DNA of 64,000 nt, taken from contig PMYN01000015.1 in assembly GCA_003171215.1 (NCBI GenBank), forward strand, positions 1-64,000. Direction: 5' to 3'. The DNA is from Gemmatimonadota bacterium. Its GTDB lineage: Bacteria > Gemmatimonadota > Gemmatimonadetes > Gemmatimonadales > Gemmatimonadaceae. This document shows, one piece after another, positions 1-64,000 of this stretch. Numbering within the stretch: position 1 is the first letter of the stretch; every line of letters begins with the position of its first letter. The translations under genes were made by a program, and so were the position numbers. The notes under the pieces were generated by a model. The model worked only from the letters and a program-made list of their open reading frames with translations, was not told the origin of the DNA and did no database searches.

Positions 1-276
1 AACAATCCCCTCGTGAGAAATCCGGGCTAGGCATCTATAACCTTTATAACCTCTATAGCCTCTATAACAATAAGATGACTGTGATTGAAAAGAGTATCAC
101 CGTGTGCGCCGAAATGCAACGCTGACTGCTTTCTAGCCAGGGCTCTTGGCGGTCCGCCCGTGAAAACCTGTGGTTCTTCAGAGCGAATTCCTTCGTCGTC
201 GACGTTCTTGTCGTCAACGGGAAAGCGGCGCGCCAGGTAATGGGGCACGCCGCCGTCCACAGCCATTCGCACGGGA
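1..276. other. Window-edge non-coding stretch with no convincing gene
   Basis: This lies downstream of the minus-strand propeller gene. An 81-residue minus-strand reading frame fills most of it (27-272) but shows no signal peptide, motif or family resemblance, and its last residues are encoded by the short tandem repeat at 35-69. I read the stretch as intergenic. The gene to its left is outside the window, so I cannot tell whether this is a convergent junction. Confidence 0.4.
35..69. repeat. Degenerate 9-base tandem repeat, CTATAACCT type
   Basis: About four AT-rich copies of CTATAACCT, varying as TTATAACCT, CTATAGCCT and CTATAACAA, stand out against GC-rich surroundings. No inverted partner is visible. 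The period is 9, unlike the 7-base repeats elsewhere in the window, but the placement past a gene end is the same. Confidence 0.6.
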
Positions 277-1614
277 CTACTTCACGCGCGCCCGCTCCAG
301 CCTCGTGATTGCGCCGTCCACCACACCCATATAGACGACGCCACCCGGGCCCCAGCCTGCAATGACGCGGCCCGGCGGAATCAGCACCCGATCCTTCAGT
401 TCTCCCTTGTTGTTGACCACGTCGTACACCGTGCCGCCGTTGACCATCTTGCTCGTGCGAATCCAGAGGTTGCCGTCCGCGTCACCTCGCGAGGCACCCT
501 GTCGAAACGCGGGGCGATAGTCGGGCATTTCGTTGAGCGACACGAAATTCAATGGCATCGAGAATCCCGACGGCGCGCCCCCCGCACCCCCGCGCCCGCC
601 CATGCTGAACGTCATGGCACCGCCCTCCGCCTGCGGGCGCTGACGCGTGCCGGCCTTGCCGGTGTCCGCGCTGGCCGCCTTCGAGTCGGCACCCGACGAC
701 CCCGCCATCTGCTTCATCATCGTGGCGCGCTGCTTCTCCAGCACGATCCGCGTGGAGTCGATGATCGCGGTTTTGTCCTCGTCGGTAAGGCGCTGCCAGT
801 CGAACGGAAGCTTCTGACCCGCGGTCACCTTGCCGTCCGGGCTGACGAGATCCACGCGGTAGTCCTGCCCGCGCACGATGGCGACGGTGCCGTCGGACAG
901 CATCGCCCAGTCGTCGGTCCAGGGCATCGGATTCACGGTCGACGTGACCTGGATATTCCCGGTGTTCTCGTCACGCGTCATGTTCATCTGGATCTTCGGG
1001 ATCCGGAACGTCGCGGCGGTATCCACCTTTCGGGTCTTGAGATCGACCCGCACGACGAATGACGACTCCGGAAACGTCGGCAGCTGGAACTGTCCCGGCG
1101 CAGCCCCCCTGGAGGAGCTCATGGCGAACCGCTGCTGCGCCCGATAGACCAGCCGTCCCTGCATGTCGAATCCCGGTGTTCCATTCGGACCACCGATCAG
1201 CGCCATCACCTCGTTTGGAAGCGGCGCCGCCATCGTGCGTACGATCTTTCCGTTCCCGTCGATCACGAGCATCGAGATCGACTGCGGATCCACGAACAGC
1301 GTGGAGTCCCCGCGGAACGTCACGAGGCCGCCGAGCGTCGAGCCGTACGCGTTCCCGGTCGCGCTGGTCGAGTCGGCGACGACGATAAAGCTCTTGAAGG
1401 TCGAGTCGAACAGGAGCACGCGCCGACCGGTCAAATCGTGAACGATGACGCGTCCTCCGGGAAGCGCGCGAACCTGCGTGACGCTGGCGAGCGGCTCGGC
1501 CGAAGTGCTCAGCACCGGACCCAGCGGCCGCACCGGTGGCAGCACTTGCTGGCCTCCCGCCGCAGACGCGATCAGGGTCAGTGCGACGATGCAAGATCGA
1601 ACCATGTGCTTCAT
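277..1614 (-). CDS. Exported beta-propeller-like protein
   Basis: Encodes 445 residues. The start ATG at 1614 places a Sec-type signal peptide (MKHMVRSCIVALTLIASAAG) at the very N-terminus; the open frame extends further upstream but into the receptor gene. The body has repeated short strand-turn units (for example GGRVIVHDLTGRRVLLFD and GDADGNLWIR) like 6-bladed NHL or YncE-type propellers. A Gly/Arg-rich insert lies near residues 337-343. It starts 53 bases after the TonB-dependent receptor on the same strand, so the two are probably co-transcribed and it may act with the receptor. No catalytic motif was recognised; the propeller assignment is by pattern only. Confidence 0.7.
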   Translation of the reverse strand: MKHMVRSCIVALTLIASAAGGQQVLPPVRPLGPVLSTSAEPLASVTQVRALPGGRVIVHDLTGRRVLLFDSTFKSFIVVADSTSATGNAYGSTLGGLVTFRGDSTLFVDPQSISMLVIDGNGKIVRTMAAPLPNEVMALIGGPNGTPGFDMQGRLVYRAQQRFAMSSSRGAAPGQFQLPTFPESSFVVRVDLKTRKVDTAATFRIPKIQMNMTRDENTGNIQVTSTVNPMPWTDDWAMLSDGTVAIVRGQDYRVDLVSPDGKVTAGQKLPFDWQRLTDEDKTAIIDSTRIVLEKQRATMMKQMAGSSGADSKAASADTGKAGTRQRPQAEGGAMTFSMGGRGGAGGAPSGFSMPLNFVSLNEMPDYRPAFRQGASRGDADGNLWIRTSKMVNGGTVYDVVNNKGELKDRVLIPPGRVIAGWGPGGVVYMGVVDGAITRLERARVK

Positions 1615-1667
1615 GTCGGTATTGGATGAAGGGTCGGTCGAACGCTGTTCGCGTGTTGGCACTTCTG

Positions 1668-4600
1668 CTATCGCATGATCGTTACGGTCATCCCGCCACC
1701 GCCGGCGGCGATCGCCGATGACATGTTCGAGAACGGATTGGCTCCCGAGCCGGCCGTGCCGGACCGGATCGACTGGAGATACCACGGGTCGAGCGAGCTC
1801 GTGACGATATCGGGCAGCTTGCGGCGCTGCTCCGACGAGAGCATCCGCTTCACTCCGGGCGTGATCTTCAGCAGGAGATCCACCGTCGCCTCGCGCGCGG
1901 CACGATACCGGCCGTATGCCGCGTTGTGATCGTAGTGGTCCGGCAGCGACGCGAGCGCCTTCGAGACGGGAGACCAGATCGAGTCGATCTTGATGGAGTA
2001 CCACCGATTGAGCGTCGCGATGCTGTCGGCCTGGTCGCCGGTAAGCTTGAGCGTGTCGGCCTGCCGCAGGATCTGCGGCAACGGGTTGAACACGGCGTTC
2101 GTGCCGTAGAGCAGCTTCAGCATCATCTCCGGCACTTTCGTGCCGTCCGTCGTCCGGCCGCGGTCGAGCGTCTGCGTGAGCGTCTGGCGCTCGCGCGTCG
2201 GCGCCGTGTCCCAGCGAAGCATCGCCACGACGCTCACCGGCGCGAGCACCGAGTTGAAGGCGCTGCTCGACGAACCGAACCGCTGATTGACCGCGTAGAC
2301 GTACCGCTGGTTGGTGCGATCGAATCCGCGCACGTACATCAGGTTGTTGTCTATGAACGGCGTCTGGCCCCATCCCTGAAGATGGTTCTCACCGTGAAGC
2401 ATGAGATCGGCGGCGCCCAGCGGATTGTTGATCGAGAGCGAGAACGTCGCGCGCTGCGGAATGTGGAACGTGAGCGGATTGAACGAGAGGTTCAGGCTCG
2501 CGCTCGTCGTCCACGGCCCCTCGCAGCTGTTCAGTCCGGCGAGCTGGCCGAGCTGGCGCTGCAGGCAGCTGCGCACGCCCGACGAGGCGCCGGTCATGAG
2601 CTGTTGCATCGACGCGGCGAGCGCCGGATCTGCCGTGTGCACCGGATCGTAGATGAACGCGCGATCGTTGGAATATCCGTCGCCGTTCACGTCGCCCTGG
2701 ATGACCGGGGTGAAGGGCGTACCCGACTGGAAGCGGCCGGTCCACGACACGCGCACCGCGTTGAAGAAGTTGTACGCAAGCGTGTACTGGATCTGATGAT
2801 GCCAGTCGCCGCCGGCGCGGGCCCACTGAAGATCGAGTGGATTTCCGGTCGTGCTGCTGAACCCGCGCGTCTGCGCCCGCACTTCCTGGTAGGTGTACGA
2901 GAGGTTCCAGCTCCACTTCGTGTTGAACGACGTCGGCGCGAGCGACAGCTGAAACTGCTTGCTCGTCGAGTTGAGATCGGTCCTGAGCTGCGAGACGCGA
3001 TTGAACAGCGGGCTCACGCGCCCGTCGCCGGCGGCCACGACGCCGGAGAGCGGATCGATGCTCGTCGGGTTCACGTACACCGGACGGTTGGCCTCGCCCG
3101 CGAGCACGAAGCGCTGCGTGGGATTGAAATTCAGGTCGACCGTTTCCTGCTGGTTGAGATTCAGCGAGTAGGTCCCGCCGAACGTCGCGTTGAACAGGTT
3201 GTCGAGGATCGAGCCCGTCCACTGCAGGTTGCCGCGCACGCTGCGCGGCGAGGTATAGTCCTTCGCTGCAAGCAGGACGTTCGGTGCGCTGTTCGAGAAC
3301 GGGGTTCCCGCGGCGCCGTTCGCGCACTGCGAGGGAATCAACCCCGGGTTCGTGGCGTAGTCCGTCCAGTCGGGCGCCGGTGCCGCGGCGCCCGCGCAGG
3401 TGATCTGCTGAAGGGCGTTCGCGAGGCCGGTGCTGGCCATCGTGCCCGCGAGAAGCGTCGTGGCGGGCGTGTTCTGGAAGACGCCGACGCCGCCGCGCAC
3501 CACCGCGCGAGGGCCGCGGAACGCTCCGGCAAAACCCGAGACCTGCGGAGCGGTGCCGTACGAGTAGGAGAACCCGATGCGCGGGCTCACGAACACGTGA
3601 TCCGGCGCGCTGTTGTTGGACGTCCCGAACAGCTGCTCCACCGCCGGATTGAACGCGGCGCCGTTCACGTACTGATTGCCATCGAGCCGCACGCCGTACT
3701 GGATCTGCAAATCACTGCTCGCCTTGTACGAGTCGCCGAGCGCGAGCGCCGCGACGTACTGCCCGCCGCTCTGCACGTTCGGGCTCAGCGTGCGCGTGAA
3801 CAGCGACGGCGTGCCCGCGGCGAGGTCGCCCAGCGAGTTGAAGTAGAAGCTGCCCAGCGTGTTGGTCGTCTGGTTCAGCGTGTAGTCGTCGCGTCGGAGT
3901 TCCGACGAGAGCTTGAGGCGATGCTTGTTGTTCTCGCTGAACCACGAGAGCGTGTTCGTGAAGTCCACGCTCGTGTTGAACGTGCTGGTATTCTGCTGCG
4001 TGCTCCCGCCGAACGACACATTCTTCGAAACGTTCGAGCCGTCCGGAAACACCGAGCTGATCAAGACCGATCCGCTCGGAAGCGCGACGAACGGCGATAC
4101 GTAGCTGCGAGCGGCGCTCAGGGCAACGCCGCTCTCGCTGAGAATGCCGAACCAGAAATACGTCGAGTGATGAAGCTGCGCCTGACCGTTCCAGTTCGTC
4201 CGGTCGCCGCTATGGGCGGGAAGCTCCGACGTGCCCGCGCCCAGCGGCGAGATCTTGTTCCACGATCCGAGCATCGTGAGGTTGTATGCCGCGCCGGTCT
4301 TCGAGCCGGGAGGCGCGAAGTCGATGACGCCGAGCAGCGAGCCGTTGTCACTGAGCCGATCGCTCGGCACGCCGCCCACCGTCAGCGGGATCTGCTTCCC
4401 CTTCAGGATGGAGAGCAGCCGCTTCACCGAGTCCGGCGCGATACCGGCCGTGATCAACCCCAGCGAGTCGGTGTTCAGCAACGTGGCGAGGTCGCTCGAC
4501 CGCTGCCCCAACTGGTACGAGAAGTTGTAAAACGCCTTGTCGATCGAGATCGGCCCCGAACTCTGGCCGCCGAGCGACAGATTCGTGTATTCCTGCCCGA

Positions 4601-5396
4601 GGGCACGCGCGGCGCTGGTGGTGAACTGCAGTTGCGGCGCCTCGGCCAGGAGGCTGAACCCCTGATTGATGAAGTTCGATCCGGAGCGCAGCCTGATGTT
4701 CTGGTTCGCGCCGCTGAAGCCGCCGCGCGCGACATCGTACGGCGAGATCGTAAGCGACGCCATCGTCTGCGCATCTCGCGGCAGATTCGACGCGCTGGAG
4801 TTCATGCCGTTCAGCGTCGTGCTGTTCTGGTCGGGCGTGAGGCCGAGCACGGAGAAGCCGGAGGGATCGCCGTTCGCGCCCGCCACATAGTTCACGCCGG
4901 GGACGGACGCGGCCATGGCCGCCAGATCGCCGAGCTGGTCAGCGGTGAGCGTGGCGTTGTTGATCGACTTCTCCGTGCCGCCGATGTCGGGCTGGACGTC
5001 GTTGCGATTCGCTTTGTCGCGCGGCGCGAGGATCTTGACCTCGTCGAGCACGTTCGCGGCGGACATGAGCTTCGCGTCGGCCACGAGGATGTCCTCGTCG
5101 GCCGCGCGCTTGAGCTCGTACTGCTTCGGCGAATAGCCCAGTGCGACGAACTTCACGAGATAGTCGCCGTCACCATTCGGAAAGGTGATCGTGTAGCGGC
5201 CGTTCCGGTCCGTCTTCGCGGAGCGATTCACGCCGCCCGAGATCGTCGTCACCGTGACGGTCACATTCGGGATCGGTACGCTGTCGACCCTGGTCACGCG
5301 GCCGCGGATCACGTCCGCGTTTTGCGCGGAAGCCGCACCGGCGAGCGACAGCGATGCAAGAGCACTGAGGACGCCGGCGGTGCGCCGAAAATTCAC
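1668..5396 (-). CDS. TonB-dependent receptor with carboxypeptidase-regulatory domain and Spy/CpxP-like tail
   Basis: Encodes 1242 residues from a GTG start at 5396, with a signal peptide ending near ASA-Q (residue 25). Residues about 28-115 form a carboxypeptidase-regulatory-like beta sandwich (RGRVTRVDSVPIPNVTV, NGRYTITFP). A plug region follows (about 140-250), then a long outer-membrane beta-barrel. Unusually, the barrel is not C-terminal: about 130-150 helical residues follow, with LTGDQADSI (about 1118) and LSSEQRRKL (about 1186), matching the paired LTxxQ motifs of Spy/CpxP periplasmic chaperones. The role is presumably TonB-driven uptake of an unknown ligand across the outer membrane. 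It is followed closely by the exported propeller gene on the same strand. Confidence 0.88.
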   Translation of the reverse strand: MNFRRTAGVLSALASLSLAGAASAQNADVIRGRVTRVDSVPIPNVTVTVTTISGGVNRSAKTDRNGRYTITFPNGDGDYLVKFVALGYSPKQYELKRAADEDILVADAKLMSAANVLDEVKILAPRDKANRNDVQPDIGGTEKSINNATLTADQLGDLAAMAASVPGVNYVAGANGDPSGFSVLGLTPDQNSTTLNGMNSSASNLPRDAQTMASLTISPYDVARGGFSGANQNIRLRSGSNFINQGFSLLAEAPQLQFTTSAARALGQEYTNLSLGGQSSGPISIDKAFYNFSYQLGQRSSDLATLLNTDSLGLITAGIAPDSVKRLLSILKGKQIPLTVGGVPSDRLSDNGSLLGVIDFAPPGSKTGAAYNLTMLGSWNKISPLGAGTSELPAHSGDRTNWNGQAQLHHSTYFWFGILSESGVALSAARSYVSPFVALPSGSVLISSVFPDGSNVSKNVSFGGSTQQNTSTFNTSVDFTNTLSWFSENNKHRLKLSSELRRDDYTLNQTTNTLGSFYFNSLGDLAAGTPSLFTRTLSPNVQSGGQYVAALALGDSYKASSDLQIQYGVRLDGNQYVNGAAFNPAVEQLFGTSNNSAPDHVFVSPRIGFSYSYGTAPQVSGFAGAFRGPRAVVRGGVGVFQNTPATTLLAGTMASTGLANALQQITCAGAAAPAPDWTDYATNPGLIPSQCANGAAGTPFSNSAPNVLLAAKDYTSPRSVRGNLQWTGSILDNLFNATFGGTYSLNLNQQETVDLNFNPTQRFVLAGEANRPVYVNPTSIDPLSGVVAAGDGRVSPLFNRVSQLRTDLNSTSKQFQLSLAPTSFNTKWSWNLSYTYQEVRAQTRGFSSTTGNPLDLQWARAGGDWHHQIQYTLAYNFFNAVRVSWTGRFQSGTPFTPVIQGDVNGDGYSNDRAFIYDPVHTADPALAASMQQLMTGASSGVRSCLQRQLGQLAGLNSCEGPWTTSASLNLSFNPLTFHIPQRATFSLSINNPLGAADLMLHGENHLQGWGQTPFIDNNLMYVRGFDRTNQRYVYAVNQRFGSSSSAFNSVLAPVSVVAMLRWDTAPTRERQTLTQTLDRGRTTDGTKVPEMMLKLLYGTNAVFNPLPQILRQADTLKLTGDQADSIATLNRWYSIKIDSIWSPVSKALASLPDHYDHNAAYGRYRAAREATVDLLLKITPGVKRMLSSEQRRKLPDIVTSSLDPWYLQSIRSGTAGSGANPFSNMSSAIAAGGGGMTVTIMR

Positions 5397-5492
5397 GAGA
5401 TGTCTCTTGGAATCGGGTCTGATGACGGCGGAATGTCGATTAGGGTCATTCCGGCCGCTAAGGGTTTACTCGCACACGGCCCCCGCGGGGAG

Positions 5493-5498
5493 TATAAT
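5493..5498 (+). promoter_or_regulatory. Candidate -10 box (TATAAT) for the sortilin-like gene
   Basis: A perfect TATAAT sits 52 bases before the ATG at 5551 in the divergent gap between the receptor and the sortilin-like gene. No good -35 hexamer lies at 16-18 bases; TTTACT (5465-5470) is too far away. A Shine-Dalgarno AGGAG (5536-5540) precedes the start codon. Position and match are the only evidence. Confidence 0.4.
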
Positions 5499-5550
5499 CT
5501 CGACGCGCTCGATGAGCCTCTACGGATACGCCTCCAGGAGAGTTGGAACC

Positions 5551-8500
5551 ATGAGATCCCCCCATCCCACGGTCGTTCTGCTCGGCGCTGCGATCCTCTT
5601 CGCCGCCGTCGCTCCGCCACTTTCAGGCCAGGGAACAGCACCGGTCGCGGTCGAGTTCGAGAAGCTCCATTTCCGCTCGATCGGGCCTGCCATCATGTCT
5701 GGCCGCATCTCCGACTTCGCCGTGTATGAGGCGAATCCCGCCATCTTCTACGTCGGCACCGCGCACGGCGGCGTCTGGAAGACCACGAGCAACGGCGCGC
5801 AGTTCACTCCACTCCTGCAGGACCGCGGCCTTCTCTCGATCGGCGCGGTCGCGGTGCAGCAGTCGAACCCGAACGTCGTATGGGTCGGCACGGGCGAGTC
5901 GAACAACCGCCAGAGCACGTCGTGGGGCGAGGGCCTCTACAAGTCCACCGACGGCGGAAAGACCTTCACGCACGTCGGCCTGCGCGATTCGAAACACATC
6001 AACAGGATCGTCATCGATCCGCGGAATCCGGATGTCGTGTTCGTCGCCGCGACGGGCCCGCTGTTCGGCTCCGGTGGCGAGCGCGGGCTGTACAAGACCA
6101 CCGACGGCGGCAAGACTTGGCGCGCCGTGATCAAGGGCGACGCCGACACGGGCGCCAACGACGTGAGAATGTCGCTCACGGATCCCGACGTCATGTACGC
6201 CTCGATGTATCAGCGCCGCCGCACCGCCTGCTGCATGAACGGCGGCGGCCCGGGCAGTGCGATCTACAAGTCGACTGATGGCGGCGAAAACTGGACCAAG
6301 CTGGCCGGCGGCCTTCCACCCTCGCCACTCGGTCGCATCTCGCTCGACGTTTATCGCGGCAGCTCGAACATCGTGTACGCCGGCATTGAAGGCCCGGGTG
6401 GAGCGGGTGGTGGCGGCGGGGGTGGTGGCGGTGCCGGTCGTGGCGGCGCCGACGCCGGAATCTCCGGCCTCTATCGCACCGACGATGGCGGCGCGTCGTG
6501 GCGCAAGGTGAGCAGCGTCAATCCGCGACCGATGTATTTCTCGCAGGTGCGGATCGATCCCAGGACGCCCGATCGCGTCTACATGGGCGGCGTGAAGATG
6601 CAGATGACGGTGGACGGCGGCCGCTCGATGGAGGGGACCGCCTCGCTCGCGATTCACGACGACATCCACGCGATCTGGGTCGACCCGAACAACTCCGAGC
6701 ACATCCTCATCGGCGGCGACGGCGGCATCGGCGTCAGCTACGACATGGCCAAAACCTGGGTGTTCGCCGCGAACCTGCCGGTCGGCCTCTTCTACCACGT
6801 CGGCTACGACATGGAGATTCCGTACAACGTGTGCGGCGGCATGCAGGACAACTACGACTGGTGCGGGCCGAGCGCGACGCGACAGACGGCGGGAATCCTG
6901 AACAGCGACTGGTTCCAGATCGCGACCGGCGACGGCTTCGTTTCCGTTCCCGACCTGAACAACTCGAAGATCATCTACACGGAAACGCAGGACGGCAACA
7001 TGCAGCGCCGTGACAAGGTCACCGGCGAGGCGAAGAGCATCCGGCCGAACGCGCTCAACGTGACGCCCGCCCCCGCGACGGGCGAGTCGTATCGCTGGGA
7101 GTGGGACACGCCGATGATCATCTCGCCGAATGACAACGGCACGCTTCTCGTGGCTGCGAACAGAGTCTTCAAGTCAACGGACCGCGGCGATTCGTGGACG
7201 GTGATCAGTCCGGATCTCACGAGCAACATGAACCGCGACTCCATCACCACGATGGGACTCAAGGGCGCGGACATCACCATCTCGAAGAACGACGGCGTGA
7301 CCCAGTGGCCCGCGATCGTCTCGCTCGCCGAGTCGCACCGCCAGAGCGGCCTCTACTACGCGGGCACCGACGACGGCAACCTCAGCGTCTCTCGCGATGG
7401 TGGAAAGTCGTGGCAGAACATCACGAAGAATCTTCCCGGTTTCCCGGCGGGCGGCTGGGTGAGCAAGGTCGCGCCGTCACGCTACGACGCGGCCACGGTG
7501 TACGTCACGGTCGACAACCACCGGCTCAACGACTACGACACGTACATCTGGGCCAGCAACGATTTCGGTGCGTCGTTCCACTCGCTGAAGGCGAACCTGA
7601 ACGGCGAGTCGGTGAAGACGCTCACCGAAGACCAGCGCAATCCGGACGTATTGTACATCGGCACCGAGACGGGAATCTTCCTCTCGCTCGATCGCGGCAA
7701 GAGCTGGCGGCGCTTCCATGCCAACTTGCCGACCGTTCGCGTCGACGAAATCACACTCCACCCGCGCGACAACGCGATGCTCGTCGCGACGCACGGACGC
7801 GCCATCTGGATTCTCGATCATCTCGAGCCGATCCAGGAATACACGGCCGCGAAGGCCGCGACCGACGCGAAGCTCTACACGATCCCGGCGGCGCTGCAGT
7901 GGAAATCGAAGAACAGCCTGAACTACGAGTTCTGGGGCCATCAGTACTTCCTCGGCGAGAACCCGTCGTTCGACGCACTGATCCAGTATCAGGTCAACAA
8001 GCCGCTGAGTGACGCGAAGCTCCGGATCTCGGACGCGTCCGGGAAGAACGTGCGCGATCTCGATCTCGCGGGGAATCGCCTGCAGCCCGGCGTTCAGACA
8101 GTCTGCTGGGACATGCGCATGGAGCCGCTCTCGGGTGATTCGGCGGCAGCAGGCGGCGGGCGTACCGGCGGCGGCGGTGGTGGACGTGGCGCCGCCCCGC
8201 CGCGGGCGGTCCCCGGTGTTCCGGTACAGCCCAACACCGCGGGCTATCCCCCGATCAATCCCTGCACCGGCGAGCCGCCGGGCGCGGGCAATGGCCCGTT
8301 CGGCGGAAACGCCATGGCGGCGAATCTCGCTCCGCACGTCGTGCCGGGCACATACACGGTGGCGCTCGTCTCCGGCGGCAGGACGCTCGACAGCAAGTCG
8401 ATCAAGGTCATCATGGATCCGGGCATCCCGGCATTCACCGATGCGGCCCACCGCCGCTGGAACGAGGTCATCCTCGACCTGCAGGATGCGCAGCGCCACG

Positions 8501-8928
8501 GCAACGCGATGGAGCGGAAGCTCTCCGCGCTCAACACGGAAATGACCAGCGTCGCGACGAAGCTGAAGACCGCAACGAACGTTCCCGACGCGGTGAAGAA
8601 CCAGTTCGCCGACGTCAGCAAGTTGTTCGACAGCGTGCGCGTGAAGTTCGGCGTCGGCGCGCCGGCGGGCGGGCGGGCAGGTGGTGGTGGCGGTGGACGC
8701 GGCGGCGCCGATCCATCGAACGCCCTCGCGCGGACCGGAGCGATCAAGAGCTCCATCATGGGCGTTTGGGAGACGCCGGGCGCCGGAGCACTGAAGCAGG
8801 TGAGCGAGGCGAAGGCGGCGCTCACGAAGGCAATCGCCGAGGCGAACGCGCTGATGCCGAAGGTCGTGGCGGTTGCGGCGGCGTTGAAGAAATACGAGAT
8901 CACGCTTACCGTGCCGGCCGCGAAATGA
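5551..8928 (+). CDS. VPS10/sortilin-like BNR-repeat exported protein (copy 1)
   Basis: Encodes 1125 residues. The ATG at 5551 follows AGGAG by 10 bases and opens a Sec signal (MRSPHPTVVLLGAAILFAAV). The N-terminal two thirds is a large propeller with repeated Asp-boxes (KSTDGGKTF, KTTDGGKTW, RTDDGGASW, SRDGGKSW), typical of BNR/sortilin families often annotated as glycosyl hydrolases. No sialidase active site is visible, so hydrolase activity is unproven. Gly/Arg-rich inserts lie near residues 284-300, 869-886 and 1042-1052; the last two flank C-terminal helical and beta segments. Two paralogs lie at 24539-27841 and 50950-54258. It is transcribed divergently from the TonB-dependent receptor. 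The substrate is unknown. Confidence 0.85.
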   Translation: MRSPHPTVVLLGAAILFAAVAPPLSGQGTAPVAVEFEKLHFRSIGPAIMSGRISDFAVYEANPAIFYVGTAHGGVWKTTSNGAQFTPLLQDRGLLSIGAVAVQQSNPNVVWVGTGESNNRQSTSWGEGLYKSTDGGKTFTHVGLRDSKHINRIVIDPRNPDVVFVAATGPLFGSGGERGLYKTTDGGKTWRAVIKGDADTGANDVRMSLTDPDVMYASMYQRRRTACCMNGGGPGSAIYKSTDGGENWTKLAGGLPPSPLGRISLDVYRGSSNIVYAGIEGPGGAGGGGGGGGGAGRGGADAGISGLYRTDDGGASWRKVSSVNPRPMYFSQVRIDPRTPDRVYMGGVKMQMTVDGGRSMEGTASLAIHDDIHAIWVDPNNSEHILIGGDGGIGVSYDMAKTWVFAANLPVGLFYHVGYDMEIPYNVCGGMQDNYDWCGPSATRQTAGILNSDWFQIATGDGFVSVPDLNNSKIIYTETQDGNMQRRDKVTGEAKSIRPNALNVTPAPATGESYRWEWDTPMIISPNDNGTLLVAANRVFKSTDRGDSWTVISPDLTSNMNRDSITTMGLKGADITISKNDGVTQWPAIVSLAESHRQSGLYYAGTDDGNLSVSRDGGKSWQNITKNLPGFPAGGWVSKVAPSRYDAATVYVTVDNHRLNDYDTYIWASNDFGASFHSLKANLNGESVKTLTEDQRNPDVLYIGTETGIFLSLDRGKSWRRFHANLPTVRVDEITLHPRDNAMLVATHGRAIWILDHLEPIQEYTAAKAATDAKLYTIPAALQWKSKNSLNYEFWGHQYFLGENPSFDALIQYQVNKPLSDAKLRISDASGKNVRDLDLAGNRLQPGVQTVCWDMRMEPLSGDSAAAGGGRTGGGGGGRGAAPPRAVPGVPVQPNTAGYPPINPCTGEPPGAGNGPFGGNAMAANLAPHVVPGTYTVALVSGGRTLDSKSIKVIMDPGIPAFTDAAHRRWNEVILDLQDAQRHGNAMERKLSALNTEMTSVATKLKTATNVPDAVKNQFADVSKLFDSVRVKFGVGAPAGGRAGGGGGGRGGADPSNALARTGAIKSSIMGVWETPGAGALKQVSEAKAALTKAIAEANALMPKVVAVAAALKKYEITLTVPAAK

Positions 8929-8937
8929 AAGAGAACA

Positions 8938-8989
8938 GCGAGTAAAGCCGTTAACCACTAACCGTTGGTTGGTTAACGGTTTTACCCGC
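8938..8989. repeat. Inverted repeat with GCGRGTAA edges, CCGTTAA body (family F)
   Basis: Left arm 8938-8956 and right arm 8971-8989 pair over about 17 of 19 bases (GCGAGTAAAGCCGTTAACC against GCGGGTAAAACCGTTAACC). Units of 7 (CCGTTAA, CCACTAA, CCGTTGG) are visible. The edge GCGRGTAA is shared with the GGTCATT-type repeats elsewhere in this window. It lies between two convergent gene ends and could serve as a bidirectional terminator. Confidence 0.75.
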
Positions 8990-8996
8990 CGTTGGC

Positions 8997-9014
8997 AGTG
9001 ACCGCTTGGTCACT
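8997..9014. terminator. Small hairpin overlapping the stop codon of the NHL gene
   Basis: AGTGACC and GGTCACT form a perfect 7-base stem with loop GCTT. The stem includes the TGA stop of the minus-strand gene (9010-9012). It sits just beyond the larger inverted repeat at 8938-8989. There is no U-run, so a terminator role is only a guess. Confidence 0.3.
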
Positions 9015-10155
9015 TCTTCGGCCAGACCACTCCCTGATTCATCGCCGCGACACTGTGCAGCCCCTGATACACAAACTTCTGTATCCTCTTCCCCTCGTAC
9101 GTCTCCGTCGTAAAAATATTCCCCTTCGAGTCCGTCGCGATGCTGTGCACCGCAAACCACTGCCCCGGCTGTCGCCCGCCGTCGCCGAACATCGTGAGGA
9201 TCTCCAGCGACTGCCGGTCGATGACGTAGACGTGCTCGTTCTTTCCGTCGGCCAGATAGATGTACTTCTGGCCCTTGTCCTTCGAGAACGCGATGTCCCA
9301 CACCGAGCCGTCGCCGAGCGTCTTCGGCGCGATCCTCTTCTCCTTCACGAACGATCCGTCCTTCTTGAACAGCTGGATCCTATCGTTGGCGCGGTCGCAC
9401 ACATAGAGCAGGCCGTCCGTCGTGGGCTCCGCGCAGTGCACCGGGTTCCGGAACTGCTGCGCGATCGGCGCGTCGGGGTTGTACGGCCCGAGGTTCGAGT
9501 CCGACGGCACGTGCCCGTACGCGCCCCAGTACCGCTTCACCTTGCCGTTGTCCATGTCGAGCACGGCCACGCGGTGGTTGCCGTAGCCGTCCGCGATGTA
9601 CGCCTCGTTCGCCGGAACGTCGAAGGAGATCTTGGCGACGCGGCCGAAATGGTCCGTGGCGTTGCTGTTCACCGCCTGCCCCGGAATCCCGATCTGCATC
9701 AGGAAGTGGCCGTCGTGCGTGAACTTCAGGATGTGAGAATCGGTGGGCCCGTTGCCGCCAATCCAGACGTTCCCCTTGTTGTCGATCGCGATACCGTGGT
9801 TCGAGCCCGGCCACACGTAGCCGTCGTGCGGCCCGCCCCACGCCGAGACCACATTGCCCTCGGGATCGAACTCGATCACCGGCGGCGCCGCCGTGCAGCA
9901 CGTCGTGAGCGAGTCGGCGGTATCGGCGCGATGCACGACGAACACGTGGTCGCGCGCGTCCACGCCGACGCCGATCACGTTGCCGAGCACCCAGTGATTC
10001 GGGAGCGGCTTCGGCCAGAACGGATCGACTTCGAAAGTCGGCACGGTCACCGCGGCCCGCCGGGTGTGCGCGTCGAGCGCGCGCTCGCCCGCGCCGAGCG
10101 CGACGATCGCCGCGACGAGCAACGTGCCGCCCACCAGAGTGCGACGGCGATTCAT
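9010..10155 (-). CDS. NHL-repeat propeller protein, PAL-like (copy 1)
   Basis: Encodes 381 residues. The start ATG at 10155 overlaps the upstream stop as ATGA, which favours this start over one 24 bases upstream. An N-terminal signal or anchor (TLVGGTLLVAAIVALGA) is followed by NHL-type blades: DARDHVFVVHR, GIAIDNKGNVWIGG, DGLLYVCDRANDRIQLF and SIATDSKGNIFTTETYEGKRIQKF. Such propellers resemble the peptidyl-alpha-hydroxyglycine alpha-amidating lyase fold, but bacterial members mostly have no shown activity. It is clearly homologous to the upstream gene 10152-11537 and is coupled to it. Probably periplasmic; function unknown. Confidence 0.82.
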   Translation of the reverse strand: MNRRRTLVGGTLLVAAIVALGAGERALDAHTRRAAVTVPTFEVDPFWPKPLPNHWVLGNVIGVGVDARDHVFVVHRADTADSLTTCCTAAPPVIEFDPEGNVVSAWGGPHDGYVWPGSNHGIAIDNKGNVWIGGNGPTDSHILKFTHDGHFLMQIGIPGQAVNSNATDHFGRVAKISFDVPANEAYIADGYGNHRVAVLDMDNGKVKRYWGAYGHVPSDSNLGPYNPDAPIAQQFRNPVHCAEPTTDGLLYVCDRANDRIQLFKKDGSFVKEKRIAPKTLGDGSVWDIAFSKDKGQKYIYLADGKNEHVYVIDRQSLEILTMFGDGGRQPGQWFAVHSIATDSKGNIFTTETYEGKRIQKFVYQGLHSVAAMNQGVVWPKK

Positions 10156-11537
10156 GGCTTGCCCCCCGACGTCGGCCACAGCACGGCGCGGCCGGCGGCG
10201 CTCACCGGCCCGAGCCCTTTGTACGTGAACTTCTGCACGCGCTTGCCCTCGTAGGTTTCGGTCGTGTAGATGTTCCCCTTCGAATCCGTCGCGATGCTGT
10301 GCAGCGCGAAGAACTCGCCGGGCACGCGCCCGCCGTCACCGAAGCTCGCGACGAGCGCGAGCGACTGCCGGTCGAAGACGTGCACCTGGTTGTTCATCCC
10401 GTCGGCGACGTACAGAAAGCGCTGCGCGGCATCGCGCGAGAACGCGATGTCCCACACCGATCCTTCGCGCAGCGTCTTCGGCATGACCGTCTGCTCCTTC
10501 ACGAACGAACCGTCCTTCTTGAACAGCTGGATCCGGTCGTTCGCGCGGTCGCACACGTACACGAGCCCGTCGCTGCTCAACTCGGCGCACATCACCGCCG
10601 TGCCGAACTGCTGCGAAGCCGGCGCGTCGGGCGAATAGGCCGGCGTGGCTGCATCCAAAGGTGTCTTCCCGTACGCGCCCCAGAATCTCTTGATGGCGCC
10701 GGTGTTCATGTCGATCACCGCGATTCTGCGATTGCGTGAGCCGTCCGCGACATACGCTTCGTTCGCGCTCGCGTCGAACGAAATCCGCGTTGCGCCGGCG
10801 AAGCTCTCCATGCTCGCGTTGTTCGGCGGCGTTGGCGGTGGTCCGGCGCGGCCGCCGCGCCCTCCGCGACCGCCGCGTCCGGCAGGTGCTCCGCCGCGTC
10901 CGCCCGCTCCGCCGCGCGCTGCTCCGCTCACGCCCTGATAGGCCGTGTCGGGCGCGGCCGCTGCCGCAGGGGCCGGAACGGCGGGCGGCGCGACCGCCTT
11001 CCCGGCCGCCATCAGGAACTTCCCATCATGCGAGAACTTGAGGAGCTGCGTGTCGTTCGGTCCGCTTCCCGCGATCCACACGTTCCCCTGCTTGTCGATG
11101 GCGATGCCGCTCGGCGTTTGCGGCCAGCTGTACCCGCTCCCCGGGCCGCCCCAATGGCCCACGAGCTCGCCCTGCTGGTCGAACTCGAGCACGCTCGGCG
11201 CGGGCGAGCAGCACTCGCCCGTCGGTGGTGTGGCGGCCGCGCCGATCTCCGTGCGCGCGTTGAACGCGTCGCCGATGTTCAGCACGAACACATGGTCCTG
11301 TGCGTCCACTGCCACGCCGACCGACGACCCTTCGATCCAGTGATTCGGCATCGGCTTCGGCCACAGCATGGCCACCTCGAATCGCGGCGCCAGCGCGGCC
11401 GACGGTTTCGATGCCGCCGCGGCCTTCGTCGTCGCCGGTGCCTTCGACGCGCCCTGGGGCGACGCTGAAACGGCCGCGAGCGCGCCGAACGCCGCGCACG
11501 CAGCGGCCTGTAACAGGAGCGTGGGCCTCCGCTTCAT
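10152..11537 (-). CDS. NHL-repeat propeller protein, PAL-like (copy 2, with Gly/Arg insert)
   Basis: Encodes 461 residues. The ATG at 11537 has a GAGGAG Shine-Dalgarno just upstream and opens a Sec signal (LLLQAAACAAFGALAAVSAS). The blades match those of the downstream paralog almost block for block (DGLVYVCDRANDRIQLF, IATDSKGNIYTTETYEGKR). The main difference is a long Gly/Arg/Pro-rich insert at about residues 205-237, which is absent from the shorter copy and sits where its sequence runs straight through. The pair is a tandem duplication in which one copy gained low-complexity sequence. It is divergent from the HupE operon. Function unknown; export to the periplasm is likely. Confidence 0.82.
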   Translation of the reverse strand: MKRRPTLLLQAAACAAFGALAAVSASPQGASKAPATTKAAAASKPSAALAPRFEVAMLWPKPMPNHWIEGSSVGVAVDAQDHVFVLNIGDAFNARTEIGAAATPPTGECCSPAPSVLEFDQQGELVGHWGGPGSGYSWPQTPSGIAIDKQGNVWIAGSGPNDTQLLKFSHDGKFLMAAGKAVAPPAVPAPAAAAAPDTAYQGVSGAARGGAGGRGGAPAGRGGRGGRGGRAGPPPTPPNNASMESFAGATRISFDASANEAYVADGSRNRRIAVIDMNTGAIKRFWGAYGKTPLDAATPAYSPDAPASQQFGTAVMCAELSSDGLVYVCDRANDRIQLFKKDGSFVKEQTVMPKTLREGSVWDIAFSRDAAQRFLYVADGMNNQVHVFDRQSLALVASFGDGGRVPGEFFALHSIATDSKGNIYTTETYEGKRVQKFTYKGLGPVSAAGRAVLWPTSGGKP

Positions 11538-11609
11538 CGCAAGTCTCCTCTCGGTTCACCACCGGAAATCCGCTTCCAGCGACCTGCAGCGACAGACGCC
11601 GGAGCGGCG

Positions 11610-11615
11610 TATACT
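11610..11615 (+). promoter_or_regulatory. Possible -10 box (TATACT) for the HupE-cytochrome-PQQ operon
   Basis: TATACT lies 33 bases before the proposed GTG start at 11648 in the divergent gap. GCGACA (11589-11594) could be a weak -35 with a short 15-base spacer. The evidence is position only. Confidence 0.22.
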
Positions 11616-11647
11616 TTCGGTCGAATGCAACGCTCCCATTTTACGCC

Positions 11648-12979
11648 GTGAGTCACTCCTCCGTTAGAGGGCGCGCCGTTGCGCTCGCGGGCGCGTTGGT
11701 CCTGGCGCTGCCCTCGGTCCCGTCGGCGCACGAAATCCCCTCCCGTGTCACGATCATCGCCTTCGTGAAGCCGGAGGCGAACCGCCTCCGCCTCGTCGTG
11801 CGCGTGCCGCTCGAGGCCATGCGCGACATGCAATACCCGCTCCACGGCGCCGGCTATCTCGACATCGCAGCCGTCGATTCGCTTCTCCCCGACGCCGCCC
11901 GGATCTGGATCGCCAATTCGGTTGACGTCTATGAGGGAGATGCGAAGCTCGGAAACGCCACGATCGTCGCCGCCCACGTCGCGCTCCCGTCCGACCGATC
12001 GTTCCAGAGCTACGACAGCGCGCTGGCGCACGTGAAGGGTGAAGGGTTGCCGCAGAAAACGGAACTCGCGTGGCAACAAGCGATGATGGATGTGCTCTTC
12101 GAGTACGAGATCACGTCGGACCACTCACGCTTCTCCATCAACCCCGCGCTCGCGCGGCTCGGCGTGCGCACCAACACCATCCTGCGGTTCCTTCCGGCCG
12201 GCGGCGCCGAACGTGCGTTCGAGTACGTCGGCGATCCGGGGCTGGTGCACCTCGATCCGCGCTGGAGCCAGGCGCTCTGGCGGTTCGTGCAGCTGGGATT
12301 CGGGCACATCATGGACGGCATCGACCACCTGCTGTTCATCATTTGCCTCGTGATCCCCTTCCGGCGGATCCGTCCGCTCATCGCGATCGTAACGTCGTTC
12401 ACCGTCGCGCACTCCATCACCCTGTTCGCGTCCGCGCTGGGCTTCGCGCCGAGCGCGCTCTGGTTTCCGCCGCTCATCGAGGTGCTCATCGCCATCTCGA
12501 TCGTCTACATGGCGTTCGAGAACATCGTCGGACCCAAGCTCGAGTGCCGCTGGCTCATTGCGTTCGGGTTCGGCCTCGTACACGGCTTCGGCTTCTCGTT
12601 CGCCCTTCGCGAGTCGCTGCAGTTCGCCGGAACGCATCTCGTGACGTCGCTCCTCGGATTCAACGTCGGCGTGGAACTCGGCCAGCTGTGCTGCCTCGCG
12701 CTGGCGATCCCTCTGCTCAATGTTCTCTTCAAGTACGTGGTGGCGGAACGCATGGGAACCATCCTCCTCTCTGCGCTCGTGGCACATACCGCCTGGCACT
12801 GGATGCTCGATCGCGCGGTCGTGCTCCGGCAATACCGGTTTCAGTGGCCGGCATTCGATCTCCTGCTGCTCCAGGGCGCCATGCGCGCGCTGATGCTTAT
12901 CCTCGTCCTCACCGGCGCGCTCTGGCTGATGTTCGGACTGTACCGGCAGCTCAATACTCCGCGCGGAGCGGAGCAATGA
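11648..12979 (+). CDS. HupE/UreJ-family membrane protein
   Basis: Encodes 443 residues from a GTG at 11648, chosen because it places a signal peptide (VALAGALVLALPSVPSAHE) at the N-terminus. Residues about 25-205 form an extracytoplasmic beta-rich domain. About six or seven membrane segments follow. HIMDGIDHLLF (H220, D226, H227) is the hallmark HxxxxxDH motif of HupE/UreJ proteins, and GFGLVHGFGFSFAL is a second conserved helix. Family members are linked to nickel or other metal transport, mostly by genetics. The stop overlaps the next start (ATGA), so it is translated with a cytochrome c and a PQQ dehydrogenase; a metal-supply or electron-chain role is inferred. Confidence 0.8.
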   Translation: MSHSSVRGRAVALAGALVLALPSVPSAHEIPSRVTIIAFVKPEANRLRLVVRVPLEAMRDMQYPLHGAGYLDIAAVDSLLPDAARIWIANSVDVYEGDAKLGNATIVAAHVALPSDRSFQSYDSALAHVKGEGLPQKTELAWQQAMMDVLFEYEITSDHSRFSINPALARLGVRTNTILRFLPAGGAERAFEYVGDPGLVHLDPRWSQALWRFVQLGFGHIMDGIDHLLFIICLVIPFRRIRPLIAIVTSFTVAHSITLFASALGFAPSALWFPPLIEVLIAISIVYMAFENIVGPKLECRWLIAFGFGLVHGFGFSFALRESLQFAGTHLVTSLLGFNVGVELGQLCCLALAIPLLNVLFKYVVAERMGTILLSALVAHTAWHWMLDRAVVLRQYRFQWPAFDLLLLQGAMRALMLILVLTGALWLMFGLYRQLNTPRGAEQ

Positions 12980-13446
12980 GGATCACGGGATGGACGATCG
13001 CACTCACGGCGTGCATAATGGGCACGTTCGCCGGAGTCGCGCCGGCCCAGCAATCGCCGACGGCCACGACGCCGGCCGCGAACGCGACGGTCCAACCCGA
13101 CTCGCTTCGCTCGACGCAGGCCGGCGTGTACACCGAGGCGCAGGCGAAGCGTGGGGCACAGACGTATGCTGGCTTCTGCCTCAGCTGTCACACGCCAACG
13201 TCGCACATCGGGACGTTGTTCAACCAGAACTGGCTTTCGCATCCGTTGTCGGACCTGTACCTGTACGTGAGCCAGCAGATGCCGCAGGACAACCCTGGCA
13301 GCCTCGACCCGAACGATGCAGCCGATGTCGTCGCATACATGCTCAAGATTTACTCGATGCCGGCAGGCACCCAGGAACTTGCTCCCGACACCGTGGCATT
13401 GAAGAAGATCCTCATCGACACACGTCCCAAGGGGCCCACACCATGA
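12976..13446 (+). CDS. Exported mono-haem cytochrome c
   Basis: Encodes 156 residues with a Sec signal ending near GVAPAQ. The haem site is C68-L-S-C71-H72 (GFCLSCH); a distal ligand is probably the Met in QQMPQDNPG, the usual MPxxxPG-type arrangement of class I cytochromes. AADVVAYML is the typical C-terminal helix. Its start overlaps the HupE stop and its own stop overlaps the PQQ dehydrogenase start, both as ATGA. It is therefore the likely electron acceptor of that dehydrogenase, replacing the cytochrome domain that quinohaemoproteins carry in the same chain. Confidence 0.9.
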   Translation: MRITGWTIALTACIMGTFAGVAPAQQSPTATTPAANATVQPDSLRSTQAGVYTEAQAKRGAQTYAGFCLSCHTPTSHIGTLFNQNWLSHPLSDLYLYVSQQMPQDNPGSLDPNDAADVVAYMLKIYSMPAGTQELAPDTVALKKILIDTRPKGPTP

Positions 13447-15722
13447 CGCGTAGCCAGCAGCGCTTCACCCGGCAGACCCTCCGAACGGCCGTCCTCGCGT
13501 CCGCGGTGGCTGCCGCCGTCTTCCTCGTTCACGCGACATCGTCGAGTGCACGCCAGGGCAAGCCGGTCGTGCGGGGCAATGTCGCCGGAGAGTGGCGCGT
13601 CTGGGGCGCCGACGCGTGGAGCTCCCGCTACTCGCCGCTCGACCAGATCAACGCCTCGAACTTCAATTCGCTGCAGGTGGCGTGGACGTGGGACGCCGCG
13701 AAGGACGGAAGCGACGAGTACTATCGCACCACTCCGCTGTATGCGAACGGTCGCATCCTCACCGTGGCCACGACGCACCGGTACGCGTACGCGATCGATC
13801 CCGCAAATGGGACGACGCTCTGGACGTACAAGCTGAACGAGGGCATTCGATACCAGAAGGCGCCGCGCCAGTTCGCCGGCCGCGGTCTCGCCTACTGGAC
13901 CGACGGCAACGCCGAGCGCGCGATCGTCATCACGCCGGGATATCATCTCGTCTCGCTCGATGCCAAGACGGGCATTGCCGACCCGAAGTTCGGAAAGGAC
14001 GGCGTCGTGGATCTCGACGAAGGGCTCGGCTACCCGATCGTGCCTTTCGCCGTGGACGACTCGAACTCGCTCGAGATCAGCGAGGCGTATCCGGCGCGCA
14101 AGGCCAAGCCCGGCGAGACCTGGGATCCCGTCAAGAAAATCGGCGCCGACGGCACGGTGGGAATCGATCCGGCCGCAGGCCAGCTCGCCAACAGCTCGCC
14201 CGCGATCATCGTCGGCAACACGATCGTCCTCGGCAACTCGGCCATTCACGGTTACTACCTGCTGCACAACCACAACATTTCCGGAACCATTCGCGGATTC
14301 GATGTTCATACCGGAAAGCAGCTGTGGAAATTCAACCTCCTTCCGCTGCCGGGCGAGTACGGAGCCGAGACGTGGAAGAACGGTTCCAACCTCGGCGATC
14401 CGGGCACCGGAAAGGTTGATCCGTGGGCGACCTACAGCGCCGATCCGGTGCTTGGCCTCGTGTACATTCCCGTCGGCGAAGGCATCGTCGACGAGTACGG
14501 CGGCCACCGGCCCGGCAACAACCTGTTCGCTACCAGCATCGTCGCGATCGACGTGAAGACCGGCAAGCGGAAATGGCACTTTCAAATGGTGCACCACGAC
14601 ATCTGGGACTACGACATCCCGATGGCACCGAACCTTCTCGACGTCACGATCGACGGACGCCCACGCAAGATCATCGCCGCGACGACGAAGATTGGGTGGG
14701 CGTATGTGCTCGATCGCGTGACGGGTGAGCCCATCTGGCCGATCGTCGAGACGCCGGTCGGGCAGAGTGAAGTTCCCGGCGAAGTCTTGTCGCCCACGCA
14801 GCCGATTCCGACCAGGCCTGCGCCGTACGCGCAGATGGGACTGCTGGAGTCCGACCTTATAGACTACACGCCGGCCATCAAGGATTCGGCGCTGAAGCTC
14901 GCGAAGAAGTGCCGGATGGGACCCTACTTCATTCCTGGTTCACCGGCCGACGGCAAGGGCAAGAACGGCCCGACACAGTACACTTGTTCGTGGTACGCGC
15001 CGGGGGCGGCCGGCGGCGTGAATATCGACGGCGGCACGGCGGCCGACCCCGAGACGGGAATGATCTACGTGGGCGCGCAGACCGGCATGACCACGATCAG
15101 CGTTGCGCACGACCCGTGTTCGGAAATCCCGTACACCTCGCCGCACAATAGCTGCGGCAAGCTCGGTGCGCTGCCTCCGCCCCCGAGCTATCAACCGCCG
15201 CAGGAAGGCCCCAGCAGTACCGGTGCCTACAGCCGTCCGCAGGTACCGAACACGATCGGTGGTGTTTCGATTTTCAAGGTGAAGGAATACGGCGGGATCA
15301 CCGCGTACGATCTCAACACGGGTGACAAGAAGTGGTGGCAGCCTAACGGAGGCATCTGGCGCGATCCGGCCCCGACGAACGACCCGCTGTTCGCCGGAGT
15401 GACGCTGCCGAAGATTCCGAACCAGACGAGCCAGCCGCAGTTGATGGTGACCAGAACGCTGCTCATCAACGGCACCGGGCGCGGCGGCGGCGGCGGTGGC
15501 CGCGGCGCACGCGCTGGCGGAGGCGGCCGTGCCGCTGGGCCGCCACCCCAGCTCTACGCGTTCGACAAGGCGACCGGGAAGCCGGTCGGCGCGGTGACGA
15601 TACCGAGCCCGACGAGCGCCGTGCCGATGACCTTCCTGCACCAGGGCAAGCAGTACATCGTGTTCGCCACCGGCGCGGGGGATCAGACGAAGCTGGTTGC
15701 GCTGACGCTGCCGAACAAATAG
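13443..15722 (+). CDS. PQQ-dependent dehydrogenase
   Basis: Encodes 759 residues with an N-terminal Tat- or Sec-like signal ending near SSSARQ. It carries the eight-bladed quinoprotein propeller, visible as W-motif blades such as GEWRVWGADAWSSRYSPL, TLWTYKLNEG, GKQLWKFNLLPL, KTGKRKWHFQMVHHDIWDYD and DKKWWQPNGGIW. HHDIWDYD and GWAYVLDRVTGEP are typical of the glucose/alcohol quinoprotein group. No cytochrome domain is fused; the upstream gene supplies one. A Gly/Arg-rich insert lies at about residues 679-700, before the last blade. It likely oxidises a sugar or alcohol in the periplasm; the substrate cannot be read from sequence. Confidence 0.9.
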   Translation: MTRSQQRFTRQTLRTAVLASAVAAAVFLVHATSSSARQGKPVVRGNVAGEWRVWGADAWSSRYSPLDQINASNFNSLQVAWTWDAAKDGSDEYYRTTPLYANGRILTVATTHRYAYAIDPANGTTLWTYKLNEGIRYQKAPRQFAGRGLAYWTDGNAERAIVITPGYHLVSLDAKTGIADPKFGKDGVVDLDEGLGYPIVPFAVDDSNSLEISEAYPARKAKPGETWDPVKKIGADGTVGIDPAAGQLANSSPAIIVGNTIVLGNSAIHGYYLLHNHNISGTIRGFDVHTGKQLWKFNLLPLPGEYGAETWKNGSNLGDPGTGKVDPWATYSADPVLGLVYIPVGEGIVDEYGGHRPGNNLFATSIVAIDVKTGKRKWHFQMVHHDIWDYDIPMAPNLLDVTIDGRPRKIIAATTKIGWAYVLDRVTGEPIWPIVETPVGQSEVPGEVLSPTQPIPTRPAPYAQMGLLESDLIDYTPAIKDSALKLAKKCRMGPYFIPGSPADGKGKNGPTQYTCSWYAPGAAGGVNIDGGTAADPETGMIYVGAQTGMTTISVAHDPCSEIPYTSPHNSCGKLGALPPPPSYQPPQEGPSSTGAYSRPQVPNTIGGVSIFKVKEYGGITAYDLNTGDKKWWQPNGGIWRDPAPTNDPLFAGVTLPKIPNQTSQPQLMVTRTLLINGTGRGGGGGGRGARAGGGGRAAGPPPQLYAFDKATGKPVGAVTIPSPTSAVPMTFLHQGKQYIVFATGAGDQTKLVALTLPNK

Positions 15723-15727
15723 ACAGC

Positions 15728-15827
15728 AGCCGGAAGCACGGAAGCCGGAAGCCGGATGAGCATCTCCGACTTCCGGCTTCTGCCTTTCGCCCCGCGCTTC
15801 CGGCTTCCGCGCTTCCGGCTTCCGGCT
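15728..15827. repeat. Inverted heptamer repeat, CTTCCGG/CCGGAAG body (family C)
   Basis: Left arm (15728-15756) is made of CCGGAAG-type units and the right arm (15771-15827) of CTTCCGG-type units, with 7- and 8-base spacing. The outer parts pair over roughly 25 of 27 bases. It fills the gap between two convergent genes and the right arm reaches the TAG stop of the aminotransferase gene. The same 7-mer recurs inside the lipoprotein gene at 30043-30096. Confidence 0.75.
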
Positions 15828-17019
15828 ATCTCCCCCCGTTCCCCGACCCACCGGAAGCCGCGCCCATCACGTCCTTGAACGCCGCGTTGAAGCGCTGCAT
15901 CTCGTCGGGATTGCCGATCGACACGCGCAGGTGTTCGAGCATCGGCGGGAACGGGCGTCCCACGAGGACACCCTTTTTCTGGAACGCGGCGATCACCGGT
16001 TGCACGGGCCGCTTCAGGTGCACCATGAAGAAGTTCGTGTCCGACGGTATCGACTCGTAGCCGAGGGTCTTGAGGTACGCGATCGTCTGCTGGCGCAGTT
16101 CGATCGTCACCTTTTTTACCTTGGCCTGGCTCTCGGTGTCCTGCAGCGCCGCCACGCCGCCCCATTTCACGACCGCGTTGATGCTCCCCATGCTGTACGG
16201 GCGCATCTTCTGGATGAGTTCCCTCGGCGCGACCGCGTAGCCGAGCCGCATACCCGCGAGTGCCGCGATCTTGGAGAAGGTCCTCGTGACGATCACCGGG
16301 CGACCCTCGAGGACGTACGGCACCGACGTGGCATAATCGCTGTTGTCCACGAAATGATGGTACGCCTCGTCGATCAGCACGGGCACGTCTTCCGGAATGC
16401 CGTCGAGCAACTGCTTCACTTCCGACTTCGTGACGATGCGCCCCGTCGGGTTGTTCGGGTTGCAGAGATAGATGAATCCGACGTCGCGGTAGTGTTTCTT
16501 CGTCACTCTGATGAGCGCGGGGATGTCCTGTCGGTAGTCGGCGAGCAGCGGCACGGTGATCGCGTCGCCCCTCACGCTCGTCGCATGCTGGTAGACCTGC
16601 GAGTATGAGGGCTCCACGCCGACGACCTTCTTTCCATTTTCACAGAAGGTCGTCCCCGCCACGTCGAGGATCTCGCCGGAGCCCGCGCCGAGCAGGATGT
16701 TCTCCGTCTTCACCCCGTGGAGCTTCGCGATCTCCTCCGTGATGCCGCCGTCCGGATAGCCGTAGCGGTTGGCGTACTTGAATGCCTTCGTCATGGCTTT
16801 CATCACGGAATCCGGCGGTCCATATGGATTCTCGTTGAACGAGAGCTTCGCGTAGGAGTCGTACTCGTCGAGCGAGGGGCGCACGCGCGCCGCGCCGCCC
16901 TGTGGCTGCTGCGACTGCTGCGCCCAAAGATCGATGGAAGGCTTGAAGCTCAGCACCCCAACCGCGGTCGCCACCCCACCCACGAACCTGCGGCGTGAAA
17001 CTGTAGTCTTCTCGTCCAC
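15826..17019 (-). CDS. Tat-exported histidinol-phosphate aminotransferase-like PLP enzyme
   Basis: Encodes 397 residues from a GTG at 17019, chosen because GGGAGG lies 5 bases upstream; an in-frame ATG at 17046 would add 9 residues. The N-terminus carries a twin-arginine signal (SRRRFVGG followed by a hydrophobic stretch). The body is a class I/II aminotransferase of the HisC type: LSFNENPYGPP, CNPNNPTGRIV, DEAYHHFV, and the PLP lysine in RTFSKIAALAGMRLGY. HisC enzymes normally act in the cytoplasm, so export is unusual and suggests a periplasmic transamination or racemisation. It follows the molybdopterin oxidoreductase genes on the same strand. Confidence 0.85.
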   Translation of the reverse strand: MDEKTTVSRRRFVGGVATAVGVLSFKPSIDLWAQQSQQPQGGAARVRPSLDEYDSYAKLSFNENPYGPPDSVMKAMTKAFKYANRYGYPDGGITEEIAKLHGVKTENILLGAGSGEILDVAGTTFCENGKKVVGVEPSYSQVYQHATSVRGDAITVPLLADYRQDIPALIRVTKKHYRDVGFIYLCNPNNPTGRIVTKSEVKQLLDGIPEDVPVLIDEAYHHFVDNSDYATSVPYVLEGRPVIVTRTFSKIAALAGMRLGYAVAPRELIQKMRPYSMGSINAVVKWGGVAALQDTESQAKVKKVTIELRQQTIAYLKTLGYESIPSDTNFFMVHLKRPVQPVIAAFQKKGVLVGRPFPPMLEHLRVSIGNPDEMQRFNAAFKDVMGAASGGSGNGGR

Positions 17020-17049
17020 GATCGCCTCCCGGTGGAAGTCGCCCATCAT

Positions 17050-17099
17050 CTGTCGTCCGTCGTCCCAGCCGCCGTCTGCCGTCCGCCGTCTGCCGTCTG

Positions 17100-17101
<2 letters not shown>
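17050..17101. repeat. Single-arm heptamer repeat, GCCGTCT/GCCGTCC body (family B)
   Basis: About seven degenerate units (GTCGTCC, GCCGTCT, GCCGTCC) run through most of the gap between the molybdopterin-subunit stop and the aminotransferase start. No inverted partner lies nearby. It contains GTCGTCCCAGC, which recurs in the copy at 59066-59121. Confidence 0.7.
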
Positions 17102-19351
<2,250 letters not shown>

Positions 19352-19355
<4 letters not shown>

Positions 19356-19819
19356 TTGGCGTTCTCCTTCATCTCGGCGGCCCGGTGAATGGCCGCGCGA
19401 ATGCGCAGATAGGTGGTGCAACGGCAGATGTTGCCGTTCATCGCGGTATCGATTTCCGCGTCGGTCGGCTTCGGCGTCTTCGCGAGCAGCGCGGAGGCCG
19501 ACATCAGCTGGCCCGCCTGGCAGTAGCCGCATTGCGGAACGTCGAGCTCCTCCCAGGCACGCTGCAGCGGATGCGTGCCGTCGGCGGAGAGGCCCTCGAT
19601 CGTCGTGATGTCCGCTCCGGCGAGCGTCGACACGCGCCGTTGGCACGATCGGATCGGTGCGCCGTTGATGTGCACGGTGCACGAGCCGCACTGGCCGATG
19701 CCGCACCCGAATTTCGTGCCCTTGAGATCGAGGTGATCGCGCAGCACCCAGAGGAGCGGTGTGTCGTCGGCGACGTCGACGGTGTGGGATTTGCCGTTGA
19801 CCTTGAACGTGACTGTCAT
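19352..19819 (-). CDS. [2Fe-2S] subunit of molybdopterin oxidoreductase, IorA/CoxS type
   Basis: Encodes 155 residues, full length for the family. The N-terminal plant-ferredoxin-type cluster is [16 protein letters not shown] plus a downstream Cys (PIRSC). The C-terminal four-helix cluster is [10 protein letters not shown] with CRCTTY. No signal peptide is present; such subunits travel through the Tat pathway bound to the signal-bearing large subunit. The stop overlaps the start of the large subunit as GTGA, and the gene begins 7 bases after an NHL-propeller gene. Confidence 0.93.
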
Positions 19820-19826
19820 GGCTTCC

Positions 19827-20960
19827 TCAGGGTTTTCTTTCGTAGCGCTTGAGTGCCTTCGGGCCGACCTCGGCGCCGTAGATGATTCCCCTTGAGTCTA
19901 CCGCGACTCCCTCTGCGGCGCTGGTCTGTCCGGGGCCTGCGCTCTCGTTTGGATCAGGGATGAAGGCGACGACCGATCCATCCTTGGCGCTGCCGATCCG
20001 AATTCCCCGTTTCCACGCGCCGTGCGCCGGGTTCACCGAGCCGGATTCCGAGTCGGCAACATAGATCCTGTCATCCTTGTCGATGACGATTCCGCTCGGC
20101 CGGCTGAACTGGTACCAGGTGTCGAGCAGCTTCCCGTTCTGGTCGAAGATCTTGATGCGATTGTAGCCGCGGTCGCCGACGAACAGGCGGCCCTTCGAGT
20201 CCATGGCGAGCGCGTGGGGCTGGTTGAAGGAGTATGGATCGTCCTTTTTCGTCGTGTCCACGACGGTTCCCCAAAACGCGAGCAGCTTGCCGGTCTTGTC
20301 GAACTTGAGCACGCGCGCCGTCGAACTTCCCTGCCCCGACGAGTGTCCCTCGGCGACGAAGATGTCGCCGTTGGGAGCGAGGAGGAGATTGTTCGGCTGG
20401 AAGAAGAACTCGGGATCGCGTCCGCCGCCGGGTTTGCCGAGCGTAAGGAGGAGCTTGCCGTCGGGGCTGAACTTGAAGACTTGGTGTCCCTTGGTCGGGT
20501 CTGCCGCGGGCGGCGCCGGCGCCGCTCCTGCGGCACCGCCCCGACCACGCCCGCCGCCGATCGTGCAGGCGCAGTCGACCACCCAGATGTTGTCGTCCTT
20601 GTCGACGACGATGCCGTGCGGCGAGAGGATCATCCCCGCGCCGAACGACTTCACCAGTTTTCCCGTCGCGTCGAACTTGAGAACCGGGTCGAGCGTCGAG
20701 CTGACACAGTTGTTCGCGCCGCACCGCTCGGCGACCCAGACGCTCTGACCATCACGGTCGATCGCGACAGCGCTCGTAGACCCCCACGCGCGCCCCTCCG
20801 GCATCTTCGCCCACCCGTCGACCGTCCGGTACGGATTCGGCAGGTCGTTGGTGGGCTTCATGTCCGGCTGAGCGAGCGCCGGCGACGACGCCGCAAGAAC
20901 CAGGATCACCAGCTTGGAGGCGCGCAAAGGGAATTCCCTGAATGGATGATCAGTTAACAT
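19827..20960 (-). CDS. NHL-repeat propeller protein, PAL-like (copy 3)
   Basis: Encodes 377 residues from the ATG at 20960. An in-frame TTG shortly downstream (giving [20 protein letters not shown]) would put the signal peptide exactly at the N-terminus and is a real alternative. NHL blades include [37 protein letters not shown] and [24 protein letters not shown] short Gly/Arg insert is near residues 133-145. The gene leads the operon of the [2Fe-2S] and molybdopterin subunits by 7 bases, so it probably serves that enzyme or the same substrate. The activity is unknown. Confidence 0.82.
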
Positions 20961-20977
20961 GCGGCCCCGGAGGGAGG

Positions 20978-21004
20978 CCGGCGAGGAGTGAACGCACTCG
21001 CCGG
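20978..21004. other. GC-rich hairpin between the membrane-protein gene and the NHL gene
   Basis: CCGGCGAG (20978-20985) and CTCGCCGG (20997-21004) are perfect inverted 8-mers; GAGTG/CACTC inside can form an alternative inner stem. No U-run follows on either strand. It could be a terminator for the minus-strand membrane-protein gene or a leader structure of the NHL operon. Confidence 0.35.
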
Positions 21005-21029
21005 GCGGTCCCGTGTCGTCAAATCGCGG

Positions 21030-21590
21030 TTATCGCGGCCAGAGCCAGCCGAAGGTGCCCGCCATGAGGAACGCGTAGAGCAACCCGTCGATGGTCGACT
21101 TGATCGTGGTCGTCAGGGAGCGCTGATACCAGATGTTCATCTGCCAGATCGCGGCGGAGTACCCGAGGAATGCCGTGACGCCGACGAAGCGAAACACGTG
21201 GAGATAGTCGGTTCCCACCGGCAGTGCGCGTCCCGCGACGTACGCGGCGAAGACGCCGATGCCCAGTGAGTAGGCGAACCACATCCCGAGGCTCCTGCCC
21301 ATGCCCGTCATGCCGGGTGTCATCACCGTCATCACGACTCTCGGACCCTTGTTCACCTTTTCCTTGAACTCCGGGGACCGCATGTCCTGCATGTCGTTCG
21401 GCCGGGGCAACATGTAGTCGCCCGGAGGAATCGCGAAAGGCCGCAGCGCGTCCATTATGGCGTCCTGGCTCGCCAGCTTCGCGTAGTCGCTCTTATGCCA
21501 GGGCGTCATCATGTGAATCACGGAACTCACGATGAACACGATCACCGCCGACAGCACGATCGGTTGCCATAGCGCATGCATGCCTGTCAT
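21030..21590 (-). CDS. Conserved-looking small integral membrane protein, function unknown
   Basis: Encodes 186 residues from the ATG at 21590, chosen because GAGG lies 6 bases upstream and the first membrane segment then begins near residue 5; the open frame runs 20 codons further up. About four hydrophobic segments are visible: [55 protein letters not shown] and [16 protein letters not shown]. Between the first two is a loop with WHKSDY and a Met/Pro-rich stretch. I do not recognise a named family. It stands alone on the minus strand, divergent from an M28 peptidase. Confidence 0.7.
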
Positions 21591-21957
21591 GACGACCTCG
21601 CGGAAGAACTGTGAGAACGCGGGATATCTGGCGCGCGAACGGCGGGACAACGTTTGTCTCAGTCGTCTGCGCCGTCAAGGCTGAACTTCCCGCCCGGCGA
21701 TTCCGTTTCATCGGCGAGCGGTTGCAATGCGAGCCGGAGCGCGGCAGTAGGTGGCTTGCTCCTTCATAGGACACCCCGAACGGTATGGGACCAACGGCGG
21801 GTAATTGGTCGTTGGTAATTGGTTCTTGGTCCTTGGCCGTGGCCGTGGCCGTGGCCAAATACCAACGACCAACGACCAACGACCAACGACCGTTTACTCG
21901 TCGTGGGCGAAAACGACCGCTACCTTAATAAGCCCCCCCTACAAGCTGGAGTCTTGC
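21591..21957. other. Divergent intergenic region, 367 bases
   Basis: The longest gap in the window, between a minus-strand membrane-protein gene and a plus-strand M28 peptidase. The half next to the peptidase is taken up by the inverted heptamer repeat at 21801-21900. I see no convincing gene, RNA or clear promoter hexamers in the remainder (21591-21800). Confidence 0.6.
21801..21900. repeat. Inverted heptamer repeat, GGTCGTT/AACGACC body (family A, copy 1)
   Basis: Left arm 21801-21836 has units GGTCGTT, GGTAATT, GGTTCTT, GGTCCTT. Right arm 21857-21900 has four CCAACGA units and ends CCGTTTACTCG, the reverse of the family edge CGAGTAAACGG. The centre is a 6-base repeat (GGCCGT three times). 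It lies in a divergent gap, 57 bases before the M28 start, so it cannot be only a terminator. Confidence 0.8.
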
Positions 21958-23766
21958 ATGCGCAACATCCGCGTCTCCCTGCTCTCTCTCGCTCTCCTCG
22001 CGCCGGTCTGCGCGCGTGCGCAGGCCGACAAACTCAACAAGTACGGCAACCCGGCCAGGATCACCCCCGCCCCGACCACCGCGGCGATCACCGCGCACGA
22101 CCTTCAGATTCGTCTCTACCAGTTTTCCGACGACTCCATGCAGGGCCGCCAGGTCGGCCGCGTCGGGAATATGAAGGGCACCGCCTACATCGCGTCCGAA
22201 GTGAAGCGGCTCGGACTACAGCCAGCGGGTGACAACGGCACCTACTTCCAGGTGCTGCCTTACCACCTGCACTCGTTCACGAATCATTCGCGCCTCACGG
22301 TGAACGGCAATCCGCTCACGTGGCAGCAAGACTGGGTCGCCGCGGCCGGCGCGCGCGCACCGCGCCCGATCAGCACGGCGGACGTGATCTTCGGCGGCAC
22401 GACCGGCGACACGACGACGCAGATTTCTGCGGCCCAGGCGAACGGAAAGTTCGTCGTACTCCTCCCCGCGCCGCCTCAGGCAGCCCCGGCGGGCGGACGC
22501 GGTGGTGGCGGACGCGGTGGCTTCGGCGGCCCGAGCAGGTTCGCCGGCGCCGCGGCGGTCGCGACCGTCGACCTCGACGCGCTCACGCCGGCGCAGCGCG
22601 CCGCGATCAACGTCCCGACGGTCGCAACGCAGAGCGTCGCGGGCGGACGCGGCGGCGGCCGCGCGGGCGGCCGCGGTGGCGCGGCGCCCGCTCCGGTCGA
22701 TTCGCTCACGATCCTGCACCAGCAGATCGACGCGCTCGCGCCGGCGGCGACCATTCGCCTCACGCGCGCGGCGGCTGCCCAGCTGTTCGGCCGTTCGTCC
22801 ATCGACGGCCTCACGCCCGGTATCACGGGCGGCTCGGTCAACGCCTCGCTCGACTTCATCGAGATCCCGTCGGAATGGGCGCGCAACGTCGTCGCCGTAA
22901 TTCCCGGCAGCGATCCCGTGCTCAAGCACGAGTACGTCGCGATCGGCGCGCACAACGATCACATCGGCATGAGCACGCCGGTCGATCACGATTCGCTCAA
23001 GGCGTTCAACGACGCGCGCAACAAGAGGCTGATCGCGAACAACATGCTCCAACTCACACCGGAACAGCTCGCGACGATCCACGTGAACATGGACAGCATT
23101 CGAAAGCTCTTCCCGAAGGCGCGCCTCGACTCCATCAGCAACGGCGCCGACGATGACGGCTCGGGTTCGATGGGCGTGCTCGAGATCGCCGAGGCGATCC
23201 AGGCGATGAAGGTGAAGCCGAAACGCTCGATCCTGTTCGTGTGGCACACGGGTGAAGAGGCCGGCCTCGTCGGCTCCAACTTCTACACGCACAATCCGAC
23301 GCTGCCGATCGACTCGATCGTCACGCAGATCAACATCGACATGATCGGCCGCGGCCGCGCGGAAGACCTGCCGGGCGGCGGGCCCGACTACCTCGGCGTC
23401 GTCGGATCGTACTTCGACTCGAAGGACCTCGGCGAGACCGTCGCGAGTGTCAACAAGAAGCGCGCGAAGCCGCTCGACCTCGACTACCGCTACGACACGA
23501 CGCTGACGTGGTCCGGCTACAACAACATCTACGGCCGCAGCGACCACTACAACTACGCGCTGCAGGGCGTGCCGATCGCGTTCTTCTTCACCGGCCTGCA
23601 CGGCGACTACCACCAGCGCACCGACGAGGCGGAATACATCGACTATCCGCACTACGCGAAGATCACGAACTACCTCCGCGACGTCACCGTGCAGGTCGCC
23701 GACGGACCGCGTCCGCGGATGAACGGCACGCATCCGGCGAAGCCGCCGAAGCCGGTCGTCCCATGA
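21958..23766 (+). CDS. M28 family zinc aminopeptidase, exported (copy 1)
   Basis: Encodes 602 residues with a Sec signal (MRNIRVSLLSLALLAPVCARA) and TGGAG before the ATG. The two-zinc ligand set of M28 is complete: H332 (AHNDH), D398 (GADDDGSG), E433/E434 (TGEEAGLVGS), D461 (NIDMIGR) and H552 (HGDYHQ). Between the N-terminal segment and the catalytic core, where M28 relatives carry a protease-associated-like domain, are two Gly/Arg-rich inserts at about 178-193 and 230-245. It probably releases N-terminal residues from peptides in the periplasm or outside. Its stop overlaps the DUF4412 gene start. Confidence 0.9.
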   Translation: MRNIRVSLLSLALLAPVCARAQADKLNKYGNPARITPAPTTAAITAHDLQIRLYQFSDDSMQGRQVGRVGNMKGTAYIASEVKRLGLQPAGDNGTYFQVLPYHLHSFTNHSRLTVNGNPLTWQQDWVAAAGARAPRPISTADVIFGGTTGDTTTQISAAQANGKFVVLLPAPPQAAPAGGRGGGGRGGFGGPSRFAGAAAVATVDLDALTPAQRAAINVPTVATQSVAGGRGGGRAGGRGGAAPAPVDSLTILHQQIDALAPAATIRLTRAAAAQLFGRSSIDGLTPGITGGSVNASLDFIEIPSEWARNVVAVIPGSDPVLKHEYVAIGAHNDHIGMSTPVDHDSLKAFNDARNKRLIANNMLQLTPEQLATIHVNMDSIRKLFPKARLDSISNGADDDGSGSMGVLEIAEAIQAMKVKPKRSILFVWHTGEEAGLVGSNFYTHNPTLPIDSIVTQINIDMIGRGRAEDLPGGGPDYLGVVGSYFDSKDLGETVASVNKKRAKPLDLDYRYDTTLTWSGYNNIYGRSDHYNYALQGVPIAFFFTGLHGDYHQRTDEAEYIDYPHYAKITNYLRDVTVQVADGPRPRMNGTHPAKPPKPVVP

Positions 23767-24416
23767 CTTGGGGAATAGCCATGGCCCGCAGGCCGGCAGT
23801 GCTGGCCCTGATGTGCATTTCGTCGCCGCTTGCCGCGCAGTCGTTCGAGGGCACGGTGACGATGAACATGGTGAGCGACGACGGCAGCGCGCACGCCATC
23901 AGCTTCATGATCAAGGGCGGCAAGATGCGGTTCGACGTGGGCGGAGGGCAAATGAGCGTGGTCCTGGACCCGGTCGCGCAGCGCATGATGGTGATCATGA
24001 ACGCGCAGAAGATGTACATGGAGCGCGATTTCGGGAGCGCCGTCGCGGCGGTGCAACAGCAGGTCGGCGAGAAGCACCCGTCCATCGTGCGAACCGGCAA
24101 GAGGGAGACCATCGCCGGCTACAAGTGCGAGCACGTCACCGTCACCGATGACGACGGCGCATCGGTGGACAGTTGCATTTCGTCGGAGCTCGGCGGATTT
24201 CGCATGCCGGCAGCCAGCAACCCGATGTCGCCGCAGAAGGAAGCCGGCTGGCTGGCGCAGCTCGGATCGACGAGTTTCCCGCTGAAGGTGACGAAAGGCG
24301 GGAAGACGATCATGGAGGTGACGGCGATCGAGAAGAGATCACTTGATGCCGCGCTGTTCACGGCACCGGAGGGATTCCAGAGTTTTGCGATGCCGAAACG
24401 GCCGCGGCAGAACTGA
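23763..24416 (+). CDS. DUF4412-like exported protein
   Basis: Encodes 217 residues if started at the ATG at 23763 (ATGA overlap with the peptidase stop), or 211 from the ATG at 23781, which has GGGGA upstream. Both give a Sec signal ending near SSPLAAQ. The body matches the DUF4412 pattern: FEGTVTMNM, IKGGKMRFDVGG, VLDPVAQRMMVIM, then a late segment KVTKGGKTIMEVTAIEKRSLDAALFTAPEGF. Members are secreted, of unknown function, possibly lipid- or ligand-binding beta folds. Two Cys (about 130-150) could form a disulphide. It is coupled to an M28 peptidase. Confidence 0.75.
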   Translation: MTWGIAMARRPAVLALMCISSPLAAQSFEGTVTMNMVSDDGSAHAISFMIKGGKMRFDVGGGQMSVVLDPVAQRMMVIMNAQKMYMERDFGSAVAAVQQQVGEKHPSIVRTGKRETIAGYKCEHVTVTDDDGASVDSCISSELGGFRMPAASNPMSPQKEAGWLAQLGSTSFPLKVTKGGKTIMEVTAIEKRSLDAALFTAPEGFQSFAMPKRPRQN

Positions 24417-24452
24417 CGGCCAAGAGCGAGTAAGCAGAACTAACGGCCAACA

Positions 24453-24538
24453 GCGAGTAATCGGTCGTCGGTCATTGGTTCTTGGTTCTTGGCGCGGGCC
24501 AAAGACCAACGACCAATGGCCAACGACCGATTACTCGC
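24453..24538. repeat. Inverted heptamer repeat, GGTCATT body (family A, copy 2)
   Basis: Arms 24453-24492 and 24499-24538 pair over about 34 of 40 bases with a 6-base loop, the tightest hairpin of the family. The outer 16 bases (GCGAGTAATCGGTCGT) are perfect. A second GCGAGTAA lies just left at about 24425. The right arm ends one base before the TAA of the second sortilin-like gene, in a convergent gap. Confidence 0.85.
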
Positions 24539-27500
24539 TTAATGCTGTTGCTTGGCGCCCGCTGAACAAACCGGCGACGTGAGCATCGGCCCCGCCCCCT
24601 TTATCGCCTGCAGCCCGTTCTTCGCCAGCACGCCGTTGAACGCCGCGAGATCGACGGCGTTGATGTTCTTCCAGTTCGTCACGGCGGTCCTGAGGTCGGC
24701 ACACACCCACGACCACGCCTTCAGCATCGGCTCCGTGGGAGCCTGGTCGCCGAAATCGAGGCCGTCGAGCTGCCGGTTCATCACGCCGTTGACCGTGGCG
24801 AAGTTCGGGACCGGAGGCGGTCCGCTCGGCGCGCCACCACGGCCTCCGCCGCCTCCACGCCCGCCACCACCGGTGCCGCCCGCGCTCGCGAGCTTCGCCG
24901 TGAACGCGGTGATCGCGCCGGCCACCTCCGACGGTGGATTGGTAGTGGTCAGCGCGCCGACGGCTGACCGCATCACGGTGACCTGCGTGTATCCGTCCCA
25001 CGCTTCATTCGAGCCGGCAAACAATTTCATCAGCAGGTCGTGCTGCGCCGTCAGATCTGCGGCCGTCGCCGGCGAGCGCGGATCGTTCTTGACCGTCACC
25101 GTCTGCGTGTAGCTTTTGCCGTCGACGGTGAGCTTGAGCGTGTACACGCCCGGAAGCGCCAGCGGCCCCTCCGGTGTCCACGGCGTTGCGTTCGGCACCG
25201 CGCCCATCACGCTCGAGTAGCTGTGCGTGAAAGTCGGCGGATGATCGTACCTCAAGTCCCAGTTCATCCGGTTCATGCCCGCGGCGGTCGGCATCGGCCT
25301 CACGACTTCCTTCCAGAACTCGGGGATCGCCTGGAGTGAATCCGAGATCGGCGCGACCGGTGCGCTCGACATGTGCCGCACGGCCTTCCCGCTGGCGTCG
25401 GAAACCTCGAGCGTGATTTCTCCCGAGGGCCTCGAGCCGAGCCAGTAGTAGAGCACCGCGCCGAGCGGCGGGTTCTCCGCGTGCGGAACTTCCGGCGGGA
25501 ACGGCGTGTCGCCGTTGATGTTGCGCCTGACGCGAATCGCGTCGCCCGGCTTGAAGAAGTGCACCTTCTCCGAGGCGACCGCAGGCGTCATCTGCCGAAG
25601 CGGCGAGATGTCGTCGAGAATCCAGAAGCTGCGACCGTACGTACCCACCACGAGATCGTTGTCCTTGATCGCGATGTCGCGGTACGACGTGTTCGGCAGG
25701 TTGAGCATGAGCGACTGCCACTCGTCGCCATCGTTGAACGAGACGTACATCGAGCTCTCGGTGCCGGCGAAGAGCAGCCCGGCCTTCTTCGTGTCCGCCC
25801 GGATCACGCGCGCGAAACTGCCGCCCGGCTGGTCGGTCGCGAAGCCGTTCACGATCTTCGTCCACGTCTTGCCGTAGTCCTTCGTGCGAAAGACATACGG
25901 CGCGTAGTCACCGACCCCGTGATAGTCGATCGCGACGTACGCCTCACCCGCGTCGTGATGCGACGCGTCGATCGTCGAGATGTCGGCTCGCGTCGGATTC
26001 GGCAGGTCCGGGATCGTGACATCGGTCCAGGTCGCGCCGTGATCCTTCGTCACCTTGATGAGGCCGTTGTTGGTGCCGGCCCAGATCACGCCCGGTGCGA
26101 CACTCGACGTCGAGAACGACTCGATCGACCCCGGTGCGGGCGCAGCCGGAGTTCCCGCACCGGCTCCCCGTCCCGCAGGCGCGGCACTTCTCGGCGGCGG
26201 TGTCACGCCTTTGGGATAACCGAGGTCTGGACTGATCTTCTTCCAGTGCGCGCCGCCGTCGGTGGTCGACATGAGATACTGGAATCCGAGCAGCAGCTCG
26301 CGCGGATTCGTCGCCGACCAGGCCATCGGCTGGTTGCCGACTTTCCTCAAGGCGAGACTCGTGTCCATGTTCGGGCTGATGTTGATCCACTGCCCGCTCG
26401 GATACGTGATCTTCACCACTCCCGCGGCCGGCCCGCCCGAATAGATGATCTTCGGGTTGAGCGGATCGGCGACGATGTAACCGAACTCGTATCCCGGCGT
26501 CGGAAGCCAATCGAGCCAGTTGACCGTGCCGAGATCGCCGCGGCTCCGCGTTGCGATGGCTCCCGCGTCCTGCTGCGTCGCGTACACCCAGTACGGGAAC
26601 GAGTTGTCGGTCGAGATGTGATAGACCTGCTCGGTGGCCTGGTTGTACCACGAACTCCACGTGGTTCCGCCGTCGAGTGAGATCGTGGCGCCCTGGTCGA
26701 CGCCAAGCAGCATCCGCTGGCCGTTGGTCGGGTCGATCCACATCTGCTGCGGATCGTCCCCGCCGGGCGCACCCTTGAATCCGGTGAACGTGTTTCCGCC
26801 GTCGAGCGAGCGGAAACTCGACGTGTTGATCGTGTAAACGATGTCGGGGTTAGACGGATCGATGTACACGCCGCAGTTGTAGCCGCCCTGCCCGTTGGCG
26901 ATGCGGCGGTCGTTCGCCGCCATCTGCCGCCACGTGTCGCCGCCATTGTCGGAGCGATAGAGGCCGAAGCTTCCAATCATGTACATGCGCTGGCTGTTCG
27001 TGTTGATCGCCACCGCGATAGACGTGCGGCCGGTCAACGCTGGAAGGCCGTTGCCGGTGATCTCCTTCCACGTGATCCCTTCGTCGAGCGACTTGAACAG
27101 CTTCGTGCGCGACGGCGCCGCCGCGGCGCCTCCCGCTCCGCCGCCACCACCACCGCGGCCGGCGAGCGGGTCGCTGTAGTGCTGTACCGTCGTCGCGAGC
27201 ATCACCTTCGGATTGTCGAATGCCCAAGCGATCTCCTGCGCGCCGGCCTGGTTGTCGACGTACAGCGTCTTCGTCCAATTCTTGCCGCCGTCCGTGCTGC
27301 GGAAAACGCCGCGCATGTCCATGAGCTTGTGGACATTGCCCTGGGCCGCGATCAGCACCAGGTTCGGATCCTTCGGATCGACGAGAATCGACGGGATCTG
27401 CTTCGTTTCGTCGAGCCCCAGGTGCTGCCACGTCTTGCCGGCGTCGACGGACTTGTACATCCCGTTCCCTTCATTGATGCCGCCGCCGGTGATGAGATCA

Positions 27501-27841
27501 CCCATGCCGACGTAAATGACGTTGGGATCGGACGGCGCGACCTGCACCGATCCGACCGACGACGCTTCCTTCACCGAATCGAAGATCGGATACCACGTCG
27601 TGCCGGCGCTCGTGGTCTTCCACACGCCGCCAAGCGGAAGCCCGATATAGAACGTGCCGGGCTTGCCGATCACTCCGCTGACGGCCGAGACGCGTCCGCC
27701 GCGGAACGGGCCGATCATGCGCCACTGCAGGCCCGAGATGAGGTTCGGCTCAATCGGCGCGGCCGCGCCGAGGGCGAGCAGGCCGGCGAGCAGGGCGGAG
27801 CCGGTCAGCCAGCGCGCGGGACGAATTGAAGTGCGTATCAT
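24539..27841 (-). CDS. VPS10/sortilin-like BNR-repeat exported protein (copy 2)
   Basis: Encodes 1100 residues. The ATG at 27841 has GAGG 6 bases upstream and opens a signal peptide (ARWLTGSALLAGLLALGAAA). Many Asp-boxes follow: KSVDAGKTW, RSTDGGKNW, RSDNGGDTW, TTDGGAHW and VTKDHGATW. After the propeller comes a beta region (VGTYGRSFWILDDISPLRQM, shared with the copy at 50950), then a C-terminal helical domain. Gly/Arg inserts are near residues 224-238 and 987-1005. It is closer to the third copy than to the first by shared blocks (GAPGGDD, TYGRSFWILDD versus THGRGFWILDD). Probably secreted or periplasmic; ligand unknown. Confidence 0.85.
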   Translation of the reverse strand: MIRTSIRPARWLTGSALLAGLLALGAAAPIEPNLISGLQWRMIGPFRGGRVSAVSGVIGKPGTFYIGLPLGGVWKTTSAGTTWYPIFDSVKEASSVGSVQVAPSDPNVIYVGMGDLITGGGINEGNGMYKSVDAGKTWQHLGLDETKQIPSILVDPKDPNLVLIAAQGNVHKLMDMRGVFRSTDGGKNWTKTLYVDNQAGAQEIAWAFDNPKVMLATTVQHYSDPLAGRGGGGGGAGGAAAAPSRTKLFKSLDEGITWKEITGNGLPALTGRTSIAVAINTNSQRMYMIGSFGLYRSDNGGDTWRQMAANDRRIANGQGGYNCGVYIDPSNPDIVYTINTSSFRSLDGGNTFTGFKGAPGGDDPQQMWIDPTNGQRMLLGVDQGATISLDGGTTWSSWYNQATEQVYHISTDNSFPYWVYATQQDAGAIATRSRGDLGTVNWLDWLPTPGYEFGYIVADPLNPKIIYSGGPAAGVVKITYPSGQWINISPNMDTSLALRKVGNQPMAWSATNPRELLLGFQYLMSTTDGGAHWKKISPDLGYPKGVTPPPRSAAPAGRGAGAGTPAAPAPGSIESFSTSSVAPGVIWAGTNNGLIKVTKDHGATWTDVTIPDLPNPTRADISTIDASHHDAGEAYVAIDYHGVGDYAPYVFRTKDYGKTWTKIVNGFATDQPGGSFARVIRADTKKAGLLFAGTESSMYVSFNDGDEWQSLMLNLPNTSYRDIAIKDNDLVVGTYGRSFWILDDISPLRQMTPAVASEKVHFFKPGDAIRVRRNINGDTPFPPEVPHAENPPLGAVLYYWLGSRPSGEITLEVSDASGKAVRHMSSAPVAPISDSLQAIPEFWKEVVRPMPTAAGMNRMNWDLRYDHPPTFTHSYSSVMGAVPNATPWTPEGPLALPGVYTLKLTVDGKSYTQTVTVKNDPRSPATAADLTAQHDLLMKLFAGSNEAWDGYTQVTVMRSAVGALTTTNPPSEVAGAITAFTAKLASAGGTGGGGRGGGGGRGGAPSGPPPVPNFATVNGVMNRQLDGLDFGDQAPTEPMLKAWSWVCADLRTAVTNWKNINAVDLAAFNGVLAKNGLQAIKGAGPMLTSPVCSAGAKQQH

Positions 27842-27897
27842 CGAAGACCTCACGTAAGCGTTGGATCGCATCAAGTGAATTGATGGCTGGGCAACGT

Positions 27898-28010
27898 GAA
27901 AAGCGAGTAGAAAGTCATTGGTCATTGGCGATCGCGACAAGCCGCGTGTCGGCGCTCGTGATCCGGCCGAGAACCAACGACCAACGACCAATGACCTTCT
28001 ACTCGCTTTT
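27898..28010. repeat. Inverted heptamer repeat with long loop (family A, copy 3)
   Basis: AAAAGCGAGTAGAA at the left (27898 onward) and its reverse near 28010 bracket GTCATTG-type units; arms match over about 28 of 30 bases. The loop is 43 bases with unrelated sequence, unlike the short loops of other copies. It sits in a divergent gap between a sortilin-like gene and an amidase. Confidence 0.8.
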
Positions 28011-28095
28011 GCCGTTCCGCACTTGATGCCGACATGCATCTGGTGGTCAATTAGTCCCCTTCTCCCGACTGTCCGCCCGCCTCAGAGGAAAATCC

Positions 28096-29952
28096 ATGCC
28101 GACCCCCGAAGAACTTCTCGACCAGACAGAGACAGACCTGGTCAACTCCGACTACGATGAGGAGTTGGCGGGCATGGATCGCCGGCACTTCATGTTCCTC
28201 TCGCTCGTCGCCGCCGCCGCGACGGCGTTCGGCGCAGATCGCGCACGCGCGCAGGGCACGAGCGCCGGTGCGGCGGGCGCTGCCGGCGGTGGCCGCGGGC
28301 AGCAGCCGCAAGCTCCGCCGGTTCCTCTCGGGAACGGCGAAGCGCCTGCCCTGCAGTTCCAGCCCTACCCCGGCGGCACCGGCGCGCTCATGGAAAAGCT
28401 CGCGAAGGAGCGCGGCCGCGCGGCGTTCGATCGCGCGGTCTTCACGGTCGAGAAGTGGACCGGATCCGTCCCCACGAATCCGGACGACATCGCGTTCCTC
28501 CCCGCGCACCGCCTCTCCGCGCTCATCAAGGCGAAGAAGATCACGTCGCTGCAGCTCACCGAGATCTATCTCACTCGCCTCAAGCGGCTGAACCCCACGT
28601 TGCTCTGCGCGGTGACGATCATGGAAGATTCGGCGCGCGCCGAGGCCATCACGGCCGACGCCGAGATCAAGGCCGGCAAGTATCGCGGGCCGCTGCACGG
28701 ACTGCCGTACGGAGTGAAAGACCTGTTCTCGACGAAGGGCGTTCCCACGACTTGGGGCGCGAAGGATTTCGAGCATCGCATCATCGATGAAGACGCCGAG
28801 GTGGTGGTGCGTCTTCGTGAGGCCGGCGCGGTGCTCATCGCGAAGCTCGCCACCGGACTCTTCGCGCAGAACGACCAGTGGTTCCGCGGCCGCACGAACA
28901 ATCCGTGGAACCTGGCACTCGGCTCCAGCGGCTCCTCGGCGGGCCCGTCGTCGGCGACCGCCGCCGGTTGCGTCGCGTTCGGCATCGGAACGGAAACGTC
29001 GGGATCCATCGTTTCGCCGGCCACGCGCTGCGGGGTCAGCGCGCTGCGTCCGACCTTTGGCCGGGTCAGCCGCTCGGGCGGCATGGTGCTCGGGTGGTCG
29101 ATGGATCGCGTCGGGCCCATCACGCGGACCGTTGAGGACGCGGCGATGGTCTTCAACGCGATCCACGGTGTGGACGAGAAGGATCCGTCCACCGTCATGA
29201 CGCCGTTTCAATTCGATCGCAAGATCAAGCTCGCCGCGCTGCGGATCGGCGTCGATCCGAATGCGCCGAAGGAATTCGTCGACAAGCTCAAGGAACTCGG
29301 CATGCAGCCGAAGGAAGTCGGCCCGCGCCCGACGGTCGGTGGAGCGGGCGGCGGCGGACTGAACGTCGAAGACGCGGCGGCATTCGACGACTACGTCCAG
29401 ATCAAGGCGAAAGAGATCGGGCTCGACCTCAACTCGCTCCCCGAGCCGGCCGCCGGTCGCGGCGGCGGCGCCGGCGCTGGCGGTGGCCGGGGAGCCGGCG
29501 CGGCGGGCAACGCTCCGGCGGCGCCCGGTGCGCCGGCCGTGCCGGCGAACCCGATGGCGCCCGCAGACTGGAATCCGCGTTTCGTGAACGGCCGCACGGT
29601 TCGCGCGTTCGAGTTCGTGCAGGGCCAGCGTCGACGCTACATGCTCATCAGCAAGTGGGCGGAGTACATGAAGGATCTCGACATGTTCATCGGCGCTCCG
29701 ACCGCCGACATCGGCGCGAACTCGCAGACCGGCCATCCGTGCGTCGTTGTGCAGTACAAGTTCGACGTCCCCGTGCAGGGCGGTGGTGGCGGCGGACGCG
29801 GCGGGGCTGCTCCGCAGCCTCCGCTCGATCTCAAGCCGCAGCCGATCTGCGCGACGATCATCGGCAACCTGTACAACGACGACAAGATCCTGTCGGTCGC
29901 ACATCAGTATCAGGTGAACACGGATATTCACCTCAAGCATCCGACGCTCTGA
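28096..29952 (+). CDS. Amidase-signature hydrolase, Tat-exported
   Basis: Encodes 618 residues. AGAGG precedes the ATG. A Tat-like signal starts late (MDRRHFMFLSLVAAAA, about residue 27). The amidase-signature triad is present: K208 (YGVKDLF), the cis-Ser in GSSGSSAG (about 277-281) and nucleophile S304 (GTETSGSI). The protein is longer than typical amidases (about 470-500) because of Gly/Arg/Ala-rich inserts at about 454-490 and 562-573. The enzyme probably hydrolyses amides or tRNA-unrelated small substrates outside the cytoplasm; GatA function is unlikely given the export signal. The stop overlaps the next start by one base (TGATG). Confidence 0.9.
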   Translation: MPTPEELLDQTETDLVNSDYDEELAGMDRRHFMFLSLVAAAATAFGADRARAQGTSAGAAGAAGGGRGQQPQAPPVPLGNGEAPALQFQPYPGGTGALMEKLAKERGRAAFDRAVFTVEKWTGSVPTNPDDIAFLPAHRLSALIKAKKITSLQLTEIYLTRLKRLNPTLLCAVTIMEDSARAEAITADAEIKAGKYRGPLHGLPYGVKDLFSTKGVPTTWGAKDFEHRIIDEDAEVVVRLREAGAVLIAKLATGLFAQNDQWFRGRTNNPWNLALGSSGSSAGPSSATAAGCVAFGIGTETSGSIVSPATRCGVSALRPTFGRVSRSGGMVLGWSMDRVGPITRTVEDAAMVFNAIHGVDEKDPSTVMTPFQFDRKIKLAALRIGVDPNAPKEFVDKLKELGMQPKEVGPRPTVGGAGGGGLNVEDAAAFDDYVQIKAKEIGLDLNSLPEPAAGRGGGAGAGGGRGAGAAGNAPAAPGAPAVPANPMAPADWNPRFVNGRTVRAFEFVQGQRRRYMLISKWAEYMKDLDMFIGAPTADIGANSQTGHPCVVVQYKFDVPVQGGGGGGRGGAAPQPPLDLKPQPICATIIGNLYNDDKILSVAHQYQVNTDIHLKHPTL

Positions 29953-31013
29953 TGTTCGCACGGCCGGCGCGGCGGTGGGCGCGAGAGGGAGTGGCAGTTC
30001 TCCTTGCGCTCGCCGTCGGCGCGTGCACACACACCGGAGCGTCTCCGGCTTCCGCGCTTCCGGCTTCCGGCTTTCCTCCGGCTTCCGGCTCCCCGGCCTA
30101 CCTTTTCTCCTACTTCCGGGGCAACGGCGACGACGGCGTCCATCTCGCGTGGAGCAGCGACGGCATCACTTGGTCCGCGTTGAACGGAGGCAAGCCGGTG
30201 ATCACCCCCGCGATCACGGGCGATGGGATCGGCTGGCAGGATTGGAACACGAAGGCCGCGCTCATGCGCGATCCGAGCATCATCTACGGTCCCGACAAGC
30301 TCTTTCACATGGTCTGGACCGTCGCGTGGACCGATCATGGAATCGGCGTGGCGCACTCGCGCGACCTCATCCATTGGTCGGAACAGGCACGCGTTCCGGT
30401 GATGGACCACGAGCCGAACGCACTGAACGCCTGGGCGCCCGATCTCTTTTACGATGACGCGACGAAGCTGTACGTCATCGTCTGGGCCACGTCGATTCCC
30501 GGGCGCTTCCCCGCGACCGACAGCGTCGCGCAGAGAACTTCACGGGGACGCGCCGATCACCGGCTCTACTACGTGACCACCAGGGATTTCAGGTCGTATT
30601 CGCACGCCGCCCTGCTGTACGACGGCGGCTTCTGCGCGATCGACGGAACGATCACCAAGCGCGGCGACACCTACTACCTCGTCATGAAGGACGAGACGTT
30701 CTATCCGGCGCAGACGCGCAATCTCCGGATCGCGTCCAGCAAGCATGCGACCGGCCCGTACGGCCCCGCGTCGCCGTCGTTCACGTCGAAGGACACCGAG
30801 GGTCCTTCGGTGCTGCAGACGCCCGAGTGGTCGTACGTCTACTACGACGAATACACGCGCGGACGCTACGGCGCCGTGCGCACGAAGGACTTCCAGCACT
30901 TCGAGCCGTTCACCGACTCGCTGCACGCGCCGCGGATGCGTCACGGCTCGGCGTTTCTCGCGCCAATGTGGGTGCTCAAGGGGCTGCAGGCGCTCGTCTC
31001 CGCGTCGAACTGA
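29952..31013 (+). CDS. GH43-like five-bladed propeller lipoprotein
   Basis: Encodes 353 residues. The signal ends in a lipobox (LAVGAC, C25), so it is a lipoprotein. A Pro/Ala/Ser/Gly linker (residues about 28-50) follows, encoded by a CTTCCGG heptamer repeat. The globular part shows the GH43/GH117-type five-bladed layout: YLFSYFRGNGDDGVHLAWS, RDPSIIYGPDKLFHMVWT, HEPNALNAWAPDLFYDD, DGTITKRGDTYYLVMKDE and TEGPSVLQTPEWSYVYYDE. The acidic catalytic residues of GH43 probably lie in those blocks. It likely binds or cleaves arabinose- or xylose-containing glycans; a GH127 enzyme lies 15 kb away. Coupled to the amidase gene. Confidence 0.8.
   Translation: MFARPARRWAREGVAVLLALAVGACTHTGASPASALPASGFPPASGSPAYLFSYFRGNGDDGVHLAWSSDGITWSALNGGKPVITPAITGDGIGWQDWNTKAALMRDPSIIYGPDKLFHMVWTVAWTDHGIGVAHSRDLIHWSEQARVPVMDHEPNALNAWAPDLFYDDATKLYVIVWATSIPGRFPATDSVAQRTSRGRADHRLYYVTTRDFRSYSHAALLYDGGFCAIDGTITKRGDTYYLVMKDETFYPAQTRNLRIASSKHATGPYGPASPSFTSKDTEGPSVLQTPEWSYVYYDEYTRGRYGAVRTKDFQHFEPFTDSLHAPRMRHGSAFLAPMWVLKGLQALVSASN
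30043..30096. repeat. CTTCCGG heptamer repeat inside the lipoprotein coding region
   Basis: About six to seven CTTCCGG/CTCCGGC-type units encode the Ala/Ser/Pro/Gly tether just after the lipid-modified Cys. The unit is identical to that of the intergenic element at 15728-15827. The 7-base period is not a codon multiple, so the repeat drives the peptide rather than the reverse. Confidence 0.7.
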
Positions 31014-31023
31014 ATAGCTGGCC

Positions 31024-31875
31024 ATGGAGACGACGCGGCACGTCGCTCAGGCACCCGAGATGGCGGCGCGCCGCATTCCCTCCAGCGGCGAGCCGATTCC
31101 GGTCGTCGGCATCGGCACGTATGCGGGCTTCGACGTCGCGCCCCACGACGACCGGTACGCGGCTCTGCCCGCCGTGCTCGACGCTCTGTTCGCCGCCGGC
31201 GGGAGCGTGATCGACAGCTCGCCGATGTACGGCCGCGCCGAGCAAACGGTCGGCGAGTTGCTCGCCGCACAGGCGCCGCAACGCAAGCCGTTCCTCGCCA
31301 GCAAGGTCTGGACGACCGGGCGCGAGGCAGGGATCGCGGAGATGCATCGTTCGCTCGAGCTGCTGCGCACGGAGCGCCTCGACCTCATGCAAGTCCACAA
31401 CCTCGTCGACTGGCGCACGCATCTCGCGACGCTGCGCGACTGGAAGGAGCGCGGCCTGGTTCGCTACATCGGCGTCACGCACTACAAGGCCGCCGCGCAC
31501 GCGGAGCTCGAGGCCGTGCTGCGCACCGAGGCGATCGACTTCGTGCAGGTCAACTATTCCATGGTCGAGCCCGAGGCGGCCGATCACCTCCTGCCGTTCG
31601 CCGCGGAGCGCGGCGTCGCGGTGATCGCGAACCGTCCGTTCGGCGGGAAGTCGCTCATGCGTTCCGTTCGGGGCCGCGCGCTTCCGGAATGGGCGGGCGG
31701 GTTGGGCGCATCGACATGGTCCGACCTCGCGATCGCGTTCGTACTCGCACACGATGCCGTAACGTGCGTCATCCCGGGCACCGGGAGCGCCGCCCACATG
31801 GCGGCGAACGTTGCGGCCGCGCGCGTCGTGCTCTCCCAGGCGCAGCAGCGCGAACTGCTCACGCTGCTGCGCTGA
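31024..31875 (+). CDS. Aldo/keto reductase
   Basis: Encodes 283 residues. All four catalytic residues are visible: D64 and Y69 (VIDSSPMYG), K94 (ASKVW) and H125 (MQVHN). GERGLVRYIGVTHY-type and QVNYSMVEPEA segments and the late CVIPGTGS fit the AKR barrel with NADPH binding at the C-terminal edge. There is no export signal, so it is probably cytoplasmic; an alternative start at 31060 would remove 12 residues. It begins 10 bases after the lipoprotein gene and likely shares its transcript. The substrate is unknown. Confidence 0.88.
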   Translation: METTRHVAQAPEMAARRIPSSGEPIPVVGIGTYAGFDVAPHDDRYAALPAVLDALFAAGGSVIDSSPMYGRAEQTVGELLAAQAPQRKPFLASKVWTTGREAGIAEMHRSLELLRTERLDLMQVHNLVDWRTHLATLRDWKERGLVRYIGVTHYKAAAHAELEAVLRTEAIDFVQVNYSMVEPEAADHLLPFAAERGVAVIANRPFGGKSLMRSVRGRALPEWAGGLGASTWSDLAIAFVLAHDAVTCVIPGTGSAAHMAANVAAARVVLSQAQQRELLTLLR

Positions 31876-31879
31876 CCGC

Positions 31880-33445
31880 TTAGGGCACCACTCCGCCCCA
31901 TGCCGTTCCCAGCCGCGTCATCAGTGCGGCGAACACCTCGATGCCGTCGAACAGGTTCTGCACCCGAAGATTCTCGTCCTTCGCGTGCTGATTGTCGTCG
32001 TGGTTCACCGTCGGAACGATGATCAGTGGAACCTTCAGGACCGACTCGAACATGTCGATCGGGAGGCTTCCACCCATCATGGGCACGGCCAAGACCGCCG
32101 ATCCAGCCGCCTCCGAGAGCACGCTGCGGATCGCCTTCGAGACCGGGAGGTCCATTGACGTCTTCACGGCGGGCGCTCCGCCGCCGGCCCACGCGAGACG
32201 CATGACCTTCTCGTGCGCGAGCCGGATCGAATCGGCCGGCTCCTCGTGCACGATGAACCAGCCTCTGGCGCGAAGGTGCGCCTCGACCAGCTCACGCACG
32301 TGCGCCGGCGTCTGGTTCGGCACGAGCCGGAAATCGATCGACGCCGTGGCGTCGGTCGGGATCGAATTCGTCGCGAGCGGACCGACCTGTCCCGAGCGGA
32401 TGCCGCGCAGGTTCACCGCCGGCAGCAGGATGCGCTCGGCGAGCAGCGCGTTGTTCGCCTCGCTGCCGCCGAGCAGGAGTTCGCGCCTCAAGTCGGTGTC
32501 GATCACCGGCAGCGCGCGGATCGCGGCGCGGTCGGTCGCCGTGATCGGCGGAACGTCGTCGAGAAAGTGATCGATGAGGATGCGGCCGTCGCCGGCGCGC
32601 ATCGACGCGATGGCGTCGGTCAGGAGCACGCCCGGATTCGGCGCCCAGTTGCCGTAGTGCCCGCTATGCAGCGCGTGCGCCGGGCCGTACACGGTCATCT
32701 CGACTCCCATGTCGCCGCGCGCGCCGAACACCACCTGCATGCGGCGACTCTGGTGCACGGGAGAGTCGGCGAAGAGCCAGACGTCCGCACGCAGCAGTTC
32801 CTTCTCTCGTTCGAGGATGGTGCGCACGTGCGCCGAGCCCGCTTCCTCTTCGCCGTCGAAGAAGAACTTCAGGTTGACGGTCGGCTTGTTGCCGGTCGCG
32901 CGGAGTGCATCCACGGCTACGAGCATCGCCACGAGCGGTCCCTTGTCGTCCGCGGTGCCCCGGCCGTAAAGCCGGAACTCGGGATCCACGCGTCCGGTGG
33001 CGGGAATCGGCTGCACGGCGCCGAGCGAGCCGTCGTCGCCGGGACGCGCGCGCAGCGTCGGCTGAAACGGCGGCGTGGCCCAGTCGGGCGCGTTCACCGG
33101 CTGGCCGTCGTAGTGCGCGTAGAGTCCAATGGTGCGGGTCGCACCGGGAGCCCGCAGTTCGCCGAACACCGCCGGCGGGGCATCGCCGTTGTCGAGAATG
33201 CGCGCCGCGATCCCGCGCCGCTCCAGCATCGTGCGGATCATCGCGGCGTTCTTCAGGATGTTCGCGTGGTCGCGCGCGACGTCCGGAATGGCGACGAGGT
33301 CTGCGAGTTCGCGAACGATCTCGGCTTCATGCTGCTGGCGCCATGCGCGGACCGCCGGCGTGATCGACTGCGCTCCTGCGACGAACGGCGATGCCGCCGC
33401 CACGAGCGCGACAACGCAGATCCCTTTGCCGAGCGTGCGCCGCAT
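31880..33445 (-). CDS. M20 family metallopeptidase, exported (copy 1)
   Basis: Encodes 521 residues with a Sec signal (MRRTLGKGICVVALVAAAS to AGAQ). Zinc ligands of the M20 fold appear in GLYAHYDGQPV (His, Asp nearby), GRGTADDKGPLVAML (bridging Asp), FDGEEEAGS (catalytic Glu and ligand) and a late NHDDNQHAKDEN (His). The dimerisation domain lies between (about 230-390). It resembles dipeptidase or acetylornithine-deacetylase-like members. It starts 2 bases after the upstream M28 gene and forms a two-gene peptidase operon; its stop faces the aldo/keto reductase stop only 4 bases away. Confidence 0.9.
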   Translation of the reverse strand: MRRTLGKGICVVALVAAASPFVAGAQSITPAVRAWRQQHEAEIVRELADLVAIPDVARDHANILKNAAMIRTMLERRGIAARILDNGDAPPAVFGELRAPGATRTIGLYAHYDGQPVNAPDWATPPFQPTLRARPGDDGSLGAVQPIPATGRVDPEFRLYGRGTADDKGPLVAMLVAVDALRATGNKPTVNLKFFFDGEEEAGSAHVRTILEREKELLRADVWLFADSPVHQSRRMQVVFGARGDMGVEMTVYGPAHALHSGHYGNWAPNPGVLLTDAIASMRAGDGRILIDHFLDDVPPITATDRAAIRALPVIDTDLRRELLLGGSEANNALLAERILLPAVNLRGIRSGQVGPLATNSIPTDATASIDFRLVPNQTPAHVRELVEAHLRARGWFIVHEEPADSIRLAHEKVMRLAWAGGGAPAVKTSMDLPVSKAIRSVLSEAAGSAVLAVPMMGGSLPIDMFESVLKVPLIIVPTVNHDDNQHAKDENLRVQNLFDGIEVFAALMTRLGTAWGGVVP

Positions 33446-33447
33446 CG

Positions 33448-34974
33448 TCAGCGCTCCAGCTTGAAGCCGGGATCGATCGCCGGCCGCTTCGCCGCGTTGG
33501 CCGCGAGCCATCCGGTGACGTACATCCACTTCGTCATGTGCGTGAGCTTGGAATAGTCGATGTTCTGTGGCTTGTCGCGCGGCGTGTGGTAGTCGGGATG
33601 AAGGTTCGTCGAGAACATGAGTGCCGGCACGTTGAGCCGCGCGTACGGGACGTGGTCGCTGCGGAAGTACCAGCCTTCCGGATGTGTCGGCCGGTCCCAC
33701 AGCGAGTCGATGATGAACTTCCCGGTCGCGGCGTTTGCATCGATGGCCATTTGCACCAGTTCGCTCGAGTTTCGGTGCGGCGGTTGCGAGCCGAGGAGCG
33801 CGGCCGAGTCCGGATTGTTGCGCCCGATCATGTCGCCGTTGAGCACGGCGACGATACTGGCCAGCGGCACCACCGGATGCGCCGCGTGATAGCGCGAGCC
33901 GAGCAGTCCACGTTCTTCCGCTCCATGAAACACGAAAAGCGCCGAGCGCTTGGCCGGCTGCTTCACGAATGCGCGCGCGATCGCCAGCAAGGCAACGCTC
34001 GTACTTGCATTGTCGTCCGCACCGCTCCAGATGGAGTCGCCGTTCACCGCGAAGCGCACACCGTCATGATCCTGGTGCGAGCTGAACAGCACATATTCAT
34101 CGCGAAGTTTGGGATCGGTTCCGCGCACCACCCCGATGACGTTCACCGACGGCGACTCGAAGCTTTCGAGGCGCAGATGGATCTCGACGGTGTGTCCGCT
34201 CTCTCGATACGCGTCGAGCGCCGAACGGTGGACGAAGAGGACCGGCGTTCCGGTGAGCCGCGGCGGCGGCGCGGTCGCGGCATTCCTCGGCGCGCCACCC
34301 ACCACGTCGTACGCGCCGCGCTCCTGAATCTTCCACACGCCGTCGTATGCGATGTCGGCGACGGAATCCGCCACGATGATGACGCCGGCCGCGCCGCGGC
34401 GCGTGAGCGCATTTCCAGTCGCGGTGATCGCGGCGCGCGCGTATCGGTACTCGTACGTGTTGGTCGTCGTGCGCAGCGCGGCCGTCGGCGGCTGCATGAT
34501 GACCACCGCGATCCTGCCTTTCACATCGACCGTCGTGTCGCGACCGTCGCCGACGAAGACGGTCTGCGCGTTCGCGTCGCCGCCGAGGTTCGACGTCGGC
34601 GTGATCTCGGTCCAGAGCGCCAGCGCCTTGCCGTCGAGCGTCACCGCACTCGAGATGGTCGAGATGCGCGTGCGGCGCATGTTCCACCACTGGAAGTACG
34701 TCCCGTCCCCGCCCTTCGGCGCCACGCCGATCGTACGAAACTGGTCGGCGACCCACATCGAGGCGCGCATCTCGTCGATCGTTCCCGCCTCGCGGCCGCG
34801 CATCGCGTCGCCCGCCATCGCGTAGAGGTCGCGCTTGAGGTCGGATTCCCTGATGGCCGAAATCGCGGCGGGAACCGTGGCGATCTTCTGCGCACTCTTG
34901 GCCGCCTGCGCCCCGAGCGGCAGGGCGAGAAGGAATAGTGGCAGAGCGGCAAGGCGATGCAGTATTGTTTTCAT
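33448..34974 (-). CDS. M28 family zinc aminopeptidase, exported (copy 2)
   Basis: Encodes 508 residues with a clear Sec signal (MKTILHRLAALPLFLLALPLGAQA). A protease-associated-like domain (about 110-280, with RRGAAGVIIVADS) precedes the catalytic core. Metal-site motifs: SSHQDHDG, GADDNASTS, GAEERGLLGS, NGDMIGR and HPDYHTP. Unlike two of the other M28 copies it has no Gly/Arg insert, and its core has the more common DDNAS version of the Asp motif. It lies first in a two-gene peptidase operon with M20, divergent from a third M28 gene. Confidence 0.9.
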   Translation of the reverse strand: MKTILHRLAALPLFLLALPLGAQAAKSAQKIATVPAAISAIRESDLKRDLYAMAGDAMRGREAGTIDEMRASMWVADQFRTIGVAPKGGDGTYFQWWNMRRTRISTISSAVTLDGKALALWTEITPTSNLGGDANAQTVFVGDGRDTTVDVKGRIAVVIMQPPTAALRTTTNTYEYRYARAAITATGNALTRRGAAGVIIVADSVADIAYDGVWKIQERGAYDVVGGAPRNAATAPPPRLTGTPVLFVHRSALDAYRESGHTVEIHLRLESFESPSVNVIGVVRGTDPKLRDEYVLFSSHQDHDGVRFAVNGDSIWSGADDNASTSVALLAIARAFVKQPAKRSALFVFHGAEERGLLGSRYHAAHPVVPLASIVAVLNGDMIGRNNPDSAALLGSQPPHRNSSELVQMAIDANAATGKFIIDSLWDRPTHPEGWYFRSDHVPYARLNVPALMFSTNLHPDYHTPRDKPQNIDYSKLTHMTKWMYVTGWLAANAAKRPAIDPGFKLER

Positions 34975-35016
34975 GGCAGTAAAGTTTGCCGCCGAACCTC
35001 ACACCGCAAGGATGCG

Positions 35017-36741
35017 ATGCCCACTCGACTTCACACGATCTGGCGTGCCGCCGCGCTCGCGACGGCCCTCCCCATCGCGCTCACGGCGCAAAGCGCCAGG
35101 GAACTCCCACTCAAGTACGCCGGCCCGCCCACCAGCGCGGCAATCACTGCGGGCGATCTCATGACCCGGCTGTACATTTTCGCAGATGATTCGATGATGG
35201 GCCGCCAGGTCGGAACCATCTACAACAACAAGGGCACCGACTACATCGCCGCAGAGGTGAAGAAACTCGGACTCAAGCCCGGCGGCGAGAACGGCGGCTA
35301 CTTCCAGACCCTGCCTTACGCGCTGCGCGCGCTCGACACCACGTCGACACTGACGGTCAATGGCGTGACGCTCCGGGCAGGTGTGGACTTCGTCGCACAG
35401 TCCTCCGGACATCCAACCCAGCTGACGGATATGCCGACCGTCTTTGGCGGCACGATTCTCGATACCACCAACCTGCCCGCCAACGACCAGGTGACGGGGA
35501 AGCTCGTGATCATGCGGCCGGGCGCACAGCTCAGCTTCGCAATGTTCCAGTCCGAGGGGTTCAAGCGATACCAGGCGGCCTACGCCGGCTCGTTCGTGGT
35601 GTCGGTCGCAGGCGATCAATTCCCCGCAAATGCGCTCAACGCCGTGCTGCACCCGACCAACCCGGTGTTCATTCGCGACAACACGAACCCGGCCGCGCTG
35701 ACGATCACCACCAGGGCGGCCGAAACGATCTTCGGCGCGCCGCTCTCCGGCCTCGCCAAGGGCGCCGCCGGCAAGCCGGTATCGTCGAAGGTGAAGTTCA
35801 ACGATGAGACGTCGATGGTCGTCGGCCGCAACGTGGTGGCCATCCTCGAGGGCACCGACGCAAAGCTCAAGGGTCAGTTCGTCGCGATCGGCGCGCACAA
35901 CGATCACATCGGATTCCGCGCCGGCCGCGCCGTGGACCACGACTCGGTGAAAGCGTTCATGCAGATCGTGCGACCTCAGGGCGCCGACAACAAGCCGACC
36001 GCGGCAACGCCGGATCAGGTCGCGCAGGTCCGGATGCTCACCGACAGCCTTCACAAACTCCACGGCGGCGCACGCCTCGACTCGATCTACAATGGTGCCG
36101 ATGACGACGGTTCGGGTTCAGTCTCCGTGCTCGAGATGGCCGAGGCATTCGCACGGGGAAAGATCAAGCCGAGGCGTTCCATCGTCTTCGTATGGCACGC
36201 CGGCGAGGAGGCGGGCATGCTCGGCTCCGGACTGTTCACCGATCATCCGTTGCCGAGTGTGCCGCGTGACTCGATCGTCGCGCAACTGAACATGGACATG
36301 GTGGGCCGCGGCCGCGCCACCGACGCCACCGGCGAAGCCAAGGACGGCAGCCTGTTGCACGGCGGTCCCGGCTATCTGCAGCTCGTCGGCTCGCGCCGGC
36401 TCTCGACCGAGCTCGGCGACCTCGTCGAGAAGGTGAACAAGGACGACAAGTTCGGATTCAACTTCGACTACAACCTCGACGCCAACGGCCATCCGCAGAA
36501 CATCTATTGCCGCAGCGATCACTGGTCGTACGCCAAGTGGGGCATTCCGGTGGTGTTCATGACGACCGGCGGACACGCGGACTACCATCAGCTGACCGAC
36601 GAGCCGCAGTACATCGACTACGATCACATGGCGCAGATCGACAAGTTCGTCTTTGCGTTGGCGGTGAAGGTCGCCAACCTCGACCACCGCATCGTGGTGG
36701 ACAAGCCGAAGCCCGATCCGAAGGGGGCGTGCCAACAATAG
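35017..36741 (+). CDS. M28 family zinc aminopeptidase, exported (copy 3)
   Basis: Encodes 574 residues from the ATG at 35017 (AAGGA just upstream). The signal ends near IALTAQS. Motifs are H294 (GAHNDHIG), GADDDGSG, AGEEAGMLGS, NMDMVGR and HADYHQ, so the two-zinc site is complete. It is closely related to the copies at 21958 and 40080 (shared ITAGDLMTRLYIFADDSMMG and GLKPGGENGGYFQ blocks) but keeps an ordinary protease-associated-like middle where those two have Gly/Arg inserts. It is divergent from copy 2, with only 42 bases between the starts. Confidence 0.9.
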   Translation: MPTRLHTIWRAAALATALPIALTAQSARELPLKYAGPPTSAAITAGDLMTRLYIFADDSMMGRQVGTIYNNKGTDYIAAEVKKLGLKPGGENGGYFQTLPYALRALDTTSTLTVNGVTLRAGVDFVAQSSGHPTQLTDMPTVFGGTILDTTNLPANDQVTGKLVIMRPGAQLSFAMFQSEGFKRYQAAYAGSFVVSVAGDQFPANALNAVLHPTNPVFIRDNTNPAALTITTRAAETIFGAPLSGLAKGAAGKPVSSKVKFNDETSMVVGRNVVAILEGTDAKLKGQFVAIGAHNDHIGFRAGRAVDHDSVKAFMQIVRPQGADNKPTAATPDQVAQVRMLTDSLHKLHGGARLDSIYNGADDDGSGSVSVLEMAEAFARGKIKPRRSIVFVWHAGEEAGMLGSGLFTDHPLPSVPRDSIVAQLNMDMVGRGRATDATGEAKDGSLLHGGPGYLQLVGSRRLSTELGDLVEKVNKDDKFGFNFDYNLDANGHPQNIYCRSDHWSYAKWGIPVVFMTTGGHADYHQLTDEPQYIDYDHMAQIDKFVFALAVKVANLDHRIVVDKPKPDPKGACQQ

Positions 36742-36840
36742 ACGGCAGACGGCAGACAGCGGCAGTCAAACGGGGCGGGTACCAGATTCGGTGCCCGCCC
36801 CGTTTTGTTCCTGCCGTCTGCCGTCCGTCGTCCGCCGTCT
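36742..36840. repeat. Inverted heptamer repeat, CCGTCTG body, flanking a terminator (family B)
   Basis: Left units (ACGGCAG, GACGGCAGAC) at 36742-36765 and right units (CTGCCGT, CTGCCGTC, CGTCGTC) at 36811-36840 form an outer stem around the hairpin at 36768-36806. It fills the whole gap between two convergent genes. Confidence 0.75.
36768..36806. terminator. Strong bidirectional intrinsic terminator
   Basis: AAACGGGGCGGGTACC (36768-36783) pairs with GGTGCCCGCCCCGTTT (36790-36805), 16 pairs including one G-U wobble, with loop AGATTC. A T-run follows on the plus strand, and the A-run before the left arm provides a U-run for the minus strand. It sits between the stops of the M28 gene (+) and the S9 gene (-), so it can end both transcripts. 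Confidence 0.85.
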
Positions 36841-36841
36841 C

Positions 36842-39800
36842 CTAAGGCACGATCTTCGGCGGCGCCGGAGCTGTCGCCTTCGGATCTACGAGGGGCCGCC
36901 GCTCCTTCAGGTGCTCCTCCATCTTGAGCCGCGGCACGCCGTCCTTGAGCCAGTCGGGCGCCGGCTGGTCTCGCAGGAACGTGTCGAACCACTCCGTCAT
37001 GCGAAGATTGTAGTCCTTCTGGTTTGCGGGTCGCGCCAGCCCGTGATTCTCGCCTGCGTATTCGAGCAGGATGACGTCCTTGCCCAAGTCGCGCAGGTGA
37101 TTGTAGTAGGTGACGCCCTGATTGAAGTCCACCGCGCCGTCGCGGTCGTTGCTCAGCAGCATGAACGGAATCGAGAGGTTCTGCGCGAAGTTCTGCGGTG
37201 AGTTGCGCGTGTAGGCCTCGGGCACGTCGTTCGGGCCGCCGGTGAAGCGTCCCTGGCTCGCGATGAAAATTGAAGCGTCCGTACTTCCACTATTCCAATA
37301 GATGGAGCCGAACATCGAGACCATGTCCGTGAGTGGCGCGCCGGCAACAGCCGTCTTGAAAATCTTCGTTTGCGTGGTGACGAACGTGGTCTGATAGCCG
37401 CCCCAGCTGTGTCCCTGCAGGCCGACGCGATCGGCATCGATCATTCCCGTCGCAATCGCCGCCTTCACCGCGGGCACGATGCACCACACCGCCGAACGGC
37501 CCGGATCGTTGACGTGGTAGACGATGTCCGGCTTCAGGAAGGCGTAGCCGCGATTCGTGTAGACGCTGGGATTCGAGTACCGTGTCGCGTTCGGCACGGT
37601 GTAGACGTTGAACTCCTGCGAGAGCTTTTCGTAAATGTACGTGAGCATGGGATACTTCTTCCCCTGCTCGTATCCCGCCGGCAGGTAGAGCACGGCCTGA
37701 TGATGTCCGCCGCCATTCTCGCACGTGTAGTCGATGAGACGCGCGCTCGGCGTCCACGCGACGTCCTTCTGCTGCGGATTCGCCTCCGTCAGCTGCCGCT
37801 CGTGCGAAAGGTCGCCGTCGGCCGCGTACCAGTCGGGGAACTTCACCACCGTCTGGCGCGAGTAGAGCCAGACATCGGCGTCGCGCGCGTGACGATAGTC
37901 GACCTTGTCGTTCTCCCACGAGAGCGTTTTCGCTCCACCCTTCAGCGGGTCAACCTGCACCAACCCTTCCTTCTTGGTCCACTCGCCGTAGGTCTCGAAG
38001 TACAGCGGCTTCGCGGGATCTATGATGCCGCGATCTTTGGGATCGGAGATCGACCGCGCCTCATACTTGATCTGATCCTTCAGGCCGTTGCCCGTGATGT
38101 TCACCGCGCCCGTGCCATTCGTCGGGAGGCGCCACACGTCCCAGTTGTCGCGCACGTACACGGCCGAACCGTCCTTCGCCCAGCCGACAAGTGCGCCGCC
38201 GATCTGCGGCTTCACCTCGTTGTGGTCGTCCTCGGTATTCCAGAACTTCGCCGGCACACCAGTGGTGATCGTCTTCGTGGCGCCGCTCGCGAAATCGTAG
38301 ACCTTGTAGTCCCCCGTATCGTAGTAGAGATAGCGGCCGCCGTCCGGCGAAAAGTTCGACGCTGCGCCGCCACCGCCACGCCCGCCGCCACCACCGCCAC
38401 CCGGCACCTTCTTCTGTATCACCTTGCGCTCGCCGGTGTTCACGTTCACCGCATAGATGTCGCGGAAGGCGAAGCCGCGGATGCCCTGCTCACGCTCGTA
38501 GGGCACGATGTCCGTGCCGACGGCCCACGCGTCCTTCGTTCCGACCGCCACGTTGCGCATCGACTCGTCGGCGAGACGCGTCACCTTGCCGGTCGAAACG
38601 TGGAACGCGGCGAGATAGTTGAACGCGCGGTCCTGCGGTTCCTGCACCTGCTGCTGCGCCTGCGGCCGCGGGTCCTTCCAGTGCCAGAGAATGAGTGAGG
38701 GCACCTCCGCGTCCGTTTGCGGAGCCGCCGCCACCTGACCGCTCGAGCCGGCTCCGGGAGCGACACCGCCAGGATTCGGCGGCGTAAACGGCGCGCCGGT
38801 GGGGCGCGGACGCGGCGGACGCGGCTCGCGAAGCCCAAAGTAGATGACCGTCTCGTGATCGCTCCACTCGGGAGCGCGATCGCTGCTCACCACCAGCCCG
38901 CCCGTCACTCCGGACGACTTCGCGGTGATTTCCATGGTCTTCTCACCCGAGCGCGACGCGTGCGTCCACGCAACGACGGCCGCGTCCTCGTCCGCACCAC
39001 TGGTGTCGCTGACTACGCGGAGCGCGGCGAGCGCGTCCGTCGAGTCGCTCCAGACGAGGCGGCGGTACTGCCCCTTCCCAACGTCGAGTGGACGCGAGAT
39101 GCTCGTCGACAGCTGCCTGACCTGCACGCTGTTGCCGAAGTCACCCGCCGCGCTCACCGCGTAGGCGACCCAATCGCCGGAGTCGTCGAACGCGAACTCC
39201 GACACGTCGCCGACCGGAACCGTTGTGCCTCCAGCGAGATTCACCAGTTCCAGCATCGTTCCGGTCGCGCGCGCGCCGGCGCCCGCCGCGGCAGCTCCCG
39301 CACCTGCACCCGCGCCGCCGCCTGCACCTGCGCCTGCACCCGCCGGCGCGCTGTGCAACACGGCGAGCCAATCGGACTTGTCACCTGCGAAACGGAAGCT
39401 GCGCACGCTCTCGAACTCGCGCTTCGTTCCCGTCGTCAACTCGACGACGGCCAGTTTCGGACTGGCAGCGGCGGGAGCGCCGGCTGCCGCGGTCGCACCA
39501 CCGCCGCCACGCCCGCCTCGCCCGCCGCGCCCGGCGGTGTTCGCGCTCGCATACTCGAGAAACGCCACCCACTTGTTGTTTCCGGAGATGGACGGGTTTG
39601 CGGCACCAGCCGCGCCGCCGCGTCCGCCCGCGGCCCCGGCCGCGGCACCACCGGCCGTGGCATCCCCGATCGGAAAGCGCAGTTCCTTCGCTCCGGCCGT
39701 CGTAGCACGCACCACGACTTCGGCGTCGCCTTCGTTCGGCGCGAGGATGTAGGCGAACCACCCGCCGTCATTCGAGAGCGCCGGCGAGCGAATCCCCTTC

Positions 39801-40003
39801 CAGGTGAGCAGATCGTTCAGCGTGAGCTGCCGGCCCGCGGACGCCGGCGGCGTCCATTTGGAGACCGGCGTGCTGCTCGTGGCGCCGAACGGCAGGTTGG
39901 CGTTGGGGTTCGAGACCGGCGTCGCGGCGGGCTGCTGTGCCCCCGCCGAAAACGCGGACGATGATACGGCGACGATTGCGAACAACGAAAACAGGCGGCG
40001 CAT
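36842..40003 (-). CDS. S9 family prolyl oligopeptidase-like serine peptidase, exported
   Basis: Encodes 1053 residues. The ATG at 40003 has AAGGA upstream and opens a Sec signal (MRRLFSLFAIVAVSSSAFSA). An N-terminal propeller spans to about residue 740, with several low-complexity Gly/Arg/Ala inserts (about 117-135, 157-170, 221-246, 533-552) that explain its unusual length against roughly 650-750 for the family. The C-terminal alpha/beta hydrolase domain has S866 (GHSWGGY), D955 (NDRDGAV) and H987 (GENHG), spaced as in DPP-IV-type enzymes. It likely cleaves short peptides in the periplasm. It stands alone, divergent from an M28 gene. Confidence 0.9.
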   Translation of the reverse strand: MRRLFSLFAIVAVSSSAFSAGAQQPAATPVSNPNANLPFGATSSTPVSKWTPPASAGRQLTLNDLLTWKGIRSPALSNDGGWFAYILAPNEGDAEVVVRATTAGAKELRFPIGDATAGGAAAGAAGGRGGAAGAANPSISGNNKWVAFLEYASANTAGRGGRGGRGGGGATAAAGAPAAASPKLAVVELTTGTKREFESVRSFRFAGDKSDWLAVLHSAPAGAGAGAGGGAGAGAGAAAAGAGARATGTMLELVNLAGGTTVPVGDVSEFAFDDSGDWVAYAVSAAGDFGNSVQVRQLSTSISRPLDVGKGQYRRLVWSDSTDALAALRVVSDTSGADEDAAVVAWTHASRSGEKTMEITAKSSGVTGGLVVSSDRAPEWSDHETVIYFGLREPRPPRPRPTGAPFTPPNPGGVAPGAGSSGQVAAAPQTDAEVPSLILWHWKDPRPQAQQQVQEPQDRAFNYLAAFHVSTGKVTRLADESMRNVAVGTKDAWAVGTDIVPYEREQGIRGFAFRDIYAVNVNTGERKVIQKKVPGGGGGGGRGGGGAASNFSPDGGRYLYYDTGDYKVYDFASGATKTITTGVPAKFWNTEDDHNEVKPQIGGALVGWAKDGSAVYVRDNWDVWRLPTNGTGAVNITGNGLKDQIKYEARSISDPKDRGIIDPAKPLYFETYGEWTKKEGLVQVDPLKGGAKTLSWENDKVDYRHARDADVWLYSRQTVVKFPDWYAADGDLSHERQLTEANPQQKDVAWTPSARLIDYTCENGGGHHQAVLYLPAGYEQGKKYPMLTYIYEKLSQEFNVYTVPNATRYSNPSVYTNRGYAFLKPDIVYHVNDPGRSAVWCIVPAVKAAIATGMIDADRVGLQGHSWGGYQTTFVTTQTKIFKTAVAGAPLTDMVSMFGSIYWNSGSTDASIFIASQGRFTGGPNDVPEAYTRNSPQNFAQNLSIPFMLLSNDRDGAVDFNQGVTYYNHLRDLGKDVILLEYAGENHGLARPANQKDYNLRMTEWFDTFLRDQPAPDWLKDGVPRLKMEEHLKERRPLVDPKATAPAPPKIVP

Positions 40004-40079
40004 CGTTTTCCTTTGGTAGAGGCTCGGAAATACAGTAGCTTCCTTCGATCGACTCAGCCACTCCACAAGGATTACGAAC

Positions 40080-41984
40080 TTGTCTCGCATTTCGCTCGCG
40101 CTGACTCTCGCACTCTGCGTGGCCGGATCCGCTTCGGCCCAGAAGGACTCGGCGTCGCACAAGCCCGCGCAAAGGCCGGTGGCGACCAGGACGGTCTGGC
40201 CGGACGAAGGCCCCCGCACCTGGGCTCCCCGGCCGACGGTCCCCGCGATCACGGCGAACGACTTGCGAACCAGGCTCTATCAGATCGCCGACGATTCCAT
40301 GCTCGGACGTCGCGTCGGCGAGCTCGGCAACTACAAGGTGACCACGTACATCGCCGCCGAGTTCAAGCGGCTCGGCCTGAAGCCGGCTGGCGACAACGGC
40401 ACGTTCTTTCAGGAGCTCGCGTTCGGGCCGGCGGGATTCGACAGCACGTCGTCGAGACTGATCGCCGGCGGCTCGGCGCTCGCGTCGAAACGCGACTGGA
40501 TGCCGATCGTGCCGACGGCGGCCAACGGAGTGGGGTTGGCCGTTCAGATGAACGGCATTCCGACGGTCTTCGCCGGTCGCTGGCGTGACACGACGGTCGT
40601 GCTCGACCCGGCGCTGTTCAAGGGAAAGATCGCGGTGTTCACGTCGAGCGCCGCGGGCGCAGGTCTCATCGCCGGCGGTCGCGGCGGCGCGAGGATTCTT
40701 CGCTGCGATTCGGTGCCGGACAAGTTCGGCGCGGATGCGGCCGCGCGGGTCGAGGCGCAGGTGCGCGCCGATAGCGTCGCCGGCCGAGGAGGTCGCGGCG
40801 GTGGTGCGGGTGGACGCGGTGGCGCCGGCGGAGGAGCGACCCGCGATTCGCGCGCTCAGGCGGCGGGAGCAGTCGCGATTCTGATCGTCGCAACGGATTC
40901 CCTCCCGCAGACGGCGCTGGTCGGCGCGTTCAACGGCCGCAACTCGCTGCAGTCTGCGATGGTCTCGCCGGCCCCCGGTTCGCTCGGCGCGGGTGCCATA
41001 ACGTCATCCGCCGCCGAGCGGCTCTTCGGCAAACCGGTCGACCAGCTCGCCGTCGGTGCGGCCGGACAGCCCGTTTCCGCGGCGTGGTCCTACGACTGGC
41101 ACATGTCGAAGACCCCCGCACGCAACGTCATCGCGATCAGGCCGGGATCCGATCCGGCGCGCGCCGCGGAATACGTCCTCGTCAGCGCGCACAACGATCA
41201 CAATGGCATCAACGCCGTCGCGGTCGATCACGATTCGTTGCGCGCAGTCAACATCGTGACGCGGCCGCAGGGGACCAACGATCCCGTCTGCCGGCCAACG
41301 GATGCGCAGCAGCACGCGATCGACTCGCTGATCGCGCGGGCCCGCAGCATTCGCCCGCCGCGGCGCGACTCCATCATGAACGGCGCCGACGACGACGGCT
41401 CCGGGACCGCCGTGCTGCTGGAGATCGCAGAGAGGTTCGTGAACGAAAAGCCCGCGCGTTCGATCATTTTCGTCTCGCACACCGGTGAGGAGGGCGGGCT
41501 GCTCGGCTCGCGCTGGTTCACCGATCATCCGACCATTCCGCTCACCTCGATCGCGGCTGCGCTCAACATGGACATGGTCGGCAAGGGCCGCGTGGACCAG
41601 GTGAAGTTCGGCGGCCCGACCTCGATCCAGACGCTGGGCGCGCGACGGCTCTCCCATCAGTTCGGCGACATCATCGACTCGGTGAATGCGACGCGCAGCG
41701 AGACGATGGCCATCGACCGTACGTGGGACGTGAGCGCGAACCCGATGAACCGCTTCTGCCGGAGCGACCAGGTGAACTACGTCAAGCACGACGTGCCCGT
41801 GACGTACTTCTCGCTTGGTTATGCCGAGGACTATCACCAGCCGACGGATGAGCCGCAGTACATCGAATACGATCACGCCGCGAGGCTCGGACGGTTCGTG
41901 CACGACATCGCGTGGGCGATCGCCATGAGAAAGGATCGCCCCGCCATTTCCGGTGCCGATCCATCGTATCCCGTCTGTCGTTGA
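40080..41984 (+). CDS. M28 family zinc aminopeptidase, exported (copy 4)
   Basis: Encodes 634 residues. The start is a TTG at 40080, because no ATG or GTG nearby keeps the signal peptide (SRISLALTLALCVAGSASAQ); AAGGA lies about 9 bases upstream. Motifs SAHNDHNG, GADDDGSG, TGEEGGLLGS, NMDMVGK and AEDYHQ give the two-zinc site. The middle domain is interrupted by a Gly/Arg-rich insert at about 234-256. It shares long blocks with the copies at 21958 and 35017, so these three are recent paralogs. It is followed 62 bases later by an M14 carboxypeptidase on the same strand. Confidence 0.88.
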   Translation: MSRISLALTLALCVAGSASAQKDSASHKPAQRPVATRTVWPDEGPRTWAPRPTVPAITANDLRTRLYQIADDSMLGRRVGELGNYKVTTYIAAEFKRLGLKPAGDNGTFFQELAFGPAGFDSTSSRLIAGGSALASKRDWMPIVPTAANGVGLAVQMNGIPTVFAGRWRDTTVVLDPALFKGKIAVFTSSAAGAGLIAGGRGGARILRCDSVPDKFGADAAARVEAQVRADSVAGRGGRGGGAGGRGGAGGGATRDSRAQAAGAVAILIVATDSLPQTALVGAFNGRNSLQSAMVSPAPGSLGAGAITSSAAERLFGKPVDQLAVGAAGQPVSAAWSYDWHMSKTPARNVIAIRPGSDPARAAEYVLVSAHNDHNGINAVAVDHDSLRAVNIVTRPQGTNDPVCRPTDAQQHAIDSLIARARSIRPPRRDSIMNGADDDGSGTAVLLEIAERFVNEKPARSIIFVSHTGEEGGLLGSRWFTDHPTIPLTSIAAALNMDMVGKGRVDQVKFGGPTSIQTLGARRLSHQFGDIIDSVNATRSETMAIDRTWDVSANPMNRFCRSDQVNYVKHDVPVTYFSLGYAEDYHQPTDEPQYIEYDHAARLGRFVHDIAWAIAMRKDRPAISGADPSYPVCR

Positions 41985-41989
41985 CTAAG

Positions 41990-42022
41990 TACCAACGACC
42001 AATGACCAACGACCGTTTACGC
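41990..42022. repeat. Single-arm heptamer repeat, CCAACGA/CCAATGA body (family A, copy 4)
   Basis: Three units (CCAACGA, CCAATGA, CCAACGA) end in CCGTTTACGC, the family edge. There is no opposite arm. It lies 5 bases after the M28 stop and 25 bases before the M14 start, so it is carried in the leader of any co-transcript. Confidence 0.75.
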
Positions 42023-42046
42023 CCTTCCCCCGCCCAGAGCAAAAAA

Positions 42047-44998
42047 ATGATTCGTGCCATTCGTAGCGCTTTCGCAGTTGTCGCGTTGTCGACGCTCGCC
42101 GTCTCCTCGGCGCTCTCCCAGGCGATGGTCAACGAGACCCGTGACCCGAACCAGAAACAGGACGAAGCGTTCGCGAAACTCTACGCGACCTGGACGGGCG
42201 AGGCGAAGTACGGCAGCCCGCTCGTCGACCACCTCCCGCGCGTCGCAGGAATCCCGACGCCGAAGGACGTCCTCGGCTATTACATCGGCGCGCCGGCGAA
42301 ACTCACATACTACGCGGATATCCTGAAATTCTATCGCGCGCTCGCGAAGGCGTCGCCGCGCGTGAAGGTCGAGACCATCGGAAAGTCCGACGAAGGGCGC
42401 GAGCTCGTGGTCGTCTGGATCTCGTCCGACGAGAACATCCGCAATGTCGCGCAGAATCGCGCGAACCTCGCGAAGATCGCCGATCCGCGCGGCATGAGCG
42501 AAGCGGAGGTGCGCGCGATCATGGCGAAGACCAAGCCGCACTATCATTTCATGGGCGGCCTGCACAGCGGCGAGACGGGCCCGTCCGAGATGCTGATGGA
42601 GCTCGCGTATCGCCTGGTGACGGAGACGTCGCCGATGATCACGCAGATTCGCAACAACGTGTACGTCTCGATCACGCCTGCCGCGGAGCCCGACGGAAGA
42701 GATCGAAACGTTGATTGGTTCTACCATGGCCTCGAAACCGCAGCCGCTGACAGCGTAGCTCGCGGCGGAAAGCCCGCTCCAGCGGCCGACACCGCGGCCG
42801 GTGGCGGAGGCGGCGGCCGCGGCGGCGCGGGCGTGCCGTACTGGGGCAAATATGTCTTCCACGACAACAACCGCGACATCAACCTCTCGCAGGTCTCGAT
42901 GCGCGCCATCACGGATTGGTACTACACCGCGCATCCGCCGATCATGCACGACCTGCACGAGGCCTTGCCGCTGATGTACATCTACAGCGGCGGCCCCCCG
43001 CAGAACCCGAACCTCGACCCGATTCTCTTCACCGAGCTCCCGTTCTTCGCGAACTGGGAACTCTCGCAGATGACGAAGTGGGGAATGCCGGGCGTGTACA
43101 CGTGGGCATTCATGGACGGATGGTCGCCGGGATATCTCGGCTCCGTCGCATACAACCACAACGGCATGATGCGGATGTACGAGACGCAGTCCGGGCGCGA
43201 GGGCGGCGCGGGCACGCCGGCGGTCGTGGCCGTTGACAGCGCGGCCGGGCGTGGTGGGCGCGGCGGACGGGGCGCAGCACCGGCAGCGGCTGCTGTTCCG
43301 GCTGCCGGACGCGGTGGTCCGCCGGCGATCCCGACCGGTCGCGGAGGCGGACAGCCGCGCGAGTGGTATCGCGGCATTCCGATTCCGCCGAACGCGGTCC
43401 AGACCTTCACGCGCCGCGACAACACCAACTTCATGGAGACGGGCGTACTGTCGGGATTGCAGCTCACCTCGATGTTCCCGCAGCTCGTCCTCGAGAACTT
43501 CTACATCAAGACGCGACACTCGCTCGAAGCGGGTGCGGCGACAGCGCCGTACGGTTATGTGTTCCCCGTTCAGCGCGACATGACGAAGGTCGCGACCTTG
43601 ATCAACATCCTGCGCGCTCAGGGAATCGAGGTCGGCCAGCTCAGCGCGCCGGTCAAGAGCGGAACGGAGACATTCCCCGCCGGCTCGTACCTGGTGAAGC
43701 TCAACCAGCCGTACGGCCGACTCGCGAAGAATCTCCTCGAGAAACAGGACTATCCCGATCCCGCGCTCACGACGTACGACGACAGCGGCTGGTCGATGGG
43801 CTTCGCGTTTAACGTGGACGTGCGAGAGGTCAAGGACAGCACGATCCTCGCTGCGAATGCTCCGCTGATCAAGACCGCCGAGGTGAAGGGCACGATCGCG
43901 GGAAGCGGAACGGCAGGGCTCGCCGTCGCGCATCTCGGATCGAACAACATGATCACGTTCCGCTACCGCCTGAAGGCGGTGAAGATGAAGATCGCGGAAG
44001 CGTCGTTCACGGCCGAGGGCGTCACGTTCCCCGCCGGCTCGTTCATCGTCACCGGCACGCCGGCGGAACTGCAGGCCACGCGCGCCCAGGTCGAAACGCT
44101 CGGCCTCACCGCCGCGGCGCTGTCGTCGGTGCCGACGGTTGCCGCGCACGATGCGATCGTGCCGCGCGTGGCCATCTACTCGCAGTGGAGCGGCACGCAG
44201 GAACTCGGTTGGTACCGTCACGCGTTCGACCAGTTCGGAATTCCGTTCGACCTGATCTTCAAGGAACGCGTCGCGAAGGGAAACCTGAAGGCCGACTACG
44301 ACGTGATCCTGATGGCCACGCAGAACATCAATCGTGCTGCCGTTCTCGCGCCGGCGGCCGCGAAGCCCGTGCCGTACATGAAGAGCGACAAGTACAAGTC
44401 TCTCGGCGTCTATGGCGAGTCGCCGGACATCACGGGCGGCTTCGGCGCCGCTGGTGTCGAGGCAATCAACAAGTTCCTCGACGGCGGCGGCACGCTCATT
44501 ACCACGCTTCAAGCTGTACGCTACCCAATAGAATTCGGGCTCGCCAAGTCGATCGACACGGAGAACCCGGTGGGCGTGAACGCGCAGAAGCCGCTGATCA
44601 CCGCGGAGATCATGCGCCCCGAGCACCCGGTGTTCTACGGGTACGGCAGCAAGATCTTCCCGATCAAGTTCGGCCAGGGATCGCAGCTGTTCAAAGTTGG
44701 CGTCGCCGACCAGGCGAACGTTCTCGCGCAGTATGTCGGCGGCGATGCCTCCGTGCTGAGCGGGTTGATGGTTGGCGCCGACAACATCAAGGGTCGCGCC
44801 TTCGCGATGGACGTTCCGAATGCGCACAATGGCAACGGCCGTGTGATCATGTTCGCCAACAACCCGATCTATCGTTGGCAGAATCATGGGGAGTTCAACA
44901 TGGTATTCAACTCCATTTTGAATTGGAGTTATGTGCCGCCGGCGCCGCCGCTGGTCGCACCGGTCACCACGGGTAGAGGCGGCCGCGGCGCGCCGTAA
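42047..44998 (+). CDS. M14 family zinc carboxypeptidase, exported
   Basis: Encodes 983 residues with a Sec signal (IRSAFAVVALSTLAVSSALS). The M14 zinc site is H173 and E176 (GLHSGE), with a third His in MHDLHEA (about 301-304). The catalytic domain spans about 85-480, interrupted by Gly/Arg inserts at about 252-261, 394-410 and 422-435. A second region (about 500-983) includes beta segments and a GATase/DJ-1-like or ThuA-like part (VAIYSQWSGTQELGWYRHAFDQF, then LDGGGTLITTLQ). It probably trims C-terminal residues from peptides outside the cytoplasm. It may be co-transcribed with the M28 gene upstream. Confidence 0.88.
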   Translation: MIRAIRSAFAVVALSTLAVSSALSQAMVNETRDPNQKQDEAFAKLYATWTGEAKYGSPLVDHLPRVAGIPTPKDVLGYYIGAPAKLTYYADILKFYRALAKASPRVKVETIGKSDEGRELVVVWISSDENIRNVAQNRANLAKIADPRGMSEAEVRAIMAKTKPHYHFMGGLHSGETGPSEMLMELAYRLVTETSPMITQIRNNVYVSITPAAEPDGRDRNVDWFYHGLETAAADSVARGGKPAPAADTAAGGGGGGRGGAGVPYWGKYVFHDNNRDINLSQVSMRAITDWYYTAHPPIMHDLHEALPLMYIYSGGPPQNPNLDPILFTELPFFANWELSQMTKWGMPGVYTWAFMDGWSPGYLGSVAYNHNGMMRMYETQSGREGGAGTPAVVAVDSAAGRGGRGGRGAAPAAAAVPAAGRGGPPAIPTGRGGGQPREWYRGIPIPPNAVQTFTRRDNTNFMETGVLSGLQLTSMFPQLVLENFYIKTRHSLEAGAATAPYGYVFPVQRDMTKVATLINILRAQGIEVGQLSAPVKSGTETFPAGSYLVKLNQPYGRLAKNLLEKQDYPDPALTTYDDSGWSMGFAFNVDVREVKDSTILAANAPLIKTAEVKGTIAGSGTAGLAVAHLGSNNMITFRYRLKAVKMKIAEASFTAEGVTFPAGSFIVTGTPAELQATRAQVETLGLTAAALSSVPTVAAHDAIVPRVAIYSQWSGTQELGWYRHAFDQFGIPFDLIFKERVAKGNLKADYDVILMATQNINRAAVLAPAAAKPVPYMKSDKYKSLGVYGESPDITGGFGAAGVEAINKFLDGGGTLITTLQAVRYPIEFGLAKSIDTENPVGVNAQKPLITAEIMRPEHPVFYGYGSKIFPIKFGQGSQLFKVGVADQANVLAQYVGGDASVLSGLMVGADNIKGRAFAMDVPNAHNGNGRVIMFANNPIYRWQNHGEFNMVFNSILNWSYVPPAPPLVAPVTTGRGGRGAP

Positions 44999-45008
44999 CG
45001 AACGAACG

Positions 45009-45119
45009 GCGGGTAATCGGTCGTTGGTCATTGGTCCTTGGTAATTGGCGGGCGCATCATCCTTCGCGCAGTTTGCTGACTACCAATGACCAATGACCAA
45101 CGACCAATGACCGATTACG
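45009..45119. repeat. Inverted heptamer repeat overlapping a gene start (family A, copy 5)
   Basis: Left arm 45009-45047 (GGGTAATCGGTCGTTGGTCA onward) and right arm 45081-45119 pair with few mismatches around a 33-base loop. The right arm contains both ATG codons that could start the HEAT-cyclophilin gene. It lies between two plus-strand genes. Confidence 0.82.
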
Positions 45120-46603
45120 TCGTAGCCATCCGTTCGCACCGATCTGTCACACTCGCCGCGTTGCTGCTGGTCACGGCGTTGTCCGCCGGCGCACAAGCGC
45201 GCAAGCGCCCCCTGTCCCCCGCCGACGTCGACGACATCGCCCGCCTCGTGATGCTGGAGGACCACCGCGATTTCGACACCACCGATCTCTCACGCCTTCT
45301 CGCCTCTCAGCACCCCGAGGTCCGCCGCCGCGCAGCCCTCGCCATCGGCCGCATCGCGGACAAGCGCGGCTACGCGCTCCTGCGTGCGAAACCGCTCGAC
45401 GCCGACACCGCCGTTGCCGCGACGGAAGTGTTCGGCGCCGGACAGCTGAAGGATTCGACCACCGTCGCGTGGTTCGACTCCCTGCTCGCGAACAGGAAGC
45501 TCGCGCCAACGGTCCTCACGGAAGCCGCCACCGCGCTCGGCAAGATCAAGACCGCCCGCGCCCGCGACGCGCTCGCGCGCTTTCTCTCCAGCGCCTCCGA
45601 AAGCCCGCGCCTGAACCAGGCGATCGGCGAAGCGCTCCTCTCGATCGGCCGCTGCACCACCCGCGGCGATCTCAATCCAATTCTGCGCTTCGGCAAGGCA
45701 AACAGCGACGAAATCCGCTGGCGCGCTGCGTGGGCGCTCTTTCGCCCGCGCGATCCGGCCGCCGTATCGGTCCTCATGGTGATGGCGGCCGGCGACCATT
45801 CGCCGGACGTTCGTCTGTGGGCCATACGCGCGCTCACGAAGCCGCAAGCGGATTCCGCAGGCAAGGCGGCGGACGCGGAAAGGATTCTCTTCGCGGCGCT
45901 TCGTGATTCCGATCGCCGTGTGCGCACGGAAGCGATCCGCGCGATCGGCACGTATTCCGATTCCGCAGCCGTCACCGCGATGAATGCCGCGAAAAGCTCG
46001 CCGGACTGGTGGATCTCTTCGAGCGCGGAGGAGGGCCTCGCCCGCCTGAACCCGCCGCCGGCGCCCGCAGGTGGCGGCCGTCAGGGTGGAGGCCGCAGCG
46101 CGCGTCCGGCGCCAACCCCTATCACGCGCCCCCTCCCGGACTACAAGGCCATCGTCGAGCGCTGGGTCGTTCCCGATTACAACGGCGCGCCCCGCCCCAC
46201 CGCCCGCTGGGAAACCGTGCGCGGGTCCATCGAGATCGAGCTGTATCCCGGCGATGCGCCGCTGGCCGTCGACGATTTCGTGAAGACCATGGAATCGGGC
46301 ACCATCGTCGGCACCGCGTTCACGCGCGTCGTCCCCGATTTCGTCGCGCAGGAGGAAACGATTCCCGGCGGCCATCGTCTTCGCGACGAAGTGAGCCGTC
46401 ACGGTCTCACGCGCGCCAACCTCGCGTGGGCGTCAGCGGGCCTCGACACGGGAACCCCCGGCTACACGCTCGCCAACGCCGTGCAGCCACACAACGAGGG
46501 CGACTTCACGGCGCTCGGCCGCGTGACCAAAGGAATGGACGTCGTCGATCAGATCCAGCTGAACGACAAGATCACCGCCGCGCGAATACTCATAGTCCGT
46601 TAG
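45107..46603 (+). CDS. HEAT-repeat protein fused to cyclophilin-type peptidyl-prolyl isomerase
   Basis: Encodes 498 residues from the ATG at 45107, or 505 from an in-frame ATG at 45086; both lie within an intergenic heptamer repeat and neither has a Shine-Dalgarno. A Sec signal follows (SVTLAALLLVTALSAGAQA). Residues about 30-310 form HEAT-type helical repeats (HPEVRRRAALAIGRIADKRG, SDRRVRTEAIRAIGTYSD). After a Gly/Arg linker (322-332) comes a cyclophilin domain: GSIEIELYPGDAPLAVDDFV, GTAFTRVVPDFVAQ and NEGDFTALGRVTKGMDVVD. The usual FHR arginine appears as FTRV. It probably helps fold or scaffold periplasmic proteins. Its 3' end overlaps the GH127 gene by 14 bases. Confidence 0.85.
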   Translation: MTDYVVAIRSHRSVTLAALLLVTALSAGAQARKRPLSPADVDDIARLVMLEDHRDFDTTDLSRLLASQHPEVRRRAALAIGRIADKRGYALLRAKPLDADTAVAATEVFGAGQLKDSTTVAWFDSLLANRKLAPTVLTEAATALGKIKTARARDALARFLSSASESPRLNQAIGEALLSIGRCTTRGDLNPILRFGKANSDEIRWRAAWALFRPRDPAAVSVLMVMAAGDHSPDVRLWAIRALTKPQADSAGKAADAERILFAALRDSDRRVRTEAIRAIGTYSDSAAVTAMNAAKSSPDWWISSSAEEGLARLNPPPAPAGGGRQGGGRSARPAPTPITRPLPDYKAIVERWVVPDYNGAPRPTARWETVRGSIEIELYPGDAPLAVDDFVKTMESGTIVGTAFTRVVPDFVAQEETIPGGHRLRDEVSRHGLTRANLAWASAGLDTGTPGYTLANAVQPHNEGDFTALGRVTKGMDVVDQIQLNDKITAARILIVR

Positions 46604-49094
46604 CGCGCACCATCCTGACACCGCACACCGGCACGATCCTCGAGCCGGCAGCGGCCTGGAATCGCACGCTCACCTTGCTCTTGCCGCTCACGAGATTGGC
46701 CGGCACAGCATACTGCGCCGGATAGAATCCCGAGGCGGTCTGGTTCGGCTCGTAGTGCCCGATCGTCGTGCCGTCCACGAGAATGTCGAAGTCTCCGAGC
46801 GGCGCCGGCAGTCCCAATTCATTGAAGTACGTGACGATCACCGCCATCGACGCGGTGGCGTCGACGGGAAGGTCGAACGAGAACCATCCCGTGCCAGCGC
46901 GGCTTCCCCGTCCGTTCGTGCGTCCCACCGCGCGATCCGCGGGTTCGCTCTGGTAGATGTAGTCGCGCTCCGGCTGCATCTCGCCGGGTTGCACGATTCC
47001 CACCGTCGCCGCCTCGAGCCTGCGCGCGCGATCGCGCTCCGCCTCCAACGCTGTGCCACGCGCATCGAAATCGGCCGGCGTGACAACGTCGAAGTACACG
47101 CTGTACGTTCGCCGCTGCGTGCGGTAGAACGGCGCGAGCGAAACGTCACCGGCGGCGCCCGGCTGTCCGAACACGCGCGCCACGTTCTGCGCCTTGAAAT
47201 CTCCCTGTCGCGTTCCCGTGGCGACGATCCACGAATCGATCGGCCGGTCTGCAGCGACGAGCGCCGGAACCGGCGCCGCCGCGGGATCCGAGCGGCGCCC
47301 TTCTCGGCGCGGGCCATGATCGCCCGCGAGCACCAGCGGTCCCCACATGATGGCGGCTACACTCCGATTGTCCGGCGTCGGCTCGAGCCGCACGGACTTC
47401 GGCATCGTGAGTTCGATCGTGTCGCCCGCCTTCCAGGTGCGTTTCAGCTCCACGTAGGAACTCGCCTGCGCTGCCTCCATTCCGGGTGCGCCTCCGCGAC
47501 CGCCCGCATTGAGATCACGAAGGCTCGCAAGCGTCGGCTGTTCGATCGCGGCGCCGTTCACCTTGATCACGAACGCATCGCCGGCCCACACCGGCCGCCT
47601 CACCGCAAGCGTGAATTCCTTCGGCGCCGGCATCGCGAGAGTCATCTTCGCGTTCTCGCCGTCGGGGAAGCCCGTTTCCATCGTGAGCTTGACGCCGGCG
47701 GTCGTGAACTGCGCGGTGGACGGTACGAAGAGGTTCACCCAGAGCGTATCCGGTGATTCGTAGTACACACCGTAGCCGTGCAGCGCGTGGCTCTCCATCC
47801 CGGTGCCAACACAGCACGTGAAGCTCTGCAGCATGTCCTGGTATTCCTGCTGCACGCCCCGCCCCACCGGCACCATGTACGACGTCGCGCCGTTCTCGGG
47901 ATCGATCGACGCGAGGATGTGATTGAACAGAGCCCGTTCGTGGAAGTCCGCGTAGTTCGCATCCGGCCGCAGCGAGAAGAGCCGGCGTGTGAGCTTGATC
48001 ATGTTGTAGACGTTGCACGTCTCGCACGCGCGGCCGTCCACTCGCGCGCTCAGCTGATCGGGCGGGCCGAAGTACTCCGAGAGCCCGTGACCGCCGGTCG
48101 CATAGCTGTGGTGCTGCGCGACGCGATCCCAGAAGAACGACGCCGCGAGAATGTCCGCCGTGTCGCCCACGTAGCCGTAGCGCGCCGCGGACCCGATCAG
48201 TTTCGGGATCTGACAGTTGCCGTGCTTGCCCGACAGGTTGTCCTGGTGCCGCTTGAGCGGATCGGTGAACGCATGATGCTCGAACCGGTACGAAAGCTTG
48301 AGCCAGCGCCTGTCGCCCGTGTCGGCGTAAAGGTCCGCGAGCACCTCGTTCATTCCGCCATGCTCGGTGTCGAGCATCTTCTGCACCTGCACGTCGGTGA
48401 GCGGCGCGAGCACACTCTCGGCCCAAATGGCGTACTTCACGGCCATTGAAAGTGCTTCGCGGTTTCCTGTGTGACGATACGCGTCGCGCAGTCCGGCGTA
48501 CGTCTTGTGCAGCGTGTACCACGGCGACCAGAGGCCGTTCAGGTCGAAGCCGCCCGATCGAATGTCGCCCCTGGAGACGGCGGCGAACGCCTCGCGTCCG
48601 CCTTCGAGCGCCCCGAGATATCCGTCGCCATTCTTGTCCTGCACGACCTTGAGCTCGCTGACGATGTAATCGGCGCGATGCTTGAAGCGCTCGTCGCCGG
48701 TCGCCTCGTACATCAGGCTCACGGCGGAGAGGTGATGACCGGCGATGTGGCCGGTGAGATTCCGGCCGCCGCCGTCCCATCCGCCATATCCCTTCGCTTT
48801 CTCCGGCAGGCCCGCGCGTGCCCGATAGTAGGCGAGCATCCGGTCCGGCTCGAGCGAGAGCAGATATTTCGCCGTCACGTCCTGCGCCTGCTTGAGCGGG
48901 CCGCCCATGACGCGCACCCTGTTCAGCGCGAGCGGATGCGCCTGGATCATCTTCTCTTCGAACGCGCGCACGGCCGGATCTTCGAGCACGCCGTGCTCGT
49001 TGAACGACATCGCGCGGGCGGCGCGCGCGCCAAGTGTCAGCGCGGCGGCAGTGGCGGCGGAACGCTGGAGAAAATTGCGTCTGGAGGTCGGCAT
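46590..49094 (-). CDS. GH127 family beta-L-arabinofuranosidase-like protein, Tat-exported
   Basis: Encodes 834 residues with a Tat signal (SRRNFLQRSAATAAALTLG). The (alpha/alpha)6 barrel region shows GYGGWDGGGRNLTGHIAGHHLSA, GLWSPWYTLHKTYAGL and HGNCQIPKLIGSA-type blocks. The zinc-Cys active site of GH127 is present: E358 and C360 (CETCNVYNM) and C427/C428 (FTCCVGTGMESH), matching E338, C340, C417 and C418 of the characterised bifidobacterial enzyme, so one Cys is the nucleophile. A small Gly/Arg insert is near 527-535. C-terminal beta domains finish the chain. It likely removes L-arabinofuranose. Convergent overlap with the upstream gene. Confidence 0.92.
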   Translation of the reverse strand: MPTSRRNFLQRSAATAAALTLGARAARAMSFNEHGVLEDPAVRAFEEKMIQAHPLALNRVRVMGGPLKQAQDVTAKYLLSLEPDRMLAYYRARAGLPEKAKGYGGWDGGGRNLTGHIAGHHLSAVSLMYEATGDERFKHRADYIVSELKVVQDKNGDGYLGALEGGREAFAAVSRGDIRSGGFDLNGLWSPWYTLHKTYAGLRDAYRHTGNREALSMAVKYAIWAESVLAPLTDVQVQKMLDTEHGGMNEVLADLYADTGDRRWLKLSYRFEHHAFTDPLKRHQDNLSGKHGNCQIPKLIGSAARYGYVGDTADILAASFFWDRVAQHHSYATGGHGLSEYFGPPDQLSARVDGRACETCNVYNMIKLTRRLFSLRPDANYADFHERALFNHILASIDPENGATSYMVPVGRGVQQEYQDMLQSFTCCVGTGMESHALHGYGVYYESPDTLWVNLFVPSTAQFTTAGVKLTMETGFPDGENAKMTLAMPAPKEFTLAVRRPVWAGDAFVIKVNGAAIEQPTLASLRDLNAGGRGGAPGMEAAQASSYVELKRTWKAGDTIELTMPKSVRLEPTPDNRSVAAIMWGPLVLAGDHGPRREGRRSDPAAAPVPALVAADRPIDSWIVATGTRQGDFKAQNVARVFGQPGAAGDVSLAPFYRTQRRTYSVYFDVVTPADFDARGTALEAERDRARRLEAATVGIVQPGEMQPERDYIYQSEPADRAVGRTNGRGSRAGTGWFSFDLPVDATASMAVIVTYFNELGLPAPLGDFDILVDGTTIGHYEPNQTASGFYPAQYAVPANLVSGKSKVSVRFQAAAGSRIVPVCGVRMVRANGL

Positions 49095-49112
49095 GACCTC
49101 AATCTTCGCTGG

Positions 49113-49763
49113 TCAGTCGCGGGTGTGCAACACGAGGGGCATGACAGAGCCGTCCCGATGGACGGAGATTCCGGAAAGATCGGTTACGATGGCCGTGCAT
49201 CCGATCAAGCGCGACCGGGGATACGTGGTGGCAACGCCGATGACGCGCATTCCTGCAGCGAGGCCCGCCTCGATGCCGGCGGGCGCGTCCTCCACGACGA
49301 CGCAGGCGTCCGGGGGCCTTCCGAGTCGCTTCGCCGCGAGCAGATAGCCCTCGGGCGCCGGCTTGCCCTGCACCACCATGTCACCCGAGACCAGCGTGAG
49401 CGGCAGCGGAAGGCCCGCCGCCGCAAGCCGGCGCGGCGCGAGATCACGTCCCGACGACGTGACCACGGCCCACTCGTTCGGCGCGAGATCGCCGAGTAGT
49501 CGTACCGCACCGCGAATCGCGGTCATGCCGTCGAGGTCTTTCGCCTCGTCGGCGTCGAGCCACCTCACCTCTTCCATGACGTCGAGGTGCGGCGCGAGCG
49601 CGGCGATGATGTCGCGCGTCTTCTGCCCGTGCGGCAGTCGCACGACCGCCTCTGCGTCCAGACCGTGGCGTAGCGCCCATCGCCGCCGCACGCGATCGAT
49701 CGCGGCGCGAGAATCGACGAGCACGCCGTCCATGTCGAAGAGGATCGCTGAGGTTCGAAGCAT
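49113..49763 (-). CDS. HAD-superfamily sugar phosphatase
   Basis: Encodes 216 residues from the ATG at 49763 with GGAG 5 bases upstream. All HAD motifs are present: FDMDGVLVDS (motif I, nucleophile and acid Asp), VVTSSG (motif II), GKPAPEGY (motif III Lys) and VVEDAPAGIEAG (motif IV). The helical cap between motifs I and II is of the beta-PGM / glycerol-3-phosphatase type (subfamily IA), which acts on small phosphosugars. Cytoplasmic. It ends 18 bases before the GH127 start on the same strand, so the two may form an operon that uses released sugar. Confidence 0.88.
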   Translation of the reverse strand: MLRTSAILFDMDGVLVDSRAAIDRVRRRWALRHGLDAEAVVRLPHGQKTRDIIAALAPHLDVMEEVRWLDADEAKDLDGMTAIRGAVRLLGDLAPNEWAVVTSSGRDLAPRRLAAAGLPLPLTLVSGDMVVQGKPAPEGYLLAAKRLGRPPDACVVVEDAPAGIEAGLAAGMRVIGVATTYPRSRLIGCTAIVTDLSGISVHRDGSVMPLVLHTRD

Positions 49764-49903
49764 GCTCACTCCGTACGAAGTGCCGTCATCCGGTCGGGCG
49801 ACCAGGAACATACGGCGCGACGGCCAGGTTGCCCAGCTGCCTGGCCGCCGCCCCCGTGCGTCCGCGCAGTTCTTCATCGTGTATGAGTCGCATATCTTCA
49901 GGC

Positions 49904-50839
49904 ATGAAGATCCTCATCGTTGGTGCCGGCGCGCTCGGAGGCTACTTCGGCGCGAGGCTGCTGCAAGCCGGACGAGACGTCACCTTTCTCGTCCGCCCGA
50001 AGCGCGCGGCCCAGCTCGCGAAGACGGGTCTCGTCGTCAGGAGCCGGCTCGGCGACGCGCACATCCCGTCGCCCCCGCTCGTCCTCGCCGACGACCTCGC
50101 TGCACCGTTCGATCTCATCATCGTCGGCTGCAAGGCGTACGATCTCGATTCCACGATGGACTCATTCGCACGCGCCGTCGGCTCACACACCGCGATCCTG
50201 CCGTATCTCAACGGCATGAAGCACATCGACTCGCTCGCCGCGCGATTCGGAGCGGAACGCGTGCTGGGCGGCCTCGCCATGATCTCCGCGACGCTGGACG
50301 ACGATGGCATCGTGCATCATCTCAACGAGACGCACATCCTGGCGTACGGCGAGCTCGACGGCTCGCAGTCGCCGCGCATGGCGGCGATCGCAGCGGCCTT
50401 CGCGGGCGCCGCATTCGACGCGCGCGCAACGCAGACGATCGTTCAGGAACTCTGGGAGAAGTGGGTGTTCATCGCGACGCTCGGTGGCGTCACCAGCCTG
50501 ATGCGTGGCGTGGTGGGCGACATCGAGCGAGCGGGCGCGGCGAATCTCTCGCTGCAGCTGCTCGCGGAATGCGCGGCGATCGCCGCGTCGCAAGGCTACG
50601 TGCCGAGGCCGGCCGTTCTGGAGCGCGGCCGCACGCTGTATACGGCGCCGGGCTCGATGCTCACGGCGTCGATGATGAAGGACATCGAGCGGGGGGCGAG
50701 GATCGAGGGCGAGCACATCGTTGGGGACCTGCTCGCGCGGGGCGAGAGGTCGTCGGTCGAGACGCCGCTGCTGCGGATTGTCTACGCGCACCTCACGACG
50801 TACGAGGCTAGGAGAGCGCGAGAGGGTACTGAAGGTTGA
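49904..50839 (+). CDS. panE: 2-dehydropantoate 2-reductase (ketopantoate reductase)
   Basis: Encodes 311 residues, normal for the family. The Rossmann motif GAGALGGYFGARL is at the N-terminus, with VRPKRA for NADPH. VGCKAYDL and LPYLNGMKH match the substrate and cofactor region, and K186 (ELWEKWVF) aligns with the catalytic lysine of PanE. The C-terminal helical domain holds SSVETPLLR. Cytoplasmic; reduces ketopantoate to pantoate in pantothenate and CoA synthesis. PanE-like paralogs with other alpha-keto acid substrates exist, so the exact role is not certain. Divergent from the HAD gene. Confidence 0.82.
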   Translation: MKILIVGAGALGGYFGARLLQAGRDVTFLVRPKRAAQLAKTGLVVRSRLGDAHIPSPPLVLADDLAAPFDLIIVGCKAYDLDSTMDSFARAVGSHTAILPYLNGMKHIDSLAARFGAERVLGGLAMISATLDDDGIVHHLNETHILAYGELDGSQSPRMAAIAAAFAGAAFDARATQTIVQELWEKWVFIATLGGVTSLMRGVVGDIERAGAANLSLQLLAECAAIAASQGYVPRPAVLERGRTLYTAPGSMLTASMMKDIERGARIEGEHIVGDLLARGERSSVETPLLRIVYAHLTTYEARRAREGTEG

Positions 50840-50842
50840 ACC

Positions 50843-50942
50843 GCGAGTAATAGGTTCTTGGTCATTGGTCGTTGGTTCTTGGCACATGCCAATGACCAAC
50901 GACCAATGACCAACGACCAATGACCAACGACCGATTACTCGC
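50843..50942. repeat. Inverted heptamer repeat, GGTCATT body (family A, copy 6)
   Basis: Left arm 50843-50884 begins GCGAGTAATAGG; right arm 50888-50942 has seven alternating CCAATGA/CCAACGA units and ends CCGATTACTCGC. The right arm is longer by about two units, so the hairpin can slip. It fills the convergent gap between panE and the third sortilin-like gene. Confidence 0.85.
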
Positions 50943-50949
50943 CCTTCAA

Positions 50950-53900
50950 TTACGGCAGCGCGACCGCCGCCTGCCCGCTCGCCTTCAGCTTCGCATTGAG
51001 CCCGGCGAGCCCAGTCGAGGAAAGCGTCTTCCACTTGGCCAGCACCTCCGCCGCCGCGCTCCGCGCCTTCCCGCATGCCGCAACCTCATGCGCCGTCGGC
51101 GCGACGTCCGCCGCCTGCATCGCCATCGCCGCCGCGTTCATCGCGGTGACGGCGCTCTCGAGCGTGGCCGGGCCGGCCGCGGCCGCACCGCCCCGTCCTC
51201 CGCCGCCACCGCCCCGCCCACCGCGTCCACCGCCGGCGGCCGGCGGCGCAGGCGCGATCTCCTCGACCTTCGCCTTGAACGCGGCTGCGTCAGGGCCCTG
51301 CGCCTTGTCGAGCGCCGCGACGAGAGAGCGCGCGCGGTCGTACGCGGCCTTCACGTTCCTCGCGCCGTCGTACATCTCGGCGGTAAGCGCCGTGAGCTGA
51401 GCCAGTCCGGCCGCCGGCGTCTTGATACGCGGATCCATCTTCAGCGTGATCGGCTGCGTGTAACTCTTGCCGCCGACGGTCAGCCGCACCGTGTATGCGC
51501 CCGGCGCCGCCCACGGTGAGTTCACGCCGGAGTAGGTGCGATGCGTCACCGCGCCCATCGCTCCGCCACCGCCACCGCGCCCGCCGCGTTCCGCAATCGG
51601 ATCGTACTGCATGTCCCACATCACGCGGTGCATCCCCGCGCGCGTCGAGATCGTCATCTGCGGCGCCGGCCAGTAGAGCGGCAGGCCGCAATCCGGTGCG
51701 TTCGGCGTCTTCTGGCAGAGCGTGTTGTATGCGACGGGATCGACGGCCGGATCGGGATTGCGAGCAGGCTCGTCGCTCGAATAGGTGCGAACGACTTTTC
51801 CACCCGCGCCGAGGATCTCGACCTTCACCGTGCCTGCAGCATCACCCGCGAGGTAGTAATCGATGATCGCGCCCGGCGGCGGATTCTCTCCGGCCGGAAG
51901 TTCCGGCGGCCACGGCGTGGGATCGTTCGTACCCCAGCGCACCCTGACCGCGGGTTCCGGCTTGAACAAATAGGCAGCCGTCGCCGCCTTCGCCTCGGCG
52001 TACTGCCGCAGCGGCGTCACGTCGTCGAGAATCCAGAACCCGCGCCCGTGAGTTCCCGCAATGAGATCGGCGCACATGCACGTGCTGTCGTCCTTGATCG
52101 CGATGTCGCGCACCGAGATCGCCGGCATGTTCAGCCGGAGCGACTGCCAGTGGTCGCCGTCGTCGAACGAGACCCACACCTGCGTGTCGCTCGCACCGTA
52201 GAGCAGTCCCTTCTTGCGCGGATCTTCGCGGATCGAGTTGACGGCCGCGCCGGGCGTGATGCCGTTGTTGATCTCCGTCCACGTCTTGCCGCCGTCGTGC
52301 GTGCGGAAGAAATGCGGATTGAGATCGTCGATACGCAACGAGTTCGCGGCGATGTACGCGGTCTGCGTGTCGAAATGGCCGGCGTCGAGATTGAAGATTC
52401 GCTCCCACGGTTTCACCGAGGGCGGCGTCACGTTCGTCCACTTCGCGCCGCCGTCCATCGTCACCTGCACCACGCCGTCGTCGGTGCCGGCCCACAGGAC
52501 CTTGATGTCGCGAGGCGAGGGCGAGAGCGCCGTGATCGAACCAGCCGGAGCCGGAGTGACGGCGCTCGCGTAGTGTTGTGCCGTCGCCGGCACATCCCAC
52601 GTCGACCGCGCGAGATCGCCGCTGATGCGAGTCCAGTTCTTGCCGCCGTCGGCCGTCTTGAACACGGCGGCGTTGGCGTAGAACATCGTCTTCCAGTCGG
52701 TGGGCGACCACTCGATCGGCATGGTCCTGACGTTTCGCGCGAACCCGGTGAGGTCCGGCCCTACGTTCGTCGTTTGTCCCGTGATGCGGTCATAGAGCGA
52801 GACGCCCGATCGCGCGCTGCCGAACACGCGGTCGGCGTTCTTCGGATCGGGCGCGGCTTCGCCGTACTCCTGGATGTTCACCGGGTGCCAGTCGTGGAAC
52901 GTGATCTCACCGTCGTTCGACCGGCTGTCCACGCACGCCGAGCCGGAGTCCTGCTGTCCGCTGCAGACGCGATACGGGAACGAGAAGTCGGTGCTCACGT
53001 GGTACATCGCGGCCGTCGGCTGGTTGTACCAGTTGCTCCAGCTCGCGCCGCGATTCGCGGATACCACGCCGCCCTGGTCGCTGACGACCAGGATGATATT
53101 GGAGTTGTTCGGATTGACCCACGCCTTCTGGTAGTCGTCGCCGCCCGGGGCGCCGCGCACCGCCGACCACGTGAGGCCCGCGTCTTCGGTACGCCAGAAC
53201 ACCGTCGAGGCGCTGTACACGACGTTCGAGTTGTTCGGATCCACGACGATGGTCGGCAAGTCTCCGCCGCCGATGCGAATCATCGGGCGGCCGTCCTGCG
53301 CGCGCGCCGGCGCGTTCGGCGCCGCCCCCGCGTCGTACGTCGCGAGATGCCAATGCTCGCCGCCGTCGACCGACTTGTAGAAGCCGACGCCGCCGCCTGC
53401 ACCGCCCCGCCCGCCGCCGCCCGGAGCCGCGGCCGCGGCGACCGTCGCATAAATCACCTTCGAGTTGCTCGTGGCGATCGCGAGGTTCGCCTGCGAAACC
53501 ACGGGCAGCCCTTCAGTCAGCTTCTTCCACGTCGTTCCGCCGTCCGTGGACTTGAAGATGCCGCTGGTCTCGCCGCTCGTGCCGAACGCGCCGGCTTCGA
53601 TGAAGCTCTGCTGCTGCTGCCAGAGCGTGGCGTAAACCGTATTCGGATCGCTCGGGTCCAAACGAACGTCGTTGCCGCTGGTGTACTCGTCCTTGTACAA
53701 CACTTTCTGGAACGTCTCACCGCCGTCGGTCGAGCGGAAGATTCCACGCTCGGCGTTCGGCCCGTACGGATGACCGAGCGCCGCGACGAATATCCTGTTC
53801 GGGTCCTTCGGATCGACGTCGATCATCGCGATCATCTGGCTCTCGCGGAGTCCGAGATGCCGCCAGCTCTTGCCGCCATCCGTGGACTTGTACACGCCGT

Positions 53901-54258
53901 CGCCGACCGAGAGATCGGGCCGGATGATGCCCGCGCCCGTGCCCACGTAGATGATGCTCGGGTTCGACGGTGCCACCGCGATCGCACCTATCGAGCCGGT
54001 CGGTTCGTGATCGAACAGCGGCTCCCAATTCGAGCCGTAGTCGGTCGAGCGCCACACGCCGCCGTTGTCGAACCCGATGTAGAACACGTTCGGCTGGCTC
54101 GGCACGCCGGCCAGCGCGCGCGCACGGCCCGCTCGCGTCGGGCCGATCTGGCGCCAGCGCATCGCGGAGAAGAGATCGGGAGACTGGGCCGTCACCGCTG
54201 CACCGGATACGGCGGCCAGTCCGGCAAGAATGGCAAGTCGGGCAATGAATGCGCGCAC
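50950..54258 (-). CDS. VPS10/sortilin-like BNR-repeat exported protein (copy 3)
   Basis: Encodes 1102 residues from a GTG at 54258, chosen because AAAGGAG lies upstream and the signal peptide (AFIARLAILAGLAAVSGAA) then starts the protein. Asp-boxes are frequent: RSTDYGSNW, KSTDGGKSW, RSTDGGETF, KSTDGGTTW and KTADGGKNW. THGRGFWILDDVTPLRQ marks the end of the propeller. Gly/Arg inserts are near 277-292, 887-897 and 1005-1027. The C-terminal part is helical and Ala-rich. The architecture matches the copy at 24539-27841. Probably exported; binding partner unknown. Divergent from the flavin cassette by 61 bases. Confidence 0.85.
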   Translation of the reverse strand: MRAFIARLAILAGLAAVSGAAVTAQSPDLFSAMRWRQIGPTRAGRARALAGVPSQPNVFYIGFDNGGVWRSTDYGSNWEPLFDHEPTGSIGAIAVAPSNPSIIYVGTGAGIIRPDLSVGDGVYKSTDGGKSWRHLGLRESQMIAMIDVDPKDPNRIFVAALGHPYGPNAERGIFRSTDGGETFQKVLYKDEYTSGNDVRLDPSDPNTVYATLWQQQQSFIEAGAFGTSGETSGIFKSTDGGTTWKKLTEGLPVVSQANLAIATSNSKVIYATVAAAAAPGGGGRGGAGGGVGFYKSVDGGEHWHLATYDAGAAPNAPARAQDGRPMIRIGGGDLPTIVVDPNNSNVVYSASTVFWRTEDAGLTWSAVRGAPGGDDYQKAWVNPNNSNIILVVSDQGGVVSANRGASWSNWYNQPTAAMYHVSTDFSFPYRVCSGQQDSGSACVDSRSNDGEITFHDWHPVNIQEYGEAAPDPKNADRVFGSARSGVSLYDRITGQTTNVGPDLTGFARNVRTMPIEWSPTDWKTMFYANAAVFKTADGGKNWTRISGDLARSTWDVPATAQHYASAVTPAPAGSITALSPSPRDIKVLWAGTDDGVVQVTMDGGAKWTNVTPPSVKPWERIFNLDAGHFDTQTAYIAANSLRIDDLNPHFFRTHDGGKTWTEINNGITPGAAVNSIREDPRKKGLLYGASDTQVWVSFDDGDHWQSLRLNMPAISVRDIAIKDDSTCMCADLIAGTHGRGFWILDDVTPLRQYAEAKAATAAYLFKPEPAVRVRWGTNDPTPWPPELPAGENPPPGAIIDYYLAGDAAGTVKVEILGAGGKVVRTYSSDEPARNPDPAVDPVAYNTLCQKTPNAPDCGLPLYWPAPQMTISTRAGMHRVMWDMQYDPIAERGGRGGGGGAMGAVTHRTYSGVNSPWAAPGAYTVRLTVGGKSYTQPITLKMDPRIKTPAAGLAQLTALTAEMYDGARNVKAAYDRARSLVAALDKAQGPDAAAFKAKVEEIAPAPPAAGGGRGGRGGGGGGRGGAAAAGPATLESAVTAMNAAAMAMQAADVAPTAHEVAACGKARSAAAEVLAKWKTLSSTGLAGLNAKLKASGQAAVALP

Positions 54259-54319
54259 GAAAGGGCTCTCCTTTACTAAGGACACCAACATCCAGGCGAC
54301 TCGAACGTAGTTTAAGGCA

Positions 54320-55048
54320 ATGGACGAACCATCGTTAGGCACGAAGCCCGGGAGCCAGTGGCTCCGGAACAATCTCGTGACCCTGGGCTCGGCGGCCGTA
54401 TTCACCGTCTACTCCGCGGGCTATTTCCGCACGCGCGAGGCGGCGGATCGTTTCGCCGGAGAGTCGGTGCAGCGGCGTGCGGCCGTGGCAGCGCCGCCGG
54501 TGACGAACGCGCACACCGTCGACGCGCGGGACGGAGAGGCCGCACATTCCGGCTCGAGCCTCCCTGTCATGCGGCCGTCATCGTCCACAGCGGCCGGAGC
54601 GCACGCGAACAGCGCTCCCGCGAACAAGACTGCGGCGACCGTGAAACCCGTCCCCGGCACGCCCGCCGCGCCCTCGACAATATCGGCACCCGCTGCCGCC
54701 GCCGACGCTCCGCCGTCTGCCCCGGCCCCCGCCTCTCCGGCCGTCGACTCGGCCGCGGCCGCAGCCGAAAAGAACGAAGAGAGCAACCCGCTCAAGGACG
54801 GCACCTTCTACGGCTGGGGCACTTCGCGCCACGGTGATATCCAGGCATCCGTCGAAATCAAGAACGGAAAGATCACCGGCGCGTACATCTCGCAGTGCCT
54901 CACCAGGTACTCCTGCTCCTGGATCTCCATGCTCCCACCGCAAGTGATCCAGCGCCAGACCGCGGAAGTCGATTACGTGTCGGGCGCCACGCAGAGCAGC
55001 AACGCGTTCTACTACGCGATTGTGGAAGCGCTCAAACAGGCGAAGTGA
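54320..55048 (+). CDS. FMN-binding domain protein with covalent flavin site
   Basis: Encodes 242 residues. One N-terminal membrane segment (LVTLGSAAVFTVYSAGYF) anchors it with the rest outside. A long Ala/Pro/Ser-rich disordered linker spans about 55-150. The C-terminal FMN-binding domain (about 155-242) carries SGATQSS, the flavinylation motif, with T224 as the likely attachment site. The family includes RnfG/NqrC and stand-alone carriers. The next gene is ApbE, which attaches FMN to exactly this motif, and the one after is an RnfD/NqrB-like membrane subunit. The three overlap (GTGA), which supports one extracytoplasmic flavin electron path. Confidence 0.9.
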   Translation: MDEPSLGTKPGSQWLRNNLVTLGSAAVFTVYSAGYFRTREAADRFAGESVQRRAAVAAPPVTNAHTVDARDGEAAHSGSSLPVMRPSSSTAAGAHANSAPANKTAATVKPVPGTPAAPSTISAPAAAADAPPSAPAPASPAVDSAAAAAEKNEESNPLKDGTFYGWGTSRHGDIQASVEIKNGKITGAYISQCLTRYSCSWISMLPPQVIQRQTAEVDYVSGATQSSNAFYYAIVEALKQAK

Positions 55049-55962
55049 GCGACGTCTACGTCCACACCATCGCACCGATGGGGACGGTCGTCACGATTCA
55101 GGTCGTCGGTCACGGAGAGGATGAGACCCGGCGTGCGGAGCGTGCGGAATGCGTCGCGCGCGCGGCCGCCTGGTTTCACAGCATCGAGAAGTGTTGCAGC
55201 CGCTTCGATTCCGAAAGCGAGCTGCGACAGCTGACCGATCAGGTCGGCACGCCGGTGACAGTGAGTCCCATGCTGTACGAGGCGATACGTTTCGCGCTCT
55301 CGGTGGCGGAGGAGAGCGCCGGCGCGTTCGATCCGACGGTCGGCCAGCGGATGGAAGCGCGTGGATTCGATCGCAACTACCAGACGGGGCAGGTCGCGTC
55401 GTCGGGCATCGCATCGAGTTTCCTCGACGGTGTCTCCTGGCGCGATGTGCTTCTCGACGCCGGGGCGCAAACCGTGACGCTGCTCAAGCCACTCGTGCTC
55501 GATCTCGGCGCGGTCGCGAAGGGTCTCGCCGTCGATGTCGCCGCCCGCGAACTCGCGCCCTTCGAGAACTTCGCCGTGGACGCCGGTGGCGACCTCTACC
55601 TCGGCGGGCACAACGTCGACGGAGAGCCCTGGTCGGTGGGCATTCGCCATCCCCGGGAGAATTCGTTGATCGAGACGCTGCACGTTTCGAACACCGCGGT
55701 CTGCACCTCCGGCGACTACGAGCGGAAGAGCGCAACCGACGAGCGTGTTCACCACATCATGGATGCGCGCACCGGAGAGTCCGCCGCGGAACTCGCGAGC
55801 GTGACGGTCGTCGCGCCGTCCGCGATGGTGGCCGACGCGCTCGCGACGGCGGCGTTCGCGCTCGGACCCGCGGACGGACTTCGGTTTCTCGAGCGTCAGG
55901 GCGTGCGCGGCCTGATGGTGACGCCGTCGCTCGAACGTCTCGAGACGGGCAGCCACCCGTGA
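55045..55962 (+). CDS. apbE: FAD:protein FMN transferase (ApbE)
   Basis: Encodes 305 residues from a GTG at 55045 that overlaps the upstream stop. ApbE blocks: APMGTVVTIQV, FDPTVGQ, VLDLGAVAKGLAVDVAA, NFAVDAGGDLYLGG, AVCTSGDYER, HHIMDARTGE and the metal-binding DALATAAFALG. It transfers FMN from FAD to a Ser/Thr of the SGAT motif using magnesium. No clear lipobox or signal peptide is visible at the N-terminus, which is unusual because ApbE normally works outside the cytoplasm; a start outside the recognised one was not found. The substrate is almost certainly the upstream protein. Confidence 0.92.
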   Translation: MSDVYVHTIAPMGTVVTIQVVGHGEDETRRAERAECVARAAAWFHSIEKCCSRFDSESELRQLTDQVGTPVTVSPMLYEAIRFALSVAEESAGAFDPTVGQRMEARGFDRNYQTGQVASSGIASSFLDGVSWRDVLLDAGAQTVTLLKPLVLDLGAVAKGLAVDVAARELAPFENFAVDAGGDLYLGGHNVDGEPWSVGIRHPRENSLIETLHVSNTAVCTSGDYERKSATDERVHHIMDARTGESAAELASVTVVAPSAMVADALATAAFALGPADGLRFLERQGVRGLMVTPSLERLETGSHP

Positions 55963-56783
55963 CGGACCCAGCGATCGCCGCGCCGCGCCCCCTGCGCATC
56001 ACGCTGAAGCGTTTCTTCCGGGCACCGAAGGGCATGCTGATCCTGCTGCTCGCGATCCTCGCGATCACCGCCGCATTCGGTTCCGGCTTCGCGCTCGTCG
56101 CGCCCGTCGTGCTCGGCGGCGTGCTCGGCGCCGTGATCGTCGACGCGCCAATCCTGCGATATCGCGAGGGCGAGTGGACCGTTCCCGACGGCGCGATCCT
56201 CACGGGGTTGATCGTCGCGATGGTGTTGAGTCCCATGGAACCGTGGTACGTCGCGGCGATCACCAGCGCGATCGCCGTGTTCAGCAAGTACCTGATCCGC
56301 GTCGGCAGGGCGAACGTGTTCAACCCCGCCGCCCTCGCGCTAGTCGCGACGTTCTACTGGTTCAACACCGGCCAGAGCTGGTGGGGCGCGCTTCCCGAGA
56401 TCACGCCGCTCGCGCTGGTGCTCCTGTTCGCCACGGGAATCTTCATCACCGACCGCGTGAACAAGATCCCGCTCGTGCTTTCATTCCTCGGCGCGTACTA
56501 CCTGCTGGTGACGATCACGGCGTTCGCGGGGCAGCCGGCGAAGGTCGCCGAGTTGTATCGCCCGCCCGATCTGCACGCCGCGCTGTTCTTCGCGTTCTTC
56601 ATGGTGACCGATCCGCCGACGTCACCGCCCAAACAGCGCGATCAGGTCGTCAACGGCGTGATCACCGCGGTGGTGAGCTACGCTGTGTTCGAGCTGATCG
56701 GGGCGGCGTACTTCTTACTTGCGGGGTTGCTCGCTGCGAACGTTTGGGAGGCTTGGAGACGGTGGAGATCAAAGGCTGTCTGA
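55959..56783 (+). CDS. RnfD/NqrB-like membrane subunit
   Basis: Encodes 274 residues from a GTG at 55959 overlapping the apbE stop (GTGA). About eight to nine membrane segments are visible. The motifs VFNPAALALVATFYWF and FFAFFMVTDPPTSPP match the RnfD/NqrB family, where the TDP.TSP segment is a signature. Typical family members are about 350-410 residues, so this is a compact version. The other Rnf/Nqr subunits are missing here, so it probably pairs with the FMN-binding protein to carry electrons across the membrane in a reduced system. Confidence 0.85.
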   Translation: MTDPAIAAPRPLRITLKRFFRAPKGMLILLLAILAITAAFGSGFALVAPVVLGGVLGAVIVDAPILRYREGEWTVPDGAILTGLIVAMVLSPMEPWYVAAITSAIAVFSKYLIRVGRANVFNPAALALVATFYWFNTGQSWWGALPEITPLALVLLFATGIFITDRVNKIPLVLSFLGAYYLLVTITAFAGQPAKVAELYRPPDLHAALFFAFFMVTDPPTSPPKQRDQVVNGVITAVVSYAVFELIGAAYFLLAGLLAANVWEAWRRWRSKAV

Positions 56784-56789
56784 CGCACG

Positions 56790-56857
56790 ACGATGGAAGA
56801 TCGAAGATGGACGATGGAAGATCGCTCTACCGCCTCCACCTTCAATCTTCCATCATT
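56790..56857. repeat. Inverted heptamer repeat, GATGGAA body (family D)
   Basis: Units GATGGAA, GATCGAA, GATGGAC, GATGGAA on the left (56792-56824) face TTCAATCTTCCATCATTG (56841-56858) on the right. The arms pair over about 16-18 bases. It lies in the convergent gap after the flavin cassette and before the penicillin acylase stop. Confidence 0.7.
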
Positions 56858-56859
56858 GT

Positions 56860-59037
56860 TCACTCCCCGGGATGATAGGCACGCTCCGTATGCCCCTTCA
56901 GCTGACTCTTGTAGAAGTACACCTCCCTCAAGTTCCCCGTCGCGTAGTTCTGCGCGCCGTCGTTGAAGTGCTTCGATTTCGGATCCCCGCTCTCGCCGCC
57001 GGCTGAGACCGCCCTCGCCCGCACGCTGTCGCCGAACTCCACCACGGCGACGAAGCTGTTCCCCGACGTGCCGTACCACTTTTTCGTGCCCGGATACGCG
57101 CGCGCCCCGAACGACGCGAGCGAGCCCCACCGCGCTGAGGCGAACCCGACCGGGATGCTGGGCTTCGCGTCGTCGAACTGCTGCACGATGTCGCCGTTCA
57201 CTCGCTGGAAACGGTTGATGTCGCCCCACGGCGTCTTCCACTTGCCGAAATCCGCGGCGAGCTTGTCCGCGGCGGACGCGAGGGATTGCAGCAGCACGTC
57301 TCCCGACGCGCCATGCTCGATGTACGCATCGGAGCTCATGCCCGCGCGGCGCGCATCGGCGCTCACGCGACGCGAAACATCCTCACCCCAGAACACCGCG
57401 AGCGACGTGGCGACGGACGGCACCGCCCACCGGTAGTCCCACGCGCGCAGCACGGCGATCTGCTCGGCCAGTTTCGCCTTGAGCGGGTTCGACGCCGGCG
57501 CGTCGTCATATGCCTTGAGCAGCGGCGGGATCATCCGCTCGAACGACGGCAGGTAGCTGTCGTATGCCGTGGAGACCAGCGAGTTCAGCGTGAAGTCCTT
57601 CTTCCCCGGCAGCACCTTCAGTGCGTGATAGCCGCGCGGGCTCTCCTCGCGCCCGGTCTCGACCCATGCCGGGAAATCTTCCTTCTTCTGGCTGCTCGGA
57701 CCCGCCGCGGACCAGGGCCAGTTGTTCGAGTTGTAGATGAATCCACTGGCAGGATTCAGGAGGAGCGGGCTCTCCTTCACCGAGAGCAGGCCCTGCCATT
57801 CCGTCGCAGGGTCGCTGCCGTCCACCGGCTTCGACCAGTCGAACCTCGGATCGCGCTTGGGGATGAAGTTGCCGTGGAAGTAGGCGATATCGCCGTCGGC
57901 GTCCGCGAAGATCGTGTTGTTCGACGAGTTGGTGTGCAGTTCCATCGTCTGTGCGAACGACTTGTAGTCCCTCTGCTTCGTGCGCGTGTACGACTGCGTG
58001 AGCGCTTTCACCTGCTCCTGCATCATCTTCACGGCCACCCACTTGCCGTCGGCCTTTCGCACGATCGGGCCATGGCTGCTGTAGTACACGGTAAAATCCT
58101 TCTTCGACATCCCGGTCGCGGTCTTGTAGGGCACGCTGATCGTGACGGCGGTCAGCGGGCGCTCCCCGGCGCCGTACTTGTACACGTAGCCGTCGCCGTT
58201 CTTCGTCACCGTTTCGGCGTAATCGGTCTGGTCGTTCACGCCGCTCGTCGTGTGCATCCATCCGGTGCGTTCGTTGAAGCCCTGATAGATGAAGAACTGT
58301 CCCCACGTCACCGCGCCGTAGGCGTTCAGCCCTTCGTCGCTCGTGACCTGCACTTCGGAGCGGAAGAAGAACGACGTGTGCGGGTTGATCAGCAGCAGCG
58401 CGTGGTGGTTCAACGTGTTCGACGGCGCGATCGCGATGCCGTTCGAGCCCGACGGTTCCTTGTAGAAGTCCTCATCGTCCAGCGGCGAGGACTCGCTCGA
58501 AGGCGTGCCGCCGCCGTACATCGCTGCGAGCTGATTGAGATTCACCTTTTCGATGTCGCCGCCGATGCTCCCCTCGCTGAAGGTGAGCGCCATCCAGGGT
58601 TCGAACTTCTTGATGACGCGCGGCTTCACCTCGGGATGCTTGTACAAATAGAAGTTCAAGCCGTCGGCCCAGGCGACCATGAGCTTCTGCAGCCACGCGG
58701 GACTCGCGGCGTACTTCACCCTCATCGAGTCCGGATTGATGAAGAGCTTCATCCGCAGGTCGCGGTAGACCTCCTTCTCGCCTTCGGCCTCCGCGAGCCG
58801 CCCCATCGAGTTGATGAAGTTCGTCTCGACGCGGTTGAAATCGTCCTCCGCCTGCTCGTATATCAGGCCGAACACCGCGTCCGCGTCCGTCTTCCCGTAC
58901 ACGTGCGCGATTCCCCAGTCATCGCGGGTGATCGTGACGCCCTTCGCCTGCTTCTCCCAGGACGCGACGTTCGCCGGGGTCTGCGCCGCCGCATTGGCGC
59001 CGATCGCCAGCGTGAGAATGAGAATGAGCTTCTTCAT
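56860..59037 (-). CDS. Penicillin acylase family Ntn hydrolase
   Basis: Encodes 725 residues with a Sec signal (KKLILILTLAIGANAAAQ). The nucleophile is S198 in EPSGSNGIAI, where autocatalytic cleavage exposes the Ser of the beta chain; residues about 30-190 are the alpha chain and 180-197 a spacer. Family blocks DDWGIAHVYGKTDADAVFGL, LLINPHTSFFF and GFNERTGWMHTT are clear. Such acylases open amide bonds of beta-lactams, acyl-homoserine lactones or other N-acyl compounds; the specificity cannot be read here. Secreted to the periplasm. It ends the minus-strand pair with an M20 peptidase upstream. Confidence 0.9.
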   Translation of the reverse strand: MKKLILILTLAIGANAAAQTPANVASWEKQAKGVTITRDDWGIAHVYGKTDADAVFGLIYEQAEDDFNRVETNFINSMGRLAEAEGEKEVYRDLRMKLFINPDSMRVKYAASPAWLQKLMVAWADGLNFYLYKHPEVKPRVIKKFEPWMALTFSEGSIGGDIEKVNLNQLAAMYGGGTPSSESSPLDDEDFYKEPSGSNGIAIAPSNTLNHHALLLINPHTSFFFRSEVQVTSDEGLNAYGAVTWGQFFIYQGFNERTGWMHTTSGVNDQTDYAETVTKNGDGYVYKYGAGERPLTAVTISVPYKTATGMSKKDFTVYYSSHGPIVRKADGKWVAVKMMQEQVKALTQSYTRTKQRDYKSFAQTMELHTNSSNNTIFADADGDIAYFHGNFIPKRDPRFDWSKPVDGSDPATEWQGLLSVKESPLLLNPASGFIYNSNNWPWSAAGPSSQKKEDFPAWVETGREESPRGYHALKVLPGKKDFTLNSLVSTAYDSYLPSFERMIPPLLKAYDDAPASNPLKAKLAEQIAVLRAWDYRWAVPSVATSLAVFWGEDVSRRVSADARRAGMSSDAYIEHGASGDVLLQSLASAADKLAADFGKWKTPWGDINRFQRVNGDIVQQFDDAKPSIPVGFASARWGSLASFGARAYPGTKKWYGTSGNSFVAVVEFGDSVRARAVSAGGESGDPKSKHFNDGAQNYATGNLREVYFYKSQLKGHTERAYHPGE

Positions 59038-59065
59038 GCAAGCACCGCCGTTGAAATGTCCGAGT

Positions 59066-59121
59066 TGCCGTCCGCCGTCTGTCGTCCCAGCTGCCGTCCA
59101 CCGTCCGTCGTCTGCCGTCCT
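59066..59121. repeat. Single-arm heptamer repeat, GCCGTCC body (family B)
   Basis: About seven units (GCCGTCC, GCCGTCT, GTCGTCC, ACCGTCC, GTCGTCT) separate the M20 stop from the acylase start on the minus strand. GTCGTCCCAGC is shared with the copy at 17050-17101. No inverted partner is seen. Confidence 0.7.
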
Positions 59122-60542
59122 CACATTTTCGTCTTTACAGCCAGCGCTCGAACCAACTGGTCCAGGAATGAGAGGCCGTCATAGTACGACTTCACGCGGA
59201 TCTTCTCGTCGCGGCCGTGCATGTTCCGCTCTTCGCCCTCGTAGAACAGTCCGCTCACGCCGAACGTCGGGATTCCCACTTCGCGCAGGTACTTCCCGTC
59301 CGTCGCGCCGGTGCTCATGACCGGCACCACCGGGATGTTTCCCCACATCTTCTTCGTGACCGCGGAGACGGCGCCGAGGAACTCGGCAGGAACGGCACTG
59401 GGCGGAGCACCCACGACGCCCGTCTGGGCCGGTCCCATCATGGTCAGCTTCACGCCGGTGTCGCCGATCACACGCTCCAACGTCGACTTCACGTACTCGT
59501 ACGTCGACGTCGGCTCCACGCGGCAGTTCACGTTCGCGGTGGCGGTCTGCGGCAGCGCGTTGTACGCGTGCCCGCCAGCGAGGCGCGTCGCCACGCACGT
59601 CGTGCGCAGGATCGAGTGGTAGAACGCGTCCTTCGCGAGGACGGCATTCGCCGTGGCGTCTTTCCTATTCGCGACGATCGCCCGCATGGCGGCGGCAACC
59701 TCGGGTTTCGGCTGCGCCTTGGACGCCTGGGTGAGGAACGCCGTCGTGACGGGATTCAGCACCACGGGAAATTCGAAACCGCTGATCTTCACCAGCGCCT
59801 TCGAGAGCTCATAGATCGCGTTGTCGGGGCGCGGCATGCTCGAATGGCCGCCGGTGTTCAGCGCAGTGAGCGTGAAGTTCACGGAGACTTTCTCCGCGGC
59901 CTGCACCGCGTTCGTGACCGGTTTCCCGTTCACCAGCGCGCCGTCGCCGCCCTCATTGATGGCGTACTCCGCGTCGATGAGATCCTTGTGCTCCCTGGCG
60001 AGCCAGTGCGCGCCGTTGGCGGCTCCGCCTTCTTCGTCGGCCGTCAGAGCGAGAATGATGTCGCGATCCGGCACCACGCCCTCCTGCTTCATCCAGAGCA
60101 GATTGGTGGCGAAAATCGATGCCATCGATTTGTCGTCCGACGTTCCGCGCCCCAGGAAGAACCCGTTCTCTTCGTTGAGGACGAACGGGTCGCGCGGCCA
60201 GTCCGCCCGCAGCGCCGCCACCACATCGAGGTGCGCCAGGAGGAGGATCGGCTTCGGCGCGCCCGCTCCGCTGCGTCCATGGTAGCGCACCACCAGATTG
60301 CCCTTGGTCGGAGCGCCGGGCGGGATCAGCACGTGCACGTCGCTCGCGGGAAAACCAGCGGCCTTGAACCGCGCCGCCAGCGCCTCCACTGCCTTCGTGA
60401 CCGATCCCACGGAATCGACCGTGTTGATCTCGATCAGCTCCTTGTAGACCTCGCGCGCAAGTTTCTCATGCGGCGTGGATTGCGCGTCGGAACGGATCGA
60501 CGCGAGGAGGAGAAGAACGGCGACTACGGACGACCGGCGCAT
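59121..60542 (-). CDS. M20 family metallopeptidase, exported (copy 2)
   Basis: Encodes 473 residues with a Sec signal (RRSSVVAVLLLLASIRSDAQ). Zinc-site blocks: LLLAHLDVVAA, GRGTSDDKSMASIFA, LTADEEGGAANG and the late NMHGRDEKI (His). The dimerisation domain contains GGHSSMPRPDNAIY. This matches peptidase T-like or carboxypeptidase-like M20 members. It lies upstream of the penicillin acylase on the same strand, so the pair could degrade N-acyl amino acids or peptides. Divergent from DUF2848 by 50 bases. Confidence 0.9.
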   Translation of the reverse strand: MRRSSVVAVLLLLASIRSDAQSTPHEKLAREVYKELIEINTVDSVGSVTKAVEALAARFKAAGFPASDVHVLIPPGAPTKGNLVVRYHGRSGAGAPKPILLLAHLDVVAALRADWPRDPFVLNEENGFFLGRGTSDDKSMASIFATNLLWMKQEGVVPDRDIILALTADEEGGAANGAHWLAREHKDLIDAEYAINEGGDGALVNGKPVTNAVQAAEKVSVNFTLTALNTGGHSSMPRPDNAIYELSKALVKISGFEFPVVLNPVTTAFLTQASKAQPKPEVAAAMRAIVANRKDATANAVLAKDAFYHSILRTTCVATRLAGGHAYNALPQTATANVNCRVEPTSTYEYVKSTLERVIGDTGVKLTMMGPAQTGVVGAPPSAVPAEFLGAVSAVTKKMWGNIPVVPVMSTGATDGKYLREVGIPTFGVSGLFYEGEERNMHGRDEKIRVKSYYDGLSFLDQLVRALAVKTKM

Positions 60543-60592
60543 GGGATACCTTGGTGGGGGATTTCAGTCTTTAACATACCTCTTATACGCCT

Positions 60593-61264
60593 ATGCCCGC
60601 ATCGACTGCTGAAGGCATTCTCGATCCGGCCGACATTCGAAATCTCGTGATCGCCGACTGGACGGGGCGCGACGCTGCGCGCGTCGAGGAGCACGTGCGG
60701 GAGCTCGAGGCCGAGGGCATCCCCCGCCCGCCGCGAACGCCGATGTTCTACCTGCTCTCGGCATCGCTGCTCACGACCGCCGCGCGCATCACGGTGGTCG
60801 GCGGCGCGACGAGCGGCGAGATCGAATGCCTCCTCGTTTCACGCGATGACGGCCTCTGGGTCGGGCTCGCGTCCGACCACACCGATCGCGCGCTCGAGCG
60901 CACGAGCGTCGCGAAGTCGAAGCAGGTATGCCACAAGCCGGCCGCGAGATTGCTTTGGCGGTTCAGCGACGTCGCACCGCATTGGGACCAGCTCGAGCTG
61001 CGCTCGTTCATCGAGATCGATGGAAAGCGGTCGCCGTATCAGGCGGGCACCGCCGCGGCGATGCTGCCCCCCGAGGCGCTCGTGAAGGACTTGATCAGCC
61101 GCGGCGGATCGTTCGAACCTGGATCCGCGATGTTCTGCGGAACGCTCGCCACGCTGTCCGCCATCCGGCCGTCGCCGCGATTCGAGATGGAGTTGCACGA
61201 CCCCGTGCTCGGCCGCACCATCCGCCACGCGTATCGCGTGCACGACTGCCCCGAGTCGCTATAG
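60593..61264 (+). CDS. DUF2848 protein
   Basis: Encodes 223 residues, normal for the family. The DUF2848 pattern is clear: LVIADWTGRD, LLVSRDDGLWVGLASDHTDRALE, AKSKQVCHKPAARLLWRFSDV and GSAMFCGTLATLSAIRPSPRFEMEL. The fold is related to fumarylacetoacetate hydrolases, so acyl-pyruvate-type hydrolysis or decarboxylation is plausible but unproven. No signal peptide; cytoplasmic. It ends 4 bases before an MFS transporter, which suggests uptake and breakdown of one organic acid. Confidence 0.85.
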   Translation: MPASTAEGILDPADIRNLVIADWTGRDAARVEEHVRELEAEGIPRPPRTPMFYLLSASLLTTAARITVVGGATSGEIECLLVSRDDGLWVGLASDHTDRALERTSVAKSKQVCHKPAARLLWRFSDVAPHWDQLELRSFIEIDGKRSPYQAGTAAAMLPPEALVKDLISRGGSFEPGSAMFCGTLATLSAIRPSPRFEMELHDPVLGRTIRHAYRVHDCPESL

Positions 61265-61268
61265 CACC

Positions 61269-62612
61269 GTGAGCGAGTCGGCGATGGGCTCGGCGCAGCT
61301 CGAACTCCGTCGCGCGACCGTCCGCAAGGTCTCGTGGCGCCTCCTGCCGCTCCTGTTCGCGCTGTTCATCGCGAGCTTCCTCGACCGCACGAACCTCGGC
61401 GTCGCCTCGCTCCAGATGAACCGCGACCTCGCGCTGAGCGCGACGGCGTACGCGTTCGGCGCGGGCGTTTTCTATTTCGGCTACGCGTTGTTCGAGGTCC
61501 CGAGCAATCTCATCCTCGCCCGCATGGGCGCGCGAGTGTGGATCGCGCGCATCGCCATCACGTGGGGAATCGCGGCGGGCGCGATGATATTCGTGCGCGG
61601 TACGACGAGCTTCTACGCGCTGCGGTTCCTGCTTGGACTCGCCGAGGCGGGATTCTTCCCGGGCATCGTCTGGTACCTCGGCCGCTGGTTTCCCGAGCGC
61701 GAGCGCGCGCGGGCGATGTCGTGGTTCATGATCGGCATTCCACTCGCGGGCGTGATCGGAGGCCCGCTCGGTGGTGCGCTGCTCTCGCTCAATGGCCGCC
61801 TCGGCCTCACAGGGTGGCGATGGCTGTTCCTGGTGGAGGGTGCGCCGCCGATACTGCTTGGCATTTTCGCTCTGACCTATCTCACCGATTCGCCGGAGAA
61901 GGCGACATGGCTCACGCCGGAGCAGCGCGGGTGGCTCGTCGGCGAGATGCATCGCGAGCGCGCGGCCGGAGCGAGCGCGGAGCGCGCCGACGTGAAGCGG
62001 TCGCTCGTCTCCGGCGTGACCTGGACGCTCGCGCTGCTCTATCTGTTCGCACTGTCCGCCGAGCTCGGCCCGATCTTCTTCGGCCCGATCCTCGTGCGTG
62101 ACGCGCTCGCGCTCGGCGACGCGGGAACGGGGTTTGTGATGGGAGCGATCGGCGTCGCGGGCGTGGCGGGGATGCTCGCGAACGGCTGGCACTCCGATCG
62201 CACGGGAGAGCGATACGTCCACAGCGCGGCGCCGCTCGTCGTGGTCGCCGTTGGATTCGCGATGATCGCGATTGGCGGTCCCGCGTGGACACTCGGCGGG
62301 CTGGTCACCGTGGCGATCGCGATCAACGCGTTCCTACCCGCGTTCTGGTGCATTCCGTCGGCGATGTTCACTGGAACGGCGGCAGCCGCGGCGATCGCGC
62401 TGATCAACTCGATCGGGAACCTCGGCGGCTACCTCGGGCCGACGTTGCTCGGCAAGGCAAAGGATGCCACGGGAAGCTATTCGACCGGCATGCTCATCCT
62501 CGGCGCTCTCGCGCTCGCCGCTGCCGCGATGACCATGCTGTTGCGGTCGCAGTTCCCCCAAAAGCTTTTTGCAGCTGTCTATCCGCGTGTATCCGTGGAA
62601 AAGCAGTTGTAG
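61269..62612 (+). CDS. MFS transporter, anion:cation symporter (ACS) type
   Basis: Encodes 447 residues from a GTG at 61269; an ATG 5 codons later is possible. Twelve hydrophobic segments fit the major facilitator fold. The N-terminal signature SFLDRTNLGVASLQMNRDL and RFLLGLAEAGFFPGIVWYLGRWFPERERARA are typical of the ACS group that imports organic acids such as galactonate, glucarate or phthalate. It is immediately downstream of the DUF2848 gene. The last 12 residues come from a short ATCCGTG-type repeat rather than a family-conserved tail. Inner membrane. Confidence 0.9.
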   Translation: MSESAMGSAQLELRRATVRKVSWRLLPLLFALFIASFLDRTNLGVASLQMNRDLALSATAYAFGAGVFYFGYALFEVPSNLILARMGARVWIARIAITWGIAAGAMIFVRGTTSFYALRFLLGLAEAGFFPGIVWYLGRWFPERERARAMSWFMIGIPLAGVIGGPLGGALLSLNGRLGLTGWRWLFLVEGAPPILLGIFALTYLTDSPEKATWLTPEQRGWLVGEMHRERAAGASAERADVKRSLVSGVTWTLALLYLFALSAELGPIFFGPILVRDALALGDAGTGFVMGAIGVAGVAGMLANGWHSDRTGERYVHSAAPLVVVAVGFAMIAIGGPAWTLGGLVTVAIAINAFLPAFWCIPSAMFTGTAAAAAIALINSIGNLGGYLGPTLLGKAKDATGSYSTGMLILGALALAAAAMTMLLRSQFPQKLFAAVYPRVSVEKQL

Positions 62613-62616
62613 TCCA

Positions 62617-63504
62617 TTACGACGCCAGTTTCTTCCTTGCATACGGGCGCACGAACGCCGCAGGTGGATTGTGCGCCGTGGCGAAATCGTAGGCCTTCTG
62701 GTAGAACTCCTTCGCTTTGTCCTTCTGTCCGAGCTTCTCGTACGTGATCGCGAGCAGGCAGTGGAAGAACGGATCCGTGGTGTTCCCCTGCAGCGAGATC
62801 GCCTTCGTGAGATCCGTTTCGGCAGCCTTCAGGTCGCCCGTGTAGAGCGCGACGTATCCGGTCAGGTACGGATAGTACCGCTCCTGCTGCACGGCCATGG
62901 CCTTGTCGCCGTCGAGAACGGCACGGGCCGCCACGACCTGCTTTTGCGCCTCGGCCTTGTTTCCGCGGCGCGCCGCGAGACGGGCGAGCGCATGCGTGAG
63001 CCGGAAATCCCAGAGGCTCTTGGGGTGCGTCCGGGGCTCCGGCTCCTTCAGTCCGAGCTCGGTGCCGCGCCGATAGTAGCGTTCCGCCGTGTTGAAATCC
63101 CCGGCGTCGATGCAGACGCGCGCCGCTTCGTTCGCCATTTCGCCTTCCTGATAGAACGCGTTCTGCGGCTCGGCCTGTTCGCGCGTGACCCAGTACGCGA
63201 TCACGAGCTCTTCGGACTTCGCCGCGCTCGCGCAGTCGCCGTCGAACGCATACGACATTGCGAGCGCACGCTGCGATTCGGCTTTGGCGGCCGGATCGGG
63301 AGCGCCGTCGATGAGTCGCTGCAGAATTGCCCGCGCTTGCGGCGTGGATCCTTCCGAGTCGAGACGCGACGCTTCCCGCAGGCTGTCGGCGCGCGGCGTG
63401 CGCGGACCGCCGCGCTGTGCGAGCGCGATCGAGGGCGCCGCGAGCAGAACGAGGACGGCGCCGAGCCGGCGACGCGAACGAGAGGACGATAGAGCGGCGT
63501 TCAT
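62617..63504 (-). CDS. Exported TPR-repeat protein
   Basis: Encodes 295 residues. The ATG at 63504 has AGGAG 6 bases upstream. The signal ends near APSIALAQ. Helical repeats cover the rest: DPAAKAESQRALAMSYAFDG, AGDFNTAERYYRRGTELG, YLTGYVALYTGDLKAAETDL and CLLAITYEKLGQKDKAKEFY, in TPR spacing. The role is probably protein binding in the periplasm. It starts 10 bases after rsmD and may be co-transcribed. Its stop is 4 bases from the stop of the MFS gene. Confidence 0.82.
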   Translation of the reverse strand: MNAALSSSRSRRRLGAVLVLLAAPSIALAQRGGPRTPRADSLREASRLDSEGSTPQARAILQRLIDGAPDPAAKAESQRALAMSYAFDGDCASAAKSEELVIAYWVTREQAEPQNAFYQEGEMANEAARVCIDAGDFNTAERYYRRGTELGLKEPEPRTHPKSLWDFRLTHALARLAARRGNKAEAQKQVVAARAVLDGDKAMAVQQERYYPYLTGYVALYTGDLKAAETDLTKAISLQGNTTDPFFHCLLAITYEKLGQKDKAKEFYQKAYDFATAHNPPAAFVRPYARKKLAS

Positions 63505-63514
63505 ATGCACTCCT

Positions 63515-64000
63515 TCAGAGACTGTAGATCGTGACCGACGTGTCGTCGAACGTCTGCTTGACCTTCCCCTTCGGCAGCACATGCGTCTTCGCATGCTCCA
63601 CCGCGAGTATGCGCGAGAACTTCTTCTCGCGCCACGAATCGATCACACGGTCGAGCATCTTCGATTCATACGGCGGGTCCACGAACACGATATCGTAGCT
63701 GTCCGGCCCAAGCGCGCCCGCGAACGGCAGGGCATCCCGCTTGAACACACGCGTCTGCTTCAGCATGCGTAGAAGGGCGATATTCGCCTTCAGCGCGTGC
63801 AGGCTCGACGGCCGCGTCTCGACGAAGTCCGCACTGCGTGCGCCCCGCGACATCGCCTCGAGTCCGAGCGCGCCCGTGCCCGCGAAGAGATCGAGCACGC
63901 GGGCGCCCTTCACATCCGAAGCGAGCTGGTCGAGCAGCCACGATCGCACGCCCTCGGCGGTCGGCCGCACGCGGAAGTCGTTTGGTGATGTCAGATCCCG
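63515..64000 (-). CDS. rsmD: 16S rRNA (guanine-N2)-methyltransferase RsmD, 5' end beyond the window
   Basis: The reading frame is open to the window edge, giving 161 residues of the C-terminal part. FRVRPTAEGVR is the RPTxxxVRE-type block near the N-terminus of RsmD, so only about 20-30 residues are missing and the GTG at 63970 is not the true start. LDLFAGTGALGLEAMSRGA is the SAM-binding motif and VFVDPPYE is the catalytic DPPY. It methylates G966 of 16S rRNA in Escherichia coli numbering. Cytoplasmic. Confidence 0.92.
   Translation of the reverse strand, partial: RDLTSPNDFRVRPTAEGVRSWLLDQLASDVKGARVLDLFAGTGALGLEAMSRGARSADFVETRPSSLHALKANIALLRMLKQTRVFKRDALPFAGALGPDSYDIVFVDPPYESKMLDRVIDSWREKKFSRILAVEHAKTHVLPKGKVKQTFDDTSVTIYSL

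Follow-up and report, generated by a model that had tools for sequence, protein, structure and literature searches.

Rickettsia palindromic elements (RPE) are palindromic repeats that are found in frame in unrelated protein genes as well as between genes (PMC10969869), and the heptanucleotide elements of Geobacter metallireducens, which consist of four units of GGACCGG, are represented by 49 intergenic and intragenic copies (PMC2700814). The GGGAATC / GGGGA(C/T)T heptamers of Xanthomonas and Nostoc are dispersed and over-represented outside genes, with some intragenic copies (PMC4692102), and the tandem repeats of Borgs are fast-evolving sequences, located between or within open reading frames (ORFs), that give rise to disordered protein segments (PMC9879509). 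For the intervening sequences (IVS) of 23S rRNA, a role of the S23p ORF in mobility was once suggested (PMC4990558). These and all later statements on the cited systems refer to the available portions of the respective papers. In the literature that names Gemmatimonadetes or Gemmatimonas, searched with most subscription journals outside the coverage, no account of the heptamer repeats analyzed here was found.

The DNA under study, hereinafter the window, is a stretch of 64,000 nucleotides (G000:C18:1-64000) from the draft genome G000, which comprises 162 contigs with a total of 4.14 Mb; the closest relatives compared are G010, G002 and G014, and the named close relatives are MAGs. A preliminary description of the window noted that the same CTTCCGG repeat is intergenic in one place and encodes the linker of a lipoprotein in another, and proposed a capture of the repeat by the gene. 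The linker turns out to be a small view of a larger pattern: it is one of 38 clusters of this repeat, many of which are located in folded enzymes rather than in tethers. Our reading of this pattern, to which we assign a probability of roughly 0.7, is that the linker is a captured arm of a dispersed hairpin family in which the array persists at its site while the unit word is replaced in place by copying.

A heptamer array in the linker of a GH43-like putative lipoprotein

The host gene (29952..31013, forward strand; 353 amino acids) starts with an ATG at 29952 that overlaps the stop codon of the upstream amidase gene. The GH43-like assignment in the preliminary description stands: the match to Pfam PF04616 (2.5e-9, 37.4 bits) is above the curated cut-off of 32.2 bits. 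The sequence LAVGAC, which by eye we take to be the lipobox, places the putative lipobox Cys25 codon at 30024..30026 (forward strand). This cysteine is present in the Gemmatimonadaceae orthologs inspected by eye, and the protein model (AlphaFold) consists mainly of beta strands. The orthologs in G010, G002 and G014 are at 96, 88 and 88% identity, respectively, the DNA of the GH43 body is 93, 84 and 82% identical to that of G000 in the same order, and the named matches of the lipoprotein assign the genome to Gemmatimonadaceae, the nearest record coming from a MAG of this family (96% identity). The linker of 24 residues (T26-A49, THTGASPASALPASGFPPASGSPA; codons 30027..30098, forward strand) is plausibly a disordered tether because AlphaFold assigns pLDDT values under 50 to residues 1-45. 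The additional suggestion that such a tether tolerates frame-shifting repeats proved unnecessary, since a tandem 7-mer encodes one and the same cycle of seven residues whichever frame is used, and CTTCCGG is stop-free on both strands.

The captured array (30043..30096, forward strand; 30044-30090 according to TRF) is located within the linker codons, just after the putative lipobox cysteine as originally described, and encodes most of SPASALPASGFPPASGSP. The linker contains the pyrimidine-rich arm only, in contrast to the intergenic copy between convergent genes at 15728..15827, which is a two-arm hairpin with arrays at 15728-15756 and 15765-15827 (TRF) and a predicted RNA folding energy of -62 kcal/mol; the orthologs of this gap in G002 and G014 are other sequence, without the CTTCCGG family. 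Direct comparison of the two sites reveals 29 identical bases (30044..30072, forward strand, and 15799-15827), the longest exact match of the region 30030-30110 to the remaining window. For 300 random 81-bp windows, the median longest match was 13, and the top four, some of which may lie on other heptamer arrays, were 24, 25, 25 and 29. The identical stretch contains an irregular 8-base unit, CTTCCGCG, the sharing of which points to copying rather than chance slippage. Of the 22-mer that encloses this unit, G000 has 10 exact copies, 6 of them genic and 4 intergenic, G010 has 2, G014 has 1, and G002 and six other genomes of the genus have none.

The codons of the linker follow the repeat and not the genome usage. 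When residues G29-Y50 (22 residues) were back-translated with the codon usage of the genome in 200,000 trials, the 14-mer CTTCCGGCTTCCGG appeared in 56 trials, the 22-mer in none, and an equally high lag-7 score in 32. At the places dictated by the repeat, rare codons are used, namely, GCT, CTT and TCT, which account for 4, 6 and 2% of the Ala, Leu and Ser codons, respectively.

Orthologs of the lipoprotein differ in the linker much as anticipated in the preliminary description, which predicted variation in length and unrelated linkers in relatives that lack the repeat. The G010 linker has the same length and repeat as that of G000, and in G014, 18 bp of the repeat are missing, a difference that keeps the reading frame, with the linker being 7 residues shorter overall (17 amino acids). 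In seven further relatives, which do not belong to the group with the repeat (L006, L041-L046), the linkers are unrelated and 13-18 amino acids long, with no heptamer array seen by eye, and none of the orthologs read encodes the same peptide by non-repetitive codons, the result that had been named as contrary to capture. Given that the repeat-bearing linker of G014 is no longer than the repeat-free ones, the array partly overwrote the linker codons rather than simply extending the linker. Over 30 bp, the linker repeats of G000 and G014 are identical, compared to 82% identity for the gene, a hint that the repeat was copied recently and not simply inherited; the GH43 tree groups G002 with G014 (support 98/95).

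Unforeseen in the preliminary description, a second heptamer family occupies the linker of G002 (ortholog 88% identical), which reads ASGRTRSSAFDPRSPENPA, with the DNA in the phase TCTTCGG CCTTCGA TCCTCGG. A pattern drawn from this phase and loosened at some positions (TCYTCGRx3) has 41 matches in G002, one of which is the linker itself, 7 in G014, 5 in G010 and 2 in G000, compared to 0-1 in the reversed controls. Together, the phase of the linker and the abundance of these matches in G002 indicate that the tether of this genome holds a different heptamer family.

CTTCCGG and other heptamers across the genomes

Genome-wide, the pattern CTTCCGGx2 has 100 matches in G000 (none for the reversed control), 44 in G002, 41 in G010 and 10 in G014; a further 37 relatives have 0-2 apiece. 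The G000 matches form 38 clusters, 36 of them outside the window. Against genes called with a purpose-written codon-usage caller, 16 clusters overlap ORFs and 22 lie outside; one of the latter also encodes the tail of a small (IVP) ORF missed by the caller, so that the number of genic clusters is 17 if it is counted. By Pfam, the host genes encode DnaE, a second DnaE-type polymerase (DnaE2-like in our reading), RarA/MgsA, MetH, a MutS2-type protein, gamma-glutamyltranspeptidase (GGT), an HlyD-type adaptor, two E2 acyltransferases, a molybdopterin enzyme, an amidohydrolase, a transhydrogenase 4TM protein, an AcrB-type pump, a POR fusion, and an aldehyde dehydrogenase in which the array is at a contig edge. 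The genic copies are directly observed to be in frame, and their translations are pieces of the LPASGFR or PEAGSRK cycle, as expected from a 7-mer, for which the seven-residue cycle is the same in each frame. In a dihydrolipoamide acyltransferase (L085:2257-3597), several CTTCCGG arrays in both orientations are located in inter-domain linkers. Another long ORF (L081:697-4302) combines a Fer4_20/pyridine-redox part with a POR part and carries a CTTCCGG hairpin near the join; this stretch contains NN, and the fusion may be an assembly effect.

Both arms are present in 13 of the 38 clusters (exact 14-mer), with the purine-rich arm first in every case; the loops differ among loci, and no core common to the CTTCCGG hairpins was seen by eye. 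Among the 22 intergenic clusters, for two of which only one neighbour was in view, 17 have a stop codon no more than 20 bp away, and gaps between divergent genes contain none of the 22.

The CTTCCGG family belongs to a broader background of period-7 arrays, which we surveyed in 398 kb of other G000 stretches. These were taken from contigs with CTTCCGG matches, mostly away from the matches themselves, so that CTTCCGG is under-sampled. The survey yielded 15 period-7 arrays, only one of them genic though the sequence is 89% coding, compared to none with periods 5, 8, 13, 16 and 17, two with period 10, one with period 11 and three with period 14; the coding periods 6, 9, 12, 18 and 21 gave 4-12 genic arrays. 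These counts identify heptamers as a real, mostly intergenic class in G000, among which CTTCCGG is unusual in so often being genic. Samples of 80 kb from each of five other genomes contained a single period-7 array in G003 and none in G014, G006, G015 and G004, suggesting that heavy heptamer loads are not general in the genus. In the window and the 398 kb together, a 3'-end preference of all arrays is not clear: 13 arrays are in tandem gaps (including the linker, since the caller trims signal peptides), 7 in divergent and 6 in convergent gaps, 5 are genic and 1 is at a contig end, with gap totals of 119 tandem, 45 divergent and 24 convergent.

Several related heptamer arrays of other families are located in gaps of the window. 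An ACGGCAG-family array (17050..17099) occupies a gap in which G002 and G014 have TCTTCGG-type units. TTGGTNN-family hairpins, identified by repeat search and gap comparison, are found between convergent genes at 24417..24538 and 50840..50949 and in the gap at 44999..45160; in a further gap with a hairpin of this family (27842..28095), G010 keeps the arm family with a different core. At 36742..36841, a GC stem with a T run, terminator-like by eye, is flanked by the heptamer arms GACGGCA / TGCCGTC, and the orthologous gap of G002 (L181) retains the hairpin with the core and both arms changed. A 27-bp tandem duplication (24407-24460) that adjoins a heptamer hairpin is absent from the G010 ortholog. 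Separately, Gly/Arg-rich (GGRGG-like) coding inserts are present in several predicted enzymes encoded in the window (15481-15540, 22492-22520, 29451-29506).

Different words at orthologous sites

Different heptamer families are directly observed at orthologous sites, in many cases with the hairpin form retained. At one site in the DnaE gene, the hairpin arms are CCGGAAG..CTTCCGG in G000, GATGGAA..TTCCATC in G010 and GACCGAA..TTCGGTC in G002; the hairpin is absent in the other 12 genomes aligned, G014 included, two of which, G004 and G005, contain long inserts with a different sequence. In the coding orientation, each unit of the second arm in G000 has its counterpart in G010 and the final codon of the arm is shared, with the GG/AT difference in three full units. 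The same three families recur in MetH of the same three genomes, and five others, including G014, have no array. In RarA, the array boundaries coincide in G000, G014 and G002 (the G010 copy is truncated where its contig ends), and the G002 array includes GCCCGAA units, which differ by a single base from either of the two families. The GGT array is present in G000 alone among the genomes aligned (none in G014 and G002), with no G010 match found. The array sites in DnaE, RarA and MetH are length-variable loops. The DnaE+MetH tree leaves the branching of G002 and G014 open, so that no fixed order emerges from the trees.

When 10 CTTCCGG sites of G000 were aligned by their flanks to G010, 4 had the same word, 5 were swapped and 1 was half-swapped; in the alignment of 10 sites to G002, 8 were of the GACCGAA type, 2 lacked heptamers and none was the same. 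Most partner loci in these two genomes were chosen for holding heptamers, so that the swap counts are biased and absences are undercounted. For the loci chosen by gene homology, the outcomes were 5 swapped and 2 without an array in G002, 1 same and 2 swapped in G010, and 2 same and 4 without an array in G014. In the reverse direction, a CTTCCGG site of G010 corresponds to a G000 site without an array (L267/L118), which, along with the missing DnaE and MetH arrays of G014, indicates that gain or loss also occurs. The words at the swapped sites are of the CTTCCAT type in G010 and of the TCTTCGG type in G002, in line with the family counts, where CTTCSATx3 has 112 matches in G010, 27 in G000 and none in six others; the family patterns differ in length, and with 44 CTTCCGGx2 matches retained in G002, the old word is not gone.

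Three pairs of loci illustrate the swaps at the level of single units. In L079/L285, both arms differ unit for unit and in register, with four units each in the first arm, the third of which shares the same C in both species. In L088/L260, the flanks are near-identical and the two species agree in the first arm; in the second arm, a run of five CTTCCGG units in G000 corresponds, in register, to five CTTCCAT units in G010 (in G000, the arms are separated by an NN gap). In G000:C34/G002:C209, the neighbour genes (two ABC-ATPase-like genes, by eye), an inner terminator-like hairpin and the small IVP ORF all correspond, and both outer arms differ (CCGGAAG vs GACCGAA/GTCCGAA).

Origin of the arrays and comparison with described systems

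In the scheme that we propose, the linker repeat would derive from a dispersed family of heptamer hairpins with the arms CCGGAAG...CTTCCGG, the intergenic copies of which are mostly found just after stop codons and other copies inside ORFs. Genic arrays could survive because a stop-free 7-mer gives the same cycle (LPASGFR or PEAGSRK) in any frame, with selection presumably holding the total array length at a multiple of three. The array would stay at its site, and its unit word, often in both arms, would be swapped for that of the family abundant in the given genome, most likely through copying between arrays (by template switching or short-tract conversion) combined with slippage, a process that the hairpin and the shared CTTC core would help. 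Under this scheme, one ancestral array would be rewritten, not replaced by new insertions.

The capture component of this scheme is well supported by the 29-bp identity, the 10-copy 22-mer, the codon test with its rare codons, the presence of 16 of the 38 clusters in genes, and the ortholog comparison with its unrelated, repeat-free linkers. It is very improbable that a Pro/Ala/Ser/Gly tether, unrelated to the intergenic repeat, looks repetitive by chance under coding selection only: such tethers are common behind lipoboxes, and some relatives have Pro/Ala-rich linkers, but the Leu and Phe residues of the tether fall where the LPASGFR cycle predicts, and the G002 linker contains the second heptamer family. 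Coding selection alone is rejected by the codon test and the shared 29-mer. Mobilization of REP-like elements by a RAYT (Y1) transposase, which the dispersal of hairpins near gene ends brings to mind, is hardly credible either, and for the known transposase family we rejected this candidate because Y1_Tnp (PF01797) was found in 0 of 8 genomes (the control was positive in 5 of 14 named genomes). For the swaps, in-place rewriting is our preferred reading, and the main rival, which we consider possible but rather unlikely, is repeated insertion, whereby loops, tethers and 3' ends, being tolerant, would act as hot spots at which every species acquired a heptamer element of its own at a different time. 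Such insertion is compatible with the length-variable loops at the DnaE, RarA and MetH sites, with the lack of arrays in G014 at DnaE, MetH and GGT and in G002 at GGT, and with the CTTCCGG array that G010 has and G000 lacks (L267/L118), and the near-identical family copies at many loci indicate that the family does spread. It is harder to reconcile with the equal unit numbers and near-identical flanks of L079/L285, where both arms differ, and L088/L260, where one does (with NN in G000), or with the coincidence of the RarA boundaries in three species and the existence of intermediate units; the arms that differ on both sides of the orthologous gene in C34/C209 would require a double hit in each lineage. 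The arm differences in these three pairs of loci favor rewriting. Weighing against our scheme are the lack of DnaE and MetH arrays in G014, the trees with their unsettled branching, the bias in the swap counts, the CTTCCGG matches retained in G002, the draft or MAG status of the genomes, and the hint of recent copying in the linker repeats of G000 and G014.

A further explanation, which we regard as unlikely, has the heptamer elements as non-autonomous relatives of a mobile unit, with the IVP (S23p-like) protein promoting dispersal or rewriting. The small ORF of G000:C34 is flanked by CTTCCGG arms, one of which encodes the C-terminus of its protein; this protein matches TIGR02436 and PF05635 (23S rRNA-intervening sequence protein, 3.1e-35). 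The four CTTCCGG-richest genomes have 7-11 PF05635 matches (10 in G000, 7 in G010, 10 in G002 and 11 in G014) vs 0-4 in 15 others. Among the 43 of 58 PF05635 matches that were examined for flanks (13 genomes; L202-L251), an exact inverted repeat of at least 13 bp brackets the gene in 24 (6 of 10 in G000 alone), compared to 3 of 322 G000 control genes, and heptamer arrays are found in at least one flank in 17 of 43 vs 43 of 322 controls; the arm words vary among loci, and some are heptamer arms. The Coxiella IVS, as far as described in the available part of the report, likewise combines a terminal stem, an S23p ORF and tandem heptamers (PMC4990558). However, G014, with its 11 matches, has no period-7 array in the 80 kb sampled and few family matches, GATGGAA arms are found at none of the 6 G010 IVP genes examined (of 7), both flanks contain heptamer arrays in only 8 of 43 cases (4 of 322 controls), and the DGR Avd model (NF033474), run on the C34 protein alone, gave 27.3 bits vs a cut-off of 80. 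A general rule that IVP number tracks heptamer load was rejected on the G014 counts. The role of IVP is only a lead, and we consider quite improbable the more sweeping possibility of a search-and-replace of seven-base words throughout this Gemmatimonadaceae clade, by which hairpin arms located between and inside genes, that of the replicative polymerase included, would be changed in place to a word current in the given genome, with IVP/S23p proteins (relatives of Avd) as candidate agents and the 23S rRNA IVS as a cousin. With most subscription journals outside the coverage, nothing beyond IS607 was found in the literature pairing IVP with inverted repeats, and in the broader IVP literature, the Coxiella IVS study was the relevant one among the matches listed. 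At L081:8105-8655 (G000:C34) and L202 (G002:C209), a four-helix-bundle IVP gene is nested between heptamer arms.

Apart from this lead on the S23p/IVP family, the sister species, with their different words at one site, provide a natural experiment by which concerted change of dispersed repeats becomes measurable. The genic copies also document the entry of repeat DNA, in frame, into conserved enzymes.

Among the described systems, the 23S rRNA IVS have an inverted-repeat stem around a four-helix-bundle ORF and tandem heptamers that vary in number (PMC4990558), and may in this respect resemble those IVP loci that are bracketed by inverted repeats. The IVS sit in 23S rRNA, whereas the CTTCCGG clusters, like the 13 IVP loci viewed here, are located between or in protein genes, and, unlike IVS, ORF-less hairpins also occur here inside ORFs, and the lipoprotein linker has no S23p/IVP ORF. 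The ORF repeats of Borgs have units divisible by three (PMC9879509), in contrast to the unit of 7 and the many inverted pairs of arrays in G000. The Xanthomonas and Nostoc heptamers are G-rich runs with G-quadruplex potential, for which paired hairpin arms are not described in the available part of the report (PMC4692102). The Geobacter elements share with the present family the 7-nt units and the location both between and within genes, sometimes with several copies per gene; they differ in sequence and are interpreted as predicted regulatory RNA, with no cross-species swap of families seen in the accessible part of that study (PMC2700814). Like RPE, the CTTCCGG arrays occur in frame in unrelated, Pfam-identified protein genes. 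RPE are palindromes of ~150 bp with a conserved family sequence and peptide, as far as the available account goes (PMC10969869), whereas here the arms are tandem 7-mers without a shared core seen, both arms are present in about a third of the clusters, no whole palindrome of the RPE kind was found, single arms such as that in the linker also occur, and the word at one site differs by species. Within the portions of these reports that were available, RPE are thus the closest precedent for in-frame palindromes and the Geobacter elements for intragenic 7-mers.
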